Shown piece by piece: positions 1-64,000 of a stretch of 64,000 bases of DNA (position 1 is its first letter; every line of letters begins with the position of its first letter). The stretch is from contig JAOPKE010000004.1 in NCBI GenBank assembly GCA_025517465.1, positions 138,165 to 202,164 on the forward strand, read 5' to 3'. The notes beneath the pieces are model-generated. The model made no database searches. It saw nothing but the letters and a program-made list of their open reading frames with translations, and was not told the DNA's origin. This stretch comes from Halobacteria archaeon HArc-gm2. GTDB taxonomy: Archaea > Halobacteriota > Halobacteria > Halobacteriales > Haloarculaceae. The translations under genes were made by a program, and so were the position numbers.

Positions 1-531
1 CTCGACCGGGAGACGGTCCTCGAAACCGCAGTCGCGGCGGAGACCCGGGCAGTGGAGACGTTCGATCAGTGGGCCGGGGACGAGACGGACGACGACGCCA
101 GGAGCGCGTTCGAGGCGGAACGGGCGCGCGAACGCGAGCACCGCGACCGCGTGCTCGAACTCACGGACCAATTGCCTGCCGAGACGAACCCCGACCCGCT
201 GCACGAGCACTTCCGCGATCTCGACGAGACCGTCGAGAGGGTCGCCGCGGGCCTCGTCGCCCGCCCGCTGGTCGCCTCCCGGAGTCTCCTCCAGGTGATC
301 AACTTCTTCGTCAACGAGGGCGACGAACGCGCGGCGGCCCTGTTCCGCGAACTGCGAGCCGAGACCGACGAGCAGGTCGAACGCGGCGGCGAGGTCGTCG
401 CGACCGTCTGCGAGCGCGACGACGACCGAGAGCGGGCGGTGGCCGCTGCGAGTGCGGTCGTCGACCTGGCCTACGACGAGTACGCAGGCTCGCTCGAAGG
501 GATGGGCATCGACCCGAAACCGGTCTGTTGA
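1..531 (+). CDS. Conserved haloarchaeal helical protein, 5' end outside the window
   Basis: The frame is open from the first base, so this is the C-terminal 176 residues of a longer protein. The first in-frame GTG (52) is probably internal, because the codons before it read as normal acidic protein. The sequence is almost entirely helical and charged, with repeated Glu/Asp/Arg heptads and an E-x-x-H-R-D segment. This resembles the ferritin-like/rubrerythrin-type helical bundles that haloarchaeal genomes often label transcription antitermination protein. I see no complete di-iron motif set in the visible part. It ends 31 bases before the convergent DUF420 gene. Function not assigned. Confidence 0.6.
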   Translation, partial: LDRETVLETAVAAETRAVETFDQWAGDETDDDARSAFEAERAREREHRDRVLELTDQLPAETNPDPLHEHFRDLDETVERVAAGLVARPLVASRSLLQVINFFVNEGDERAAALFRELRAETDEQVERGGEVVATVCERDDDRERAVAAASAVVDLAYDEYAGSLEGMGIDPKPVC

Positions 532-562
532 CGCGTGCCCGTCGGCGGCGTTTACCCAGCCG

Positions 563-1195
563 TCACCAGTCGAGTGGAGTCCGGGTAGCGGCGAGCAACA
601 GGAGGGCAGCGGTCCGGGGCTCCCACCCGTACACGTGGTTGAGCATGACGTAGGTCACGAGACCGAGGAACAGGCTGAGCGTCCAGGCGGCGACGGCGAT
701 GCGGCCGACACGGGCGTGCGAAGTGTCCCTGAGTTCCGACGGCGAGTGAGTGAGTCCGAGGACGACGGCGTGGATGACGACGGGAACGGAGACGGCCGAG
801 AGCAGGATGTGGATAGCCAGCATGACGAGGTACGCCCACCGAACCGGTCCTTCGACGAGAATCGCCTTCTCGAACCCGCCGCCGACCTTGAGAAGGTACA
901 TGACGAGGAAGAGGAGGATGAGCCCGAACGCGGTGAGCATCGCGGCGCGGTGTTTCCGGACTTCGTCGCGGCGGATGTACCGGACGCCGGCGAGGATGGT
1001 GACCAGCGCCGTCGCGTTGACCACCGCGATGGCGTCGCTCAGGACGATGACCGTCTCGTTGGACAGCTCCGGGAAGAAGGGAAAGATCCGGGCGAACGTC
1101 CCGACGACGAGCGCGTAGCCGATCAGCGAGAGGACTGTCGTGACGAGAAGGGGCTTCGCCTTGGCGCGCGAGTGTATCCGGTCTACGGCGGCCAT
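563..1195 (-). CDS. DUF420 family integral membrane protein
   Basis: The 210-residue protein has about five membrane segments (roughly 15-36, 48-70, 86-103, 120-146 and 165-187). It also has the histidine pattern of DUF420: H82 after the second helix, H129, H142, then H150 and H160 in the loop before the last helix, followed by an R-x5-W segment. Bacterial relatives (CtaM type) help assemble haem-copper terminal oxidases, so a role in oxidase or haem/copper handling at the membrane is possible. No oxidase gene is visible nearby. The start is the ATG at 1195. An AT-rich stretch at 1272-1288 lies between it and the divergent mutase gene. Confidence 0.8.
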   Translation of the reverse strand: MAAVDRIHSRAKAKPLLVTTVLSLIGYALVVGTFARIFPFFPELSNETVIVLSDAIAVVNATALVTILAGVRYIRRDEVRKHRAAMLTAFGLILLFLVMYLLKVGGGFEKAILVEGPVRWAYLVMLAIHILLSAVSVPVVIHAVVLGLTHSPSELRDTSHARVGRIAVAAWTLSLFLGLVTYVMLNHVYGWEPRTAALLLLAATRTPLDW

Positions 1196-1330
1196 TATTG
1201 TCCGGAGTTCGTCGGCCCGCGTGTTTCCCCTTTCGGATCCGTTTCGCGCGTCGCGTCGTGGCCCGATAGTCGTTAATCATTATTCATCAACTCCGTTAGA
1301 GTCAAACGGTGGGGCGTGGTACACCGGTAC

Positions 1331-1756
1331 ATGAGCGCGGACCAGGAGCAGGCCGAGCGAACGATCCGGTGTCTCGTGGCGAAGGTGGGCCTCGACGGCC
1401 ACGACCGCGGGGCACACGTCATCGCCCGGGCGTTCCGTGACGCCGGGTTCGAAGTCGTCTACTCCGGCCTCCACCGGGCGCCGGAGGAAGTCGTCCAGGC
1501 AGCGGTCCAGGAGGACGTCGACGTGCTGGGAATCTCGATCCTCTCGGGCGCGCACAACACCCTCGTCCCGAAGATACTGGAGGGACTGAAAGAGTACGGC
1601 GCCTTCGAGGACACTCTCGTCCTCGTCGGCGGCATCGTTCCCGACGGCGACAAGGAGGAGTTGCGCTCGCTGGGCGTCGCGGAGATATTCGGCCCCGGCG
1701 CGTCGATGGACGAGATGATCGACTACGTCCACGAGCACGCGCCGGAGCGGAACTGA
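1331..1756 (+). CDS. mcmA2: Methylmalonyl-CoA mutase, B12-binding (small) subunit
   Basis: This 141-residue protein is a stand-alone cobalamin-binding domain. The base-off/His-on signature DGHDRG occupies residues 22-27, with H24 as the predicted lower axial cobalt ligand. It is followed by a SILSGAH segment and a GG turn at the end of the Rossmann-like core. It pairs with the catalytic subunit encoded at 23973 to isomerise methylmalonyl-CoA and succinyl-CoA. The ATG at 1331 is chosen over an upstream in-frame GTG (1316) because the family begins just before the conserved [14 protein letters not shown] segment. meaB starts 29 bases downstream, which implies one transcript. Confidence 0.92.
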
Positions 1757-1785
1757 CGTGATCCGGACGACCAGGAGGGCGAGCC

Positions 1786-2781
1786 GTGAGTGAACTCGTC
1801 GCTGACCTGCTGGCCGGCGAGCACCGCGCGCTGGCCCGCGTCATCTCGATGATCGAGGACCGGTCGCCAGGATACAGAGAGATCGTCTCCGAGTTGCACC
1901 GCCACAGCGGCACCGCCGACGTCGTCGGCGTCACGGGCTCACCGGGCGCGGGCAAGTCCACGCTGGTCGACAAGGTTGCGTCGACCTACCGGGACCGGGG
2001 GGAGACCGTCGGCGTCATCGCCATCGACCCGTCCTCGCCCTTCACTGGCGGCGCGGTGCTGGGCGACCGCATTCGCATGGCCTCGAACGCCGGCGACATG
2101 GACGTGTTCTTCCGGTCGATGTCGACGCGGGGGTCGCTGGGCGGTCTCTCGACGGCGACCACCGACGCCGTCACCGCGCTGGACGCCTTCGGCAAGGACA
2201 AGATCATCGTCGAGACGGTCGGCGCCGGCCAGAACGAGATCGACGTCGTCCGGACGGCCGACACCGTGGCCGTGCTCGTCCCGCCGGACTCGGGCGACGA
2301 CGTCCAGATGCTCAAAGCGGGTATCCTCGAGATCGCGGACCTCTTCGTCGTGAACAAGGCAGACCTCGACGGGGCCGACCGGACGGTCGGCCAGCTAAAG
2401 GAGATGATACACCACCGGACGGACGCGAGCGGGCCCGAGGGCCACGGCACCGACGACGACGGCTGGACGCCGCCCATCGTCGAGACGGTGGCTAACGCCG
2501 GTGAGGGCGTCGACGCTTTCGTGAGTGCCGTCCAGGACCACCTGGACTACCTCGACGAGTCGGGTCGCCGCGAGGAGAAGGTGCGGTCGCGGTACGCCGC
2601 CGAGGTCCGGACCCTGCTCCGCGAGGACGCCAACGCGCTACTGGCCGAGGAACTCGAAGCAAGGGGCGGCGTCGACCCGGCCGTCGACCGCATTCTCGAA
2701 CACGAGACGGACCCCTACACCGTCGTGGCGGACCTGATCGAGCCGCTCGAATCCTGCCTGGAAGAGCGACGGCAGGGGTAA
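1786..2781 (+). CDS. meaB: Methylmalonyl-CoA mutase-associated GTPase MeaB (ArgK family)
   Basis: The 331-residue G3E-type GTPase protects and reactivates the B12-dependent mutase and gates cofactor loading. The P-loop GSPGAGKST is at residues 51-59. It is followed by the family hallmark DPSSPFTGGA-LGDRIRM, and a guanine-specificity NKAD motif lies around residue 188. A long C-terminal helical region serves dimerisation. It begins with GTG at 1786, 29 bases after the B12 subunit, so the two are probably cotranscribed. Length and motif order match bacterial and archaeal MeaB. Confidence 0.93.
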   Translation: MSELVADLLAGEHRALARVISMIEDRSPGYREIVSELHRHSGTADVVGVTGSPGAGKSTLVDKVASTYRDRGETVGVIAIDPSSPFTGGAVLGDRIRMASNAGDMDVFFRSMSTRGSLGGLSTATTDAVTALDAFGKDKIIVETVGAGQNEIDVVRTADTVAVLVPPDSGDDVQMLKAGILEIADLFVVNKADLDGADRTVGQLKEMIHHRTDASGPEGHGTDDDGWTPPIVETVANAGEGVDAFVSAVQDHLDYLDESGRREEKVRSRYAAEVRTLLREDANALLAEELEARGGVDPAVDRILEHETDPYTVVADLIEPLESCLEERRQG

Positions 2782-2828
2782 CGGGCGGACGCGGCGCATC
2801 CGACCCGACCCAGAGACCGCGGTCCCAC

Positions 2829-2840
2829 CACGTATAAGTC
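2829..2840 (+). promoter_or_regulatory. TATA-like box of the alpha/beta hydrolase gene
   Basis: A CGTATAAGTC stretch is centred about 27 bases before the ATG at 2863. This is the spacing expected for a leaderless archaeal transcript and supports that start. Confidence 0.6.
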
Positions 2841-2862
2841 CTTCAGGGCCCGACAGAAAGGT

Positions 2863-3810
2863 ATGAAGCTCCGGAACATCCTCGGCGTCGCCGCCGGAAC
2901 GGTCGGGTTGACCGCGCTGGCCAACCGCCTGTTGCGGCGCCAGGGCGACTCCTTCGAACCGTTCCTCGCCGGTGACGAGCGCTCGTATCGCTGGCGAGGC
3001 TTCGACGTCAGTTACGTCGAGGCCGGCGACCCCGAGAACCCGGACCTGGTCCTCCTCCACGGAATCAACGCCGCCACGTCGAACCACGAGTTCCACGCGG
3101 TGTTCAGTCGACTCGCAGAGGACTACCACGTCGTCGCGCCGGACCTGCCCGGCTTCGGCCACTCGGACCGGCCGCCGCTGCTGTACTCGGCGTCGCTGCT
3201 CACGAACTTCGTCCGGGACTTCCTCGCCGACGAGAGCGAGAATCCGACCGTCGTGGCGTCGTCGGTGACCGGTTCCTACGCCGCCCTCGCCGCGCGGGAC
3301 GTCCCGGTCGAACGGCTCGTCCTCGTCGCCCCGACGGACAGCACGATGGGGAGTCGCCGGGGGTGGCGGCGCACACTGTTGCGGACGCCGCTGCTCGGCC
3401 AGGGCATCTACAACGCCATCGTCAGCAAGTACTCGCTGAAACACGCCCACGGCGACCACGGCTACTACGACCTGGACAACCTCACGCCCGCGGTGCTCGA
3501 CTACGAGTGGACGACTGGCCACCAGCCGGGCGCTCGCTTCGCCCCCGCGTCGTTCTTCACCGGCTTTCTCGACCCCGAGGAGGACCTGGGCGTCGTACTG
3601 GGCGAACTCGACGTACCGATAACGCTCGTCTGGGGGCGCGACGCCGACGTCTCGCCGCTGGAGAACGGACGGGAACTCGCGGACGAGGCCGACGCGCGCC
3701 TCGTCGTCTTCGACGAGTCGCTGTTGCTCCCGCACGTCGAACACCCCGACCAGTTCGTCGACGTCGTCCGTGGGGCTTTCGAGACACCCACAGCCGAAGA
3801 ATCCCAGTAG
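2863..3810 (+). CDS. Alpha/beta-fold hydrolase
   Basis: The 315-residue protein has a classical alpha/beta hydrolase layout. It contains an HG oxyanion segment (LLHGINAA, 64-71) and a DLPGFGHSDRP strand-turn (94-104). The nucleophile elbow is unusual: ASSVTG (Ser134) replaces the common GxSxG. The acid is probably Asp in the GRDADVSP loop, and the catalytic His lies in LPHVEHPDQF near the C terminus. The N-terminal 25 residues are hydrophobic with a basic end and may anchor the protein to the membrane. The substrate cannot be deduced. It stands alone, upstream of the nos operon. Confidence 0.82.
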   Translation: MKLRNILGVAAGTVGLTALANRLLRRQGDSFEPFLAGDERSYRWRGFDVSYVEAGDPENPDLVLLHGINAATSNHEFHAVFSRLAEDYHVVAPDLPGFGHSDRPPLLYSASLLTNFVRDFLADESENPTVVASSVTGSYAALAARDVPVERLVLVAPTDSTMGSRRGWRRTLLRTPLLGQGIYNAIVSKYSLKHAHGDHGYYDLDNLTPAVLDYEWTTGHQPGARFAPASFFTGFLDPEEDLGVVLGELDVPITLVWGRDADVSPLENGRELADEADARLVVFDESLLLPHVEHPDQFVDVVRGAFETPTAEESQ

Positions 3811-3884
3811 TCGGGAACGATCCGTCGATTCAAACCGGTGGCGAGTGAACGTCTAGACCCGAGTCCAACGGAGTTTGTCACCCC

Positions 3885-4538
3885 ATGAAACAAGAACACT
3901 CGAGCCCCGACCGGTCCCCAGTCAGTCGTTCTCGCAACCGGCACACCCGGTGTCCCAGCGAAACGTCCTCACCGCACCGGCTGTCGAAGCGAGCCCTGCT
4001 CGGTGCGGTGGGGGGAGCCGTCCTCGCACCGCTCGCCGGTTGTGCGTCACAGGAGGCGGACGTCCCCGAGCCGGTGACGATGACCCAGTCCGACAGCTGT
4101 GACGTCTGCGGGATGGTCATCCCCAACCACCCGGGGCCGACGACGGAGATATTCTACGCGGACCAGCGCCCCTCGGGTCACGACAACCCTGCCCGGTTCG
4201 ACAGCACCTGGGAGGCGTTCCAGTACGACTTCGAGCGACAGGACCGGGGCTGGACCCGGCAGGCGATGTACGTCACGGACTACTCGTCGGTGGACTACGA
4301 ACTGACGGACGACGGCGGCGACGTGCTCATCTCGACCCATCCGGAAGCCGACGCGTTCGTCGACGCCGAGTCGGTCACCTTCGTCGTGGGCTCCGAGGTG
4401 AAGGGCGCGATGGGGGCGGACCTCGTCGCGTTCTCGGAGGAGTCGGACGCGACGGCGTTCAGCGACGAACACGGCGGGTCGCTGTCGACGCTCGACGAGG
4501 TGACGCCCGAGACGATCGAGAGCCTCCGACAGGCCTGA
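3885..4538 (+). CDS. nosL: NosL-type copper chaperone lipoprotein
   Basis: This 217-residue lipoprotein probably delivers Cu(I) for assembly of the copper centres of nitrous oxide reductase at the outer face of the membrane. A basic leader and hydrophobic stretch end in a lipobox, LAGC, with C53 as the lipidation site. The NosL metal site CDVCGM follows (C72, C75, M77), and the family fold ends in the F-x-x-x-x-A-x-x-F-x-x-x-x-GG region near the C terminus. nosD starts one base after the stop codon, so it is first in a nosL-nosD-nosF-nosY operon. Confidence 0.9.
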   Translation: MKQEHSSPDRSPVSRSRNRHTRCPSETSSPHRLSKRALLGAVGGAVLAPLAGCASQEADVPEPVTMTQSDSCDVCGMVIPNHPGPTTEIFYADQRPSGHDNPARFDSTWEAFQYDFERQDRGWTRQAMYVTDYSSVDYELTDDGGDVLISTHPEADAFVDAESVTFVVGSEVKGAMGADLVAFSEESDATAFSDEHGGSLSTLDEVTPETIESLRQA

Positions 4539-4539
4539 G

Positions 4540-6429
4540 ATGGACGTCCGATACGTACTGGGAGCCGTCGTCGTCGCGTTCGGCCTCTGCGGCCTCGCCT
4601 TCACCGTCCAGCCCGCCGGCGGCGCGGCCGTGAGTCCAGTGTCGTTCGACGAGACGCTCTCGATGGGGATGACCGGCGTCGACGTGCGGGACGCGGAGGC
4701 GGCGGGCTACGAGATTCCACGCGGCCAGGCGTTCTACGCCCAGTACCAGTACGTCATCGGCTACTACGGCGTCGAGGCGATGGTCGAACAACTGGAGAGC
4801 GGCCACGCGGTCCGGCAGTTCGGGGAACCGGTCGCTCTGTTCGTCACCGAGTTCAGCGGCGCACAGCCGTCCCTGACCGATGACGGCTACCTGGACCTGG
4901 ACAACGACCCCGGTGTCGACTGGGTGCGTGCCGACCACGCGGTGTACGCGGTGGACAGCGACGCGCGAACGACGGCCGGGCCAACAGTGGTCCCGTTCGA
5001 GCGACGCGCCGACGCGGAGCGATTCACGGACGAGTACGGCGGGCGCGTGGTCGACTGGGACGCCGTCCGCGAGCGATACGGCGAGCGACCGGCGGTCGCC
5101 CGGGAGCGCCAGGCGGGTCTAGTCGAGAACCGGACCGCGTGGGCGGACCGTCGCGTCGCCGCGAGCGCGTCGCTCCTCGACCGACCCCGCTCGGTAGTCG
5201 TCGGTCGCGACGCCCCGACGGTTCAGGCCGCAGTCGAACGGGCGCCACCGAACACCACCGTCTACGTCCCGCCGGGAACCTACGAGGAGAACGTCACGAT
5301 CACGAAACCCCTCACGCTCCGCGGCGCGGGCGAGCGGACCGTCGTCGACGGCGGCGGCAACGGCACGGTGATCCGGGCGAACGCCTCCGGCGTGGCGCTC
5401 GCTGACCTCACCATCCGGGGCGTCGGGCCTCGCGACCTCGGGACAGGCGAGGGCAACGTCAGCGGATGGGACGCCAAGATCCAGCTCGTCTACGGCCGGG
5501 GCGACGCGGGAATCCTCCTGTCGGGAGCGAACCGGTCGCTGGTCAGCAACGTCACGGTCGACACGGGCGCGAACGGCGTGATCGCACGCTACAGCGACGG
5601 GACCGTGGTCGACGGCCTCGTGGTGAACGGCACCGACCAGTGGCAGGACGGATCGATGGGCGTCTTGACGATGTACTCGCGCGCGGTGGTCCAGGAGTCG
5701 ACGTTCGAGGGGGGCCGCGACGGCGTCTACACCCACCGGTCGGACGACCTCGTCGTCCGGAACAACGAGATGCGCGGGATGCGCTACGGCGTCCACGAGA
5801 TGTACACCTCCGGCGCCCTCGTGAGAAACAACACGTTCAGCGACGCCGACGCGGGCGTGATCGTGATGAGCCGGCCGCGCGAGAACGTGATCCTCGACAA
5901 CGACGTCCGCGACAGCGACGTCGGGGTGTCGCTGGCAGGCGACGCGTCGTACGTCACCGGCAACGTCCTCGTCGGCGGCGGGACGGGGATGACTATCGCG
6001 GGCACCCGCTCGATGTACGCGAACAACACTGTCGTCGACAACGACATCGGCCTCCGGTCGGACACTATCCTCCCCTCGAACAGAGTGGTCGAGAACGACG
6101 TCGCGGGCAACGACGCGCCGGCGACGGCCAGTAGCGGCCCGGTCGCCGTCTGGACCAGCGGCGGGCGGGGCAACTACTGGGCCGGCGCGCCCGGCCTCGA
6201 CCGCGACGGCGACGGGGTGCTCGACCGACCGTACAGACCGGCGGACGAGGTCGACCGGGCGCTCGCCGAGTCGCCCGCCGGCCCGACCGTCGCACGGTCA
6301 CCCGCGCTGGGTCTCCTGCGCGAAGCGCAGGCCGTCGCGCCGGGGCTCCGCCGGAGCGACGTCATCGACACCGGTCCCCTCGTCGAGCCCTCGCGCCCCG
6401 ACGTCCTGACGGAGGTGAACGCGACGTGA
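4540..6429 (+). CDS. nosD: NosD copper-maturation protein with an N-terminal NosL-like domain
   Basis: The 629-residue exported protein has a signal/TM segment at about 5-25, an N-terminal domain of roughly 160 residues, and then a right-handed beta-helix (about 215-560). The helix has the repeating N-x-x-x-G/D rungs typical of NosD/CASH proteins, and a GNYW segment follows. The N-terminal part resembles NosL in its second half (a VVPF-x5-A-x-x-F-x-x-x-GG-x-VVDWD pattern) but lacks the CxxCGM copper site. NosD acts with the NosFY ABC transporter to mature nitrous oxide reductase. Its end overlaps the nosF start by four bases. Confidence 0.88.
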
Positions 6430-7169
6430 CGGACACCGAGGAGCCCGTACTGACTGTCGACGACGTCCGCCACGCGTTCGGCGACCTGACCGTTCTGGAA
6501 GACGTCTCCTTCAGCGCAGACCGCGGGTCCGTCGTGAGTCTCGTCGGTCCGAACGGGTCGGGCAAGTCGACGCTGCTCCGCATCGTCGCCGGCCTGATCG
6601 AACAGACGGGAGGGGAGGTGACGGTCGCGGCGTCGGCGGACCGCCCCGTCGGCTACCTCCCGCAGACGCCCGCCTTCCGGCCCCAGTTCTCGCTCGCGGA
6701 GACGCTCTCGTTCTACGGTGACCTGGCTGGAGTCGACGTCGACGTGGACGACCGACTGCGCCGCGTCGGTCTCCAGAACGTCCCCGACAGGCGCGTCGAC
6801 GCGCTCTCGGGCGGCATGACGCGCCTGCTCGGCATCGCGCAGGCGACGGTCGGCGACCCGCCGCTGCTCGTCCTCGACGAGCCCTCGAGCGGCCTCGACC
6901 CGGTGATGGTCGAACACGTCTCCGCCGTCGTGGACGACCTCGCGGGTGAGGGGACGACCGTGCTGCTGGCCACGCACAACATCGACGCCGTCGAGCAGAT
7001 GGCCGACACGGTGCTGGTGCTCGACGACGGCACCATCGTCGCCGCAGAGAGTCCGACGGCGCTTCGGGAACGGACCGGTGCCGACACGCTCACCGGCGCG
7101 CTGGCAGACGTCATCGAACGCGACGAGACCGCGTCCGTCAGCGTGGGCCAGCGGGGTGGAGCCGAATGA
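6426..7169 (+). CDS. nosF: ABC transporter ATP-binding protein NosF
   Basis: The 247-residue ATPase has Walker [10 protein letters not shown] (41-49), a Q-loop in LPQTPAF, the signature LSGGMTRLL, Walker [14 protein letters not shown] and a switch His in ATHN. It powers the NosY permease and works with NosD on the outer side of the membrane. Its GTG start overlaps the nosD stop codon, and its end overlaps the nosY start (ATGA). This is tight translational coupling that identifies it as NosF rather than a generic exporter ATPase. Confidence 0.9.
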
Positions 7170-7981
7170 GCGATGGCCGCCTGCGGCAGGTCCGCGCGCT
7201 CGCCCAGCGGGAACTCGACGCCGTTGTCAGGACGCGGACGTACCTCGTCCTGGTCACGCTGTTCGGCCTCGCCGTCGCGTCCGTGCCGGCCCTCGGCGGC
7301 GCGGGCGGCTACCTCCCGCTCGTCCTGAATCTGATGACGCCGGTCGAGGTGCTGGTCCCCGTCCTCGCGTTCGCCTTCGGGTACCAGGCGATTCGGGCCG
7401 ACGCGGAACGCGGCGAACTCGACGTGATACGCACGTATCCCGTCCGCCGTGCCACCTACGTCCTGGGCGTGTTCCTCGGTCGCGCGACGGCGGTACTCGC
7501 GGCGGTACTGGTCCCGCTCGCGCTGGCGGCGACGTTCGTCCCCCTCGCCAGCCAGCCCGCGCCCTCGTTCCTCGCCTCTGCGGCCACCGTCGACGACCCG
7601 ATATACTACGTCCGGTTCGTGTCGATCACCGGTGTGTACGCGGTCGTCGCGCTCGGCATCGCGGTCGCCGTGTCCACGGTCGCCCGCACCAGGCGGGAAG
7701 GACTCGCACTGGCCGTCAGCACGCTCCTGGTCGTGGTGGTCGGCCTCGACCTGGCCGTCGTCGGCGGACTGACCACCGGCGTGGTCGGTCCGGACGGCCT
7801 GGGTGCAACCCTGGCTCTGAGCCCGGCGAGTGCGTTCAGGGGACTCGTCCTGGCGTTCGCGGCGACGCCCGTCGCGGGCGCCTCGGCCCCGGCCCCGGCG
7901 GCACTCCCCAGCGTCGTCGGACTGCTCGGCTGGCTCATCGGGACCCTCGCGCTCGCGACGGTGACGGTGTGGCGGACCTGA
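7166..7981 (+). CDS. nosY: ABC transporter permease NosY
   Basis: The 271-residue membrane protein has six predicted spans. The characteristic ABC-2 segment YQAIRADAERGELDVIRTYP lies after the second span, where the coupling helix sits, and an R-R-E-G motif lies between spans four and five. It forms the transmembrane part of the NosDFY complex. It is the last gene of the overlapping nos operon. The next gene, a halocyanin, has its own promoter about 100 bases downstream. Confidence 0.87.
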   Translation: MSDGRLRQVRALAQRELDAVVRTRTYLVLVTLFGLAVASVPALGGAGGYLPLVLNLMTPVEVLVPVLAFAFGYQAIRADAERGELDVIRTYPVRRATYVLGVFLGRATAVLAAVLVPLALAATFVPLASQPAPSFLASAATVDDPIYYVRFVSITGVYAVVALGIAVAVSTVARTRREGLALAVSTLLVVVVGLDLAVVGGLTTGVVGPDGLGATLALSPASAFRGLVLAFAATPVAGASAPAPAALPSVVGLLGWLIGTLALATVTVWRT

Positions 7982-8046
7982 TCGAAGGACCGTCCCAGCC
8001 GGTCATCGCCAGTCCTGAATCGCACGCCGTCGAGCGGATCCCGAGT

Positions 8047-8060
8047 GTACAGTTAAGTAA
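8047..8060 (+). promoter_or_regulatory. TATA-like box of the halocyanin gene
   Basis: The AT-rich CAGTTAAGTAAGC stretch lies about 30 bases before the ATG at 8085. It indicates separate transcription from the nos operon. Confidence 0.55.
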
Positions 8061-8084
8061 GCTTGCCACCAAATCATAGGTGCA

Positions 8085-8675
8085 ATGACACGACATGCGC
8101 GAGCGAGATCTGTCGACCGGCGGACGGTACTGGCAGCCGCCGGCGCCGTCGGCGTGGGTTTCACGGGCGCACTGGCTGGCTGTGCCGAAGGCGGCGGCGA
8201 TGGAGAGGACGGCGACGGACAGAACGGCGACGCACAGGACGGCGGCACCGACGGAGCCGCGACTATCGCCGGTAGCGACTACCCGGCGGTCGACGAGTGG
8301 CTCACCGAGACAGAGGTCGGCGGCGCCGACGACACGTACGACGGATCTATCGTCGACTGGCGCGAGGAGAGCGAACCCACCGTCGACGTGGGGGCAGAAG
8401 GGAACGACGGCTACTACGCGTTCGGTCCGCCGGCGATAGCCGTGTCCGCCGGAACTGAGGTCCGCTGGGTGTGGACCGGCGAGGGCGAGACCCACAACGT
8501 CAAGGCGGAACCCGAGGACCAGATCGGCGAGTCGGACTACGAGTTCAGTTCCGGGGACCCGGTCGCCGAGGCCGGCACCGAGTACACGTACACGTTCGAC
8601 GAAGCGGGCCTCGCGCTGTACCACTGCGAACCGCACCTCGCGCTCGGGATGAAAGGCGCTGTCGTCGTCCAGTGA
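8085..8675 (+). CDS. Halocyanin (type I blue copper lipoprotein)
   Basis: The 196-residue exported electron carrier has a twin-arginine leader (DRRTVLAAAG) ending in the lipobox LAGC (C33). An acidic Gly/Asp linker (36-60) follows, then a plastocyanin-like domain. The four copper ligands can be read directly: H137 in GETHNV, and C181, H184 and M189 in YHCEPHLALGM. In denitrifying haloarchaea, halocyanins donate electrons to copper reductases such as NirK and NosZ. The position behind nosLDFY therefore suggests it serves nitrous oxide or another copper-dependent respiration. Confidence 0.93.
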   Translation: MTRHARARSVDRRTVLAAAGAVGVGFTGALAGCAEGGGDGEDGDGQNGDAQDGGTDGAATIAGSDYPAVDEWLTETEVGGADDTYDGSIVDWREESEPTVDVGAEGNDGYYAFGPPAIAVSAGTEVRWVWTGEGETHNVKAEPEDQIGESDYEFSSGDPVAEAGTEYTYTFDEAGLALYHCEPHLALGMKGAVVVQ

Positions 8676-8758
8676 GGGGCCGACGACCGGCGTCGAACAC
8701 TCACAGTCGGGATCGAGAACTGACGGGGGCCGCGCGCCCGGTCGGGTATCGACCGGAT

Positions 8759-8899
8759 TCAGTCGCTCGCCAGGTCGTCCATCCCGAGACGTTCGGCGAC
8801 GTGGGCCGCAACGGCGACGTCGAACGGCAGGCCGGCGGGACTGCGGACGAGTAACGGAGGCCGTACCGACTGACCCGCTTCGTACCGCGCTTCAGACAA
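8759..8899 (-). CDS. Possible 46-residue small protein or gene remnant
   Basis: An uninterrupted minus-strand frame runs from a TTG at 8899 to a TGA at 8759. It encodes 46 residues. The last 28 (from RSPAGLPFDVAVAAHVAERL onward) use the GC-rich third positions and amphipathic helix pattern of genuine haloarchaeal proteins, while the first 15 do not. There is no ATG and I do not recognise a family. It could be a small gene with a TTG start, or the 3' scar of a lost gene between halocyanin and the next gene. Confidence 0.3.
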   Translation of the reverse strand: MSEARYEAGQSVRPPLLVRSPAGLPFDVAVAAHVAERLGMDDLASD

Positions 8900-8931
8900 A
8901 GTATTTGGCGGTGAGGGAAACACGTCGAGCT

Positions 8932-9468
8932 ATGCGTCGGTTGCTGGCTCTGGGCGTGCTCGCCTCACTCGTCCTGTTCGGCGGAATTCTCGCGGCTGGA
9001 CTCGTCGCGTCTGGACTCGGCGGCGACCCCGGCCCCGCGAACGCGACGGTGACCGAATTCGAACCACGCGTCGCCGTCAACGAGGGCGACTGGGCGAACG
9101 AGACAGAGGGCGAGGGCGTCCAGACGTGTACGTCAGTTGGGCCGCCGCCGGGGAACTACGGCGTCACTGGCACCCTCGTCGTGGAACGGCCGTTCGAGAG
9201 CGAGGGCCCCGAGAAGGCGGCGTTTCAGGTGGTGGTCGCCCTCGCCGACGGGACGACGGTGGAGCGGCACAACGTCACGCTCCGACCCGGCGACGACGTC
9301 CAGTTCCGCCTGTTCGACGTCGGGCAGAACGACGGACTGCTCGCGGCCGGGACGAGCGCGAACCTGACAGTGCGCGTCGACCACGGCGACGCGACGGTGG
9401 CGAACGCTACGCGGTCGGTGGCGGTGCACGAGAGCGGCGAACTGAACTGTGACGACGGGGCGTCGTGA
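8932..9468 (+). CDS. Hypothetical secreted or membrane-anchored protein
   Basis: The 178-residue protein begins with an N-terminal hydrophobic segment (about 3-28) that could be a signal peptide or anchor. A beta-rich extracellular domain of Thr/Val alternation follows, with two Cys far apart (near residue 63 in the QTCTSVGPPPG turn and in the C-terminal NCDDGAS). The layout resembles haloarchaeal FxLYD/COG1361-like exported domains, but I cannot name a family. ATG 8932 is preferred over an in-frame TTG (8905) because a TATA-like AAAGTATTTGG stretch at 8898-8908 lies the right distance upstream. Confidence 0.65.
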   Translation: MRRLLALGVLASLVLFGGILAAGLVASGLGGDPGPANATVTEFEPRVAVNEGDWANETEGEGVQTCTSVGPPPGNYGVTGTLVVERPFESEGPEKAAFQVVVALADGTTVERHNVTLRPGDDVQFRLFDVGQNDGLLAAGTSANLTVRVDHGDATVANATRSVAVHESGELNCDDGAS

Positions 9469-9510
9469 ATATCGACGCGAGGGACAGCCGTTTCTCGACC
9501 GGCGAGCGGG

Positions 9511-9891
9511 CTATCGCGGCCGGAAGACGACGGCCCGGTCGCCAGTCGTCTCCCGTTCGCCGACGTCGATACCGACGACGTCGCCCATCTCGACCGCCGC
9601 TGGGTCGACGTCCCGGACCATCCCGGTGATGGAGACCGGACCGAAGTGGGCGACGGCGGTGACGTACGGGGCGTCCTCCTCGAAGGCGGGCGTCGCGACG
9701 TAGACGGTGGTGTGAGTCGCTATCTCGCCCGCGTCTGGCAGCGGTTCCTCGTCGAGGTCCCTGGATCCACAGTCGGGACAGACTCGCCGCGGGGGAAGCC
9801 AGCCGTGGCCGTTCGCGCATTCGAGGTAGTATCCCTCGCCCTCGGCGACGGCGTCGAGCCAGTCGTCGTAGCCGCCGTCTCGCGCACTCAT
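9511..9891 (-). CDS. DUF35/OB-fold Zn-ribbon protein, thiolase partner
   Basis: This 126-residue protein has an N-terminal helix, a zinc ribbon (C-x-NGHG...C-P-D-C-G-S, about 25-42) and an OB-fold. That is the ChsH2/DUF35 architecture. Such proteins bind acyl-CoA and form complexes with SCP2-type thiolases or with HMG-CoA synthase in archaea. It lies directly downstream of a thiolase gene on the same strand, the usual arrangement in haloarchaea. The 115-base gap between them is unusually long and packed with hairpins (see 9892-10006). Confidence 0.88.
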   Translation of the reverse strand: MSARDGGYDDWLDAVAEGEGYYLECANGHGWLPPRRVCPDCGSRDLDEEPLPDAGEIATHTTVYVATPAFEEDAPYVTAVAHFGPVSITGMVRDVDPAAVEMGDVVGIDVGERETTGDRAVVFRPR

Positions 9892-10006
9892 CGTCCTCCC
9901 TCCCTCGCTCCGCTCGGGAGCTCTCGCGTTCGCTCTCGTTGTTCGCTCACGCGACCACCAGAAGAGCAGAGCTCTTCTGAGGCCTCATTCACGTCGCTTC
10001 GCTCGT
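9892..10006 (-). repeat. Hairpin-rich intergenic segment between thiolase and DUF35 genes
   Basis: Two hairpins can be read directly. CTCCC (9900-9904) pairs with GGGAG (9916-9920) around an 11-base loop that reads GAGCGGAGCGA on the minus strand. CAGAAGAGC (9959-9967) pairs with GCTCTTCTG (9971-9979). A second GAGCGAAGCGA motif (minus strand, 9994-10004) lacks a clear stem. The first loop is the same type as those at 53084 and 58082. The segment lies inside a probable operon, so it may act on the mRNA. Confidence 0.6.
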
Positions 10007-11173
10007 TCATGAGACCACCTCCAGAACGTGGACGGTCGCACTCGCGGCGGTGCCGCCGGCGTTGTGTGCAACGGCGACGTCGGCGTCGGGGACGTCGTCA
10101 GCGCGGGGATGGGACCCGTCGAGGAGCCAGGTGAGCGTGGCTATCTGGGCGACGCCCGTCGCGCCGACCGGGTGCCCCTTGGCCTTCAGGCCGCCGGAGA
10201 GGTTGACTGGCATCTCCCCGTGGCGCGTCGTGACGCCGTCGCGGGCGGCGGCGATTCCCTCACCGCGCTCGAACAGGCCCAGCGATTCGACGGCGAGCAC
10301 CTCGGCGATGGTGAAGCAGTCGTGGACCTCCGCGACGTCGACGTCGTCCGGGCCGACCCCGGCGTCGGCGTAGGCCTCTTCGGTCGCCGCGTCAGCCGCC
10401 GGGGTCTGGTCGAAGTGCGGCCGGTCCTGGAGCGCGAGGTTGTCCCCGCCCTGGCCGGTGCCAGTGATACTGACCCGCGCGTCGAGGCCGTGCACTTCGG
10501 CGTACTCCTCGCTCACGAGGACGGCGGCGGCCGCGCCGTCTGTGATCGGACAGGCGTCGTACAGCCCGAGGGGTTCTGCGACCATCGGCGCCTCCAGCGC
10601 GTCCTCGACGGTGATCTCCTTGCGGAGCTGAGCGTGCTCGTTGACCAGCGCGTGCTCGTGGTTCTTGACGGCGACGTGGGCGAGGTCCTCCCTGTCACCT
10701 CCGTATTCGGCGAAGTACGAGCGAGCCATCAGGCCGTACGCGCCGGGAAACGTCATCCCCGCGCGGACCTCGTAGAGGTCGTCGGCGGCGATGGCGAGCG
10801 CGTCCGTCGCGGCGGCGGTGCCGATGTTAGTCATCCGTTCGGCACCGCCGACGAGTATCACGTCGTCCTCGCCGCTACGGAGGTTCTTCACTGCCTGTCT
10901 GACGCCCGCACCGGCAGAGGCACAGGCCGCCTCGAAGCGTGTCGCGGGCGCCTCGACGCCGACGGCCTCGGCCATCAGCGGCCCCTGGTGGCCCTGGTGC
11001 TCGGCGAGTTCACCCATGAAGTTCCCGAAGTACAGCGCGTCGACGTCGTCGGCGGGGACGCCGGCGTCGTCGAGCGCAGCCAGGCCGGCCTCGGCGAACA
11101 GGTCGCGGCCGGTCCGCTCCGGATGCTCACCGAAGTCCGTCACTCCGGCACCGGCGACGCGTGGATCTGACAT
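10007..11173 (-). CDS. Thiolase (SCP2/acetyl-CoA acetyltransferase family)
   Basis: The 388-residue protein is a non-decarboxylating condensing enzyme. The nucleophilic C84 lies in FEAACASAGAG, the DCFT motif lies about two-thirds along, and the general-base His is in GHPVGATG near the C terminus. The length is typical for the lipid-transfer-protein-like thiolases of archaea, which act with a DUF35 protein encoded next door. It could make acetoacetyl-CoA for the mevalonate pathway or act in fatty-acid/polyhydroxyalkanoate metabolism; the sequence does not decide. A TATA-like box at 11196-11204 supports the ATG at 11173. Confidence 0.9.
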   Translation of the reverse strand: MSDPRVAGAGVTDFGEHPERTGRDLFAEAGLAALDDAGVPADDVDALYFGNFMGELAEHQGHQGPLMAEAVGVEAPATRFEAACASAGAGVRQAVKNLRSGEDDVILVGGAERMTNIGTAAATDALAIAADDLYEVRAGMTFPGAYGLMARSYFAEYGGDREDLAHVAVKNHEHALVNEHAQLRKEITVEDALEAPMVAEPLGLYDACPITDGAAAAVLVSEEYAEVHGLDARVSITGTGQGGDNLALQDRPHFDQTPAADAATEEAYADAGVGPDDVDVAEVHDCFTIAEVLAVESLGLFERGEGIAAARDGVTTRHGEMPVNLSGGLKAKGHPVGATGVAQIATLTWLLDGSHPRADDVPDADVAVAHNAGGTAASATVHVLEVVS

Positions 11174-11194
11174 TACCTCACACTGGGCACTCAG

Positions 11195-11205
11195 TACTTA
11201 AATGC
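11195..11205 (-). promoter_or_regulatory. TATA-like box of the thiolase gene
   Basis: On the minus strand the stretch reads CATTTAAGTAC and is centred about 27 bases before the thiolase ATG. Confidence 0.6.
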
Positions 11206-11335
11206 TTGCCGCCGCTGGCGGATTTCTGGCCCCGTCGTCGCCGGAATACCGCATCACTGCGTCCGTCTCCGGCCCAAACAGAGATACGCGCCCGCTTGCC
11301 CCCAATCACACACGAAGGAATCTATTGGCGGGCGG

Positions 11336-11533
11336 TCAGTCGACGATCTCCGCGATCCGCTGGGGCTCACCGGAGAGCGCCGGGTCCGGTTCGACCAGCC
11401 GCAACACCTCGTGGTCGGTGACGTCGGGATAGGACTTCTCGGTCGCGTCCTCGATGAGCGCCTTCTCGAGACGGAACTCCGTCCCCTCGTAGATGACGTC
11501 GACGCCCTGCTCGTCGAAGGAAAGAACTGTCAT
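11336..11533 (-). CDS. Small DUF5800-like protein
   Basis: The 65-residue acidic protein has the pattern S-F-D-E-Q-G-V-D-V-x-Y-E-G-T-E-F near its start and S-Y-P-D-V-T-D-H-E-V in the middle. I associate these with the short haloarchaeal DUF5800 family of unknown function. No membrane segment or metal motif is visible. A gap of 52 bases separates it from the membrane protein gene upstream on the same strand, so they may be cotranscribed. Confidence 0.7.
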   Translation of the reverse strand: MTVLSFDEQGVDVIYEGTEFRLEKALIEDATEKSYPDVTDHEVLRLVEPDPALSGEPQRIAEIVD

Positions 11534-11585
11534 GTACGGAGATTGGGCGAGAACGGGTAAATATCTGAAGATCGGCGCCCGGCAG

Positions 11586-11861
11586 TCACCGGTCCTTCAG
11601 CGGGTCGAAGCGCTCGTCGCCGTCCGAGCCCGATTCTGCGCGCCCGAGTCGCCGTCTGATCCACGTCCGCGGCCCGCCGATCTTCCTGACGAGGTAGGTC
11701 GGAGCGAACAGGGCGATCAGGCCGAGCGCGAAAAAGGCGAGTCCGGCCGGCGCGTCGCCGCTCGTCACCATGTTCACGCCAAGAACGAACATGGGCCCGG
11801 CCATCGACATCCCCGCGACGATCTGTAACATCGAGAACAGACCCGGCCCCTTCATCGGCAC
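11586..11861 (-). CDS. Small two-span membrane protein
   Basis: The 91-residue protein has two hydrophobic segments (about 8-30 and 36-56). A basic/acidic cytoplasmic tail follows, containing IRRRLGRAE and ending in a charged DERFDPLKDR. It is conserved-looking (good codon bias, high GC3), but I cannot name its family. ATG at 11861 or an internal ATG two codons later are both possible starts. The divergent polymer-forming protein gene begins about 130 bases to the right. Confidence 0.65.
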   Translation of the reverse strand: MPMKGPGLFSMLQIVAGMSMAGPMFVLGVNMVTSGDAPAGLAFFALGLIALFAPTYLVRKIGGPRTWIRRRLGRAESGSDGDERFDPLKDR

Positions 11862-11959
11862 GTCGTATCACCTGCGGGTAGTTGAATCCACTGGCCTGAA
11901 CGGGCGACGACGGTCGGGCGTCTGACGCCCGTCAGACGCGCGTCATCGCCGGCGTTGGG

Positions 11960-11967
11960 GTTTAAGG
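11960..11967 (+). promoter_or_regulatory. TATA-like box deciding the start of the bactofilin-like gene
   Basis: GTTTAAGG lies about 27 bases before the GTG at 11991. It therefore falls inside the longer frame that begins at TTG 11955, which argues that the longer frame is not the translated form. Confidence 0.6.
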
Positions 11968-11990
11968 CGACGGAAACGAGTAACGACGGT

Positions 11991-13043
11991 GTGCCTATCG
12001 GTTCAGATCCCCTCGACCGTCTCGCGATTCCCGACGGGACCACAGTCGAGGAGCACGACCTCGTGACGGAGGGCAACGTCATCGTCGGCGGCCAGACGAC
12101 GGTCGAGTTCGGCGTGCGCGGCCACTCGATCATCGCCGACGAGCGGGTGCGCTTCGACGGCCACATCGAGGCCGAGGGCGACTGCCGCCTCGACATGTGG
12201 TGTGACGTCGGCGACAACGTCCTCGTCGGCGAGGACGCCTACCTGGGCGAGCGGGTCCACATCGACGGTGAACTGAAGGTCGCCGGCGACCTCGACATCG
12301 GCGACGACGTCGACATCGAGGACGGCTTCGAGGCCAACGGCTGGATCGTCATCCGCAACCCCATGCCGACCATCGTCTTCCTCTTCGTCTACCTCTCGCA
12401 CCTCCTCCGTATCGGCGAGGAGGAGGCCGCCGAGGACGTGCTCTCCTCCGTCACCGGTGACGACGTCGACAGCGACCCCGTCCTGATCCCCCGCGGCTCC
12501 CACGTCAGCGACGACGTCTGGCGCGTCTCCGCGCCGGCCACCATCGGCGACGACTGTCGCCTCCACGGCAACGTCCGCGCCGAGGACATCGAAATGGGGC
12601 GTGACAACACCCTCTTCGGCAGCCTCCGCGCCAAGGACGACATCGCCATCGGCCGCGGCAGCGACGTCAAGGGCGACGTGACCACCCGCAACGGGACCGT
12701 CAGCATCGGCCCCGGCGTGAAAATCTGGGGCGACGTCGTCGCCGAAGACGTCGAACTCCACGAGAACGCCACCGTCGACGGAACCATCCGCGCCCGCGGC
12801 GAGATGGTGATGCACACCGACGAGGTCATCGAACGGCCGGACGAGACGGCCGAAGCGATGGCCGAAGCGGCCGAGGAACTGGAAGCCGACGACGACGACG
12901 ATAGTTTAGATGCGGATGACGACGTCGAGGCGTCCGTCGGCGAAGACGACGAAGCCACCGAAGCCGCCGAATCCCTGACCGTGACCGAAGACGCGCGGGA
13001 CGAAACCGGATCCGACGCCGACGCGCCGGAACCGTCGGACTGA
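11991..13043 (+). CDS. Polymer-forming cytoskeletal (bactofilin-like) protein
   Basis: The 350-residue protein starts with GTG (MPIGSDPLD...). It contains two blocks of short parallel beta-helix repeats of the form G-D-x-x-I/V-G-x-x-x, separated by a hydrophobic stretch of about 20 residues (IVFLFVYLSHLL, near 130) that may bind the membrane. A very acidic, low-complexity tail (Asp/Glu/Ala, from about 280) ends the protein. Such beta-helix proteins are related to bactofilins, which polymerise into filaments. A role in envelope or cell-shape organisation is inferred from the fold only. Confidence 0.8.
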   Translation: MPIGSDPLDRLAIPDGTTVEEHDLVTEGNVIVGGQTTVEFGVRGHSIIADERVRFDGHIEAEGDCRLDMWCDVGDNVLVGEDAYLGERVHIDGELKVAGDLDIGDDVDIEDGFEANGWIVIRNPMPTIVFLFVYLSHLLRIGEEEAAEDVLSSVTGDDVDSDPVLIPRGSHVSDDVWRVSAPATIGDDCRLHGNVRAEDIEMGRDNTLFGSLRAKDDIAIGRGSDVKGDVTTRNGTVSIGPGVKIWGDVVAEDVELHENATVDGTIRARGEMVMHTDEVIERPDETAEAMAEAAEELEADDDDDSLDADDDVEASVGEDDEATEAAESLTVTEDARDETGSDADAPEPSD

Positions 13044-13065
13044 GTTTCTCTCGTTCTCTCGCCGT

Positions 13066-14661
13066 TCAGTAGTACAGCACGTCCCAGAACCACTCCATCG
13101 GCGACCGCGAACCAATTTCCGCCGGTCGTTCGACGTCTGCGGTCCCCACCTCCGAGTAGCGTATCTCGTACTCGTAGGTCTGGAAGGACTCGCGCGACTC
13201 GAGGCTCGCGTAGGCGCGGTCGACGACCCCGCGGTCGCGGTCCACGACGATCCTGAGATAACTCCCGATGGCAAGGCCGCTGTGCATCCCGTAGTGCCAA
13301 TTCGGCGCGGCCGCTTCGATGACGGACGGGTCGTCGATGCGATAGACGATAGTCGACTCGTTGCTCGACTCGACCGGCCAGCCCTCCGCGGCGTACGGAA
13401 CGGGGGCGGCCGCGGCCGGATCGATGAGCGCGTGGCCGGGCATGGCGACGACGGTCCAGCCGTTCCGTTCGCGAGCGACCGGGCCGAAGGTCCCCCGCGA
13501 CGACCCGCCGCCGCTCGGCATCGCGATGGTCCCCTCGCTGTAGTAGCTGCCGACGCGCTGATCCGGATTCTCCCCGTAGTAGAAGACCGAGACGCGCCGG
13601 TCGTCGTAGTCGACGGCCGACTCCGAGATACGGCGGAACTCACTGTCGGGTTCACTGGCGTTCCTGGCCAGGACGATTCGGCGGTGGTTAGCGTGGCGCG
13701 TGTTCGCCGCCGCCACGGCGGAAGCCGCCTCGGGGTCGTCCGGGAGTTCCTGCATATCGGCCTGGCCTGCGCCGGCGTCGACCGCGCGGACGTAGCCCGC
13801 GCCCGCGATGGCGGCGACGAGGACGACGGCGACCGTAGCAACCCGCGTCCAGCGGACGGTGACCGGCGGCACGGCCTGGAGGGCCGGCCGGACGGTCCGC
13901 TCGAAGTAGGTGACGTGGAGTGCCGACGCGAGCGTGACGCCGACGGTGCCGACGATCACGACGACCCCGATGGCGGCCGCGACGGAGGTGGCGTCGTCGA
14001 CCTGGCCGAAGGCGAACTGGAGTACCAGCACAGTGCCCAGTAGCACAGCCGTCACGAGCGCGTAGCCGAGGAACGAGAGGGGGCGTCGTCGGGCGAATCC
14101 CGCGCTCGACTGCCAGGCGGCGCGCGGACGCTCACCGCCGTACGCGACGAAGACGTCGGCGAAGCGCGTCACGAGCAGGCCGGCGGCGAGGAAGACCGCG
14201 AACAGGAACGGAAACCCCCAGACGGCGAGGACGGCGATGGGCTGGCCAGGATCGCCGGTCACGTACTGGCCGTAGCGCAGGACAGTCGCGAGGACGAACG
14301 CCAGCGACGTACCAGCGAGCGCGAGCGCGACGGCGGCCGCGAAGGCAGAGAGCGTCGCGGTCAGCACGCGCAGGTAGTACCGCCGGACCGCTCCGATCGC
14401 TGACGAAATCGTCTCCCTCGCGTCGCCGGTTCGCTCCCTGACCGGTTCGTAGAGGCCGACGGCCAGCGGCGCGGTCAGTAACAGGACAGCGACCGGTCCG
14501 GCGAGGGTCAATACGGGCCCGTACACCGGCGACAGGGTCGCCTCGACTGCGGCGAGTGCGAACGAGAGCGCGGTCTGGAGAGCGACGACGGCGAACCCGA
14601 CCAGGAACAGCGCGGGATGGACCGCGCGGATGGAGGGCGCGACGCTCTGACGGAGGGACAT
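13066..14661 (-). CDS. Large haloarchaeal membrane protein with extracellular C-terminal domain
   Basis: The 531-residue protein has about seven membrane spans in the first 300 residues. The amphipathic connectors (RRYYLRV, RRRPLSFLGY) are typical of DUF4013/DUF7847-like haloarchaeal proteins. After the last span (about 275-293) comes a 230-residue soluble domain rich in Tyr and beta structure with no Cys; the positive-inside rule would place it outside. The function is unknown. A strong TATA-like box (14683-14692) lies 26 bases before the ATG. It is convergent with the bactofilin-like gene, with 22 bases between. Confidence 0.68.
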   Translation of the reverse strand: MSLRQSVAPSIRAVHPALFLVGFAVVALQTALSFALAAVEATLSPVYGPVLTLAGPVAVLLLTAPLAVGLYEPVRERTGDARETISSAIGAVRRYYLRVLTATLSAFAAAVALALAGTSLAFVLATVLRYGQYVTGDPGQPIAVLAVWGFPFLFAVFLAAGLLVTRFADVFVAYGGERPRAAWQSSAGFARRRPLSFLGYALVTAVLLGTVLVLQFAFGQVDDATSVAAAIGVVVIVGTVGVTLASALHVTYFERTVRPALQAVPPVTVRWTRVATVAVVLVAAIAGAGYVRAVDAGAGQADMQELPDDPEAASAVAAANTRHANHRRIVLARNASEPDSEFRRISESAVDYDDRRVSVFYYGENPDQRVGSYYSEGTIAMPSGGGSSRGTFGPVARERNGWTVVAMPGHALIDPAAAAPVPYAAEGWPVESSNESTIVYRIDDPSVIEAAAPNWHYGMHSGLAIGSYLRIVVDRDRGVVDRAYASLESRESFQTYEYEIRYSEVGTADVERPAEIGSRSPMEWFWDVLYY

Positions 14662-14682
14662 GGATCCAGATGGCAGGCATTC

Positions 14683-14693
14683 GATAATAAAGA
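14683..14693 (-). promoter_or_regulatory. TATA-like box of the 13066-14661 gene
   Basis: The minus strand reads CTTTATTATC, 26 bases before the ATG. It stands out in the surrounding GC-rich DNA. Confidence 0.6.
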
Positions 14694-14772
14694 CTCTGAC
14701 GTCGGATCCGCCGACGGCTCACGGGGTGAGTGAACCGAAACCCCCTTTTCCCCGACCCCGGTACCACGTAGC

Positions 14773-15951
14773 ATGCTCTCTATCGCGCTGGCGGGGAAGC
14801 CCAACGCCGGCAAGTCTACCTTCTACAAGGCGGCGACGGAGTCGGACGTCGACGTCGGCAACTACCCGTTCACGACCATCGACCCGAACCGCGGCGTGAG
14901 CTACGTCCGCACCGACTGCCCCTGCCTGGACCGTGAGGAGCGCTGCGGCGGGGACAACTGCCGGGACGGCAAGCGCTACGTCCCGGTCGAACTGCTCGAC
15001 GTCGCCGGTCTGGTCCCGGGCGCCCACGAGGGGCGAGGCCTTGGAAACCAGTTCCTCGACGAACTCACCAACGCCGACGTCATCCTCAACGTCGTCGACG
15101 CCTCCGGCGGGACGAACGAGGAGGGCGAACCCGTCGAGATCGGGAGCCACGACCCCGTCGAGGACGTCGACTTCGTCGAGGAGGAGATGGACCTCTGGCT
15201 CGCGAGCATCGTCGAGCGCAACTGGGAGGGCGTCGAGCGCGCCTCCCGCTCGCCTGACTTCGACCTCGACGAGGAACTGACCGAGATGCTCACCGGCGTC
15301 GGGGCGACGGAGGCCGACGTGGCGCGTACCTTGCGCGACATCGACTACCCCGACGACCCCATCGCCTGGGAGGACGAGCACCGCGAGGCGCTGGCCCGCG
15401 AGATTCGCCAGCGGACCAAACCCATCGTCGTCGTGGCCAACAAGGCCGACATCGCACCGGAGGGGAACGTCGAACGACTGAAGGAGGCCGCGGAGTACGC
15501 GATTCCCGCCACCGCCGACGGCGAACTGGGCCTCCGGCGCGCGGCCGACGCGGGCATCGTCGACTACGACCCAGGCGACTCAGACTTCGAGATTACGGGT
15601 GACGTCAGTGGCGACCAGCGCGAGGGCCTCGAACGCATCCGCGACGTCATGGAGGAGTGGGGCGGCACGGGCGTCCAACAGGCCCTCGACGAGGCCGTCT
15701 ACGGGCTGCTCGACCACTTTACCGCGTTCCCCGTCCAGAACGAGAGCAAGTGGACCGACGGCACCGGCACCGTCCTCCCCGACGCCTTCCTGCTGCCCGA
15801 GGGGTCGACACCGAGAGACCTGGCCTACGCAGTCCACTCCGACATCGGCGAGGGGTACCTCCACGCCGTCGACGCCCGCGAGAAGCGACGCATCTCGGAC
15901 GAGACGGAACTGGAAGAGGGCGACGTGATCAAGATCGTCAGCACGAACTGA
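14773..15951 (+). CDS. ychF: OBG-family GTPase/ATPase YchF (archaeal type)
   Basis: The 392-residue translation-associated P-loop protein has G1 GKPNAGKST (8-16), an NKAD guanine motif and a DVAGLV switch segment. A C-terminal TGS domain has the characteristic [10 protein letters not shown] and EEGDVIKIV ends. A Cys cluster within 47-63 (C49, C51, C58, C63) is a feature of archaeal members and could bind zinc. It probably associates with ribosomes. It is a stand-alone gene with a short AT-containing promoter. Confidence 0.92.
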
Positions 15952-16059
15952 CCGCTCCTCGTTGCTCGGTGTTTCCCGTATTCCACCGTTACTCCCGACC
16001 GACTTTCAGCGACGACAACGAGGCACACGCTTTTGGTACAGGCCACGAAAGGGGTCTGT

Positions 16060-16467
16060 ATGTACGAGATCCTCGTTCCGGTGGATCGTGACGAACCGCG
16101 CGCGCTCTCACAGGCTGAGGCCGTGAGTGAACTACCGCATTCGGCCGAAGAGGTCCACGTGACCCTTCTCCACGTGTTCACGAACAACGCGGAGGGCGCC
16201 TCAGTCAATCAGGTCGGTTCCGTCCGCGAGGCACAGGAACGCATGGAGGAGGCTGGCATCGAGGTGGATCTGGCAGAACAGAGCGGCGACCCGGCCACGG
16301 AGATTCTCGACTACGCCGACGAGGCCGACGTGGACCTCGTCTGTCTGGCGGGACGGAAGCGCACCCCGGCAGGCAAGGTGCTGTTCGGCAGCGTCACCCA
16401 GAGCGTCATCCTGGGGACGGAGAAGGCGGTGCTGGTCAGCGGACGTGGCCAGGCGCCCTCCGAGTGA
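16060..16467 (+). CDS. Universal stress protein (UspA family)
   Basis: The 135-residue protein begins with MYEILVPVD, the standard first strand of Usp proteins. It has the later segment VDLVCLAGRKRT and a G-x-V-T-Q-S-V-I end strand close to the family G-2x-G-9x-G-S/T pattern. Such proteins bind ATP or form dimers in stress responses. The ATG at 16060 is preferred over a TTG at 16033, which falls inside the TATA-like CGCTTTTGGTAC stretch. It is convergent with the acyl-CoA synthetase gene. Confidence 0.88.
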   Translation: MYEILVPVDRDEPRALSQAEAVSELPHSAEEVHVTLLHVFTNNAEGASVNQVGSVREAQERMEEAGIEVDLAEQSGDPATEILDYADEADVDLVCLAGRKRTPAGKVLFGSVTQSVILGTEKAVLVSGRGQAPSE

Positions 16468-16475
16468 ACGGCCCG

Positions 16476-18527
16476 CTACCGCGCCGCCTCGACGTCTTCG
16501 AGTGACTCCGGGTTCTCGATGCTGCTCAGGTCGCCCGGATCCTCTCCTTCGTAGGTAGCAGCGATTGCTCTGCGAACGATCTTGCCGCTCTGCGTCTTGG
16601 GAAATTCGTCGACGAACAGCACCTCGCGAGGGCGGAACGGCTTGCCCAGTTCCTCACCGACGAGACTCCGAATCTCCTCGCGGAGGTCGTCGGACTCGGC
16701 CGTGTCGTCTGCGAGGACCGCGTAGAGGACGACCGCGGTCCCGGTGGTTTCGTCCGGGACGCCCACCGCCGACGCCTGAGTCACGGCGGGGTGCTCGATG
16801 GCCGCCCCTTCGACTTCGGCGGGGCCCACTTTCCGTCCGGCGACGTTGAGCGCGTCGTCCGCGCGGCCATGGAGGAACCACAGGCCGTCCTCGTCGACCT
16901 GTGCCCAGTCGCCGTGGTCCCAGAGGTCGTCCCAGGTCGACCAGTACTCCTCGAGGTAGCGGTCGTCGCCGCTCCAGAGCGACTTGGTCGTGCTCGGACA
17001 GGAGTCGCAGGCGACGAGGTAGCCCCGTTCGTGTCGGTCGGCGACGGAGTTGCCGTCCTCGTCCACGACGTCGACGGCCATCCCGAGCCCCGGGCCGCCG
17101 AGCGTACAGGGCTTGAGCGACTGGATCGGCATCGGCATGAGGAAACAACCGCAGATCTCGGTCCCGCCGGAGATGTTGATTATGGGGGCCTCGCCACCGC
17201 CTACCTCGTCGAGGAACCACTGCCAGGACTCGGGGTCCCAGGGCTCGCCGGTGGACCCGAGCAGGCGAAGCGACGAGAGGTCGTGGCCGTCCAGCCACCG
17301 ATCCCCTTGCTTCCGGAGCGCTCTGATGGCCGTCGGGGAGACGCCGAACACCGTCAGTTTGTGGCGGTCGATCATCTCCCAGAACCGGTCCGGTTGTGGG
17401 TGGTCGGGCGCACCCTCGTAGACGAATATCGTCCCGCCGAACGTGTGGTTCCCGATAAGCGTCCACGGGCCCATCATCCAGCCGATGTCGGAGACCCAGT
17501 AGAACCGGTCGTGTGCCTTGTGGTCGAAACCGAAGTATATCTCCTTGGCACACTGCAGCTGGACGCCGGCGTGCGTGTGGACGATTCCCTTCGGCTTCCC
17601 CGTCGTCCCCGAGGAGTACAGCAGCATCGACTCCTGATCGGCGGGGAGATGCTTCGTCTCGTACTCGTCGGACTGGATCGAGACCGCCTCGTTCCACCAC
17701 TGGTCGCGGTCGTCGTCCCAGTCGAGGGCCGTCTCGTCGGAGCCCAGTCGCCCGTAGACGATAGTGTGGTCGACGTGGCCAGCCTCCGCGATGGCCGCGT
17801 CGGCGGTGTCCTTGAGCGTGACCGCGTTCCCGCGGCGGTAGAACCCGTCGGCGGTGAACAGCACCGAGCACTCCGAATCCTCGATGCGGGTCGCCGTGGC
17901 GTCGACGCCGAACCCGGAGAAGATGGGAACGGCGATGGCGCCGACCTCGAAACAGCCGTAGAGAATAGCCGCGACTTCCGGGACCATCGGCATGTAGAGG
18001 CCGACGGTGTCCCCCGTTCCGACGTTCCGCTGTTCGAGCGCGTTGGCGACCTGGTTGGCCTGCCGGTGAAGTTCGTGGAAGGTGACGTCGCGCGTGTCGC
18101 CTGGTTCGCCCTCCCAGACGATGGCGCTCTTGTTGCGCGTCTCGCTGTCGACGGCGGCGTGCCGGTCGAGGACGTTGTGGGCCAGGTTTATCTCGCCGCC
18201 CGGGTACCAGTCGCTGAACTGCGGTCCATCTTTGCGCGCGGCTTCGCCGCTCGCACTTTCTGGGGCGCGTCGCGCCCCACTGTCGTCTCTGACCTCGTCG
18301 TACTCCTCGTAGAACTCGATACCCAGGTACTTGGGGAGCAGGTCCCAGAACCAGTCGACGCCGGACGCTGGCTCTCCGTCGACGTCGCCCGTGGTACGCT
18401 CGATCAGTTCGTCGTAGTCCGCCATCCCGTACTCTTGCATGAACTGCCAGACGTTGGTCGACTCGACGAACTCCCGGGAGGGCTCGTAGGCGAACCGGTC
18501 GAGCCCGTCCAGCGAATCGGATCCCAT
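16476..18527 (-). CDS. AMP-forming acyl-CoA synthetase (acetyl-/propionyl-CoA synthetase group)
   Basis: The 683-residue adenylate-forming enzyme has the P-loop-like YSSGTTGKPKG, the hinge region GRADDALNVAGRKVGPAEVE and the acceptor-binding PKTQSGKIVRR with the catalytic lysine near the C terminus. It activates a short fatty acid to its CoA thioester. Nearby methylmalonyl-CoA genes make propionate a plausible substrate, but the sequence alone does not fix it. The start is the ATG at 18527, because the 29 upstream codons have no family similarity. A 17-residue basic/small-residue insert near residue 87 is encoded by two palindromes (18238-18279). Confidence 0.87.
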   Translation of the reverse strand: MGSDSLDGLDRFAYEPSREFVESTNVWQFMQEYGMADYDELIERTTGDVDGEPASGVDWFWDLLPKYLGIEFYEEYDEVRDDSGARRAPESASGEAARKDGPQFSDWYPGGEINLAHNVLDRHAAVDSETRNKSAIVWEGEPGDTRDVTFHELHRQANQVANALEQRNVGTGDTVGLYMPMVPEVAAILYGCFEVGAIAVPIFSGFGVDATATRIEDSECSVLFTADGFYRRGNAVTLKDTADAAIAEAGHVDHTIVYGRLGSDETALDWDDDRDQWWNEAVSIQSDEYETKHLPADQESMLLYSSGTTGKPKGIVHTHAGVQLQCAKEIYFGFDHKAHDRFYWVSDIGWMMGPWTLIGNHTFGGTIFVYEGAPDHPQPDRFWEMIDRHKLTVFGVSPTAIRALRKQGDRWLDGHDLSSLRLLGSTGEPWDPESWQWFLDEVGGGEAPIINISGGTEICGCFLMPMPIQSLKPCTLGGPGLGMAVDVVDEDGNSVADRHERGYLVACDSCPSTTKSLWSGDDRYLEEYWSTWDDLWDHGDWAQVDEDGLWFLHGRADDALNVAGRKVGPAEVEGAAIEHPAVTQASAVGVPDETTGTAVVLYAVLADDTAESDDLREEIRSLVGEELGKPFRPREVLFVDEFPKTQSGKIVRRAIAATYEGEDPGDLSSIENPESLEDVEAAR
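18228..18282 (-). repeat. In-frame palindromic insert inside the acyl-CoA synthetase gene
   Basis: GCGGC (18238-18242) pairs with GCCGC (18246-18250) around a three-base loop that reads GAA on the coding strand. TGGGGCGCG (18261-18269) pairs with CGCGCCCCA (18271-18279) around one base. Together they encode a linker rich in Ala, Gly, Arg and Ser between two conserved blocks. The composition differs from the acidic flanking sequence, as expected for a structured element that invaded the gene while keeping the frame. Confidence 0.6.
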
Positions 18528-18679
18528 ACCACGACATTCGGTGACGAGTGACAAAGTAATTGCGCGCGTCCGGGGCGGGCGGCGGCCGAATTCGGTCCGC
18601 ACGACGACGTGCACAGCGGTTCGTTACAGATTCTGGTGGGTCGAAAACCCTTTTGCACACAGCTTACCAAGGTTCGGAT

Positions 18680-19267
18680 ATGTACGTCCGGGACGCGAAA
18701 AACCGCGAGGAGGTCTGGCTGCTCGACCGCATCGAGGAGATGGGGCTCGACGAGACGGCGTTCCGGTCGCGGGACTACGTGGTGGCCATCGACGAGGAGA
18801 GCCACGAGAAGGCCGGTTTCGGCCGCATCCGCATCCACAAGCCCGAGGACGAGACGGAACTGTGTGAACTGACGAGCATCGGCGTCCTCGACGCGTGGCG
18901 CGGCCAGGGAATCGGCGCCCACGTCGTCGAACGCCTCGTCGAGTACGCCAGCGACGAGGGGTTCGAGACGGTGTACTCGCTGACCGGCCATCCCGACTAC
19001 CTCCAGCAGTTCGGCTTCGAGCGCATCGACGAGTCACAGCTGCCCGAGAAACTACGGGAACGCCTCGAATCGAAACGCGAGACCCTCGAACCCGACGCCG
19101 TCCCGACCCGAATCGACACTGACGACTTCCGGATGCCCGACGAGTTCCGGGAGCGGTTCAAGGGCGCGACTGCGGAGGAAGCGGGCGAGGGCGAACCCGT
19201 CGAGGGCCCCGAGGACTTCGGCATCGACCCCGAGGAAGCGACCTACAAGTACGACACCGGGCGGTAG
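18680..19267 (+). CDS. GNAT-family N-acetyltransferase
   Basis: The 195-residue protein contains the acetyl-CoA-binding motif of GNAT enzymes, R-G-Q-G-I-G-A-H in AWRGQGIGAHVVERL (about 73-87). The preceding strand is TSIGVLDAW, and the later TVYSLTGHPDYLQQFGFERI resembles the argA-type C-terminal half. The last 60 residues form an acidic extension. The ATG at 18680 follows a TATA-like CCCTTTTGC at 18645-18654, so the longer upstream frame is rejected. The acceptor substrate is unknown. Confidence 0.85.
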   Translation: MYVRDAKNREEVWLLDRIEEMGLDETAFRSRDYVVAIDEESHEKAGFGRIRIHKPEDETELCELTSIGVLDAWRGQGIGAHVVERLVEYASDEGFETVYSLTGHPDYLQQFGFERIDESQLPEKLRERLESKRETLEPDAVPTRIDTDDFRMPDEFRERFKGATAEEAGEGEPVEGPEDFGIDPEEATYKYDTGR

Positions 19268-19402
19268 ACCGCGATAGGCCGGCTCCAGCCGCCCCGATCC
19301 GGTTTCGGACCGTCACAGGGGGTGGTCGAGATCGCAGGAACAGTTGCCAGTGAATCTCACGCCGGGGACACGCTTTTCCCGGGTTCGTTCGGATTCCGTC
19401 GT

Positions 19403-20455
19403 ATGGCCGACGAATTCACGATCCCACCGGCTGCGTCACCCGGCGACCGCGTCGCCGTCGTCGCACCGTCGAGCGGCGCCGCCGCTCACCACCGAGACGT
19501 CCTCACGCTCGGGCTGGACAGGCTGGGTGACGTCTTCGACCTCGAACCAGTGGTCTACCCGACGGCCCGGCAGTCTGACCGTTACCTCCGGGACCGTCCC
19601 AGGACGCGAGCGGCCGACGTCCACGCGGCGTTCCGGGACCCCGATATTTCGGCGGTCTTCGCCACCATCGGCGGCGACGACCAGCTCCGGGTCCTGAAAC
19701 ACCTCGACCCCGACGTCCTCCGGGCGAACCCGACGCGCTTCTTCGGGATGAGCGACAACACCAACCTCGCGCTCTCCCTCTGGAACCAGGGTCTCGTCTC
19801 GTTCTACGGCGGTCAGATCCTCAACCAGATCGCGACGCCCGGATTCCTGCCCAAGTACACGGAGCGCTACCTTCGCAGAGCGCTGTTCGAGGAGTCCATC
19901 GGCGAGATAGAACCCGCCGAGCAGTGGACGGACGACGTCGTCGACTGGGGCGCCGAGGACTACGCCGATCAGGAGCCCGAGTACGAGGCCAACGACGGCT
20001 GGCGCTGGCACGGAGACCGACCCGTCGAAGGGCGGCTCTGGGGCGGCTGTCTCGCCATCCTCCGCTGGCAACTCGCGGCGAACAGGTACCTCCCCGACGC
20101 CGCTGCCCTCGACGGCGAGATTCTCGCCCTGGAAACGTCGGAGCAACTCCCCAGCGCCGACCGCGTTCGCTGGACGCTCCAGGCGATGGGCGAGCGCGGC
20201 CTCCTCGAACGGTTCGACGGCGTCCTCGTCGGCCGTCCACAGTCCCGCCATCGGTTCGACGACCGGAGCGACGACGGACGAACGGAGTACCGGCGTGACC
20301 AGCGCGACGCGGTCCGCTCGATGCTCGACCGGTACAACCCCGCGGCGACGGCAGTCTTCGACCTCGACTTCGGGCACACGAACCCGACAGTGCCGGTCCC
20401 CATCGGCGGCCAGGTAGAGATGGACCCGGCAACGGAGACGATCCGATTTCCGTGA
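19403..20455 (+). CDS. S66-family peptidase (LD-carboxypeptidase/MccF-like)
   Basis: The 350-residue serine peptidase homologue has the nucleophile region FFGMSDNTNL, matching the S66 G-x-S-D pattern. The Glu of the triad is probably in ALETSEQLPS and the His in DLDFGHTNPTVPVPIG near the C terminus. Family members cleave L,D-peptide bonds or inactivate microcin C-like nucleotide-peptides. Haloarchaea lack murein, so a detoxifying or peptide-processing role is more likely. The ATG at 19403 follows an ACGCTTTTCCC box at 19370-19380. It ends 13 bases before a convergent acetyltransferase gene. Confidence 0.87.
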   Translation: MADEFTIPPAASPGDRVAVVAPSSGAAAHHRDVLTLGLDRLGDVFDLEPVVYPTARQSDRYLRDRPRTRAADVHAAFRDPDISAVFATIGGDDQLRVLKHLDPDVLRANPTRFFGMSDNTNLALSLWNQGLVSFYGGQILNQIATPGFLPKYTERYLRRALFEESIGEIEPAEQWTDDVVDWGAEDYADQEPEYEANDGWRWHGDRPVEGRLWGGCLAILRWQLAANRYLPDAAALDGEILALETSEQLPSADRVRWTLQAMGERGLLERFDGVLVGRPQSRHRFDDRSDDGRTEYRRDQRDAVRSMLDRYNPAATAVFDLDFGHTNPTVPVPIGGQVEMDPATETIRFP

Positions 20456-20468
20456 GCAGTAGGGCTGT

Positions 20469-20981
20469 TTACCCGATCAGTGACTTCCAGTAGACGGCGA
20501 GTTCGAACGTCTCACCGAATCCCTCCAGTCGCTCTTCGCCGATGAATCGGAATCCCAGCGAGTCGTAGAACGACTGTGCGACGTCGTTCCCGGCGCCCGT
20601 GTCCAGGACGATCTGGTGGTAGCCGTCGCCGCGAGCGCGGTACTCCAGTTCCTGGTAGAGCGCCCGTCCGAATCCCCGGCGCTGGTAGTCGGGGTCGACG
20701 CGCACCCTCGTGAGTTCCGCAGTCCGGCGGTCGAAGTCGAACCGCCCGGCGAGTGGCCACTCGTCGACGTGGTGGTAGGCACCGGTCGCGACGATTTCGC
20801 CGCCGTGGCGACCGACCAGGAACTCCCCGTCGCGGTCGAGGTAGTGGCCCGGGACGTCGTCGAGGTCCGGTTCGGGGACGTCCTCGGCGTAGTCGCCCGC
20901 GCTCCGGAGGGCCGCCTCGTTGAGTTCCCGCACGCGCGGACCGTCGCCGTCGCGGAACCGGCGGACGTCGAAGGTAGTCAC
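20469..20981 (-). CDS. GNAT-family N-acetyltransferase
   Basis: The 170-residue protein has the central acetyl-CoA motif YQRRGFGRALYQEL and the downstream segment AQSFYDSLGFRFIGEERL, typical of GNAT fold strands 4-5. Its ATG overlaps the stop codon of glyA (ATGA), so the two are translated from one message. The substrate is unknown. The coupling to serine hydroxymethyltransferase may only reflect operon packing. Confidence 0.85.
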   Translation of the reverse strand: MTTFDVRRFRDGDGPRVRELNEAALRSAGDYAEDVPEPDLDDVPGHYLDRDGEFLVGRHGGEIVATGAYHHVDEWPLAGRFDFDRRTAELTRVRVDPDYQRRGFGRALYQELEYRARGDGYHQIVLDTGAGNDVAQSFYDSLGFRFIGEERLEGFGETFELAVYWKSLIG

Positions 20982-22246
20982 GCGTCGACGACCCGCGCAC
21001 CGTCTTCGTACAGCGGGAACTCTCGGCAGAGGGCAGTCACGACCTCGCGAGCGGTCTCGCGGACGGCGTCCTCGTCGGGCGCGTCGAGGAGGTCGGCGAC
21101 CGTCTCCGCCAGCCGGCGGGTCGCCTCAGCGTCGAAGCCCCGCGTCGTGATGGCGGGGGTCCCGATGCGGAGGCCGCTACCGACCGTCGGTGAGCGGGGT
21201 TCGCCGGGCACCGTCTGCTTGTTACAGACGAGGCCGACGTCGGCGAGGACGTCTTCGGCCGTCTCTCCAGTCAGGTCGGGATGGGTCTCGCGGAAGTCCA
21301 CGAGCGCGAAGTGGACGTCGGTGCCGCCCGAGACCAGGTCGAACCCGCGGTCCTGGAGATGCTCGGCCAGGACGGCCGCGTTGTCCAGCACCTGCCGGGC
21401 GTACTCGTCGAATCCGGGCTGGAGGGCCTCGTAGAACCCCGCGGCCTTGCCGGCGATGCTGTGCATCAGCGGGCCGCCCTGGCACCCCGGCATCACGGCC
21501 CTGTCGATGGCGCTGGCGTGCGCTTCGTCGCACATGACCATCCCGCCGCGACCGGACCGGATCGACTTGTGCGTCGAGCAGGTGACGACGTCCGCGACGC
21601 CGACCGGCGAGGGGTGGACGCCTGCGGCGACGAGTCCCGTCAGGTGGGCGACGTCGGCCACGTGGTAGGCGCCGACGGAGTCGGCGATGGCCTGCATCCG
21701 TCCCCAGTCGACCTGCCGGGGATACGCCGAGTAGCCGGAGACGAGCAGGTCCGGGCCGACGTCGTGGGCCTGCGCCTCGATGGCGTCGTAGTCGAGGCGT
21801 CCGGTCGCCGGGTCGACGCCGTAGTGGTCGACGTCGTAGTGGCGACCCACGAGGGAGTGTTCGAAGCCGTGGCTGAGGTGACCGCCGCTGGTCAGGTCCA
21901 GCGAGAGGATGGAATCGCCGGCGTCGAGCAGGGCCAGGTACGCCGCCAGGTTCGCCTGCGTCCCCGAGTGAGGCTGGACGTTGACGTGGTCGGCGCCGAA
22001 CAGTTCCACGGCGCGTTCGACCGCCAGTTCCTCCACCTCGTCGGCGTGTTCGCAGCCGGCGTAGTACCTGGCGCCGGGCGTCCCTTCGGCGTACTTGTTC
22101 GTCAGGACCGACCCCTGGGACGCCAGGACGGCCTCGCTGGCGTAGTTCTCGCTCGCAATGAGCGAGAGCGTCTCGCGCTGGCGCTCGCGTTCGTCTGTGA
22201 GCACTCGCGCCAGCTCGGCGTCGACCGGAGAGAGGTCAGTCGGCAT
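20978..22246 (-). CDS. glyA: Serine hydroxymethyltransferase
   Basis: The 422-residue PLP enzyme interconverts serine and glycine and feeds one-carbon units. It begins with the family's LIASENYASEAV region and has the PLP-lysine motif CSTHKSIRSGRGGM, in which Lys forms the Schiff base. The C-terminal segment SGLRIGTPAITTRGF is also diagnostic. Upstream, a TATA-like TATATG box directly follows a 15-base motif (22294-22308) that recurs in the promoter of the CARF-like regulator at 23079. This suggests specific regulation. Confidence 0.94.
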   Translation of the reverse strand: MPTDLSPVDAELARVLTDERERQRETLSLIASENYASEAVLASQGSVLTNKYAEGTPGARYYAGCEHADEVEELAVERAVELFGADHVNVQPHSGTQANLAAYLALLDAGDSILSLDLTSGGHLSHGFEHSLVGRHYDVDHYGVDPATGRLDYDAIEAQAHDVGPDLLVSGYSAYPRQVDWGRMQAIADSVGAYHVADVAHLTGLVAAGVHPSPVGVADVVTCSTHKSIRSGRGGMVMCDEAHASAIDRAVMPGCQGGPLMHSIAGKAAGFYEALQPGFDEYARQVLDNAAVLAEHLQDRGFDLVSGGTDVHFALVDFRETHPDLTGETAEDVLADVGLVCNKQTVPGEPRSPTVGSGLRIGTPAITTRGFDAEATRRLAETVADLLDAPDEDAVRETAREVVTALCREFPLYEDGARVVDA

Positions 22247-22287
22247 GGAAGAGACGCCGTCTACGGGCCGTAAAGCTACTTTCCCGA

Positions 22288-22308
22288 CATATACGACACA
22301 GTCGACAC
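22288..22308 (-). promoter_or_regulatory. glyA promoter: TATA box plus shared 15-bp motif
   Basis: Read on the minus strand, the 15-mer GTGTCGACTGTGTCG (22308-22294) is immediately followed by TATATG (22293-22288). Transcription would start about 20-25 bases before the glyA ATG at 22246. The same 15-mer occurs upstream of the regulator gene at 23026-23040. A motif abutting the TATA box is placed where it could affect TBP/TFB binding. Confidence 0.55.
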
Positions 22309-22324
22309 TGTCGTCACGGACCGA

Positions 22325-22948
22325 TCACTCCCTGTACATGGTAAGCGGATCCCCGTCGGTCTCGAAGTCGTCCCAGAACGTCGACGCTCGAACGGCGTTC
22401 TCCGGGTACAGTCGCACCGGCGGGCGGTCGAACCACGCCGCGCCGGCGAGTTCGCCGGGTTGGATCGCCACATGCCCGCCGGCGTAGGCTGCGTCAAAGA
22501 ACACCGAGAGCTTGTGCAGGCGCTCGTCGTGGTCACCGTCCGAAGTGGCGACGCGGTGGCGGATCAGGAACAGGTCCGTCAGCTCACAGTCGACGCCGGT
22601 CTCTTCGCGGACCTCACGGACCGCCGCCTCCTCGTACGTCTCGCCAGCCTCGCGACCCCCACCCGCGAGCCCCCATCGCTTGCCGCCGCGGCCGAGTATC
22701 ATCAGGACGGCAACGTCCTCGTCCACCTCGTCGGGCATCGATTCGGTCAGGTCGGCGGCCTGTTCGGGCCGGCGAACGACCCAGGCGTAGGCCCCACCGG
22801 TGTAGCCGTCACGGGCCAGTTTCCGGAGTTCCGGGAACCGTTCGGCGTCGACGACTTCCCCCTCCTCGTGAAGGCGGACCTCCCCGTACTCGTCGAGGAG
22901 CCTGTCCCGCCTGCGCTCGACCGTCTCCCGGTTGACGTCCTCGGGCAT
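22325..22948 (-). CDS. Nudix hydrolase
   Basis: The 207-residue protein carries a clear Nudix box, G-G-G-R-E-A-G-E-T-Y-E-E-A-A-V-R-E-V-R-E-E-T-G, which fits G-x5-E-x7-R-E-x-x-E-E-x-G and binds the catalytic Mg2+. The N-terminal 75 residues form a helical domain (RRDRLLDEYGEVRLHEEG...) seen in haloarchaeal NUDIX-like NADH/ADP-ribose hydrolase relatives. The substrate is not predictable. The ATG at 22948 is preferred; a GTG three codons upstream (22957) is also possible. It is divergent from the regulator at 23079. Confidence 0.88.
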   Translation of the reverse strand: MPEDVNRETVERRRDRLLDEYGEVRLHEEGEVVDAERFPELRKLARDGYTGGAYAWVVRRPEQAADLTESMPDEVDEDVAVLMILGRGGKRWGLAGGGREAGETYEEAAVREVREETGVDCELTDLFLIRHRVATSDGDHDERLHKLSVFFDAAYAGGHVAIQPGELAGAAWFDRPPVRLYPENAVRASTFWDDFETDGDPLTMYRE

Positions 22949-23024
22949 TGGATCCACACGGTGTCGTGTCCGTTCGAAGAAGCTGTCGGTCCGTCGTCAT
23001 GGGCCGGCGACCGGGCGCCGGAGC

Positions 23025-23045
23025 TGTGTCGACTGTGTCGACACA
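23025..23045 (+). promoter_or_regulatory. Perfect inverted repeat upstream of the CARF-like regulator (putative operator)
   Basis: TGTGTCGAC (23025-23033) and GTCGACACA (23037-23045) form a perfect dyad with a three-base spacer, between the divergent Nudix and regulator genes. It contains the 15-mer also found in front of glyA. Such a dyad 34 bases before a winged-helix regulator is a classic autoregulatory operator position. Confidence 0.6.
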
Positions 23046-23078
23046 ACAGCTTTGGGGCCGGCCCCGGAGCCTCCCGTC

Positions 23079-23810
23079 ATGGACGTCACCGAGCGCGTAC
23101 ACCTGATGCCGGTGGGCTACGAGAACGACCGCATCGTCCTCGCCGCCGAGCGGTTCCGGGCCGACCGCGTCATCTTGCTGGAGTACGACGACGAGACGGA
23201 CCACCCCTCCTACGGCGACGTGGTTCGCGAGCGCCTCGACGAGCGGGGTATCGACCACGAATCGGTGGCCTGCGACGTCTTCGACTTCTACGACTCCATC
23301 GGGACTGTCGCGGAACTGGCCACGCGCTTCGCCGACCACGACGTCTACGTCAATCTGGCCTCGGGTAGCAAGGTCACCGCCATCGGCGGGATGATAGCCT
23401 GCATGGCCACCGGCGCGACGCCGTACTACGTCCGCGCCGAGCGGTACGCCGCGGAGACCGACGGGGAGACGGCGGAGGGCATCCGCGACGTCACCGAACT
23501 GCCCACCTACCCGATGGAGAGTCCCGATCCCCAGCACGTCGCCGTGATGGACTACGTCGCAGACGAAGGCGGTACACGCAAACGCGACCTGATCACGTTC
23601 GGCCGGGACGCCGGGTTACCGTTCCTCGCCGACCACGACGCGGCCAACCGAAAGAGCGAGTACCGCCTGCTCGACAGCCACGTCCTCGACCCGCTCCGCG
23701 AGAACGACTACGTCACCGTGCGCGAGCGCGGCCGATCGAAGCTCGTCGAGCTGACCGACGCCGGCGAGAATACGCTGCGGGCGTTCCGGTACCTGCTGGA
23801 CGAACCATAG
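23079..23810 (+). CDS. CARF-like/winged-helix transcriptional regulator (DUF6293, HFX_2341 type)
   Basis: The 243-residue protein has an N-terminal Rossmann-like domain (about 1-135). It ends in the ligand-loop pattern YVNLASGSKVTAIGGMIACM, close to the ring-nucleotide-binding CARF domains of Csa3-type regulators. The C-terminal half (about 150-243) looks like a winged helix (TRKRDLITFGRDAG...LDPLRENDYVTVRERGRSKLVEL). Haloarchaeal DUF6293 proteins have this layout. No CRISPR genes are in the window. ATG 23079 is chosen because the upstream part of the long frame crosses the operator palindrome. The stop codon lies within the left arm of a nested inverted-repeat element. Confidence 0.8.
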   Translation: MDVTERVHLMPVGYENDRIVLAAERFRADRVILLEYDDETDHPSYGDVVRERLDERGIDHESVACDVFDFYDSIGTVAELATRFADHDVYVNLASGSKVTAIGGMIACMATGATPYYVRAERYAAETDGETAEGIRDVTELPTYPMESPDPQHVAVMDYVADEGGTRKRDLITFGRDAGLPFLADHDAANRKSEYRLLDSHVLDPLRENDYVTVRERGRSKLVELTDAGENTLRAFRYLLDEP

Positions 23811-23888
23811 TGGTGATTGTAACTTTGTCGCGGCGTTCGACGTGGCTGGTGCCGTCAAACGCCGGGAAGGGCTTACAACCACCACTAT
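23807..23888. repeat. Nested inverted-repeat element, copy 1
   Basis: Outer arms ATAGTGGTGATTGTAA (23807-23822) and TTACAACCACCACTAT (23873-23888) match in 15 of 16 positions when folded. Inner arms CGGCGTT (23831-23837) and AACGCCG (23858-23864) pair inside. The ends CTTT after the left arm and GGGC before the right arm are shared with copy 2 at 62134-62201. The left arm supplies the TAG stop codon of the upstream regulator gene. It resembles a small non-autonomous mobile element or a structured 3' UTR module. Confidence 0.75.
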
Positions 23889-23941
23889 CAGCCGGCGACC
23901 GACGAGCAGAACACTAGTGAATAATCGTCAAGATTCGGTAA

Positions 23942-23952
23942 CGGTTAAAGGA
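23942..23952 (+). promoter_or_regulatory. TATA-like box of the mutase catalytic subunit gene
   Basis: CGGTTAAAGGA is centred about 27 bases before the ATG at 23973. Confidence 0.55.
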
Positions 23953-23972
23953 CTGCGTGCGCACCTGCGGGT

Positions 23973-25651
<1,679 letters not shown>

Positions 25652-25655
<4 letters not shown>

Positions 25656-26041
25656 GATTCGACCACGCGGGCATCGCGACGGACGACGCGGCGGCCCTCG
25701 TCGACCTCTACGGCGGCCTGTTCGACGCGCCGGTCGCCCACGAGGAGACGTTCGGCGAGCTATCGGTGACCTTCCTCGACCTCGGGAACGGCTACTTCGA
25801 ATTGCTGGAACCGGTCGCGGACGCCGACGGCCCCATCTCGGCGTACCTCGAACGGAGCGGCCCCGGCATCCACCACGTCGCGCTGGAGACAGACGATATC
25901 GAAGCGGCGCTCGACGTCGCTCGCGAGGCGGACGTCGCCCTCATCGACGAGGAACCGCGCCAGGGCGCGTGGGGCCACGACGTCGCCTTCCTCCATCCCT
26001 CGGCGACCGGCGGCGTCCTCGTCGAGTACGTCGAGCACTGA
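25652..26041 (+). CDS. mce: Methylmalonyl-CoA epimerase
   Basis: The 129-residue VOC-fold metalloenzyme interconverts the R and S forms of methylmalonyl-CoA. Metal ligands are visible as H5 (FDHAGIA), a His in the GIHHVALE segment near 72, and the Glu in VLVEYVEH at the C terminus. The paired beta-alpha-beta-beta-beta modules fit the length. Its ATG overlaps the mutase stop codon (ATGA), which is strong functional evidence. Confidence 0.93.
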
Positions 26042-26128
26042 CGCCGTCTGTGCCGCCGCTGACGTGACGGCCCCGAACGACACGACCGACTGCGCAGGTT
26101 TTTCGGGACGGAGTTCTGAGATGGCGCT

Positions 26129-26839
26129 ATGTCACGAACTGCTGTCGTCGCCGGCGTCGGTCCGGGACTCGGCGAGTCTGTCGCGCGAACGTTCGCGGCG
26201 GAAGGGTGCGAGGTCGGGCTGTTCGCCCGTTCATCGGAGTACATCGAGGAGCTCGCGGACGAACTCGGCGAGACCGCAGGCGACGGCATCGCGGTACCGA
26301 CCAATCTCGCAGACCCGAACCAGATAGCGGCCGGCTTCGACCGCGTCAGGAGGGCGTTCGGTTCCGTCGACGTGCTCGTCTACAACGCCAGCGCCGCGCC
26401 CTGGAAGGGGCTCCGGGCGGTCGGCGACGCCGAGTTCGAGACGGCGCTCGACGTCGGCCCGCGAGGCGCGCTGCACTGCTCCCAGGCGGCCGTCGAGGAC
26501 ATGCTCGCCGGCGACGGCGGGACGGTCGTCTTCACCGGGGCTACCTCGTCGGTCCGCGGAAAGGACGGCGCCATCGGCTTCTCGGCGGCGAAGTTCGCGG
26601 TCCGCGGCATGGCCGAATCCATGGCTCGTGAACTGGGGCCGGACGGGGTTCACGTCGCCCACGTCGTCGTCGACGGCCAGATACTGACGCCGAGCGCCGC
26701 CGAGCGGGCGGGCGACCAGCCCGAAGAGTCGTTCCTCGACCCGGACGCGATCGCCGAGGAGTACTGGCACCTCGTCGAGCAGGACCGCTCGGCGTGGACG
26801 CTGGAACTGGACCTGCGGCCACACGTCGAGGAGTTTTAG
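26129..26839 (+). CDS. Short-chain dehydrogenase/reductase with altered active site
   Basis: The 236-residue Rossmann-fold protein has a nucleotide-binding loop G-V-G-P-G-L-G (9-15) and an N-A-S-A strand end (86-89). The catalytic S/T is in FTGATSSV (about 140), but the usual Y-x-x-x-K is F151-S-A-A-K155: the active-site tyrosine is replaced by phenylalanine. It may therefore be a poor or atypical oxidoreductase. It follows the methylmalonyl-CoA epimerase by 87 bases on the same strand and could be cotranscribed. The substrate is unknown. Confidence 0.82.
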   Translation: MSRTAVVAGVGPGLGESVARTFAAEGCEVGLFARSSEYIEELADELGETAGDGIAVPTNLADPNQIAAGFDRVRRAFGSVDVLVYNASAAPWKGLRAVGDAEFETALDVGPRGALHCSQAAVEDMLAGDGGTVVFTGATSSVRGKDGAIGFSAAKFAVRGMAESMARELGPDGVHVAHVVVDGQILTPSAAERAGDQPEESFLDPDAIAEEYWHLVEQDRSAWTLELDLRPHVEEF

Positions 26840-26941
26840 CCACTGAACGGTCGCTCGCAATCTGGGCTGACCGCCCGCGAGCACCGGAAACCCGCACCTG
26901 CAACGGAAAAGGACTTACATCCGACGTTAGTCCGTGTAGGT

Positions 26942-27910
26942 ATGGAAGCTGTGGTCCTCGCCGGTGGGTACGCGACGCGGCTGTGGCCCGTCACGAAGAA
27001 CCGACCGAAGATGTTGCTTCCGGTCGGCGAATCGACCGTCATCGACCGGATCCTCGGGGAGCTGGAAGCGGACGAACGTATCGACGAGGTGTACCTGAGC
27101 ACGAACGAGCGGTTCGCCGAGGACTTCGAGGCCCACCTCGCCGAGTCGGCGTTCGAGAAACCGACCATCAGCGTCGAGGACACGACCGAGGAGGACGAGA
27201 AGTTCGGCGTCGTCGGCGCGCTCGCCCAGCTCGTCGAGCGCGAGGGCATCGAGGACGAGGACCTCCTCGTCATCGCCGGCGACAACCTGATCAGCTTCGA
27301 CGTCGCCGACTTCCTCGACTTCTTCGAGGAGAATGGGGCGACCACGCTGGCCGCCTACGACGTCGGCTCCCGCGAGAAAGCCAAGTCATACGGGCTGGTC
27401 GAACTCGACGGCGACGAGGTCGTCGACTTCCAGGAGAAGCCCGACGAGCCCAACAGCACGCTGGTCTCCATCGCCTGCTACGCCTTCCCCGCCGAGGAAG
27501 TCCGGTTCGACGAGTACCTCCAGGGCGGCAACAACCCGGACGAACCCGGCTGGTTCATCCAGTGGCTCGTCGACGACGGCGAGGTCAACGCCTTCACCTT
27601 CGACGAGGCCTGGTTCGACATCGGCACACCCGACAGCTACCTCGAGGCCGTCTCCTGGCAACTCCAGGGGGAGAATTTCGTCGCCGAGTCGGCGACCATC
27701 GAGGACACCACGCTCGGCGACAACGTCCACGTCCTGGACGGCGCCGAAGTCGTCAACTCGAACCTGGACCGGGCGGTCATCTTCCCCCAGACGACCATCC
27801 GCGACTGCGACATCCGCGAGTCCATCATCGATCGCGAGACGCGCGTCGAGAGTCTGGACCTCTCGGGTGCACTCATCGGGGCGCACACGCAGATCACGAA
27901 CGGTCAGTGA
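26942..27910 (+). CDS. Sugar-1-phosphate nucleotidyltransferase with left-handed beta-helix tail
   Basis: The 322-residue enzyme starts with VVLAGGYATRLWPVTKNRPK, the GGxGTRLxPxTxxxxK signature of glucose-1-phosphate thymidylyl-/uridylyltransferases. The second Lys region (VDFQEKP) and the D-G-T/D metal site (AGDNL) are present. From about residue 245 a hexapeptide-type beta-helix follows (ATIEDTTLGDNVHVLDGAEV). It makes an NDP-sugar for glycans, conceivably for AglB-dependent N-glycosylation encoded at 36463. A TATA-like ACTTACAT lies at 26911-26919. Confidence 0.9.
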   Translation: MEAVVLAGGYATRLWPVTKNRPKMLLPVGESTVIDRILGELEADERIDEVYLSTNERFAEDFEAHLAESAFEKPTISVEDTTEEDEKFGVVGALAQLVEREGIEDEDLLVIAGDNLISFDVADFLDFFEENGATTLAAYDVGSREKAKSYGLVELDGDEVVDFQEKPDEPNSTLVSIACYAFPAEEVRFDEYLQGGNNPDEPGWFIQWLVDDGEVNAFTFDEAWFDIGTPDSYLEAVSWQLQGENFVAESATIEDTTLGDNVHVLDGAEVVNSNLDRAVIFPQTTIRDCDIRESIIDRETRVESLDLSGALIGAHTQITNGQ

Positions 27911-27923
27911 CCGCTAGCTGACC
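27902..27923. terminator. Hairpin between convergent genes
   Basis: GGTCAG (27902-27907) pairs with CTGACC (27918-27923), around the stop codon of the nucleotidyltransferase and just before the end of the convergent MerB-like gene. A shared terminator function is plausible but unproven. Confidence 0.35.
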
Positions 27924-27927
27924 AGGG

Positions 27928-28539
27928 CTACTTCTCGAAAAGTTCTCTCGAAAGTTCGCGAGCGATAGCGACGCCCGTCCCGACCGGGAGACTCGTCGTC
28001 GCGGCATCGGTCTCCGCCGCCCACCGCTCGTACTCGTCGACCGACGCGAACACGTGGATGTACGGGCAGGTCTCGGTGTAGACGTCCTCCTGGCGCGGTG
28101 GTCCGTCTCCACTGACGTCGCGGGCGACGCCGATGGACACGACGGCGTCGTCGGTGTCGACGGTGACGCCATCGCGCTCGACGTCGATGGTGATCGGTTC
28201 GCCGTCTTCCGGCGTCGTCGACCGGACGGTCCCCGGTTCCCCTCGCAGGAACGGAACTGCGAGCGGGTCGAGCACGCAGACGAACGACGCCGTCTCACCG
28301 TCGATTTCGACGCTGTGGTCGCCGTCGTCGACGTAGCATAGGTCGTCTTCCGTCGGAACCTCGCCCTGCGTCCGCTCGCTCGCCGCCCGGATCGCCTTGA
28401 CCCACTCCGCGCCGGTGTCGATGCGGCCGTTGGCGTCGTGGAGCGCGGCGAGGCGTTCGCCGACGTGGGCCGGGATAGTCAGGTTCGCCAGGTCCAGTCG
28501 CGGTCCGATGCTATCGCCGTCGAAGCTTTCAGTCGACAT
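27928..28539 (-). CDS. merB: Alkylmercury lyase (MerB)-like protein
   Basis: The 203-residue protein has the catalytic triad of organomercurial lyase in matching order. C88 and D91 lie in FVCVLDPLAVPF (MerB C96-x-x-D99), and C158 lies in TETCPYIHVFAS (MerB C159). The following E-Y-E-R-W helix also matches MerB. MerB cleaves the carbon-mercury bond by protonolysis. The N-terminal helical region is divergent, so substrate breadth is uncertain. It shares a short AT-rich promoter with the divergent Cys-rich HxlR regulator. No MerA is visible. Confidence 0.82.
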   Translation of the reverse strand: MSTESFDGDSIGPRLDLANLTIPAHVGERLAALHDANGRIDTGAEWVKAIRAASERTQGEVPTEDDLCYVDDGDHSVEIDGETASFVCVLDPLAVPFLRGEPGTVRSTTPEDGEPITIDVERDGVTVDTDDAVVSIGVARDVSGDGPPRQEDVYTETCPYIHVFASVDEYERWAAETDAATTSLPVGTGVAIARELSRELFEK

Positions 28540-28615
28540 GCAGCCTTACTTTGAAATGCGAAGTTATTAAGCTGTGAAGTCCAAACTATCGGAGCAACTC
28601 CACGGAGACGAACTC
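28540..28615. promoter_or_regulatory. Divergent promoter of merB-like and HxlR genes
   Basis: An AT-rich core (AGTTATTAAGC, 28562-28572) can act as a TATA box in both directions. It lies 24-33 bases from the merB start on the left and about 45 bases before the regulator ATG on the right. GGAG at 28603-28606 could be a Shine-Dalgarno sequence for the ATG at 28616. GAAGT occurs twice around the core and may be part of an operator. Confidence 0.45.
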
Positions 28616-28957
28616 ATGAGCCAGATCTGCTGTGACGCCGACGAACCGCCCTGTCACTGCCTCGCGACGGACCTCCTAGACGTCCTCGGCCGGAAGTACG
28701 CCATGGACGTCGTCTGCGTCGTCGCGCACCACGAACCGGTCCGGTTCGGACTGCTGGAGGACCACCTCCCCGACGCCAGCACCTCGACGCTGTCGACCCG
28801 ACTCGACGAACTCGAAGCGGAGGAACTGCTCACGCGGGAGCGGTACGACGAGATTCCGCCCCGCGTCGAGTACGAACTCACCGACGACGGACGCGAACTG
28901 GGCGAGCGACTCCGTCCGGTCCTCGACTGGATAGCCGAGCGGGAGAACAGCGACTGA
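28616..28957 (+). CDS. HxlR-type winged-helix regulator with N-terminal Cys cluster
   Basis: The 113-residue protein has the HxlR-type winged helix: LLDVLGRKYAMDVV, then the recognition region STSTLSTRLDELEAEELLTRE and the wing IPPRVEYELTDDGRELGE. It is preceded by an unusual CC-x6-C-x-C cluster (C5, C6, C13, C15). A fifth Cys lies in DVVCVV. Thiols in this place suit a metal or thiol sensor. It is divergent from the MerB-like gene, which is the likely target. ATG 28616 is chosen over GTG 28574, which lies just after the TATA core. Confidence 0.85.
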   Translation: MSQICCDADEPPCHCLATDLLDVLGRKYAMDVVCVVAHHEPVRFGLLEDHLPDASTSTLSTRLDELEAEELLTRERYDEIPPRVEYELTDDGRELGERLRPVLDWIAERENSD

Positions 28958-28986
28958 AAGCGACTGAGAATGACTGGGAGCGCCGG

Positions 28987-29703
28987 TCAGTCCAGCCAGG
29001 CGTCCTCAATCCGAATAGACCCACGAGTTCCCTCCCACTCCGTCTCGTACTCCAGCCGGATCGGCCGGTCCATGTGGGGCCCGTCGGTCACCAGCGTCTC
29101 GAACTCCCCGCCTTCGCCGAGGATGTGAACCCCGTACTCCTCGTTGAGGGCTTCGAGTACGTCAAGCGCGTCGGCGTCGAGCGTGCGCCCCAGCCACGAC
29201 TCGTCGAGTCCGTGGGCGGCGACCTGAATTATCTTTATTTCGAAGCCGGCGTCGAGCATCTCGTCGGCGAGTGCTCTGGGGTCGCGCTGCCAGAGCGGGG
29301 CGAACAGTTCGGCGTCGAGGCGCTCGGCCATCCCCTCGATGCGGGAGGTCTGGTACTCGCTCTCGACGGCGCCGGCGGTGAGGCCGGCGACGCCGCCGTC
29401 CAGTTCGTCGTCCAGATCTTCGAGCGCCGCCTCCAGGGGTTCGAGTTCGCTGTCGCCCTGCGCGCCCGAGTCGGGGACGTCGTCCGCCCCGAAGTCGGCC
29501 GGCTTCACGTCGAGAAGCGGGATTCCGATGCTCTCGGCCGCCAGCGACGCGAGATCCGTCGCCGGGACGTGGTACATGTACGAATCGCCCTCTGGATGGA
29601 CGGTGACGAGTCGCTCGACGGGGAGGTCACGTTCGAGGGCGCGGTACAGCGCCCACGAGGAGTCCTTGCCGCCGGAGAACAGGCTCACCCACGCGCCGGT
29701 CAT
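28987..29703 (-). CDS. dph6: Diphthine--ammonia ligase
   Basis: The 238-residue ATP-pyrophosphatase-type enzyme performs the last step of diphthamide synthesis on elongation factor 2. The PP-loop SGGKDSS (about 10-16) is directly after the first strand. A central AESIGIPLLDVK segment and the C-terminal GEGGEFETLVTDGP motif are diagnostic for the family. ATG 29703 is chosen because the 54 codons upstream are non-homologous and GC-biased. It is convergent with the HxlR gene, 29 bases apart. Confidence 0.9.
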   Translation of the reverse strand: MTGAWVSLFSGGKDSSWALYRALERDLPVERLVTVHPEGDSYMYHVPATDLASLAAESIGIPLLDVKPADFGADDVPDSGAQGDSELEPLEAALEDLDDELDGGVAGLTAGAVESEYQTSRIEGMAERLDAELFAPLWQRDPRALADEMLDAGFEIKIIQVAAHGLDESWLGRTLDADALDVLEALNEEYGVHILGEGGEFETLVTDGPHMDRPIRLEYETEWEGTRGSIRIEDAWLD

Positions 29704-29806
29704 GAGCAGTGCTTCCGCTTCGATGGATAAATCGATGTGGATTCGGGTCCACCCGGAATTGGTGAGCGCAGGGTTCGGGAGACGACCAGCGGGAGTCTCC
29801 CGGCGT

Positions 29807-30937
29807 TCAGTCGACCAGTTCCTCTTCGATGCTCGTCTGGTTGAAGTAGGTCGAGAAGCGGACACCGACGAGGCTGATGAGGATGCTCGCCAGGATGAAC
29901 AGCGCGAGGCGGGTCCCCGGTTCGAGCGCGAAGGGTTCGATGTTCACCATCGCGTAGTCGATGCGGCCGACGCGGAACGAATCGAAGACGCGGCCTCGTT
30001 CGAGGAAGTAGGCCGAGAAACCGCGTGCGAGGAGGCCGACGGCGACGGCCGCGAACGGCAGGTTGACGAAGGCCGAGCGGACCCCCTCGCGCTGGATGAG
30101 TTCGTCGAGCAGACGGCCCGTCGAAGCGGCGAGGGCTGCCGCGGTGAGCCACGGGACGGCGCTGAACACGAAGTGGTTGACGAGGAGGAACGTGTTCGCG
30201 TGGTCGACGTCCGAGATTGCGAGGAAGCCGACGAATGCGCCGACGAGGGTGAGGCCCACCGCGACGACGTAGGTGACCAGCGACACCTGGCCGGAGTACA
30301 GGGCCTCCTGTATCTCCCCGGGAAGTCGCGAGAGGTACTCGTCGATACCGAGCCCCTTGTAGATGAGGAACCCGCCGACGGCGGCCGTGATGGCGCCGAT
30401 GGCGAAGGCGGGGTTGTCACCGATGAGTAGCAGGAGGGGGAACGCGATGAGCGCGACGCCGAGGGGGACCAGCACCGTCTTCCGGAGCTCCTCGTCGGCG
30501 AGGAACTGCTTGAGCAGGTAGTACGTCGATTCGAGGTCCCGGGCCTGGCGGACGACGACGCGGTCGACCGCGTCGACGCGGAGACGGCTCTCGATGATGG
30601 GGACGAGTCGCTCGTCCTCGGCGCTGTCGACGACGACGACGGCCGAATCCGGCTCGTACTGCTCGATGAGTTCGTCGGCCTGGCGAGCGACGCTCCGGTC
30701 GGCGCTGACGCCGTCGCCGCGGTCGCCGAGCACCGCGACCACCGGGTCGTCGCCGTCGGCTTCGAGGTCGCGGGCCACGCGAAGTCCCTCGAGCATCGTG
30801 TTGACGCGACTGTCTTCCGGATCGTCGACGCCGACCTCGGTGACGAGGGATTCGACGGCACCCTGACCGTCGATCGGCAGGGAGGCGTCGGCGGGAAACT
30901 CCCCGCCCCGGTCGATACAGACCACCAGCGTTGTCAC
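29807..30937 (-). CDS. DUF373 family membrane protein
   Basis: The 376-residue protein starts with TTLVVCIDRGGEF, the N-terminal signature of DUF373. A soluble domain of about 145 residues carries a DRGDGVSADRSVARQADELI segment. Six or seven membrane spans follow from about residue 150 to 350. DUF373 proteins are widespread in archaea and of unknown function. A strong TATA-like box (30957-30968) lies 26 bases before the ATG. Confidence 0.88.
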   Translation of the reverse strand: MTTLVVCIDRGGEFPADASLPIDGQGAVESLVTEVGVDDPEDSRVNTMLEGLRVARDLEADGDDPVVAVLGDRGDGVSADRSVARQADELIEQYEPDSAVVVVDSAEDERLVPIIESRLRVDAVDRVVVRQARDLESTYYLLKQFLADEELRKTVLVPLGVALIAFPLLLLIGDNPAFAIGAITAAVGGFLIYKGLGIDEYLSRLPGEIQEALYSGQVSLVTYVVAVGLTLVGAFVGFLAISDVDHANTFLLVNHFVFSAVPWLTAAALAASTGRLLDELIQREGVRSAFVNLPFAAVAVGLLARGFSAYFLERGRVFDSFRVGRIDYAMVNIEPFALEPGTRLALFILASILISLVGVRFSTYFNQTSIEEELVD

Positions 30938-30956
30938 GGTGAGTGAGAGTGTATCA

Positions 30957-30968
30957 GAGAATAAAAAT
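30957..30968 (-). promoter_or_regulatory. TATA-like box of the DUF373 gene
   Basis: The minus strand reads ATTTTTATTCTC at the right distance from the ATG at 30937. Confidence 0.6.
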
Positions 30969-31050
30969 CCCCACTACCGTGGTCCGGGTTCGCACTCACT
31001 GGACGGGCACTGCGGGGTGACCGACGGCGACTACCGGCGAACGACAGCGA

Positions 31051-32049
31051 CTACTGGCGGAACGACAGCCCGTCGACGTCGCCGCTGAAGACGCTCGCGA
31101 CGCCAGCGCCCAGCGCGAACGCGACCGACTGGGCGCCGCCGCGGAGCCGCCGCATGACACCGCGGCTGGGTTCGAACTCTTCGACGGCCACTGGCTCGTC
31201 GATCAGTTCCTCGACGTGGGCCTCGACGTCCTCGCGCGTCCCGAGCTCGTCCACGAGCCCCAGTTCGGCAGCCTGGTCTCCGAGGTAGACGCGCGCCTCG
31301 GTGTCGCGAATCGTCTCCTCGTCGAGTTCACGACCCTCGGCGACGGTCTCGACGAACTGGTCGTAGTAGTCGTCGATGAGCCCCTGGAGGTAGGCCCGTT
31401 CGTCGGGTTCGAACTCCTTCAGCGGCGTCCCGGCGTCCTTGTACTCCCCGGCGGCCAGGCGCTCGTAGGAGAGGCCGAGGCGGTCGGCCAGGTCGGCGGC
31501 GTTGACCCGCGAGCCGATGACGCCGATGGAACCGACGATGCTCCCCTCGCGGGCCCAGAGTTCGTCACAGCCCGCGGCGATGTCGTAGCCGCCGCTGGCG
31601 CAGACGTCCGTGACGTAGGCGATAGTCGGACCGTCGAAGCGCTCGGCGGCGATCCGGATGTCCTCGCTCGGAACGATCTCGCCGCCGGGCGTGTTGAGCT
31701 TCAGGAGGAGCGCCTGGACGCCGTCGTCATCGTCGGCGCGTTCTATCTGGTCGACGATTTCGTCGGCGACGGCCCCGACCGGCGGGCTGGTCAGACTCCC
31801 ACCGCCGTCGCGGGTGATCGGTCCCTCGACGGCGACCTCGGCCGCGTTGTGCGAGGGGAAGATGGAGTTCGCGATATTGCCGCCCACGCGGACCGCGACC
31901 ACGACGAGCCCGATCAGGAGGAGGACGCCGAGCAGTTGCGCCAGGTTCTGGGGGACGACGACGAACACGATCCAGCCGACGATGGCGGCGAGCAGGGCGG
32001 CCAGCGCGACGATCACGAGTTGTGCCACTCGCCGTTGCGTGTCGCTCAT
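31051..32049 (-). CDS. sppA: Signal peptide peptidase SppA-like S49 peptidase
   Basis: The 332-residue membrane peptidase has two N-terminal hydrophobic segments (about 10-32 and 37-55) and then an S49 domain. The serine nucleophile S152 lies in VCASGGYDIAAG and the general-base lysine K204 in GEYKDAGTP, the archaeal Ser-Lys dyad spacing. It degrades released signal peptides or membrane fragments. It has the short single-domain form typical of archaea. No clear TATA box is seen in the long gap before it. Confidence 0.9.
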   Translation of the reverse strand: MSDTQRRVAQLVIVALAALLAAIVGWIVFVVVPQNLAQLLGVLLLIGLVVVAVRVGGNIANSIFPSHNAAEVAVEGPITRDGGGSLTSPPVGAVADEIVDQIERADDDDGVQALLLKLNTPGGEIVPSEDIRIAAERFDGPTIAYVTDVCASGGYDIAAGCDELWAREGSIVGSIGVIGSRVNAADLADRLGLSYERLAAGEYKDAGTPLKEFEPDERAYLQGLIDDYYDQFVETVAEGRELDEETIRDTEARVYLGDQAAELGLVDELGTREDVEAHVEELIDEPVAVEEFEPSRGVMRRLRGGAQSVAFALGAGVASVFSGDVDGLSFRQ

Positions 32050-32402
32050 TGGGTCGCCCTCGGCGCGATAGCGCTCTCACAGACGGTCCGATGGGACCAG
32101 CGACGTGGTGACGCGGGCGCGTTCGCACGTCCACGCACGGGCGTTCCGTCGGCCCCGTCAGTGAGGTCACACGCTACGTACGCGAACCGGAGCGACGGCG
32201 ATTCCGTTTCCGTTCGTCTCTGTCCGGGGATTCGTACACGGGTCACGTGCCCAGTACGCGGCGCGGAGGGCTTAACTGGTGTGGCAACTGACTCGCACCG
32301 ACTCGCGTCGGTCTCCGCCACCGGCGCTGTATGGGAAGCGCCGCTCACCGTGTCATCGGCGCTGCGAACCAGCGCGATTCGCTGGATAGACGATGGCTAC
32401 TC
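32050..32402. other. 353-base gap without a supported gene
   Basis: The stretch holds the sppA promoter region. I see no RNA gene, repeat or hairpin cluster. The minus-strand frame 32046-32348 overlaps the sppA start and has the Ser/Thr/Arg-rich composition of a shadow frame. A TTAACTGG stretch at 32270-32277 is the only AT-rich motif. Confidence 0.5.
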
Positions 32403-32555
32403 TCAAACCAGGCGGTTCGCGACGAGCAACACGATGCCCAGAACGAGTATCAGGACGCCGTCCGCCGGAGACAGGTACGGTGCGTCGACGAACCCCATAA
32501 TCGCCGTGAACAGGAAGACCGAGATCAGTACGAATTCGAATTTGGTGACGACCAT
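32403..32555 (-). CDS. Very small two-span membrane protein
   Basis: The 50-residue protein from ATG 32555 consists almost wholly of two hydrophobic helices (VLISVFLFTAIMGFV and VLILVLGIVLLVANRLV) joined by a DAPYLSP turn. A TATA-like box (minus strand AAACGTTTGTC, 32582-32592) lies about 30 bases upstream. This is why the longer frame starting at 32615 is rejected. Similar mini membrane proteins are common in haloarchaea, but no function is known to me. Confidence 0.65.
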   Translation of the reverse strand: MVVTKFEFVLISVFLFTAIMGFVDAPYLSPADGVLILVLGIVLLVANRLV

Positions 32556-32653
32556 CGTGTCCGATTGCTCGACATGACGATAGACAAACGTTTTGGTCGT
32601 GAGTCTGTGGCTCAAAAGGACGAGGAGAAGGGGCAGATCGACGAACGGTGCGG

Positions 32654-33181
32654 CTAGAAGCCGATCAGGTCGGTCCCCTCGTCGATGACGTCACCGCCGG
32701 CGTCGGCGAGGTCGTCGGCGATGTCGTCCGCAGTATCGACCGCGCTCCCGCCAGCGTCCTGAAGCGCGTCGACCGCGTCGTCGAGGTCGACGTCGAGGTA
32801 CCCCTCGCACGTGGGGACGATCAGGACGTTCAGGTCGGAGTTCGTGGTGTACTCCTCTCGTCCGTACACTTCGAGTTCGACGGCGTTGCAGGTCGTCATC
32901 TCCGAGAATATCCCCTCGATCGTACAGGTCGCGGTCCCGGCGAGACAGATCGTACCGGCTATGCTCGCACCGCCGACGACGGTGACCGGTCCGCCAATCC
33001 AACTGGCCGCACCTCCGACAATGGCGACGCCGGCGCACAACACGCCAGGCCCTCCCGTCGGAGCACCGTGATCCTCGAGCCACTCGGTGACCTGGTTGTC
33101 GTCACCGTAAACGTCGTTACAGAGGTCGTTGACGTCGATGGTCATCAGGTACTCGTACCCGGGTGCGTCGAGTTCCGGCAT
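32654..33181 (-). CDS. Cys- and Gly-rich hydrophobic protein, possible halocin-like product
   Basis: The 175-residue protein has three parts. The first is an acidic N-terminal region (1-42). The second is a hydrophobic Gly/Ala/Val-rich core (44-92) containing C49, C79 and C86, with C98 just after; C21 and C125 lie further out. The third is a C-terminal amphipathic Asp/Ala repeat (132-170). It has no signal peptide of its own. The core resembles the compact Cys-rich, glycine-spaced hydrophobic peptides of the halocin C8 type, but I cannot align it securely. It starts two bases after the upstream Tat-protein gene, so the two form an operon. Confidence 0.55.
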   Translation of the reverse strand: MPELDAPGYEYLMTIDVNDLCNDVYGDDNQVTEWLEDHGAPTGGPGVLCAGVAIVGGAASWIGGPVTVVGGASIAGTICLAGTATCTIEGIFSEMTTCNAVELEVYGREEYTTNSDLNVLIVPTCEGYLDVDLDDAVDALQDAGGSAVDTADDIADDLADAGGDVIDEGTDLIGF

Positions 33182-33183
33182 CG

Positions 33184-33780
33184 TCAGTCACCTCCCCCCG
33201 TCGTGGGAATTCTGTAGACGAACACGCCATCGTCCGCCCTGGCGGCGGAGTTGTCACCGACTGCAGTGGTGCATTCGTCGACGAATATCGGGTCGCCTTC
33301 ACACTGTGAGATACACCGTGCCAGAATCTCGTCGTCGGTCCGATGACCGAACAGGACCGCGCCGCGGGTCCGGTCGTCGTCCGCTTCCCCCTCGTAGTCG
33401 CAGGGCACTTTGAGTGCGAGCCACTCAGATCCCGTTCCCTCGTTCGTCACTCGCATCCCAGTGACATCGCCCAGGTCCGGCCTGAAACCCCGCTCACGAG
33501 TCGATCGACGGATGGTTTTGAACGCACTGGAGGACAGCACTTCACCCCTCAGTTGGCCCTTCTCGCGCGGTGACAACGGTTCAGCGGTGAATTCAACCTG
33601 CGACTCGTCGGCCGACTCGCTCGCAGTGGCGACGCCGGACCCGCCGACCAGCCCCAGCCCGACCAGGCCGCTCGTACCGACGCCCTGGAGCACCCGACGG
33701 CGGGTCGGGGTGGATCCGTCGTTCGTGGGTCGGTTCGACGTGTCCTTGCCTCGTCGCCGTGGATCGGTTTCCTGATCCAT
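33184..33780 (-). CDS. Tat-exported protein of unknown function
   Basis: The 198-residue protein carries a twin-arginine leader (TRRRVLQGVGTSGL, about 26-54). The mature part has a charged helical segment (LSPREKGQLRGEVLSSSAFK) and then a beta-rich region with four Cys (in VPCDYEG, ARCISQC and DECTTAV). The helix followed by F-R-P-D-L-x-x-V-T-G-x-R-V resembles the propeptide/immunity part of halocin C8-like precursors. This similarity is from memory and needs a profile search. It is translated just before the Cys/Gly-rich protein and has an AT-rich promoter. Confidence 0.6.
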   Translation of the reverse strand: MDQETDPRRRGKDTSNRPTNDGSTPTRRRVLQGVGTSGLVGLGLVGGSGVATASESADESQVEFTAEPLSPREKGQLRGEVLSSSAFKTIRRSTRERGFRPDLGDVTGMRVTNEGTGSEWLALKVPCDYEGEADDDRTRGAVLFGHRTDDEILARCISQCEGDPIFVDECTTAVGDNSAARADDGVFVYRIPTTGGGD

Positions 33781-34090
33781 ACTGCGTAATTATCCAATAA
33801 CACCTTAATATTCATCAATTCAAAGACATTATATAGTGATAATTGTCTGAAACCAGTCGACGGTGCTCCGAGTACGAATGTAGAACACATCTCACGTCTG
33901 CTACCGGTGTAAAATCTCGGAGCGCAGTCCAATCAGTGTGAGAATCCGGTACAGAAAGTCATGCTGGTGTGAAGCGCGACAACTCGCGGATCCGAGCGCA
34001 CCCCAGACACCGTTCGTTCGGGACCAGCCAGGATTCCCGCCACCGGCGATCCGAGACCGCTCTCTGCGATACCCGGAGCGGAGACGCCAG
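33781..34090. promoter_or_regulatory. AT-rich gap with promoter elements and a long-armed inverted repeat
   Basis: The first 70 bases are far richer in A and T than the rest of the window. They hold two TATA-like boxes for the Tat-protein gene (minus strand, around 33810-33817 and 33827-33836). Further right, GCTCCGAG (33865-33872) pairs with CTCGGAGC (33916-33923) across a 43-base loop that includes ACCGGTGT. No supported coding frame exists on either strand here. The compositional break suggests acquired DNA. Confidence 0.5.
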
Positions 34091-34828
34091 TTACTGATAC
34101 ATCCCGAGTGGCTCGGCGCTCGTGCTCTCCTCGCTGGCCTGTTGCATCTGCTGGGCGAGCTGTGACTTGGCCTCGCTGATCTCCTCGGCCTGTTCGACCA
34201 GGGTGTCGGTCTCGACCTCGACGCCGGTGAGCGGTTCGATTCCATTCAGGAGGATGATCCGCGCCGCCTCGGGGTCGGGGAACTGCCTGTTCGACTCGAC
34301 GACCAGGCCCACCGAGTCGAGGTCGCGTCGCTCCGCCTCGTAGATGAGCGCGCCGGTCGGTCCCGTCACCGCGCCGTCCTGGCTGGGCGCCTCGATGCCC
34401 GCCTCGGCCAGCAGGTCCGCCGCACCGCCCGTCGCGATTCCGTCGAGTTCGGGGACGTCGCCCTTCTCGGCGGGCAGGCCGGTCAGGTAGATGGGCGTCA
34501 CGTCGTGGTCCTGGAACCAGTCCGTGACGCAGTCGACGAAGTGTTCGGCGCTCTTCGGGGAGACGGGGACGTCGCTGCTGAGGACGAGCAGGTCCCGCTC
34601 CTCGTCGGCGTAGATCCGGACCGGTGACCGAACGCCGGTCTCACCTTTCTGATAGACGGCGACGCGCGGGAGTCCATCGCAGTGGATCGACGCGTAGTGC
34701 GTCATCTCGAAGGCCGATACCAGGTGGTCCGCGGCGATCTTGCCGACGAGGCCGATCCCCGGTAGCCCCTCGACCAGCATCGGCTCGTCGAGCGCGACGT
34801 CGTCTCGGTGGACCGTTACGTGTGCCAT
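34091..34828 (-). CDS. PAC2-family protein (proteasome assembly chaperone-like)
   Basis: The 245-residue protein starts with a DEPMLVEGLPGIGLVGKIAA segment, the hallmark of PAC2 proteins. It continues with the GLPAEKGDVPELDGIATGGA and GALIYEAERRDLDSVGLVVE strands and ends in a coiled-coil-like Gln/Glu tail (VEQAEEISEAKSQLAQQMQQ). Archaeal PAC2 homologues may assist 20S proteasome assembly. The ATG at 34828 is preferred to a much longer upstream frame that runs antisense through the next gene. Confidence 0.88.
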   Translation of the reverse strand: MAHVTVHRDDVALDEPMLVEGLPGIGLVGKIAADHLVSAFEMTHYASIHCDGLPRVAVYQKGETGVRSPVRIYADEERDLLVLSSDVPVSPKSAEHFVDCVTDWFQDHDVTPIYLTGLPAEKGDVPELDGIATGGAADLLAEAGIEAPSQDGAVTGPTGALIYEAERRDLDSVGLVVESNRQFPDPEAARIILLNGIEPLTGVEVETDTLVEQAEEISEAKSQLAQQMQQASEESTSAEPLGMYQ

Positions 34829-34957
34829 GGCGGTAGTTTTGGCGTCTGGCGGGGTTAATGTTCGGGGACCATTCGGTCGCACGCGTACGCACGTCGCGGG
34901 AACCAGCCAGCGGGAAGTTCGAAACCCACAAGCGAGTCCCGGTGAGAGTGAACGCCA

Positions 34958-35926
34958 ATGGAAGTCCTGGACCGCTACGAGTCCATCGTCGACGACTTCG
35001 AGGCGTTCACCGCGGCGTGTGAGCGCCCGCTCCCCTCCGCCGTCCGCGTCAACACGATCAAGACGACGGTCGAACGGGCCCGCGCCGCGCTCGACGCCGA
35101 GGACGTCGCGTACGACCCCGTCGACTGGTACCCCGGACTGCTGAAACTCCCCGACGACCAGCCGGGGACCAACTGGCCGTACTTCCACGGCTGGATCTAC
35201 GGCCAGGAAGAGGTCTCCGCCGTCCCGGCGGAGGTCCTGGCACCCGAACCGGGCGAGCGCGTCTGGGACGCCTGCGCCGCGCCGGGGAGCAAGACCTCGC
35301 AACTCGCCGCACTGATGGACGACGAGGGCGTCGTCGTCGCGACGGACTCGAACCTCGGCCGGCTCTCTGCGCTCCGGTCGAACGCCGAGCGCCTCGGCGT
35401 CACGAACGTCGCCGTCACCCACGAGGACGCGCGCAACCACTCGCTCAAGCCGTTCGACGGAGCGGAGTACGACCGCGCGCTCGTCGACGTCCCCTGTTCC
35501 TGTGAGGGGACCATCCGCAAGAACCCCGACGCGCTGGACGACTGGGAATACGATCACGTCAAGGGGATCTCTGGTGTGCAGAAGGGCGTCCTCCGGCGGG
35601 CCGTGCAGGCCACCCGCGCGGGCGGCACCGTCGTCTACTCGACGTGTACCTTCGCACCGGAGGAGAACGAGGCCGTGCTGGACTACGTGCTCGACGCGGA
35701 GGACTGCCGCCTCGTCGACTTCGAGATACCGCTCGATTCCGTGCCGGGAATCACCGAGTGGCCCGGCGGCGAGGACGGCGCCGGCGGTGCTGACGGCGCT
35801 GGGTCAGACGAGTCCGACGACGGCCCCCGCGAGTTCGACCCCAGCGTCGAGAAGGCAAAGCGCATCTACCCCCACCTCAACGATACGGGCGGGTTCTTCT
35901 GTGCGAAACTGGAGGTGGAGGGATGA
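34958..35926 (+). CDS. NOL1/NOP2/Sun-family RNA m5C methyltransferase
   Basis: The 322-residue SAM-dependent enzyme methylates cytosine C5 in tRNA or rRNA. The SAM motif CAAPGSKTSQLAALM is near residue 105, the catalytic motif IV DVPCSCEGT near 175, and the motif VI cysteine in YSTCTFAPEEN near 227. A low-complexity acidic Gly/Asp/Glu insert (about 265-290) precedes the last strand. The downstream gene overlaps it by four bases and encodes a PUA-like protein, a probable partner for RNA binding. Confidence 0.92.
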   Translation: MEVLDRYESIVDDFEAFTAACERPLPSAVRVNTIKTTVERARAALDAEDVAYDPVDWYPGLLKLPDDQPGTNWPYFHGWIYGQEEVSAVPAEVLAPEPGERVWDACAAPGSKTSQLAALMDDEGVVVATDSNLGRLSALRSNAERLGVTNVAVTHEDARNHSLKPFDGAEYDRALVDVPCSCEGTIRKNPDALDDWEYDHVKGISGVQKGVLRRAVQATRAGGTVVYSTCTFAPEENEAVLDYVLDAEDCRLVDFEIPLDSVPGITEWPGGEDGAGGADGAGSDESDDGPREFDPSVEKAKRIYPHLNDTGGFFCAKLEVEG

Positions 35927-36432
35927 GCCGCGAAAGTACCCGATTCGATCGAGTGCCCGCGACGGACGCAGAACGGCCCGACGACGACTCCGAACAGGTC
36001 ACCCGCGAAGAGATTCTGGTCTTCTGGGAGGACCGCTACGGCGTTCCCCGGTCCGTCTTCGCCGACCACACGTTCTGGGAGCGCGGGGCCGGCAAGATCT
36101 GGATCTTCCGCGGGGACGCGCCGTCGCCCGTCGATATCGAGGGGCTGGGGATGACGTTCCTCCGGACGCGCCAGGAACACTGGAAGCCGACGACGGACGC
36201 AGTCCAGCGGTTCGGCGGGCACGCCGACCAGCGCGTCATCCACCTCGACGACGATCAGGCGGCGACGTTCGTCGCCGGCGAGGACCAGGAGATAACAGAC
36301 TGGGACGGCGACTGGGGGTACCTCGTCGTCACCCACGACCTGGTCGGCGAGTCCGAACCGATGGGCGTCGGTCTCTACCTCTACGGCGAACTCAGATCAC
36401 AGGTCCCGAAGGGGCGCCAGCGGGAGCTATAG
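35923..36432 (+). CDS. DUF7122/PUA-like protein, partner of the m5C methyltransferase
   Basis: The 169-residue acidic protein has the segments REEILVFWEDRYGVP, GKIWIFRGDAP and GLGMTFLRTRQEHWKPTTDAVQRFG. These recall the Nip7/PUA-like proteins that accompany NOP2-type methyltransferases. Its ATG overlaps the methyltransferase stop codon (ATGA). An RNA-binding helper role is inferred from the coupling and fold resemblance. It ends 30 bases before the convergent aglB gene. Confidence 0.72.
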   Translation: MSRESTRFDRVPATDAERPDDDSEQVTREEILVFWEDRYGVPRSVFADHTFWERGAGKIWIFRGDAPSPVDIEGLGMTFLRTRQEHWKPTTDAVQRFGGHADQRVIHLDDDQAATFVAGEDQEITDWDGDWGYLVVTHDLVGESEPMGVGLYLYGELRSQVPKGRQREL

Positions 36433-36462
36433 GCACCCGCTGAGACGGCGGCGAGGAGCGAC

Positions 36463-39180
36463 TCAGTCCGTCACCGCCTCGGCCGACTCGTTCGTTGCCG
36501 AGTTCTCCCCGTCCGACGCGGCGGGTATGTCGACCTGGACAGTATCGCCGTCGTAGATGGCCGTCTCGGGGACAGCCACGTCCCGGACCGTCGCTCCGGA
36601 CTCGGTGCCGACGCGGACGGTGTACTGCCCGGCGGCCTCGACGCTGGAATTCGTGCCGCCCTCGGTCGGCGGGACGCCGTCGGTCGTGGCGTAGGGCACC
36701 GTCATCTCGAACGACCCGTCAGGCCCCGTGGTGGTCCGCTGGACGTACGTGAAGTTCCGGCCGGCCTCGGTCCGCAACTGGACCGCGGCGGCCACTGCCG
36801 TCCCGTTCTCGGCGTCCGGAACCGTTCCGGTGAGCCTCGCGCCCTCGACCCGTTCGTACACCTTCACGCGGGACTCCACGGCGGCGTCGTAGACGTACCA
36901 GCCGCGGGAGACCGAGACAGCCTGCGAACGCGAGTCGGCCTGTCGGAGCGCAGCCTCCAGCGAGGCGACCCGGTCCCAGTCACCGGTGAGGGGCACGTGC
37001 GTCAGGGCGCTGCTGACGCTGTTGCCCCGGATGGAGCCGCCCACGACGGCGTACCGGTCGACCTCGTGGACGAGGCGGTAGTGGGAGAGGCCGCGGGCGT
37101 CGTCGTAGTACAGCTCCGCGAGCATGGTGTCGTCGTAGCGAGCGTTCGTCGTCGGCAGGGTCGCGTTCTGGCCCTGGATCCGGAACTGTTGGCGCTGGAA
37201 GTAGGCGCTCGCGCCTGGCCCCGTCCACCGCGTGATAGGCGGGAACTTCTCGCCGGCCATCTCGTCGTCGACGACGACGTACTTGCCGTCCTCGCCCGTC
37301 GCCGCGGACTGGTTACCGACGACGTCGCGGAGTTCGGCCGTCGATAGCTCGGCGACGCGGTTCGGGTCCTCGGAGAGCGCCGGGAGCGCGTCGAGGACGA
37401 GGTTCGCCCGCGTCTCGTCGGTCGCCTGGAAGAACGCCGACGCGGGGACGGGCCCCTCCTGGAACGGGTTCGCGTACGGGATGCGTTGGCCCATGACGGT
37501 GATCCAGTGGCCGTAGTCCCACCAGGACATCACGCCGTAGGCGCCCTGCGGGTAGTCGAAGTCGCCGTCGGCCGGTCGCTCGTACCGCTCGTAGTAGCCG
37601 AGCGGCGGTTCCGGGCTGTTGTCCCCCAGCCAGGTCGCGGCCTCGTACCACGACTGGTCGGTGCCGCCGAGGTGTTCGGCCTGGTCCCACACCGGCTGTC
37701 TGTCCCCCGTCGCGACGACGTTCCCCGGGAAGACGAGCAAGAGGATCATCACCACGCCGACGACCTGGTAGGCGTCGACGTCCCCCGGCGCACTGAGGTC
37801 GGCGTCGAGCGAGAGCACTCGGGTCGTGAGCCACCAGACGCCGTAGGCTGCCAGGATGGCCACGTTCACCGCGAAGTAGTAGCCGTAGCGGGACATCGTG
37901 AAGTAGGCCGCGACCATCGAGAGACTCCAGAGGACCACGAGGAGTTCGACCGGCCGGTTCTCCCGGTACACGCGCAGTGCCAGGACGAGGAACCCTGCCA
38001 CTGCGAGCGCGAGCATCGGGCCGAAGGCGGAGATGGCGTCGCCGACGGTCGCCGGCTGTATCTCGGCGACCGTCCCCGCGGACGTCGACGTGAGGAGGCC
38101 GAACGAGTACACCCGCTCGACAAGGCGACCGAACATCTCGATCCCGCGCGGATAGACGAGCCACATGAGGACGAAGGAGAGTGCGATCAGGGCGGCGACC
38201 GCGGGCGGATACCGTGAGCGGTCGTAGCCCTCCCGCTCGGCGTATCGGGAGAGCCCGAACAGTATCAGCGTGCCCCCCGCGACGCCGAAGGCCACGAGCG
38301 GTTGCAGCAGCGAGAACGCCGTCGCTTCGAGGGCGAACGACCGGGCGTACAGCAGCGTCAGGAGGCCGGCGACGGTCATCGGCACGACCGCGGCGAACGC
38401 GACGTGGTCGGTGGCGCGTCCGGCGTAGTGGTCACGCGATATCTGGAGGACGACGAAGACGCCGAAGGTGAACAGCAGCATCACCCCGGGCGGCCACGTC
38501 GCGAGGTACGCGGCGACGCCGAGACCGCCGACCGCCCCGGCCAGGACCGGCGTCCGCAGGAACGTCCAGTTTCGGTCCGTCACGTCTTCGAACATCGGGC
38601 TCTCGCCGAAGGCCGCCGCGAGCGCGACGACGAGCCCGACCACGGCGAGCGTGCCGAACAGCGGTTCCGCCGACTGGTGGTCCGAGGCGCCAGCGTACGT
38701 CCGAAAGAGGATGCCGCCGCTCGAGAGCGCCAGTATCACCGTCGCGACGACGCCGCCCCAGCGGTCGGTCAGGCGCCTCGCGACGAGGTACGTCGGCACG
38801 GCGGTGAGCGCGCCGAACACCGGCGGGGCGACGGCGAGGACGACGTCGATCTGGTGGTCGCTCGGGTCGCCGAGTCCGACGACCAGCGCGGCCAATGCGA
38901 CGATCTGGTCGTACAGTCCCCCGAACCCGGAGTGGCGTCCGGTCCCGTAGGGGAAGTTCGACCACGGGTCGAAGGGCGTGGTGTTCGGGAAGTACTGGAC
39001 GGCGTAGTGGGTCATCCGCGCGTGATACCAGGCGTCGTTGCCCGAGAAGAACACCGCGGAGTCGGTGATGACCCGGTCTGCGGGAATCATCCGCACCCAG
39101 AACATGAACGCCACGACGACGAGGAGGGCGATCGGCGAACCGTACCGGTGGAGGAGGGCGTCTACGTCGCGGTCGACCAT
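36463..39180 (-). CDS. aglB: Dolichyl-phosphooligosaccharide-protein glycotransferase AglB
   Basis: The 905-residue STT3-type enzyme transfers lipid-linked glycans to Asn in N-x-S/T sequons on the outer face of the membrane. It has about 13 spans. The first external loop carries the metal-binding aspartate in GNDAWYHARM. The soluble C-terminal domain contains the catalytic WWDYG motif (MSWWDYGHWITVMG), and a long beta-rich tail follows. It is the sole copy here and is not surrounded by other agl genes. A TATA-like box lies at 39205-39216. Confidence 0.95.
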   Translation of the reverse strand: MVDRDVDALLHRYGSPIALLVVVAFMFWVRMIPADRVITDSAVFFSGNDAWYHARMTHYAVQYFPNTTPFDPWSNFPYGTGRHSGFGGLYDQIVALAALVVGLGDPSDHQIDVVLAVAPPVFGALTAVPTYLVARRLTDRWGGVVATVILALSSGGILFRTYAGASDHQSAEPLFGTLAVVGLVVALAAAFGESPMFEDVTDRNWTFLRTPVLAGAVGGLGVAAYLATWPPGVMLLFTFGVFVVLQISRDHYAGRATDHVAFAAVVPMTVAGLLTLLYARSFALEATAFSLLQPLVAFGVAGGTLILFGLSRYAEREGYDRSRYPPAVAALIALSFVLMWLVYPRGIEMFGRLVERVYSFGLLTSTSAGTVAEIQPATVGDAISAFGPMLALAVAGFLVLALRVYRENRPVELLVVLWSLSMVAAYFTMSRYGYYFAVNVAILAAYGVWWLTTRVLSLDADLSAPGDVDAYQVVGVVMILLLVFPGNVVATGDRQPVWDQAEHLGGTDQSWYEAATWLGDNSPEPPLGYYERYERPADGDFDYPQGAYGVMSWWDYGHWITVMGQRIPYANPFQEGPVPASAFFQATDETRANLVLDALPALSEDPNRVAELSTAELRDVVGNQSAATGEDGKYVVVDDEMAGEKFPPITRWTGPGASAYFQRQQFRIQGQNATLPTTNARYDDTMLAELYYDDARGLSHYRLVHEVDRYAVVGGSIRGNSVSSALTHVPLTGDWDRVASLEAALRQADSRSQAVSVSRGWYVYDAAVESRVKVYERVEGARLTGTVPDAENGTAVAAAVQLRTEAGRNFTYVQRTTTGPDGSFEMTVPYATTDGVPPTEGGTNSSVEAAGQYTVRVGTESGATVRDVAVPETAIYDGDTVQVDIPAASDGENSATNESAEAVTD

Positions 39181-39204
39181 CGTCTTGCCGTCTGACTGTC
39201 AGGT

Positions 39205-39216
39205 GGATAAAGATAC
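39205..39216 (-). promoter_or_regulatory. TATA-like box of aglB
   Basis: The minus strand reads GTATCTTTATCC about 30 bases before the aglB ATG at 39180. Confidence 0.55.
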
Positions 39217-39304
39217 CGAACTCCCTGTCGGCCGGCCGGTACCGGTCCGGAACCGTCCGATCGAGGGTCGGGACCCTGCGCGGTCGCCGTCGGTTCTGCG
39301 ACGG

Positions 39305-41227
39305 TCAGGCCAGCCGGAACGTCTCGAGGTTCTTGGGGGCGACGGTGCGCATGTTGAACTTCTGGTAGAGCGCGGAGGAGAGCTGGTCGGTCGAGGACTC
39401 GTCGCCGTGGACACAGAGGATCCGCTCGGGACGGGGGTTCATCGTCTCCACGAAGTTCTCCAGGCCCGCGCGGTCGGCGTGGCCGGAGAAGCCGTCGACC
39501 GTCTCGACGCCCATGTTCAGGGCGACACGCTCGGCACCGTTGCCGGCCGTGTCGTTCATCGAGATCTCGTCGCGGCCCTGCTGGATCTGGCGACCGAGCG
39601 TCCCCTCGGCCTGGTAGCCGACGAACGTCAGCGTGCTGTTCGGGTCGCCGCCGAGGAGGCGGAGCCAGGACATGATGGGGCCGCCGGTGATCATCCCCGA
39701 CGTCGTCAGGATGATAGCGGGCTCGCCGTCGACGACGTCGCGGCGCATCTCGTCGCCGCCGTCGACCTGCTGGAACTGGTCGGCGAGGAACGGGTTGTCG
39801 TCCTCGTAGAGGATCCGGTCGCGCAGGCGCTCACGGAGGTGTTCCGGGTAGGCCGCGTGGATGGCTGTCGCCTCGCGGATCATCCCGTCGAGGTAGACGG
39901 GCATGGTCGGGATGCGACCCTCGCGCATCGCCTCTTCGAGTACGAGCATGAGTTCCTGTGACCGCCCGACTGCGAAGGCGGGGATGAGGACCTTGCCGTC
40001 CTGCTCGTGGACCTCGTTGATGACCGCTTCGAGGTTCCGCTCGGAGTCCTCCTGGTCGGTCTGGTAGTCGTTGCGCCCGCCGTAGGTGGACTCGAGGACG
40101 AGCGTCTCGACGCGCGGGAAGTCGTTGACCGCGCCGTCGAGGAGGCGGGTGTCCTCGTAGTGGATGTCGCCGGAGAAGGCGACGTTGTAGTGGCCCTCGC
40201 CGACGTGGAAGTGACAGACGGCGGAGCCCAGAATGTGGCCGGCGTTGTGCATGGTCAGCTTCACGTCCGGCGCGATGTCGGTGACGTTGCCGTACTCGAC
40301 CGGGATGGTGTGTTTGAGCGTCTCCCGGACCATCTGGCTCTCGTATGGCGGCGTGCGCCCTTCCTTCGAGGCGACGTCGAGGTAGTCGAGCTGGAGCAGA
40401 CCCATCAGGTCCCGTGTCGGTTCGGTCGTGTAGATGGGACCGTCGTAGCCGTACTTGAAGAGGATGGGCAGCAGCGCGGAGTGGTCGAGGTGGGCGTGAG
40501 TGAGCACGACCGCGTCGATGGACTGCGGGCCGGCGGCGAGCGCCTCGGGCGCCTGGAGGTAGGGCACCTCGCCCTCGGCGCCGGGCTTGTCGCCGCAGTC
40601 GATGAGGATGCGCGTCTCGGGCGTCGAGAGGATGAACGCGGCGCGACCGACCTCGCGACAGCACCCCAGCGTCGTGATCCGGACCCAGCCCTCGTCGCTC
40701 GTGGTGGGGCGGTGGATCTGACGGCCGACCCGCTCCAGAATCTCCCGTCGATCCTGGCGCTCCTGCTTGAGGAAGTTACGGACGTTCGAGACGGTGGAGG
40801 ACTCGATGGGCGGCGTCCGGACGACCTCGGGGGTCCAGCCGACCGCCGTCCGGATCTCGTCGAGGGTGTTGCCCCGGCGGCCGATGACCAGTCCCGGCTT
40901 CTCGGCCTCGATGAGCACTTCCCCGGTGTCGGAGTCGAAGTCGATGGACTGGACGCCGGCGTCGTCGGGGATTATCTCCCGGATCTCCGGTTTCGCCTTC
41001 TCCTGGGGGACCAGCGCGTCCGGCGTCGGGCGGACGGTGATCCGCTTCTGGAACGTCTGGGCGAGGTTGGGGACCAGTCGGTCCCGTGCCGCGAAGGCCT
41101 TGACGTCGGGCGTGTATATCACCAGCTCCGCCCCCTCGAACTGGACGCGCGAGATGGCGATGTCGTCCGGCGTCTCCGCCTCTACCTGTTCGTGGATGTC
41201 GTCGAGTGCTTCGTCTGCTGTCGTCAT
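39305..41227 (-). CDS. Beta-CASP ribonuclease aCPSF1 (transcription termination factor)
   Basis: The 640-residue protein has two N-terminal KH-like RNA-binding regions (about 1-150, including a GRRGNTLDEIR loop). A metallo-beta-lactamase domain follows with HAHLDHS near residue 245, then a beta-CASP domain and the C-terminal GFSGHADRAGL and CVHGDE motifs. aCPSF1 (FttA) cleaves nascent RNA at U-rich sites and drives archaeal transcription termination. Length and KH-MBL-beta-CASP order are exactly those of the family. It is monocistronic, between aglB and an SDR gene. Confidence 0.95.
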   Translation of the reverse strand: MTTADEALDDIHEQVEAETPDDIAISRVQFEGAELVIYTPDVKAFAARDRLVPNLAQTFQKRITVRPTPDALVPQEKAKPEIREIIPDDAGVQSIDFDSDTGEVLIEAEKPGLVIGRRGNTLDEIRTAVGWTPEVVRTPPIESSTVSNVRNFLKQERQDRREILERVGRQIHRPTTSDEGWVRITTLGCCREVGRAAFILSTPETRILIDCGDKPGAEGEVPYLQAPEALAAGPQSIDAVVLTHAHLDHSALLPILFKYGYDGPIYTTEPTRDLMGLLQLDYLDVASKEGRTPPYESQMVRETLKHTIPVEYGNVTDIAPDVKLTMHNAGHILGSAVCHFHVGEGHYNVAFSGDIHYEDTRLLDGAVNDFPRVETLVLESTYGGRNDYQTDQEDSERNLEAVINEVHEQDGKVLIPAFAVGRSQELMLVLEEAMREGRIPTMPVYLDGMIREATAIHAAYPEHLRERLRDRILYEDDNPFLADQFQQVDGGDEMRRDVVDGEPAIILTTSGMITGGPIMSWLRLLGGDPNSTLTFVGYQAEGTLGRQIQQGRDEISMNDTAGNGAERVALNMGVETVDGFSGHADRAGLENFVETMNPRPERILCVHGDESSTDQLSSALYQKFNMRTVAPKNLETFRLA

Positions 41228-41431
41228 CGGTCGTGTATTGGCATGGTCGGTCGATCTCGCGAGAACCGTCGAAAAACCCGATAGCTCTCGGGCACGTTAC
41301 ATAGACTCAACGTGAGGGCGGTTATGAACCTTTCCTCTCGAACGCGGCGGACGCCGATTCCGGTCGCGGGCGGACACTGGACGGCGCCGGTGTCGGACGC
41401 CGGACGGGCTCACTGGGTGGGCTGGAACCAC

Positions 41432-42202
41432 TCAAACAGAACTCGGGTTGAAGCCGCCGTCGACGGTGACGACTTCGCCGGTCGTGAACGAAGCGGCATC
41501 GCTGGCGAGGTAGACCGCCAGCCCGCTGACCTCGTCGGGCGTCGCGACGCGCTCCATCGGCGTCCGCTCGTCGACGTGCTCGCGGAACTCCGAGCCGTCG
41601 TCGAGTTTCGGGCCGGCCATCTCCGTCTTGATGAACCCCGGCGCGATGGCGTTGACGCGGATGTCGGGGGCCAGGTCGGCGGCCGTCGCGCGGGTGATGC
41701 CGTTGACGCCGCTCTTGGCGGCGCAGTAGGCGACGCGCTCCTCTCGGGCCTGGTCGGCCGACATCGAGGAGATGTTGATGATACTCCCGTCGGACATCTC
41801 CCGGGCGAAGATCTGGGTCGCCCGGAACACGCCGGAGAGGCAGACGTCGATGTCCGTCTCCCACTGCTCGTCGGTCATCTCGGTGATCGACGCCTGCGCG
41901 ACGACGCCGGCGGAGTTCACGAGGATATCGATCTCACCGAGCGCGTCTGCGGCCTCCCGCTGGAGGGTCTCGATGGACTCGCGGTCCCGGACGTCGCAGG
42001 TGACTTCCGTCGTCTCCGCGCCGAGGTCACGCAGTTCCGCGGCGGCTTCGGCGACGGCGTCTTCCGAACGGCTCGTCGAGACGACGTCGGCGCCGTCCCG
42101 CGCGAACGCGAGCGCGATGGCGCGACCGATGCCGCGCGTCCCGCCGATGACTACCGCGTTCTTCCCCTCGACCGTCACTTCGCAGGAGTTCGTGTCTGTC
42201 AT
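41432..42202 (-). CDS. SDR-family oxidoreductase (FabG/glucose dehydrogenase-like)
   Basis: The 256-residue protein has the NAD(P) loop GGTRGIGRA near the N terminus, the NSAG strand end, the catalytic Ser in INISSMSAD, and Y-C-A-A-K supplying the Y-x-x-x-K pair. The C-terminal VTVDGGFNPS is typical of classical SDRs. The substrate is unknown. ATG 42202 is used because the upstream 33 codons of the open frame do not fit the family. It sits between the two beta-CASP nuclease genes. Confidence 0.88.
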   Translation of the reverse strand: MTDTNSCEVTVEGKNAVVIGGTRGIGRAIALAFARDGADVVSTSRSEDAVAEAAAELRDLGAETTEVTCDVRDRESIETLQREAADALGEIDILVNSAGVVAQASITEMTDEQWETDIDVCLSGVFRATQIFAREMSDGSIINISSMSADQAREERVAYCAAKSGVNGITRATAADLAPDIRVNAIAPGFIKTEMAGPKLDDGSEFREHVDERTPMERVATPDEVSGLAVYLASDAASFTTGEVVTVDGGFNPSSV

Positions 42203-42490
42203 GGAAATCGTTCGCTCGGATTCTCGGAACACGTCGTAATGCCTCTGGCGATGTGTCGAGGCCGGGACGGACGTCCCAAACCTCGCGTGACCGAACGGCA
42301 CGTTCCACTGGGTATTTACGTCAGCGCGCCCGACTCTTCGCTAACCGAAACACGTGCTGTCCCCGGGCAGGGGTGAATCGGCGACGTCGTCGTCGCGAAC
42401 GTCGACGCCGCTCGATTCACTTCGTCCCTGCTCTCCGGCTTCCGGCGGATTCCTCATCGAGTTCTGGGATCGCCCTGATCGGACCTAGCT

Positions 42491-43834
42491 ATGGAAATAG
42501 AAATCGCAACTATCGGCGGCTACGAGGAAGTTGGCCGCCAGATGACGGCAGTCCGTGCCGGAGACGACGTGGTCGTCTTCGACATGGGGCTCAATCTCTC
42601 GAAGGTACTGATTCACGACAACCTCCGCGTCGAGGGGATGCACTCCCTCGACCTGATCGACATGGGCGCCATCCCGGACGACCGCGTCATGTCCGAACTC
42701 GACGGGACGGTGAAGGCCATCGTACCGACCCACGGGCACCTGGACCACATCGGCGCCATCTCCAAACTCGCCCACCGCTACGACGCGCCCATCGTCGCGA
42801 CGCCGTTCACGCTCGCACTCGTCGAAGAGGAGATCGACGACGAGAACAAGTTCCACGTCCAGAACGACCTCGTCGAGATGGAAGCGGGCGAGACGATGTC
42901 GATCGGCGAACGCTGCGAGCTGGAGTTCGTCAACGTCACGCACTCGATCATCGACGCGATCAACCCGGTCCTCCACACGCCCGAAGGCGCTATCGTCTAC
43001 GGCCTGGACAAGCGGATGGACCACACGCCGGTCATCGGCGACCCCATCGACATGAAGCGCTTCCGCGAGATCGGTCGCGAGGACGAGGGCGTGCTGTGTT
43101 ACATCGAGGACTGTACGAACGCGAACAGGAAAGGTCGTACGCCCTCCGAGGCCGTCGCCCGGGAGCAACTCCACGACGTGATGCGGAGCCTGGAGGACTA
43201 CGACGGCGGTATCGTCGCAACTACCTTCTCCTCGCACATCGCGCGGGTCTCCTCGCTCGTCGAGTTCGCCGACGAGATCGGGCGCGAACCGGTCCTGTTG
43301 GGCCGATCGATGGAGCAGTACTCCGGCACGGCGGACCGCATCGGCGCCGTCGACCTGCCCGACGACGTCGGGATGTACGGCCACCGGAAATCCGTCGACC
43401 GGGCTTTCGAGCGCATCATGAGCGAGGGGAAGGAGAACTTCCTCCCCGTCGTCACGGGCCACCAGGGCGAACCGCGCGCGATGCTCACCCGGATGGGCCG
43501 GGGCGAGACGACGTACGAACTCGACGAGGGCGACAAGGTCGTCTTCTCGGCTGGCGTCATCCCGGAGCCCACCAACGAGGGCCAGCGCTACCAGTCCGAA
43601 ACCCTGCTCCGCATGCAGGGCGCCCGCATCTACGACGACGTCCACGTTTCGGGCCACCTGCGCCAGGAGGGCCACTACGAGATGCTCGACGCGCTCCAGC
43701 CCCAGCACGTCATCCCGGCCCACCAGGACATGAAAGGGTTCTCGGGCTACGTCGACCTGGCCAGCAGCCAGGGGTACGAACTCGGTCGCGACCTCCACGT
43801 GACCCAGAACGGCAACACCATCCAGATCGTCTGA
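42491..43834 (+). CDS. rnj: Archaeal ribonuclease J
   Basis: The 447-residue metallo-beta-lactamase/beta-CASP 5'-3' exonuclease has the zinc motif HGHLDH at residues 81-86 and the later [21 protein letters not shown] and [12 protein letters not shown] segments of RNase J. The C-terminal ISAGHQ-like motif appears as [11 protein letters not shown]. It degrades RNA from the 5' end and complements aCPSF1 in decay. The start ATG directly follows an AGCT; no strong TATA box is visible in the 288 bases before it. Confidence 0.93.
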
Positions 43835-43874
43835 TTTCGGCGGTGAAAACTGTCAGCCGGCAGCCCGCTGCGGG

Positions 43875-44492
43875 TCAGACCACGCGGAACACGCGAATCG
43901 TGTCCCGTGAAGTCGGCTCGCGAATGAGCTGGGCGAATCCGCGCCCGGAGAAGACGTCCTTCCAGTTCCGGTGGAACAGCGGAAACTCGTCGTTCACGTA
44001 ACTCACGTCGGCGTCGTCGCGGCCACGATTCGGGCTGTTCCCCTCGTTCTCTGCGGTGATCAGCAGGTCCGTCGTGAGGCGGGCGAACTCGTCGAACACC
44101 CAGGCATCGTCGGGATGGACGTGCTGAAGCGTCTCGACCGTGTAGACGACGTCGAAGGCGTCGTCGTCGAACTCGGGCAAGAGGTCTTCGAGCGCGCCGG
44201 TGTGGAACGTACCGGTCTCGGCCAGGCCCGGGTAGTGGTCGGCCATCACGTCGAAGGAGTCCTCGTTGATGTCGACCCCGGAGAGATTATCGAACCCGTG
44301 GTCGCGCAGGTGTGCGAGGTGGCGACCGGAGCCACAGCCGACCTCGAGGATGGCGGCGTCATCGTCGACGTAGTGGCCGAGGACGTCGGCGAGCGTCTCG
44401 CTCACCTCGTTCGGTCCGATTTCGGCGTAGTACGCCGGCGAGAACTGTCCCGACCGTTCGGCCCAGTCCTCGCGGACGTCGTCCGGATGCAT
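43875..44492 (-). CDS. Class I SAM-dependent methyltransferase
   Basis: The 205-residue protein carries motif I ILEVGCGSGRHLAHL. It continues with the acidic strand end LSGVDINEDSFDV and the FDVVYTVETLQHVHPD segment of small-molecule methyltransferases. The remaining C-terminal part ends in a beta hairpin. The acceptor is not predictable. It is convergent with RNase J (40 bases apart) and divergent from the histidine kinase gene. Confidence 0.87.
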   Translation of the reverse strand: MHPDDVREDWAERSGQFSPAYYAEIGPNEVSETLADVLGHYVDDDAAILEVGCGSGRHLAHLRDHGFDNLSGVDINEDSFDVMADHYPGLAETGTFHTGALEDLLPEFDDDAFDVVYTVETLQHVHPDDAWVFDEFARLTTDLLITAENEGNSPNRGRDDADVSYVNDEFPLFHRNWKDVFSGRGFAQLIREPTSRDTIRVFRVV

Positions 44493-44633
44493 ACACGCCG
44501 ACTGGGACCTGGGGAGTTTATACTCCGCGGAATTCGACGCGGGTGGGCCGGGATCGGTCGTCGGGGAGACTCGCTGGATACCCCGAAAGCGTACGTACCG
44601 ACCTGTAAACTCCCTGTAACGGCCAGAGCCCCA

Positions 44634-44645
44634 GTTCTTATTTAC
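44634..44645 (+). promoter_or_regulatory. TATA-like box of the histidine kinase gene
   Basis: GTTCTTATTTAC lies about 35 bases before the ATG at 44676 and only about 15 before the ATG at 44655. This favours the later start. Confidence 0.5.
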
Positions 44646-44675
44646 CTGTATAGCATGGGGTCTGTAACACTCGTA

Positions 44676-46703
44676 ATGAACTCTCTTCTCGCGAAGCCGA
44701 CCGCCGTGCTCGCAGTCGGCGGGACGGACACTGATCGGGAGCAGATCCGTTCAGCGGTCCGTGGCGGGGCCGCCACGGCCGTCCTCGACGCAGCGGACGT
44801 CGACGAGGCGAGGACGACCCTCACGGCCCGGGAGGACGTCGGCTGCGTCGTCGCGCTCGACGGAGACGAAGCGGCGTTCCTCGACCTCGACGACGCGGTC
44901 AGCGGCGTCAGCGAGCACCTGCCGGTACTCGCGTACGTCGACGACGACCCGGCAGTGGCGACCGCTGTGGCTCGTACCGGGCGGCGATTCCTTCCGCGCT
45001 CCGTTGACGACGCCGCCCTCCGGGACGCCGTCGACGGCGCGATGGAGACCTACGAGGAGCGACGGCAGGCCGCCGCAGACAGCGCCATGTTCAGGACGCT
45101 CCTGGACGAGGGAGGCCTCTCGATGTTCGCCAAGGACGACCAGGGGCGATACGTCCGGATGGCGGACGTCCCGTACACGCCGGACCCGGACGACGTCCGC
45201 GGGAAGACGGACGTCGAGGTGTTCGACCACAACCCGGCGGTCGCCGCAGCGGCGACCGAGGACGACCTGGCAGTCGTGGAGACGGGCGAGCCCATCAGGG
45301 GCAAACGCGAGAACTTCAGCCAGCAGGGCGGCGAGTACTGGTCGGAGACGACCAAGGTCCCCTGGCGAGACGGCGATGGGAACGTCCAGGGGCTGGTCGG
45401 GTTCGCGATAGAGACCACGGGCCGGATACAGGCCGAGCGGAAACTGGAGAAACAGCGCCGTCGATTCGACGAGTTCGCCAGCTACGTCTCCCACGACCTC
45501 CGGACGCCGTTGCAGGTATCCCTCGGTGCGCTCGAACTGGCCAGGGATGGAGACGAAAAGGCCCTCGACAGGATCGAACGCGCCAACGAACGGATCAAGG
45601 AGATAATCGACGACCTCAGCGCGCTGTCGAAGGGGGACCGCTCGGACGGGACGCTCTCCGAGGAAGTCCTCGACGTCCTCGAGGTCGGCGTCGAGTCGGT
45701 GGATCTCGTCGACGTCGTCGAGAGCGTCTGGCGCGTCAACGAGACCGGCGACGCGACCCTCGAGGTCGACGTCCCCGAGGGGACCGAAGTCGTAACCGGC
45801 ACGGAGACGCTCCGGCCACTGGTCGAGAACCTGCTCAAGAACGCCATCGACCACGGCGGCCCCGGCGTTACCGTCCGTGTCGGAACACTCGACCGGGGGT
45901 TCTACGTCGAGGACGACGGCCCCGGAATATCCGCAGCGAAACGCCAGAAGGTACTCGAGAAAGGATACACGACTTCCGAGGAGGGGACCGGAACGGGATT
46001 GGCCATCGTCACCGAGACGGTGAACCAGCAGAACTGGGAACTGACTGTCACCGACAGCGAGCGCGGTTCCGGCGCCCGGTTCGAGGTGACCGACTGTCCC
46101 GTCGTCACGCCAGTGACCGCCGTCCCCGCTGGAGCCATCGAACTCTCGGAGCGCGCCGACGTCGGCGACGTCTCGGTCCCCGGCCGGGCCTCGTACGACG
46201 AGGCGACGGACCGCTGGACGGTCGTCGGGAACGGCAGGGACATCTGGCAGGACATCGACGAGTTCCACTTCGTCTACGGCGACGCGTCGAATCCCGTCAG
46301 AGTCGAAGGCCGCCTCGACGCCTTCGAGGGAGTGCAGGAGTACAGCAAAGCCGGCCTGATGGTACGGGACGGGCTGGACGACGACGCGGCGTTCGGCTTC
46401 GTCGGTGCGACCGAGAGTCACGGGACCGAGACGCTGTGGCGCGCCCACCGCGGCGAAGACGCCGCGAGCAACCAGTTCGAGGAACCGTACGACGTCTACC
46501 AGTGGTACCGCATCGACGTCATCGGTGACGAGGTGACCCTCTCGTTTTCCAGAAACGGCGACGAGTGGCAGGCGCTCGACCAGCACCGGATAGACCTCGA
46601 CGACTCGCTCGCCGTCGGCCTCGCCGTCTGTAGCCACTCCGAGGCGGAGACGAGCGAGGCCGTCTACGATAGCGTCACCGTCGACGAACTCGTCGTCGAG
46701 TGA
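44676..46703 (+). CDS. Hybrid-like sensor histidine kinase with C-terminal DUF1349-like domain
   Basis: The 675-residue soluble kinase has a receiver-like N-terminal domain lacking a clear phospho-Asp site (1-125) and a PAS domain (about 135-255). A HisKA segment follows with H273 in YVSHDLRTPLQ. The HATPase domain has N-box LVENLLKNAIDHG and G-boxes VEDDGPGI and GTGTGLAIV. From residue 483 onward comes a concanavalin/lectin-like domain (NGRDIWQDIDEFHFVY...KAGLMVRDGL...GDEWQALDQHRI). That module is normally found in secreted carbohydrate-active proteins. No membrane span is seen, so all domains appear cytoplasmic. Confidence 0.9.
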   Translation: MNSLLAKPTAVLAVGGTDTDREQIRSAVRGGAATAVLDAADVDEARTTLTAREDVGCVVALDGDEAAFLDLDDAVSGVSEHLPVLAYVDDDPAVATAVARTGRRFLPRSVDDAALRDAVDGAMETYEERRQAAADSAMFRTLLDEGGLSMFAKDDQGRYVRMADVPYTPDPDDVRGKTDVEVFDHNPAVAAAATEDDLAVVETGEPIRGKRENFSQQGGEYWSETTKVPWRDGDGNVQGLVGFAIETTGRIQAERKLEKQRRRFDEFASYVSHDLRTPLQVSLGALELARDGDEKALDRIERANERIKEIIDDLSALSKGDRSDGTLSEEVLDVLEVGVESVDLVDVVESVWRVNETGDATLEVDVPEGTEVVTGTETLRPLVENLLKNAIDHGGPGVTVRVGTLDRGFYVEDDGPGISAAKRQKVLEKGYTTSEEGTGTGLAIVTETVNQQNWELTVTDSERGSGARFEVTDCPVVTPVTAVPAGAIELSERADVGDVSVPGRASYDEATDRWTVVGNGRDIWQDIDEFHFVYGDASNPVRVEGRLDAFEGVQEYSKAGLMVRDGLDDDAAFGFVGATESHGTETLWRAHRGEDAASNQFEEPYDVYQWYRIDVIGDEVTLSFSRNGDEWQALDQHRIDLDDSLAVGLAVCSHSEAETSEAVYDSVTVDELVVE

Positions 46704-46724
46704 GGACCGCGGTCGACGCGTCTC

Positions 46725-46741
46725 GTCCGTGAAAAACGGAC
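46725..46741 (+). terminator. Hairpin downstream of the histidine kinase gene
   Basis: GTCCGT (46725-46730) pairs with ACGGAC (46736-46741) around a GAAAA loop, 22 bases after the stop codon. The rest of the 242-base gap to 46945 is GC-rich with no supported gene. Confidence 0.4.
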
Positions 46742-46945
46742 CGCGAGGGCCCTGCCAGGGGACTAGTGAACCACCGTGCGGTCCGTGGTGAGGGGGGTGC
46801 CGGGACAGTACGCACGTCGGCCGGCACTCGTCCTCGGGGAGTGGGACACAAGTGGAGAGGGGCTGACTAGTGGGGTACGGGTGCGGGTCGGCGACGATTC
46901 TGTGGGTTTCCGGGGGCTGATCCGTCCGCACCGACCGTGACACCG

Positions 46946-48457
46946 CTACTGCTTCGACCGGATCGTTCCGCCACTGAGGCCGTCCCACTCGACCCGGTAG
47001 CCCAGCGCCGAGAGGAGTGCGCTGTCCTCCCCGATTCCGTGCGCGTCGAACAGGTTTTCCACGTCGGACAGTGAGAGCCCGGACTCCAGCTCCGCCGCGA
47101 GTTCCTCGAGGACGCGTTCCCGGACGAGCGTCTGTCCGATCCGCTCGTGGTCGGGGAAGCCCACGTCGTCGAGCGCCTGCTCACTCGTCCCGTGCTCACC
47201 AGCGACCTCGCCGAGCGAAACGACGTCCGCCTCGGGTCGGAGTTCGTCGGGAATCGAGGCGACGCTTTCGGCGACGAGGTCGTCCTCGTATCGCCGCAGT
47301 GCGTTCCGGACGTCCTTGATCCGGACGCTCCCGGTGTACGGAATCGCCCGGTGGTCCCGGGCTTCGATGTCTTCGCCGACGCCGAGGCTGTCGTCGACGG
47401 CGACGAGCATCTCCACGTCTTCGAGCGTGTCGAGCTGGTCTAGCTTCTTCTCGACGTACTCGGGCGTCCAGAACCCCATAATCTCGAAAAAGATCCGGAA
47501 GTCGGCGAACTGGTAGTCGAACGCGAAGTCGGGGATCATGACCCGGCTCCCCGCCTCCAGCGGCTCGGGTTCGCGGACCAGTTCCCAGTCGAGGTCGAGG
47601 GCCTCGAAGCGGGCAGCGAAGTCGGATTCGATGCCGCTGTCGAAGCTCACCTCCGCGATGGGGTCGGCGTCGGGGACCTGAACTGGGTCGTCGTCGGACA
47701 GTCGCATCGTGCGCTCGGTGCCCCTGTCGTCGATGGTCGCTTCCAGTTCCCACTCCTCGGCCTTCGCGACAGTCCGGAGGAGTCGGGCGAACCGTGTTCC
47801 GTAGCGTCGCGTCGTTCGAAAGAGCGAGTCGGGACCGGTGACGACTACCTCGCGTTGTCCGTCCTCTCGCTTTCGGATTTCGTACATCAGACGGAGTCGC
47901 TTCACGGCAGACACGAGCGCCTTCGGATCGGAACTCCTGACGCGGACCTCGGTCGCGTCGAAGAGGGCCGTCTGCGCCAGCGAGTGGTTGTATTGCCGAA
48001 CCAGGTCGGCCGGCCCCCATCGCGGGTCGACGGCGGTGAGCACCTGCGCGCGCTCGCGGTCGGCGTAGAGCGCCTGCTCCAGCGCGTCCGGTTCACTGCC
48101 CAGCTGGTCCGCGGCGGCGGCCAGCGCCGCGTCCCGGTCGTCGCTCGTGACGACGCCACCCGCCGCTTCGGCGGCCGAGAACATCGTCCGCCGGACGCGC
48201 TCGGGTGGGATTGGCGCTTTCGTCTCGAAGGTCGCCTCGCGGTCGACCAGTTTGGCGAGCCCCCGAACGAGTTTGAAGTCGTCGGCGTCTGCTTCGAGGT
48301 CGGTCAGGGCCTGCTGGAGGTGTGCGCGCGGTTCGCCGACGTGGCCCTGATAGACGCCCAGGACGCTCGCGGCGAGGGCCTCGTCGGCCTCGCTCGCGAA
48401 GCGGGGCTGGTAGCCGCCGCCGGCCCGGGAGACGCGAAGCAGGTCCTTCGTCAGCAC
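46946..48457 (-). CDS. DUF790 nuclease Bax1
   Basis: The 503-residue protein belongs to the DUF790 family. The N-terminal helical region opens with MLTKDLLRVSR and FASEADEALAASVLGVYQGH. The nuclease half has the PD-(D/E)xK-like core in SRVMIPDFAFDYQFADFRIFFEIMGFWTPEYVEKKL. Archaeal Bax1 binds the XPB helicase and cuts DNA near the bubble junction in nucleotide excision repair. XPB is encoded at 49865 on the same strand, separated here by two unrelated genes. Two small hairpins lie in its promoter (48469-48497). Confidence 0.92.
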   Translation of the reverse strand: MLTKDLLRVSRAGGGYQPRFASEADEALAASVLGVYQGHVGEPRAHLQQALTDLEADADDFKLVRGLAKLVDREATFETKAPIPPERVRRTMFSAAEAAGGVVTSDDRDAALAAAADQLGSEPDALEQALYADRERAQVLTAVDPRWGPADLVRQYNHSLAQTALFDATEVRVRSSDPKALVSAVKRLRLMYEIRKREDGQREVVVTGPDSLFRTTRRYGTRFARLLRTVAKAEEWELEATIDDRGTERTMRLSDDDPVQVPDADPIAEVSFDSGIESDFAARFEALDLDWELVREPEPLEAGSRVMIPDFAFDYQFADFRIFFEIMGFWTPEYVEKKLDQLDTLEDVEMLVAVDDSLGVGEDIEARDHRAIPYTGSVRIKDVRNALRRYEDDLVAESVASIPDELRPEADVVSLGEVAGEHGTSEQALDDVGFPDHERIGQTLVRERVLEELAAELESGLSLSDVENLFDAHGIGEDSALLSALGYRVEWDGLSGGTIRSKQ

Positions 48458-48468
48458 GTCCTCGGATC

Positions 48469-48497
48469 AGTAGCGTCGCTACTAATGTGCTCCGCAC
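48469..48497 (-). repeat. Two short perfect hairpins in front of bax1
   Basis: AGTAGCG (48469-48475) pairs with CGCTACT (48477-48483) around one base. GTGC (48487-48490) pairs with GCAC (48494-48497) around a loop that reads GGA on the minus strand. They occupy the promoter/5' leader of bax1, and the C(GGA)G loop matches the GNA-type hairpins seen elsewhere in the window. Confidence 0.5.
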
Positions 48498-48539
48498 TCG
48501 GCGGTTCCGACGGCTGGCCGCTACGAATCCAGGCCGGTA

Positions 48540-48929
48540 TCAATATCGCTGGAGGTCGGCGGACCCGACGTCGATGCGCACCAGTGTATTCTCCGACCAG
48601 TCGTCGGGTTCTGCGCCGTACTTCTCGTTGATCCGCCGGTTCGCCGCGCGGTTCGCCTCCTCGTCCTCGACGACCGTCGCCGTCCCGCGGAGCGTGACCG
48701 CCCACTCCGGATGGCCGTCGGTGTCGTGCTGGACGGAGAGCGCGACGCGAGAGTTCTCGCGGACGTTCGCCAGCTTTCGCCCGGTCGTCACCACCTCCAC
48801 GGTCCCGTCCTCGTAGCGGTACCACACCGGGGCGACGTGCGGTCTGTCGTCGGTCGACGTCGCCAGGTGTCCGACGACGCGGTCACCCGTCAGTAACGCC
48901 TCGACCGCCGGCGGCACTCCGGATTCCAT
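48540..48929 (-). CDS. Pyridoxamine 5'-phosphate oxidase-like FMN-binding protein
   Basis: The 129-residue split-barrel protein has the pattern G-H-L-A-T-S-T-D-D-R-P-H-V-A-P-V-W-Y and the flavin-contacting strand VEVVTTGRKLANVRENSRVALSV. Members are F420- or FMN-dependent reductases or haem-degrading enzymes; the sequence does not settle which. ATG 48929 is used because the 47 upstream codons of the open frame are Pro/Gly-rich and non-homologous. It lies in the gap between bax1 and xpb. Confidence 0.85.
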   Translation of the reverse strand: MESGVPPAVEALLTGDRVVGHLATSTDDRPHVAPVWYRYEDGTVEVVTTGRKLANVRENSRVALSVQHDTDGHPEWAVTLRGTATVVEDEEANRAANRRINEKYGAEPDDWSENTLVRIDVGSADLQRY

Positions 48930-49120
48930 GTGTCCCGGTACCCCGACGAGCGGGAAAAGCGTCCACCCGATGTGGTTGCCAGGAGGAGGCCAGGGATATC
49001 CGGACGGCGCTCGACTGTCTCCGCCGGCTGGGGATGCACCGGCTGTCACCTGGCGAACGAACGTAACCACCAGCGGGGGCGGCCATAGTTTGATAGCGTT
49101 CGGGGAGAGACGTCCACGCG

Positions 49121-49777
49121 ATGACGACGTCGTATCTCACCGTCGACGACGCGCCGACCGAGACCTTGCCCGAGAAACTCGCCATCCTCGAGGACCACGA
49201 CGTTCCCGCGCTGTTCTTCTGCGAGGGGCGTCGCCTGGCCGAGTACCCCGACCACGCGCGCCAGGCCGTCGAGGCCGGGTACCACATCGGCAATCACGCC
49301 TATTCGCACCAGCACGCCTCGGAGCTCTCGGTCGACGACGTCCGGGAAGAGGTCGCGGAGACCGAAGCGCTCGTCGAGGACGTGTACGCCGACGCCGGGG
49401 TGACTCGCCCCGCCCGGCTGTTCCGGTTTCCCTACGGAGACAAGGGCGGCGAGCGTGCAGACCGCTTCCAGGAGGTGCTCGAAGCCGAGGAGTTCACGCC
49501 GCCAGACCCCTCACGGATCGAGTACGACTGGGACGGCGAGAACCGGGACGGCGACCGCGACTGGTACTGGACGGTTAGCGTCGAGGACTGGGAAGCCGAT
49601 TCACGGGCCGAACTCCGCGACCACGTGGCTGCGGTCGACGACCGGTTCGACCAGCCGGGGGACGACGTCGTCCTCTTCCACGACGGCGGGAACACGCCCG
49701 CGCTGTTCGAGGCGTTCCTCGAACTGCTCGCCGAGCGGGACGTCGAGTTCGGGGACCCCCTCGACCTGGTGAACTGA
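49121..49777 (+). CDS. Polysaccharide deacetylase (NodB-homology) protein
   Basis: The 218-residue carbohydrate esterase-4 fold protein has motif 1 TVDDAPTE with the catalytic base and metal Asp, and motif 2 GNHAYSHQH with the metal His pair. Motif 3 is FRFPYGDK, and motif 5 appears as VVLFHDGGN. There is no signal peptide, so it acts in the cytoplasm or on soluble glycans. It points opposite to its neighbours and, with the flavin protein, splits the bax1-xpb pair. Confidence 0.88.
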   Translation: MTTSYLTVDDAPTETLPEKLAILEDHDVPALFFCEGRRLAEYPDHARQAVEAGYHIGNHAYSHQHASELSVDDVREEVAETEALVEDVYADAGVTRPARLFRFPYGDKGGERADRFQEVLEAEEFTPPDPSRIEYDWDGENRDGDRDWYWTVSVEDWEADSRAELRDHVAAVDDRFDQPGDDVVLFHDGGNTPALFEAFLELLAERDVEFGDPLDLVN

Positions 49778-49864
49778 TACCGCCAGTCCAGAACGCTGGC
49801 CCACGAACTCGCGGAAACGGTCGACGAGCTGGCGACGGCGAACTCCCTGACCCCTGTCACCACG

Positions 49865-51202
49865 CTACCGCCGTCGTTCCGCCACGTTCTCTTCGGCCGT
49901 CTCCTCGCTCACGAGTTCGTAGAGGACCGCCCTCCCATCGTCCGCTTTCGGTCGGAGAACGCGGCCGAGGCGCTGGGTGAACTCGCGCTCTGATCCGCTG
50001 CCCGACAGCACGACGGCGACGTTCGCGTCGGGCACGTCGACGCCCTCGTCGAGCACGTTCGCCGTGACGACTCGGGAGTACGACCCGTCGCGGAACTTCT
50101 CGAGTATCTCACGCCGTTCGCTGGTCCCCGTTTCGTTCGTTATGGCGGGGATCAGGAATCGCTCGGAGAGGCGATACACGAGGTCGGTGTGGGCGGTGAA
50201 GACGATGATACGGTCGTCCGAGTGCCGGTCCAGGATGTCAGCGAGCGTCTCGACCTTTCGGTCGGCGTTCATCATCACCTCGCGCGCGCGTTGCTTGGCG
50301 AGCAGCGCCGCTCTCGCCTCGGGGTCACTCCCGGAGCGCTTGACCAGTTCCTGGTAGTCGCTCCCCGAGCGCATCCGGATGCCGGACCTGGCGAGGTAGT
50401 CGGTGAACGTCGACTGGTGGTCCTCGTACACTTCGCGCTCCTCCTCAGTGAGTGAGACTTCGATCCGCTTGACGTCGTAGTCGGCGAGGTGCTCGCCGGC
50501 CAGGTCGTCGACGGAGAGGCGGTGGACGACCGGTCCGATCAGGTCGGCGACCACCTCGTGGGCGTCGTCCGGTCGCTCGAACGTGGCCGTCAGTCCGAGA
50601 CGGGCCGGCGCGGCGAGCAACCGGGCGACGTCGCGGTACCCCTCGCCGCCGAGGTGGTGGACCTCGTCGAAGACGACGAGCCCGAACCGGTTGCCCAGTT
50701 CGTCGGCCCGGAGGTACGCCGAGTCGTACGTGGACACGGTGACGTCCTCGACGCGCTGCTCGCCGCCGCCGAGTCGGCCGATGGGGCGGTCGAACTCCGT
50801 CGCCAGTTCCCGTTGCCACTGGTCGAGCAGGTCTATCGTCGGGACGACCACCAGCGTCGGCGTGTCCAGGGCCTCCATGGCCGCGATGCCGATGACCGTC
50901 TTGCCGCTGCCGGTTGGGAGTTCCAGCACTCCACGTTCGTCGGCCTCGCGCCAGTCATCGAAGGCCACCCGCTGGTACTCCCTGAGTTCGTAGCTGGATT
51001 CGAGTGAGAGAGTGGGGAGGTCGAGTACCGCGTCGTCGACCGAAACGTCGCGCTCGGCGAGGGCGTCACGGAGGGCCGCGTACCGGTAGGCGGGCGCCCG
51101 CGCTGTCTTCGAGCGGTCGTCCCGCTCGACACCGGGCAACCCCTCGGGGACGTCACCAGCGAGCCGGATCGTTCCCTCCTCGTAGGTGAGCGCGAGCGAC
51201 AC
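49865..51202 (-). CDS. XPB-family DNA repair helicase
   Basis: The 445-residue superfamily 2 helicase has Walker A LPTGSGKTVIG, a DEVHH motif II, TATF motif III, and C-terminal motifs IFTAHTDLV and QRLGRVLRPK. The N-terminal ~60 residues form the damage-recognition-like domain before the SYELREYQ Q-motif region. It unwinds DNA at lesions and partners with the Bax1 nuclease encoded at 46946. It is a short archaeal form. Confidence 0.92.
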   Translation of the reverse strand: MSLALTYEEGTIRLAGDVPEGLPGVERDDRSKTARAPAYRYAALRDALAERDVSVDDAVLDLPTLSLESSYELREYQRVAFDDWREADERGVLELPTGSGKTVIGIAAMEALDTPTLVVVPTIDLLDQWQRELATEFDRPIGRLGGGEQRVEDVTVSTYDSAYLRADELGNRFGLVVFDEVHHLGGEGYRDVARLLAAPARLGLTATFERPDDAHEVVADLIGPVVHRLSVDDLAGEHLADYDVKRIEVSLTEEEREVYEDHQSTFTDYLARSGIRMRSGSDYQELVKRSGSDPEARAALLAKQRAREVMMNADRKVETLADILDRHSDDRIIVFTAHTDLVYRLSERFLIPAITNETGTSERREILEKFRDGSYSRVVTANVLDEGVDVPDANVAVVLSGSGSEREFTQRLGRVLRPKADDGRAVLYELVSEETAEENVAERRR

Positions 51203-51227
51203 GGACTGTTCTCAGAGACCGCGGCGC

Positions 51228-52988
51228 TTAACCGCTGTGCTCGGACGCCAGTTCGACGTCGTAGTCCAGGGTGACGACGCGGTGGCCGAGCAGCCGTATC
51301 TCGTGGACGGCGGTGACGGCCCCGGTGCTGTCCCCACGTTCGGAGTCATCCGGTTCGATGACGAGCGTCTCGTCCAGCGGGAGCCTGATTCCGAACCCCC
51401 GGACGACGAGGGAGAGGCCAGCGTCGTCTGCGTTGCCGGGTACGGCGTACGAGGTGAGTCGGAGCCCCCCGTCGTCCGAGCCGGAGTTCTCGACCCGGAG
51501 CAGGCCGGTGAGGTTGGCGCCCGGGAGCGGGAACGTCGCCCGGAGGTAGGCCGTCCCGTCGGCGGCGTACCGACCGTACGTGGCGACGTAGGTCATTCGG
51601 TCGTCGCCGTCCGTCGCGTGCGCGTTCGACCGTATCCAGGCCCGCGAGCCGGCGTGGTCGTCCGGGCCGTCGACGCCGGCGACCGTTCCCCTGAGCGCCG
51701 CCTCCGATGCCACGGTCGAGAGCGGCAAGGTGAGCTGTTCCATCCGCGTGGCGAAGAGGCGGTAGACCGGGACGAGCGACCCCCACGGACGATTCCAGTC
51801 CGGTTCGACAGAGAGCAGGTACTCCCCCGAGTGTTCGTAGAAGCGCCGGACCGACGGCGCCACGTCGTCAGGGTCGAACCCGTCCCAGGCGTAGTCGTCG
51901 ACGCCGGCCATCATTCCCGACGCGGGGTCGTCCGTCGCGTATCCTCGCCGTTCGAGGAAGTCGCGCCCTATCCGCCGACCGCCCGCGAGTCGACTGAACG
52001 GGATGCCGGGCGCGCGAGCGGTCGATTCCGGTGGCGAGAGTCGCCAGCCGACGAGCGTGAGCAACGCGAACCCGAACGCGTTGAGCTGACCGTGGTAGCG
52101 GACCATCGGCGTGAACGCCTGCGCGTGGATGCCGAAGTACGTCCCGCCGGTCCACCGGGCCAGGCCGTAGCAGACGGCGAATCCCATCGACGCCGTCACC
52201 GCCAGCGACGCCGTTCCGACGAACAGTTGCTGGAGTCGGGATTCGCGACCGGGAAGCACGTCGACGACAACCGCCAGCGAGAACAGCGCGACGGCGGTCG
52301 TGAAGAAGGCGACCGACGTGAACTCGATAGGGCCCGCGAACGGGATCTGGAGCGCCGCGGCCGTGATCCCGGTCGCGATGATTCCCGGCCCGACGGCGAT
52401 AATCCCGGTCGTCACTCGCCGGGTACGTCCGAGGTGGTCCCCGGCCGCCGCCCGGCCCGCGAGCCCCGCCACGACGGGGAGAGCGAATCCCGCGTAGTGG
52501 AAGTGGACCGCGGTGAGCGTGATCAGGATCGGTTCGAAGAACAGCGAGATGGCCGCGCGGTCGAACAGCAGGGCACCGCCCCCGACGGCGACGTAGACCA
52601 GGCCAGCGTCGAGCGTCAGTTCCGAGAGCGGCCACGGGCCGCGCTGGAGCAGTCGCCACAGGCCGAACCCGGCCACCAGCGCGGTCAGGACGAGCCAGGG
52701 GACTGCGAGGAGCGTCGCGGTGGCTCCCCGAGTGACCGCGAGGGACGCAACGCCAGAAATCGCGGCGGCTGGCTGGAACGCGACGGCCACGTGGTACCAT
52801 CGCGTGCGCGACCCGCCCCGCCGCGGCGCATCGGCGAGTCCGACGCCGAGGGGGACGAGGACGAGCATCGCGAGCGCGAGTATCGCGTCGATCTGGTCCA
52901 GGGCGTCGGTGACAGCGAGGCCCGCCCACGCGACGCCCCCGGCGACCGCGCTCGCGTCGGAAACACGTCTCAACCAGTCGCGAGTCAC
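51228..52988 (-). CDS. YndJ-family membrane protein with C-terminal soluble domain
   Basis: The 586-residue protein has about nine spans in the first 330 residues. These include the YndJ segments LTAVHFHYAGFALPV and MVRYHGQLNAFGFAL, whose His residues recall haem-copper membrane proteins. After residue 340 a 240-residue beta-rich domain follows (GYATDDPASG..., ...DYAWDGFDPDDVAPS...). It ends in a lipocalin-like set of strands. Function unknown. The ATG at 52988 faces grpE across 240 bases. Confidence 0.82.
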   Translation of the reverse strand: MTRDWLRRVSDASAVAGGVAWAGLAVTDALDQIDAILALAMLVLVPLGVGLADAPRRGGSRTRWYHVAVAFQPAAAISGVASLAVTRGATATLLAVPWLVLTALVAGFGLWRLLQRGPWPLSELTLDAGLVYVAVGGGALLFDRAAISLFFEPILITLTAVHFHYAGFALPVVAGLAGRAAAGDHLGRTRRVTTGIIAVGPGIIATGITAAALQIPFAGPIEFTSVAFFTTAVALFSLAVVVDVLPGRESRLQQLFVGTASLAVTASMGFAVCYGLARWTGGTYFGIHAQAFTPMVRYHGQLNAFGFALLTLVGWRLSPPESTARAPGIPFSRLAGGRRIGRDFLERRGYATDDPASGMMAGVDDYAWDGFDPDDVAPSVRRFYEHSGEYLLSVEPDWNRPWGSLVPVYRLFATRMEQLTLPLSTVASEAALRGTVAGVDGPDDHAGSRAWIRSNAHATDGDDRMTYVATYGRYAADGTAYLRATFPLPGANLTGLLRVENSGSDDGGLRLTSYAVPGNADDAGLSLVVRGFGIRLPLDETLVIEPDDSERGDSTGAVTAVHEIRLLGHRVVTLDYDVELASEHSG

Positions 52989-53075
52989 GATTGCGCGTCG
53001 ATTTCGAGCGTGGCCACTTATAGTGCCGGTTGTGAGCCCATACCGGCGTCCGGTCGAACTGCGTGAGGCCGGGCT

Positions 53076-53102
53076 CGATAGACGAACGAAGTGAGTCTAT
53101 CG
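53076..53102 (+). repeat. GARCGNNGYGA-loop hairpin upstream of grpE
   Basis: CGATAGAC (53076-53083) pairs perfectly with GTCTATCG (53095-53102) around the loop GAACGAAGTGA. The same loop pattern recurs downstream of dnaK at 58075-58192. It sits between divergent genes (YndJ and grpE), so it is not a terminator for either. Confidence 0.65.
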
Positions 53103-53195
53103 GCGTTCGAGTCGAACACACCCGATCACCGAGTTCCGTCTCGCATCCTGGGCAGTCCCCCGACCGCCGACGTGCCGACCGAGGCGGATTTCTGA

Positions 53196-53207
53196 ATTCT
53201 TTTATCC
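53196..53207 (+). promoter_or_regulatory. TATA-like box of grpE
   Basis: ATTCTTTTATCC lies about 28 bases before the ATG at 53229. It is consistent with leaderless transcription. Confidence 0.6.
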
Positions 53208-53228
53208 GCTCGTGCCCCTGTCCCGTGT

Positions 53229-53948
53229 ATGAGCGAACAGGACGAGTCAGGCGGCGGCGACGCGACTGTCGAGGGGGAGTCGGCGGGCGCCGGAGACGGG
53301 ACCGAGGCGAGTCGGGCAGACGGCGAAGCCGGGCCGGCCGACGAGGTGGCGAACGGGGACGCCGCGTCCGGCGCCGTCGAGGATTCCGACGCGGTCCACG
53401 GCGACGTCGACGAGTCGCTCGTCGAGCGCGTCCGGGAGTCCGATCCGGCGGACGTCGCCCACGAACTCGCCTCGCTGCGGACCCGGATCGACGGACTCGA
53501 AGGGGAGCTCGAGGCCAAGGAGTCCGAGAACGAGGACCTCACGGAGAAGCTCAAGCGCAAGCAAGCGGACTTCCAGAACTACAAGAAGCGCATGGAGAAG
53601 CGCCGCGAAGACGAACAGCAGCGCGCCACCGAGGACCTGGTGACCCGGCTGCTCGACGTGCGCGACAACCTCAAGCGCGCGCTCGACCAGGACGAGGGGA
53701 CCGACATCCGGGGCGGCGTCGAGTCGACCCTGCGGCAGTTCGACGACGAACTGGATCAGGAGAACGTCGAGGTCGTCGAACCCGAACCCGGCGAGGACGT
53801 CGACCCCCACCGACACGAGGTGCTGGTCCGCGTCGACTCCGACCAGCCCGAGGGTACCATCGCCGAAGTTCACCGGCCCGGCTACGTCATGGCCGACTCG
53901 GTGCTGCGCGAAGCGCAGGTCACCGTCAGCGACGGTAGCGGGGAATAA
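53229..53948 (+). CDS. grpE: Nucleotide exchange factor GrpE
   Basis: The 239-residue protein has a long acidic Gly/Asp/Glu N-terminal tail (1-70) and a coiled coil (about 75-135, LRTRIDGLEGELEAKESENE). The core helix KRKQADFQNYKKRMEKRRED and the C-terminal beta domain with VGVLV-like strands and PGYVMADSVLREAQV are typical of GrpE. It releases ADP from DnaK, which is encoded 2.2 kb downstream. The extended acidic tail is a haloarchaeal adaptation. Confidence 0.95.
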   Translation: MSEQDESGGGDATVEGESAGAGDGTEASRADGEAGPADEVANGDAASGAVEDSDAVHGDVDESLVERVRESDPADVAHELASLRTRIDGLEGELEAKESENEDLTEKLKRKQADFQNYKKRMEKRREDEQQRATEDLVTRLLDVRDNLKRALDQDEGTDIRGGVESTLRQFDDELDQENVEVVEPEPGEDVDPHRHEVLVRVDSDQPEGTIAEVHRPGYVMADSVLREAQVTVSDGSGE

Positions 53949-54104
53949 CAGCGGCGGTTCGACGTCGCGCTTCGTCTCGGGCTCTATCGAAATCCGCTTC
54001 TTCAGGTATCTGGTCGTCCGAAACAGCCAGTCGACAGGTGTGCGAACTGACCAGCAGCCTGAAGTATCGATACATTGTTACTGGTCGCTCCAAATCCACG
54101 TTCC

Positions 54105-54347
54105 ATGCCCTCCGAGACAACGGCGCTGCTACGTTCACTCCGACGCTGGATGTTGCTAGGTACGTTCCTGCTTGGAGTCGGAGTGGTTGCTACTGCGAAT
54201 ATGGGCTACGTCCTCACGAATCATCAGGACGCGGGACTTTGGGTCTATGCGGGCGCTGCTGGTGGGTTCGTTTCGCTTGCTGCTTGCATCCAATTTGTCC
54301 GGACGTTTCTTCCTGGCTCGGCGGACAACCGTCCCGCGGCAGAGTGA
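54105..54347 (+). CDS. Small membrane protein with relaxed codon use
   Basis: The 80-residue protein has two hydrophobic helices (about 16-35 and 46-68) joined by a MGYVLTNHQDAGL loop. Its codons use many more A/T third positions than the surrounding genes, which suggests weak selection, recent acquisition or a young gene. ATG 54105 is preceded by a CGATACATTGTTA box at 54068-54080. No family is recognised. It is the only gene between grpE and the convergent RraA-like gene. Confidence 0.55.
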   Translation: MPSETTALLRSLRRWMLLGTFLLGVGVVATANMGYVLTNHQDAGLWVYAGAAGGFVSLAACIQFVRTFLPGSADNRPAAE

Positions 54348-54393
54348 CCGGATCCGACGCAATACGTGGTGAGGACTCCGACAAAGCGTCGTC

Positions 54394-55077
54394 TCACAGC
54401 GTCCCGTACCGGTCCCAGACCTCGTAGACGCTGTCCCCGTCGCGGATGTCCGACCGGACCTTGTTCTCCGTTTTCAACTCTTCTTCGCCCTGTTCGATGA
54501 CGTCGTCGACGATATCGGGGTCGAGGACGACGATGGATTCGTAGTCGGCGAAGATGACGTCGCCGGGTTCGACAGTCACGCCGTGGATTTCGACGGGGAC
54601 GTCCCACTCCCGGAAGCTGACGCGGCCGAAGGACTCGATGGAGCTGTGGCCGTCGGACCACACCGGGAACTCGTGTTCCTCGATGAGGCGGGAATCCCGC
54701 GTCGGCCCGTCGATGAGCGCGCCGGTCGCGCCGTTCTCCTGGACGATGCTGCTCAGGAGTTCGCCCCAGAGGCCGACCTCGGTGTCCTTCGGCGCGGCCA
54801 TCACGACGAAGTCGCCCTCCTCGACGGCCTCCAGGTACTGGAAGAAGTCGATGTCCTCGGCGGCCACGTCCTCCTCGTCGTCCTCGCCCTCGTCGTATCC
54901 AATCTCCACGCGCTGGGCGGGGTGGGCCGTTCCGACGGTCGGCTCGCGCGACCAGACCGGGCGGATGCGTGTGCCAGGGATGACGTTGTCGCGGATCCCC
55001 ATCTCGTCGGTGACGTCGTTCACCAGTGCGCTGTGGAGGCGTTCGAGGCGCTCGCGCTGGTCGGCTGTGATCGTCAT
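54394..55077 (-). CDS. RraA-family protein (HMG/CHA aldolase-like)
   Basis: The 227-residue protein has the RraA fold with GATGALIDGPTRDSR (the conserved D-G-x-x-R-D region), preceded by VMAAPKDTEVGLWGELLSSI and followed by the V-x-PGDVIFADYESIVV strand. Relatives include the regulator of RNase E and class II 4-hydroxy-4-methyl-2-oxoglutarate aldolases. Haloarchaea lack RNase E, so an aldolase or other metabolic role is more plausible. An acidic insert (EGEDDEEDVAAED) lies near residue 70. Confidence 0.87.
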   Translation of the reverse strand: MTITADQRERLERLHSALVNDVTDEMGIRDNVIPGTRIRPVWSREPTVGTAHPAQRVEIGYDEGEDDEEDVAAEDIDFFQYLEAVEEGDFVVMAAPKDTEVGLWGELLSSIVQENGATGALIDGPTRDSRLIEEHEFPVWSDGHSSIESFGRVSFREWDVPVEIHGVTVEPGDVIFADYESIVVLDPDIVDDVIEQGEEELKTENKVRSDIRDGDSVYEVWDRYGTL

Positions 55078-55226
55078 TGCTCCCGTAAGTCAAGCCAGAG
55101 GTGCCACATAAAGGTGGGTCCGGCCAGCGACCACTGGGGCAGTCGTCGCCGGCAGGCACGGCGAAAGGTGCCTCGTCGGCGGCAGTCGGCGCAAGAGGAA
55201 TACGCGACGCGACCGTACTGTGAGCC

Positions 55227-55979
55227 GTGACCATCTCGGCCCTCACCTTCAACGTCCTCTACGAGGGGCTGGAAGACGTCGCCGTCGAGTGGCCGGACCG
55301 GGTCGCCGACGTCGCCGGATTGATCAGGTACCACGAACCGACCCTCGTCGGCCTCCAGGAGTGCTGGCTCGGCCAGACCGACGACATGCGCGAGTCGTTG
55401 CCGGAGTACGAGTGGTTCGGCGAGGACCGCGACATCGGCGAACACACCCCTATCGGGGTCCATCGCGACCGGGCGACCATCGTCGATACCGAGACGTTCT
55501 GGCTGGCGCCCGACCGGACCGACCGCCGTCCAGCCTGGGACGCGACGCTCCCGCGCCTGGCGACGCACGTCACCGTCGACGTGGAATCGACCGGCGAAAC
55601 GATCGACCACTACAACGTCCACCTCGACGTCGACGGCGAGCGTGCCCGCTCCGAGGGCGCGAAGATACTCCGGGAACGATTCGCCGACCACGACGGGCCG
55701 GTGATCCTCACCGGCGACTGCAACTGCCGACCGGGCTCCCGGGCCTACGAGATACTCGCTGACGCTCTCGACGACGTACGCGAGCACGTCGAGCGACCGT
55801 ACGGCCCTTACGAGACGTACCACGGCTACGACCGCGAGAAGGGCAAGCGGATCGACTACGTCTTCGCAAACGGGTCGCTCTCGGCGACGACGCACGCCGT
55901 CCTCACCGACCGCGCGGCCAACTGGCGGTCCCCCTCCGATCACTGGCCGGTCATCGCCCGGTTCGAGCCCCCTGCGTGA
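55227..55979 (+). CDS. Endonuclease/exonuclease/phosphatase-fold protein
   Basis: The 250-residue protein has the EEP layout: N-terminal ALTFNVLYEG (metal Asn), GLQECW (metal Glu), the active HYNVHLDV His region, ILTGDCNC (Asp/Asn pair) and the final SDHWPV (catalytic Asp-His). No signal peptide is present. It may hydrolyse phosphodiesters such as nucleotides, lipids or abasic DNA. GTG 55227 starts the frame. It faces the RraA gene divergently. Confidence 0.88.
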   Translation: MTISALTFNVLYEGLEDVAVEWPDRVADVAGLIRYHEPTLVGLQECWLGQTDDMRESLPEYEWFGEDRDIGEHTPIGVHRDRATIVDTETFWLAPDRTDRRPAWDATLPRLATHVTVDVESTGETIDHYNVHLDVDGERARSEGAKILRERFADHDGPVILTGDCNCRPGSRAYEILADALDDVREHVERPYGPYETYHGYDREKGKRIDYVFANGSLSATTHAVLTDRAANWRSPSDHWPVIARFEPPA

Positions 55980-56096
55980 ACCCGAGAACGGTTGGTTTGC
56001 GGGGCTGTATATACCCACCGGTCACACAGGTCAGAGAACCGCCAAACCGCACGGAGGCGACCCCCTCCGGCTCGTTCGCGTTCGTCGCGTCTAGCA

Positions 56097-56106
56097 ACTT
56101 TTAACC
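56097..56106 (+). promoter_or_regulatory. TATA-like box of dnaK
   Basis: ACTTTTAACC is centred about 31 bases before the ATG at 56133. A second AT-rich GGATATAGG lies close to the start and would be within the leader. Confidence 0.6.
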
Positions 56107-56132
56107 GGCACAACTGGATATAGGCAGACAAG

Positions 56133-58046
56133 ATGGCGAGCAACAAGATTCTCGGAATCGACCTCGGGACCACGAACAGCGCGTTCGCGGTCATGGAGGG
56201 GGGCGACCCCGAGATTATCGTCAACAGCGAGGGTGACCGCACGACCGCGTCCGTCGTCGCGTTCGACGACGGGGAGCGCCTCGTCGGCAAGCCCGCGAAG
56301 AACCAGGCCGTCAAGAACCCCGACCAGACGATCCAGTCCATCAAGCGCCACATGGGCGAGGACGACTACTCGGTCGAACTGGAGGGCGAGGAGTACACGC
56401 CAGAGCAGGTCTCGGCGATGATCCTCCAGAAGATCAAACACGACGCCGAGGAGTACCTCGGCGACGACGTCGAGAAGGCCGTCATTACGGTCCCGGCGTA
56501 CTTCAACGACCGGCAGCGTCAGGCCACGAAGGACGCCGGCGAGATCGCCGGCTTCGAGGTCGAGCGGATCGTCAACGAGCCGACCGCGGCCGCGATGGCC
56601 TACGGCCTCGACGACGACTCCGACCAGACCGTCCTCGTGTACGACCTCGGTGGCGGCACGTTCGACGTCTCCATCCTCGACCTGGGCGGCGGCGTCTACG
56701 AGGTCGTCGCGACCAACGGGGACAACGACCTCGGTGGCGACGACTGGGACGAGGCCCTCATCGACTACCTCGCCGACGAGTTCGCGGAGGAACACGGCAT
56801 CGACCTCCGCGACGACCGCCAGGCCCTCCAGCGTCTGAAGGACGCCGCCGAAGAGGCGAAGATCGAACTCTCCTCGCGCAAGGAGACCCGCGTCAACCTC
56901 CCGTTCATCGCGACGACTGACGACGGTCCGCTCGACCTGGAGACGAAGGTCACGCGCGCGACCTTCGAGTCCATCACCGAGGACCTCACGGAGCGCACCG
57001 TCGGTCCGACGGAGCAGGCCCTCGACGACGCCGGCTACGACAAGGGCGACATCGACGAGGTCATCCTGGTCGGTGGCTCGACGCGGATGCCCCAGGTCCA
57101 GGATCAGGTCGAGGACCTCACTGGCCAGGAGCCGAAGAAGAACGTCAACCCCGACGAGGCCGTCGCGCTCGGCGCGGCCATCCAGGGCGGCGTCCTCTCC
57201 GGTGACGTCGACGACATCGTCCTGCTCGACGTCACCCCGCTCTCGCTCGGCGTCGAGGTCAAGGGTGGCCTCTTCGAGCGCCTCATCGAGAAGAACACCA
57301 CGATTCCCACGGAAGAGTCCAAGATATTCACCACCGCCGCCGCGAACCAGACGCAGGTCCAGATTCGCGTCTTCCAGGGCGAACGAGAGATCGCCGCGGA
57401 GAACGAACTGCTCGGCGAGTTCGCACTGAGCGGCATCCCGCCGGCGCCCGCCGGCACCCCCCAGATCGAGGTGTCGTTCAACATCGACGAGAACGGCATC
57501 GTCAACGTCTCCGCCGAGGACAAGGGCTCCGGTAACTCCGAGGAGATTACCATCGAGGGCGGCGCCGGCCTCTCCGACGAACAGATCGAGGAGATGCAGG
57601 AAGAGGCCGAACAGCACGCCGAAGAGGACGAGGAACGCCGCGAGCGCATCGAGGCCCGCAACGAGGCCGAGGCCTCCATCCGCCGCGCGGAGACTCTCAT
57701 CGAGGAGAACGAGGAGAACGTCGACGACGACCTCATCGCCGACATCGAGGACGCCATCGACGAGGTCCAGGAGACCCTCGAAGACGAGGACGCCGACACA
57801 GAGGACTACGAGGAGGTCACCGAGGCCCTCACCGAACAGCTCCAGGAGATCGGCAAGCAGATGTACCAGGAGCAGGCCGCCGAAGGCGCCGCAGGCGCTG
57901 CGGGCGGAGCGGCCGGTGCCGGCGGCATGGGCGGCATGGGCGGCGCAGGTCCCGGCGGTGCCGCGGCCGGTGGGGCTGCCGGCCAGGGCGAGGAGTACGT
58001 CGACGCAGACTTCGAAGACGTCCAAGAAGACGACGAAGACGAGTGA
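56133..58046 (+). CDS. dnaK: Chaperone DnaK (Hsp70)
   Basis: The 637-residue chaperone begins with [20 protein letters not shown]. It has the phosphate loop [17 protein letters not shown] and the connect/adenosine region [14 protein letters not shown], followed by the substrate domain ([14 protein letters not shown]) and an acidic lid. A Gly/Ala/Met-rich stretch ([13 protein letters not shown]) and an acidic end (EDDEDE) close it. It pairs with GrpE at 53229. No dnaJ is seen in the window. A tight array of hairpins follows the gene. Confidence 0.97.
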
Positions 58047-58311
58047 AACGAGTCTGAGGAGTCTTCTTGGGCTCGGAAGACGAGCGGAGCGAAGTCTTCC
58101 GGTGTCTGCGCGAACGCCGTGAGCGCAGGCTCGTCGGGCGGCGAAGCCGTCCGACGATGTCTGAAAAAGCGAGCGAAGCGAGTCTTTTTCAGGAAAGCGA
58201 CGAGGACGAGTCCGAGTCGTCGGCTCGTCTGCTCACCGGGAGTTCGCCCCAGTCGGCAGTCCTGGGCCGACCGGGGAGGGACTTAGGTGGCTGCCCGACC
58301 TTTCTGCAGAC
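58047..58311 (+). repeat. Tandem hairpin array downstream of dnaK
   Basis: Four perfect or near-perfect hairpins occur within 118 bases. GGAAGAC/GTCTTCC (58075-58081/58094-58100) has loop GAGCGGAGCGAA. CTGCGC/GCGCAG (58106-58111/58123-58128) has loop GAACGCCGTGA. A 12-bp stem from TCGTCGG to CCGACGA (58131-58157) closes on a GAA triloop. CTGAAAAAG/CTTTTTCAG (58161-58169/58184-58192) encloses GAGCGAAGCGA. The remaining sequence to 58311 has no supported gene. They may mark the dnaK 3' end. Confidence 0.7.
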
Positions 58312-58740
58312 GTGCTCTCAGAAATCCTCGTCCCGATGGACGACTCCGAACACGCGGAGGAGGCGCTGAAGTACGCACTCGACAATCATCCCGACGCGAA
58401 CGTGACGGTCTTGCACGTCGTCGGGGTTCCCTCGATGATGATGGGCGAGGCGACGGCGCTCGCCCTGGAAGACGACGTCGACGAGGCGAGTGCCGAACGC
58501 GCCGACACGGTGTTCGAACGCGCCCGTGAGATAGCCGACGAGCGCGGGCGGGCGGTGGACACCGTCGTCGACTCGGGCCACCCGGCCCGGAATATCGTGG
58601 AACGTGCCGAAGAGTACGACGCGATAGTGATCGGTGCACACGGCGAGGACTGGCAGCGCGCGGCCCACCGGTTTCTCGTCGGAAACGTCGCAGAGACCGT
58701 CTCGAAGCGGTCGCCGGTCCCCGTCACCATCGTCCGCTGA
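58312..58740 (+). CDS. Universal stress protein (UspA family)
   Basis: The 142-residue protein begins VLSEILVPMDDSEHAEEAL (GTG start). It ends with the ATP-binding-type pattern IVIGAHGEDWQRAAHRFLVGNVAETVSKRSPVPV, in which the G-2x-G-9x-G-S motif is degraded to G-A-H-G-E-D...G-N-V-A. A nucleotide may therefore bind less well than in classic members. It lies downstream of dnaK after the hairpin array and is probably a separate unit, since a GACTTAGG box lies at 58279-58286. Confidence 0.88.
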   Translation: MLSEILVPMDDSEHAEEALKYALDNHPDANVTVLHVVGVPSMMMGEATALALEDDVDEASAERADTVFERAREIADERGRAVDTVVDSGHPARNIVERAEEYDAIVIGAHGEDWQRAAHRFLVGNVAETVSKRSPVPVTIVR

Positions 58741-58837
58741 TGGCGGTCCGTGGCACGCGCCGGTCGCATCGGGGGACGCCCCCGGACGCGGGAAGTGAAC
58801 AACAACACCCATTGTTCTCCGAATGGATTCCGTACGT

Positions 58838-59644
58838 ATGACGCAGTTACCACCGGTCGGCATCGGGACCTGGGAGAACACCGACCCCGACGCGTGCACG
58901 AACGCTGTCGAGACGGCCCTGGAGATGGGGTATCGTCACGTCGACACGGCAGAGGCATACGGCAACGAGGAGCACGTTGGCGAGGGGATCGCGCGGGCGA
59001 GCGTCGACCGCGAGGACGTCTTCCTCGCGACGAAGGTCCACTACGAGTCGACGGGGGTTGCATACGACGAGGTCGTCGAGACGGCGCACGGGAGTCTCGA
59101 CCGCCTGGGCGTGGAGTACCTCGACCTGCTGTACGTCCACTGGCCGCTGGGGAATTACGACCCCGAGGACACGCTGTCGGCGTTCGACGACCTGGTGGCG
59201 GCGGGGGTCACCCGAAACGTCGGCGTCTCGAACTTCGAGCCCCGGCAGGTCGAGACGGCCATCGACGTCCTAGACGAACCGCTGTTCGCGAACCAGGTCG
59301 AGATGCACCCGCTGCTCCAGCAGGACGACCTGGTGAACCACGCACAGGAGCACGACTACTATCTGGTGGCGTACTCACCCCTGGCTCGCGGCGACGTGTT
59401 CGACGTTCCAGAAATCCAGGACGTCGCTGCCAAACACGGCGTCAGCGAAGCCCAGGTCAGCCTCGCGTGGCTCCGCGAGAAGGAGAACGTCGTCGCCATT
59501 CCCAAGGCGACGACCGAGGACCACGTCGCCGACAACTGGGCAAGTCTGGACCTCTCGCTCGACGAGGAAGACCTGACGGCGATCAACGGCATCGAACGTG
59601 AGGACAGACACGTCGAGTACGACGACGCCCCCTGGAATCAGTAG
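58838..59644 (+). CDS. Aldo/keto reductase
   Basis: The 268-residue TIM-barrel NADPH-dependent oxidoreductase has the full catalytic tetrad: D36 (HVDTAEAYGNE), Y41, K66 (ATKVHY) and H101 (LYVHWPLG). The cofactor-binding IPKATTEDHVADN lies near the C terminus. Family 5-type members reduce 2,5-diketo-gluconate or similar carbonyls; the substrate here is unknown. ATG 58838 is preferred to an upstream ATG (58823) because the family starts close to PVGIGTW. Confidence 0.9.
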   Translation: MTQLPPVGIGTWENTDPDACTNAVETALEMGYRHVDTAEAYGNEEHVGEGIARASVDREDVFLATKVHYESTGVAYDEVVETAHGSLDRLGVEYLDLLYVHWPLGNYDPEDTLSAFDDLVAAGVTRNVGVSNFEPRQVETAIDVLDEPLFANQVEMHPLLQQDDLVNHAQEHDYYLVAYSPLARGDVFDVPEIQDVAAKHGVSEAQVSLAWLREKENVVAIPKATTEDHVADNWASLDLSLDEEDLTAINGIEREDRHVEYDDAPWNQ

Positions 59645-59654
59645 TTTCCGCGTG

Positions 59655-61394
59655 CTACGACTCGCCGTGGATCGACTCGCCCCGGTGGAGCCGTCTGGCG
59701 ATGGTAAACGTCTGTTCTCGCTCGCGGCGAGTCGGGGAGTGCGCAGACAGGTACCGCGCCGTCGCCACCAGCGGTAGCCGACGTTCGCGCTCTGCCTCCG
59801 CGGCGTCGAACTGCCGAAAAGCCGCCTCGACGTTCTGGAGCGTGTGAAAGCCCGCGTCCTCGCGCAAGAGTCCCTCGCCGAGCGTCTGTTTCAGATCGGC
59901 CGCGTCGCCACCGGCCTCGAAGTGATCGTTGACGAGCCGTGCGGCCTCCTCGACCCGCCCCTGTTCGTCGAACGTAGCGAGCAACTGTTCGCGAATGGCA
60001 TCGGGTTCGGCGTCTGACGCACCGTCGCCGACGTCGGGAATCGGTGCGGCGGGCTGGTTGAGGAATCGGTCGAGGTACACCGCCATCGCGCCGTCGAAGC
60101 AGGCCCGGTACACCTCGACGGCGTCGGTCCGCCGGGAGAGCTGGGAGACGGCGTTAGCGTAGGTGAACGTGTGGTGGACCGTGTCCCAGTCTGAAAACTC
60201 GTTACTCGTGGCGAAGCGGGCGACCCGGTGCGTCGCCGCGAGTGCGACTGTCCGGGAGAGCTGTTCGCTCGTCGCGCCGTCCCGAATCGCGTCCTGGAGT
60301 GCGTCGACGATGGCCTCCGGGTCGTCGTCGAGGAGCACGTCGACGAAGTCGTCGGGGCGCTCCCAGGAGGTGCCCTCGCCCGCGGCGACGAGGTCGTCGA
60401 GCGACTCGAACGCGTCGAAGCAGAGTGCAGCGACGTCCACCGGCTGTCGCCAGGCCGACCTTTCCTCGGCCCGGTTCGCGTCGGTGATCTGGGGAACGAC
60501 CGACGCCAGCACGTCCTCGGCGTGGTCCCAGCCGAGGTGGTCCAGCGTCTCGAAGGCCTTGTTGACGAAGTCGAGCGTGTGGCCGGCGTTCACGTACAGG
60601 TGGTCCGTCACTGCAGCGACGACGATTTCGGCGACCTCCTCGGGCGGGAGGATATTCGCCGCGGTCCTGATGCAGCGCTCGGCGCCGTCCTCGTCCCGGA
60701 CCTCGCAGGTCTCCCGGAACCAGGACTTCAGGCGCTCTTTCGACAGGCCCGCGTTGCCGAGTTCGTACTGGGCGAATCGCGGTGGCTCGCCGGCGCAGTC
60801 GTCCGCGACGGAACCGATGCCGACGTACAGCGCCCGCAGTTTCTCGTCGTGGGCGACGTCGTCGTAGAGGTTCGCCATCGCCCCGAGGGTGGTCAGCCCG
60901 CGGCCCCAGCCGGAGGACCGGTACTTCGTCCCGAAGGTGACGGCCGTCTCCAGCGGTGTCCCGAACCCCTCGCCAAGCGACTCCAGATTGATGACGCTCT
61001 TCGCGACGACGAGGCCGAGGTTCTCGCCCATGCCGTCGACGAGTCGATTGCGCCAGCGCGTGGCCGGCGGGACGTCCGGTTCGAGGTCCGGGTCGAGGTA
61101 CACCTCGCCGTCGCGGACCTCCGTGGGGAACGTCTGGACGTCGTCGGCCCAGACGTCGAACGTGTCGCCGCAGGCCAGTTCGAAGCGGGCGTGATGCCAG
61201 TGACACGTCAGCAGCCCGTCGTCGACGGTCCCCTTCGAGAGGGGAAATCCCATGTGAGGACAGCGATTGTCGACGGCGTACACCTCGCCCTCGTGGTGGA
61301 ACAGTGCGACCGCGTGCCCGCCCGCCGAGACGACGTCGCGCCCCGCCTCGCGCAACTCGTCTGCGTCGGCGACGGGAACGTACTCCGTTGCCAT
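59655..61394 (-). CDS. Rieske [2Fe-2S] domain fused to a large helical domain
   Basis: The 579-residue soluble protein starts with a dioxygenase-type Rieske domain. The cluster ligands are C45-x-H47 (RCPHMGFP) and C64-x2-H67 (TCHWHHARF). After residue 105 about 470 residues of helical, repeat-like sequence follow, with scattered conserved-looking His (AVTDHLYVNAGHTLDFVNKA, TVHHTFTYANA, AATHRVARFA). The helical part recalls questin-oxidase-like (DUF4243) proteins. That link is tentative. It has no ferredoxin domain, so electrons must come from a separate reductase. ATG 61394 is chosen over an upstream ATG at 61421. Confidence 0.8.
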   Translation of the reverse strand: MATEYVPVADADELREAGRDVVSAGGHAVALFHHEGEVYAVDNRCPHMGFPLSKGTVDDGLLTCHWHHARFELACGDTFDVWADDVQTFPTEVRDGEVYLDPDLEPDVPPATRWRNRLVDGMGENLGLVVAKSVINLESLGEGFGTPLETAVTFGTKYRSSGWGRGLTTLGAMANLYDDVAHDEKLRALYVGIGSVADDCAGEPPRFAQYELGNAGLSKERLKSWFRETCEVRDEDGAERCIRTAANILPPEEVAEIVVAAVTDHLYVNAGHTLDFVNKAFETLDHLGWDHAEDVLASVVPQITDANRAEERSAWRQPVDVAALCFDAFESLDDLVAAGEGTSWERPDDFVDVLLDDDPEAIVDALQDAIRDGATSEQLSRTVALAATHRVARFATSNEFSDWDTVHHTFTYANAVSQLSRRTDAVEVYRACFDGAMAVYLDRFLNQPAAPIPDVGDGASDAEPDAIREQLLATFDEQGRVEEAARLVNDHFEAGGDAADLKQTLGEGLLREDAGFHTLQNVEAAFRQFDAAEAERERRLPLVATARYLSAHSPTRREREQTFTIARRLHRGESIHGES

Positions 61395-61480
61395 GTGTTC
61401 ACAGACGGCGAGGACGTTCAAGAGCGTTCCCTGAACGACGATTTGGTAAGAAACCTGTCACCCAGAGCAGCGTCGACCGC

Positions 61481-62008
61481 TCACGACCCGGTCGACACCG
61501 TCACCGTGTCGAGCGTCGTCGTCACCTCGCCGGGCGCACCGAGCGGTCGGCCCCGCCAGACCACGGCGGCGGTGTCGCCGTCGTCCAGTTCGAACCCGAC
61601 CGTGGCGTCCCCGTCGAAGGCGTTGCCGTCGTCGTCGCTGTCGACCGAGGGGTCGTCGACAGCGATACTGTCGCCGGATTCGACGGGGTAGGCCGCGACG
61701 GCGTCGCCGCCGTCTGCGGCCCAGGTCACGTTCTGCGCGCTCTCGCCGTCGGCGTCGGTGACGACCACGACGAGTGACGATGTCGGGCCGTCCTCGATGG
61801 CGTCACCGCCGGCGTGCTGGAGGGTCAGCGTCCCGGTCGCTTCGTCGTAGGATCCGGAGAACGTCGCGTCGGGCGGTGACGCGGCGATCAGCCCGGGCTG
61901 GAGCACGATGGCGACGGCGAACCCGGCGGCGAGGAGGACCAGAAACCAGGCGGCCACGCGCTCGGCGCCGACTGCACCACGTACGTCGTCGGAGAGACTC
62001 GCCCGCAT
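61481..62008 (-). CDS. Type IV pilin-like surface protein
   Basis: The 175-residue protein has one N-terminal membrane helix (VAAWFLVLLAAGFAVAIVLQ, about 18-37). A beta-rich acidic domain follows with the pattern F-x-G-S-Y-D-E-A-T-G-T-L-T-L-Q-H-A-G-G-D-A-I, typical of archaeal pilin-type external domains. The classic prepilin peptidase site before the helix is not recognisable, so it may be a pilin-like anchored protein rather than a true pilin. ATG 62008 gives a short basic N terminus. The gene lies just downstream of the nested repeat copy 2. Confidence 0.65.
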   Translation of the reverse strand: MRASLSDDVRGAVGAERVAAWFLVLLAAGFAVAIVLQPGLIAASPPDATFSGSYDEATGTLTLQHAGGDAIEDGPTSSLVVVVTDADGESAQNVTWAADGGDAVAAYPVESGDSIAVDDPSVDSDDDGNAFDGDATVGFELDDGDTAAVVWRGRPLGAPGEVTTTLDTVTVSTGS

Positions 62009-62133
62009 CACGTCGACCTGACTCGCGGCTGGCACGTAAAGCCTCGTTGTTCGGCCGCTGGCCGCCGGGCGCCGGACGCGACGACCGAACGTTCGACTGT
62101 CGGGGCGGCCAGCCGTTCCAGTCGGAGCCGCTC

Positions 62134-62201
62134 ATAGTGGTGGTTGTAACTTTTTACCGGCGTCCGGCCGGACGCCGGTACGGGCTTACAACCACTACTA
62201 T
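62134..62201. repeat. Nested inverted-repeat element, copy 2
   Basis: Outer arms ATAGTGGTGGTTGTAA (62134-62149) and TTACAACCACTACTAT (62186-62201) pair with one mismatch. Between them lies a perfect palindrome of 26 bases (62155-62180, TACCGGCG...CGCCGGTA). The CTTT and GGGC bases next to the arms match copy 1 at 23807-23888. The right end touches the TGA stop codon of the PQQ-propeller gene. Relative to that gene the element is inverted compared with copy 1. Confidence 0.75.
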
Positions 62202-64000
62202 CAGGCGTCGTCGGCCATCGTCGAGACGGTCACCGACGCAGTGTCGGTCGCCCCCTGCGTGTCGATGACGCGTAGCGACACCGTCAGCGTCTCCTCCCTG
62301 CACTCTTCGCCGAGAACGACCGTCTCGGCGTCGCCGTGTTTCTCGAACTCGCCGTCACCGTCGAGGTCCCACTCGTAGCGCTCGACGCCGGCCTCGGCTT
62401 CCGATGGCTCGGCACTGAACGTCACCTCGTCCATCAGGTCGAAGTCCCTGCTCTCGGCGTCGGCGGGCTCGGTCTCGATGCGCGCAGTCGGTCCCGCACA
62501 CTCGGCGATGTCGACGGTGACCGTGTCCCGCACGGTCCGGTCGTCGGGGCCTTCCCCAACGACTGCGACCTCGTACGTGCCGGGTTCGTCGTACGTGTGC
62601 CGGACGAGTTCGCCGGCAGTTTCGGTCATCGGCTCGGAAGCCCCGGACTCGCCGTCGCCCGTGTCGAAGTCCATCTTCCAGGTGTAGTCGTCCTGGCCGA
62701 AGTCGTTCGTCGAACCGGGCCCGGAGGCTTCCCGGATGAACGTGATCTGACTTCCGACACAGTAGGACTGGTCCGGTCCAGTGCGGAGTTCGACCTCGGG
62801 TTCCGGCGGTTTGGACGACCCTGACGATCCATCCCCTCCGGTGATCGCGTAGAGGCCGGAGTCCGCGTTCCACACACCGACGAACGCCGTGCCGCCCGCG
62901 ACAGTAGGCGGGCTGTGGCCGTCGCTGAATCCCCCGTCCGGGGCCTGACCCAGTTGCTCGCCGGTCTCGGCGTCGAAGGCGAAGACGCCGCCGATGAACG
63001 TTCCCACGTACAGCGAATCCTCCGTCGCCACGAGGTCGGTTCGGCCTCCCGGGTCGCGCTCGGTTTCCCAGACGGTCTGCCACTGCCGTTCGCCAGTCGC
63101 GCCGTCCAGGGCCACGAAGGCGCCCCCGTCTCGCAACGCGTAGACCGTTCCGTCCTGAACGACGGGAGAGTCGACGTCCGACTCCGACCACTGCACGTCG
63201 CCGGTCGCCGCGTCGAGCGCGAAGAGGTCCCCGACGTCGACGTAGACCGATCCGTCGGACACTGCGGGGGCGGAAGCACTGCCCGATTGCGCTGCGGGGA
63301 ACTCAGTAACCCACTGCCGGTCACCGGTCTCGGCGTCGAGCGCGAACCCTACCGACCGGGAGTCGCCGTCGTCGGGGTCCACGCGCGCGGTTCCGTAGAC
63401 GGTCCTGTCGGCCACTGCTGGCGCCGCGTACGCCGACCAGTCTACCGAATCGCTCGCCGGATCGAAGCGCCACTGCTCTGTCCCGTCCGCGGCGTCGAAA
63501 GCGGTGATCACGTTGTCGTCGGTCGCAGTGTACACCGTCCCGTTCGCCGCTCGCACCGACCCACGGACGACCGTCTCGCTCCGCCACAGCTCCGTGCCGT
63601 CTTCTGCGTCTAGCGCCAGCAAGGGGCCGTCGCCGACGAACACCCGCCCGTCCGCGACCGCCGGCGTCGACTCGTGCCGGTGCCCGTGTTCGGGGTTCGT
63701 TTCGCCGTGGCCGATCTCGATCGTCCAGATCTCCGATCCGTCCGTCGCGTCGATTGCGTGGACGCGCGAGGTATAGCCGATGTCGGTCTTCAGCGACGTT
63801 ACGTACAACGTGCCGTCGACCAGTGCCGGGGCGCTTTCGATCCCCCACGCGTCGACGTCCGTGTAGCTCCACTCGACCTGGAGGTCGGTCCGGGGACCGC
63901 TCGTCGGGGCAGCGCCGGTGTTCGCCGCGCCGGCCCCGTCCTGGGACCACGGCGCGGCCTGCGAAAAGCTGTCGCTGCCGGACTGTCCGTCCGCATCGGT
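62201..64000 (-). CDS. PQQ-type beta-propeller protein with PKD domains, 5' end outside the window
   Basis: The visible 599 residues are open to the window edge, so the N terminus is missing. The first in-frame start-like codon (TTG 63808) is internal, since the residues before it read as a propeller repeat (WGIESAPALVDGTLYV). At least six repeats of the A-P-A-V-x-D-G-x-V-Y-x-G...A-L-D-A-x-T-G type form a PQQ/quinoprotein-like propeller. Two PKD-like domains (about 340-590) with YEWDLDGDGEF follow. It is an exported surface protein, possibly involved in adhesion. No Cys-Cys quinoprotein disulfide is visible. Confidence 0.85.
   Translation of the reverse strand, partial: TDADGQSGSDSFSQAAPWSQDGAGAANTGAAPTSGPRTDLQVEWSYTDVDAWGIESAPALVDGTLYVTSLKTDIGYTSRVHAIDATDGSEIWTIEIGHGETNPEHGHRHESTPAVADGRVFVGDGPLLALDAEDGTELWRSETVVRGSVRAANGTVYTATDDNVITAFDAADGTEQWRFDPASDSVDWSAYAAPAVADRTVYGTARVDPDDGDSRSVGFALDAETGDRQWVTEFPAAQSGSASAPAVSDGSVYVDVGDLFALDAATGDVQWSESDVDSPVVQDGTVYALRDGGAFVALDGATGERQWQTVWETERDPGGRTDLVATEDSLYVGTFIGGVFAFDAETGEQLGQAPDGGFSDGHSPPTVAGGTAFVGVWNADSGLYAITGGDGSSGSSKPPEPEVELRTGPDQSYCVGSQITFIREASGPGSTNDFGQDDYTWKMDFDTGDGESGASEPMTETAGELVRHTYDEPGTYEVAVVGEGPDDRTVRDTVTVDIAECAGPTARIETEPADAESRDFDLMDEVTFSAEPSEAEAGVERYEWDLDGDGEFEKHGDAETVVLGEECREETLTVSLRVIDTQGATDTASVTVSTMADDA

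Follow-up and report, generated by a model that had tools for sequence, protein, structure and literature searches.

Three small genes carried by an accessory insert in Halobacteria archaeon HArc-gm2 probably constitute a halocin-type antagonism cassette built around a split precursor, in which gene A exports the product of gene B through the Tat pathway, B is the antagonist and gene C protects the producer. Profile comparison shows A to be remotely homologous to HalI, which forms the immunity/pro-domain of halocin C8 precursors. The original prediction, made from the 64,000 nucleotides analysed here (hereafter the window), had seen halocin C8-type precursor and immunity parts distributed over two genes. 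This is a fair description, given that a HalI homologue is directly followed by a signal-less Cys-rich protein. The core of B nevertheless shows no detectable similarity to that of HalC8, so the cassette is something other than halocin C8 divided between two genes. The halocin reading therefore holds for gene A, whereas for gene B it remains a candidate.

A translationally coupled gene pair in an accessory insert

Genes A and B are both real ORFs on the minus strand, separated by 2 nt between the stop of A and the ATG of B, as first described (Table 1). The AT-rich promoter region proposed ahead of them was also recovered: the leader of gene A (33781-33880) has 36% GC against 67.5% for the window, and only 4 of 6390 windows of 100 nt are as low. 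Housekeeping genes indeed adjoin, namely those for an S49 peptidase (SppA-like), PAC2, DUF373, an RsmB/F methyltransferase and AglB. Gene C, for which a TTG at 32615 offers an alternative start yielding 70 aa, had been overlooked, as had the insert, which is absent from congeners. An RNA element was sought at the locus and none was found.

Table 1. Features of the cassette and its insert, in window coordinates
Feature	Position	Strand	Description
Gene A	33184..33780	-	198 aa; predicted Tat signal (TRRRVLQ...) and HalI-like domain; proposed carrier/pro-domain
Gene B	32654..33181	-	175 aa; signal-less; six conserved Cys; proposed antagonist
Gene C	32403..32555	-	50 aa two-helix membrane protein from ATG; proposed immunity protein
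Accessory insert	32053..34090	.	~2.04 kb, flanked by PAC2 and the SppA-like gene; congener comparison
Candidate TATA-like element, TATATAA	33829..33835	-	Read from the sequence; ~50 nt before the ATG of gene A
Shine-Dalgarno GGAGGTGA for gene B	33188..33195	-	Made of the last codons of gene A

Window positions 32052 and 34098 correspond to neighbouring bases in G138, the closest congener, where the PAC2 stop and the SppA start overlap (ATGA) and DNA identity beside the site is ~91-93%. Each of the six congeners compared has PAC2 next to SppA, and the insert separates them in the window, which points to a gain of the cassette here. The junctions yielded nothing convincing in the way of target-site or terminal repeats. 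A plasmid or viral origin was considered and rejected, as searches of plasmids and viral contigs left the cassette unmatched. By parting PAC2 from the SppA-like gene (window 31051-34861), the insert would leave SppA in need of a new promoter or of read-through from the cassette.

The full Shine-Dalgarno sequence of B sits in the last codons of A and thereby couples the two genes. Among 391 Halobacteria genomes, the A-B pair occurs head to tail in G104, G275, G380, G169 and G083 and as a decayed copy in G211, spanning several families, and wider searches for relatives added no genome to these finds, so the family is rare and patchy. The octamer GGAGGTGA recurs 8-10 nt before the ATG of B in G104, G275, G169 and G083, is absent before B in G380, and is replaced by GGAGGTAA in a distant pair of G021. 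The head-to-tail recurrence of the pair, together with the retention of all six cysteines in every full-length B of the family alignment, argues for more than chance. Moreover, A has a Tat signal, B has none, and the pair is coupled in several genera, which is the layout looked for in Tat hitchhikers. We propose that A is a free-standing, Tat-exported HalI-like pro-domain that would bind its translationally coupled Cys-rich partner, and that B would be carried folded through the Tat pore by A.

Gene A and the HalI-like domain

Gene A encodes a canonical Tat motif (TRRRVLQ) followed by a hydrophobic stretch, matched weakly by the Tat domain model, and the twin arginines are retained by A in intact relatives. 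The Tat-exported, Cys-containing protein of the original prediction is thus recognizable, with export still a prediction and with four cysteines that are not conserved among relatives. After the Tat signal had been stripped from A, its profile aligned with that of HalI across 106 columns with a score of 45.6 (P 6.3e-7, probability 92), whereas the best of 200 column shuffles reached 21.4 and the reversed profile 13.5. Single A proteins (n=6) scored 23.7-35.9 against HalI, and each exceeded all unrelated proteins of the background. This background consisted of 125 ORFs from the fetched loci, part of which had been fetched by similarity to A; its top four were the A-family members in the set and the best unrelated ORF scored 20.5. 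The TIGR04449 set was gathered independently of similarity to A, and against a HalI HMM the A proteins rank level with TIGR04449 precursors left out of that HMM. Where matches of A outside the pairs reach past the Tat signal, most fall on the N-terminal portion of precursors with a Tat signal, a HalI domain and a Cys core, among them TIGR04449 proteins that had been found independently; three involve long proteins of a different kind.

Could this likeness be due to chance or to a generic resemblance between Tat proteins, the cassette being an unrelated small accessory operon? An identity of only ~19%, curated family libraries that recognize neither A nor B, and a comparison set partly fetched by similarity to A would suit such an explanation. 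We consider it very improbable, since the signal was removed beforehand, the column-shuffled, reversed and real-protein nulls all lie well below the observed score, and the cassette independently shares a small membrane gene with TIGR04449 loci.

The predicted structure of A, built from a two-sequence alignment, reaches a pLDDT of ~90 over most of the mature part and consists of a strand, helices 71-82 and 85-96 forming a helix-loop-helix, and then a beta sheet; compared with the PDB, the fold gave no significant match. The N-terminal helix-loop-helix of HalI is reportedly essential for its immunity function.

Other proteins carry a HalI-like part. The best match of A outside the pairs is the N-terminal half of a 266 aa protein (L135:3949-4755). 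The C-terminal core of this protein is rich in Cys, is not of the TIGR04449 type and cannot be shown to resemble B; a small membrane ORF with two helices comes next. L126, L127 and L137, as well as L138 and L139, encode Tat proteins whose N-terminal part is HalI-like and whose Cys-rich C-terminal cores go unreported by TIGR04449; these cores are possibly further halocin-like types.

Gene B and its presumed role

B has no signal and bears cysteines at 21, 49, 79, 86, 98 and 125. Its residues 45-91 form a hydrophobic, Gly/Ala/Val-rich stretch (GRAVY 1.37, 53% G+A+V), and its charged tail is predicted to be helical. The signal-less, Gly/Ala/Val-rich core with six cysteines that had been announced stands as to the lack of a signal and the number of cysteines, but only three of the latter (49, 79 and 86) lie inside the stretch. 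The HMM comparison with halocin C8-type families that the original prediction had called for turned out negative: TIGR04449 matches neither B nor anything else in this genome, and profile-profile comparison of B with TIGR04449 cores gave a probability <1%. B was accordingly ruled out as a relative of the HalC8 core, and the presumed toxin would be a different peptide. Curated family searches placed B in no bacteriocin or toxin family. Similarity to a bacteriocin-like profile, whose lack was to count against the prediction, is thus missing for B taken alone and present for A.

Matches of B to PDB sequences were weak (a designed helical bundle and resistin-like beta) and were taken as noise, and structure prediction gave a poor-quality model. 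A fused A+B protein was looked for and none was found. Two candidate homologues of B, the second ORF of L129 and the C-terminal core of L135, scored no higher than shuffles and are therefore positional analogues only; the N-terminus of the former has a PGY-to-Cys spacing in common with B. The L129 locus (L129:2529-3694, in G021, a 1.9 Mb genome) holds three ORFs: one for a HalI-like Tat protein standing on its own, one of 101 aa that contains Cys and overlaps it, and one for a small membrane protein with two helices. The locus would be a very diverged analogue of the cassette, in which homology to B is statistically unsupported.

We infer the antagonist role of B from its partners and from the layout of the locus. 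After export, B, whole or as a processed fragment, would be held together by disulphides and, with its hydrophobic Gly/Ala/Val segment, would attack related haloarchaea, probably at their membrane. Extracellular proteolytic activation is known for halocin precursors (PMC12893001). Among the neighbours of the loci, no common transport or protease gene was seen.

Gene C and the decay of the cassette

As is looked for beside a presumed bacteriocin gene, a gene for a 50-70 aa two-helix membrane protein directly follows B at 11 of the 13 loci that have B; among background genes the count is 3 of 102 (P 4e-11). The 13 include the G021 positional analogue, not a proven B homologue, and the size limit was narrower for the B count than for the background, which biases the comparison against B. 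A small membrane gene also lies within 100 nt after 11 of 25 TIGR04449 entries (P 5e-7), or about 11/23 given that at least two of these entries are opposite-strand ORFs. Between the window and G104, C diverges fastest, with 24% identity compared to 63% for A and 54% for B. At six loci (L063, L064, L069, L070, L080 and L081), TIGR04449 genes are followed within 100 nt by a gene for a multi-helix membrane protein of 120-132 aa, which may represent a second type of immunity.

Several copies of the cassette have decayed. In Haloferax elongans ATCC BAA-1513 (G211), A is truncated, a stop interrupts B shortly before its end, and there is no C. Two further loci of G275, as well as G115, G084 and G067, have B alone or broken; there B is 5'-truncated, C is intact and A is absent. 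With G083, which has lost the core of B but retains an intact A and an intact C, six copies in all combine a broken B with an intact C. Some 3.5 kb downstream of the intact cassette of G169, and on the same strand, an orphan fragment of B together with a C-like ORF that belongs to another subtype (L096:568-884) recalls orphan toxin-immunity modules.

Loss of B with retention of C is the pattern that would be expected of an immunity gene, and C is likelier than A to be the dedicated one. As a small two-helix membrane protein, it would shield the producer. A is more likely a carrier/pro-domain and may still contribute to immunity, like HalI in the halocin C8 system. The opposite assignment, with A as an immunity protein like HalI, B leaving by another export route and C assisting secretion or immunity, draws on the HalI-like character of A with its helix-loop-helix region, on the immunity that HalI is said to confer in halocin C8 and on the intact A of G083. 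It appears quite unlikely to us, since C persists at orphan loci that have no A, B itself lacks a signal and no other export gene is common to the loci.

A somewhat less remote alternative, though still unlikely, is a secreted A-B complex devoid of antagonism, acting as a surface, binding or signalling pair. Tat hitchhiking would operate as in our proposal, the HalI-like domain being a general carrier domain for Tat cargo and C serving to anchor the complex in the membrane or to help it assemble. The coupling, the layout of signals and the conserved cysteines fit such a complex equally well, as does the placement of B in no toxin family. However, the other bearers of a HalI-like domain that were found mostly end in halocin-type Cys cores, and both the rare, patchy distribution and the loss of B while C is kept speak against it.

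The antagonism cassette itself has evidence against it: B falls outside bacteriocin families and the HalC8 core, the resemblance of A to HalI is distant, G380 carries A and B with no recognizable C, and a short gene such as C outlasts the longer B by chance more readily. We still regard the antagonism cassette as the probable reading.

Implications and comparison with known systems

To our knowledge, few halocins are known at the gene level. The split variant of a halocin-type locus appears new, within the limits of the literature covered, and earlier notice of it is possible. If true, it makes carrier, killer and immunity three separately testable genes and predicts a shared export mechanism. 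Searching for the HalI-like domain, or for a small membrane gene beside a Cys-rich partner, offers a route to halocins missed by core-based profiles. A bolder reading, which we hold only tentatively, sees here a new class of archaeocins in which a free HalI-like carrier takes an unrelated Cys-rich killer through Tat as a hitchhiker, accompanied by cognate two-helix membrane immunity proteins and orphan toxin-immunity modules. Under this reading, HalI would be an export/pro-domain that can be exchanged between several unrelated cores.

The cassette recalls bacteriocin loci in that a small two-helix membrane gene lies directly downstream of the presumed toxin gene, a likeness drawn from layout. 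Contact-dependent inhibition systems and polymorphic toxins have orphan modules and a large delivery trunk protein; orphan, 5'-truncated B genes with an intact C occur here, but no delivery trunk protein does. With the sulfolobicins of Sulfolobales, encoded by sulA, sulB and sulC (PMC3718332), the cassette would have in common an archaeal antimicrobial locus of more than one gene, and the two are likened by gene number alone. Precedents for Tat hitchhiking are HybO/HybC of hydrogenase 2 and PaoABC (PMC4273604), in which one partner likewise bears the Tat signal and the partners are co-encoded; these are redox enzymes of E. coli, whereas binding of B by A is what we infer here.

Finally, halocin C8 derives from a single Tat-exported precursor, ProC8, that yields both HalI and the mature halocin (PMC11509114). 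Both systems combine a Tat signal, predicted in A, with a HalI-like N-terminal domain and a Cys-rich hydrophobic partner, and many TIGR04449 loci also have a small membrane gene next door. In contrast to ProC8 (Tat signal, HalI and HalC8; TIGR04449), the cassette comprises two polypeptides, A stopping where HalC8 would begin, and B is unrelated to the halocin C8 core by profile, with six cysteines where ten are typical. Given that it has neither a TIGR04449-type C-terminal Cys core nor a single polypeptide, the cassette falls outside the halocin C8 family, although it would work like a halocin locus.
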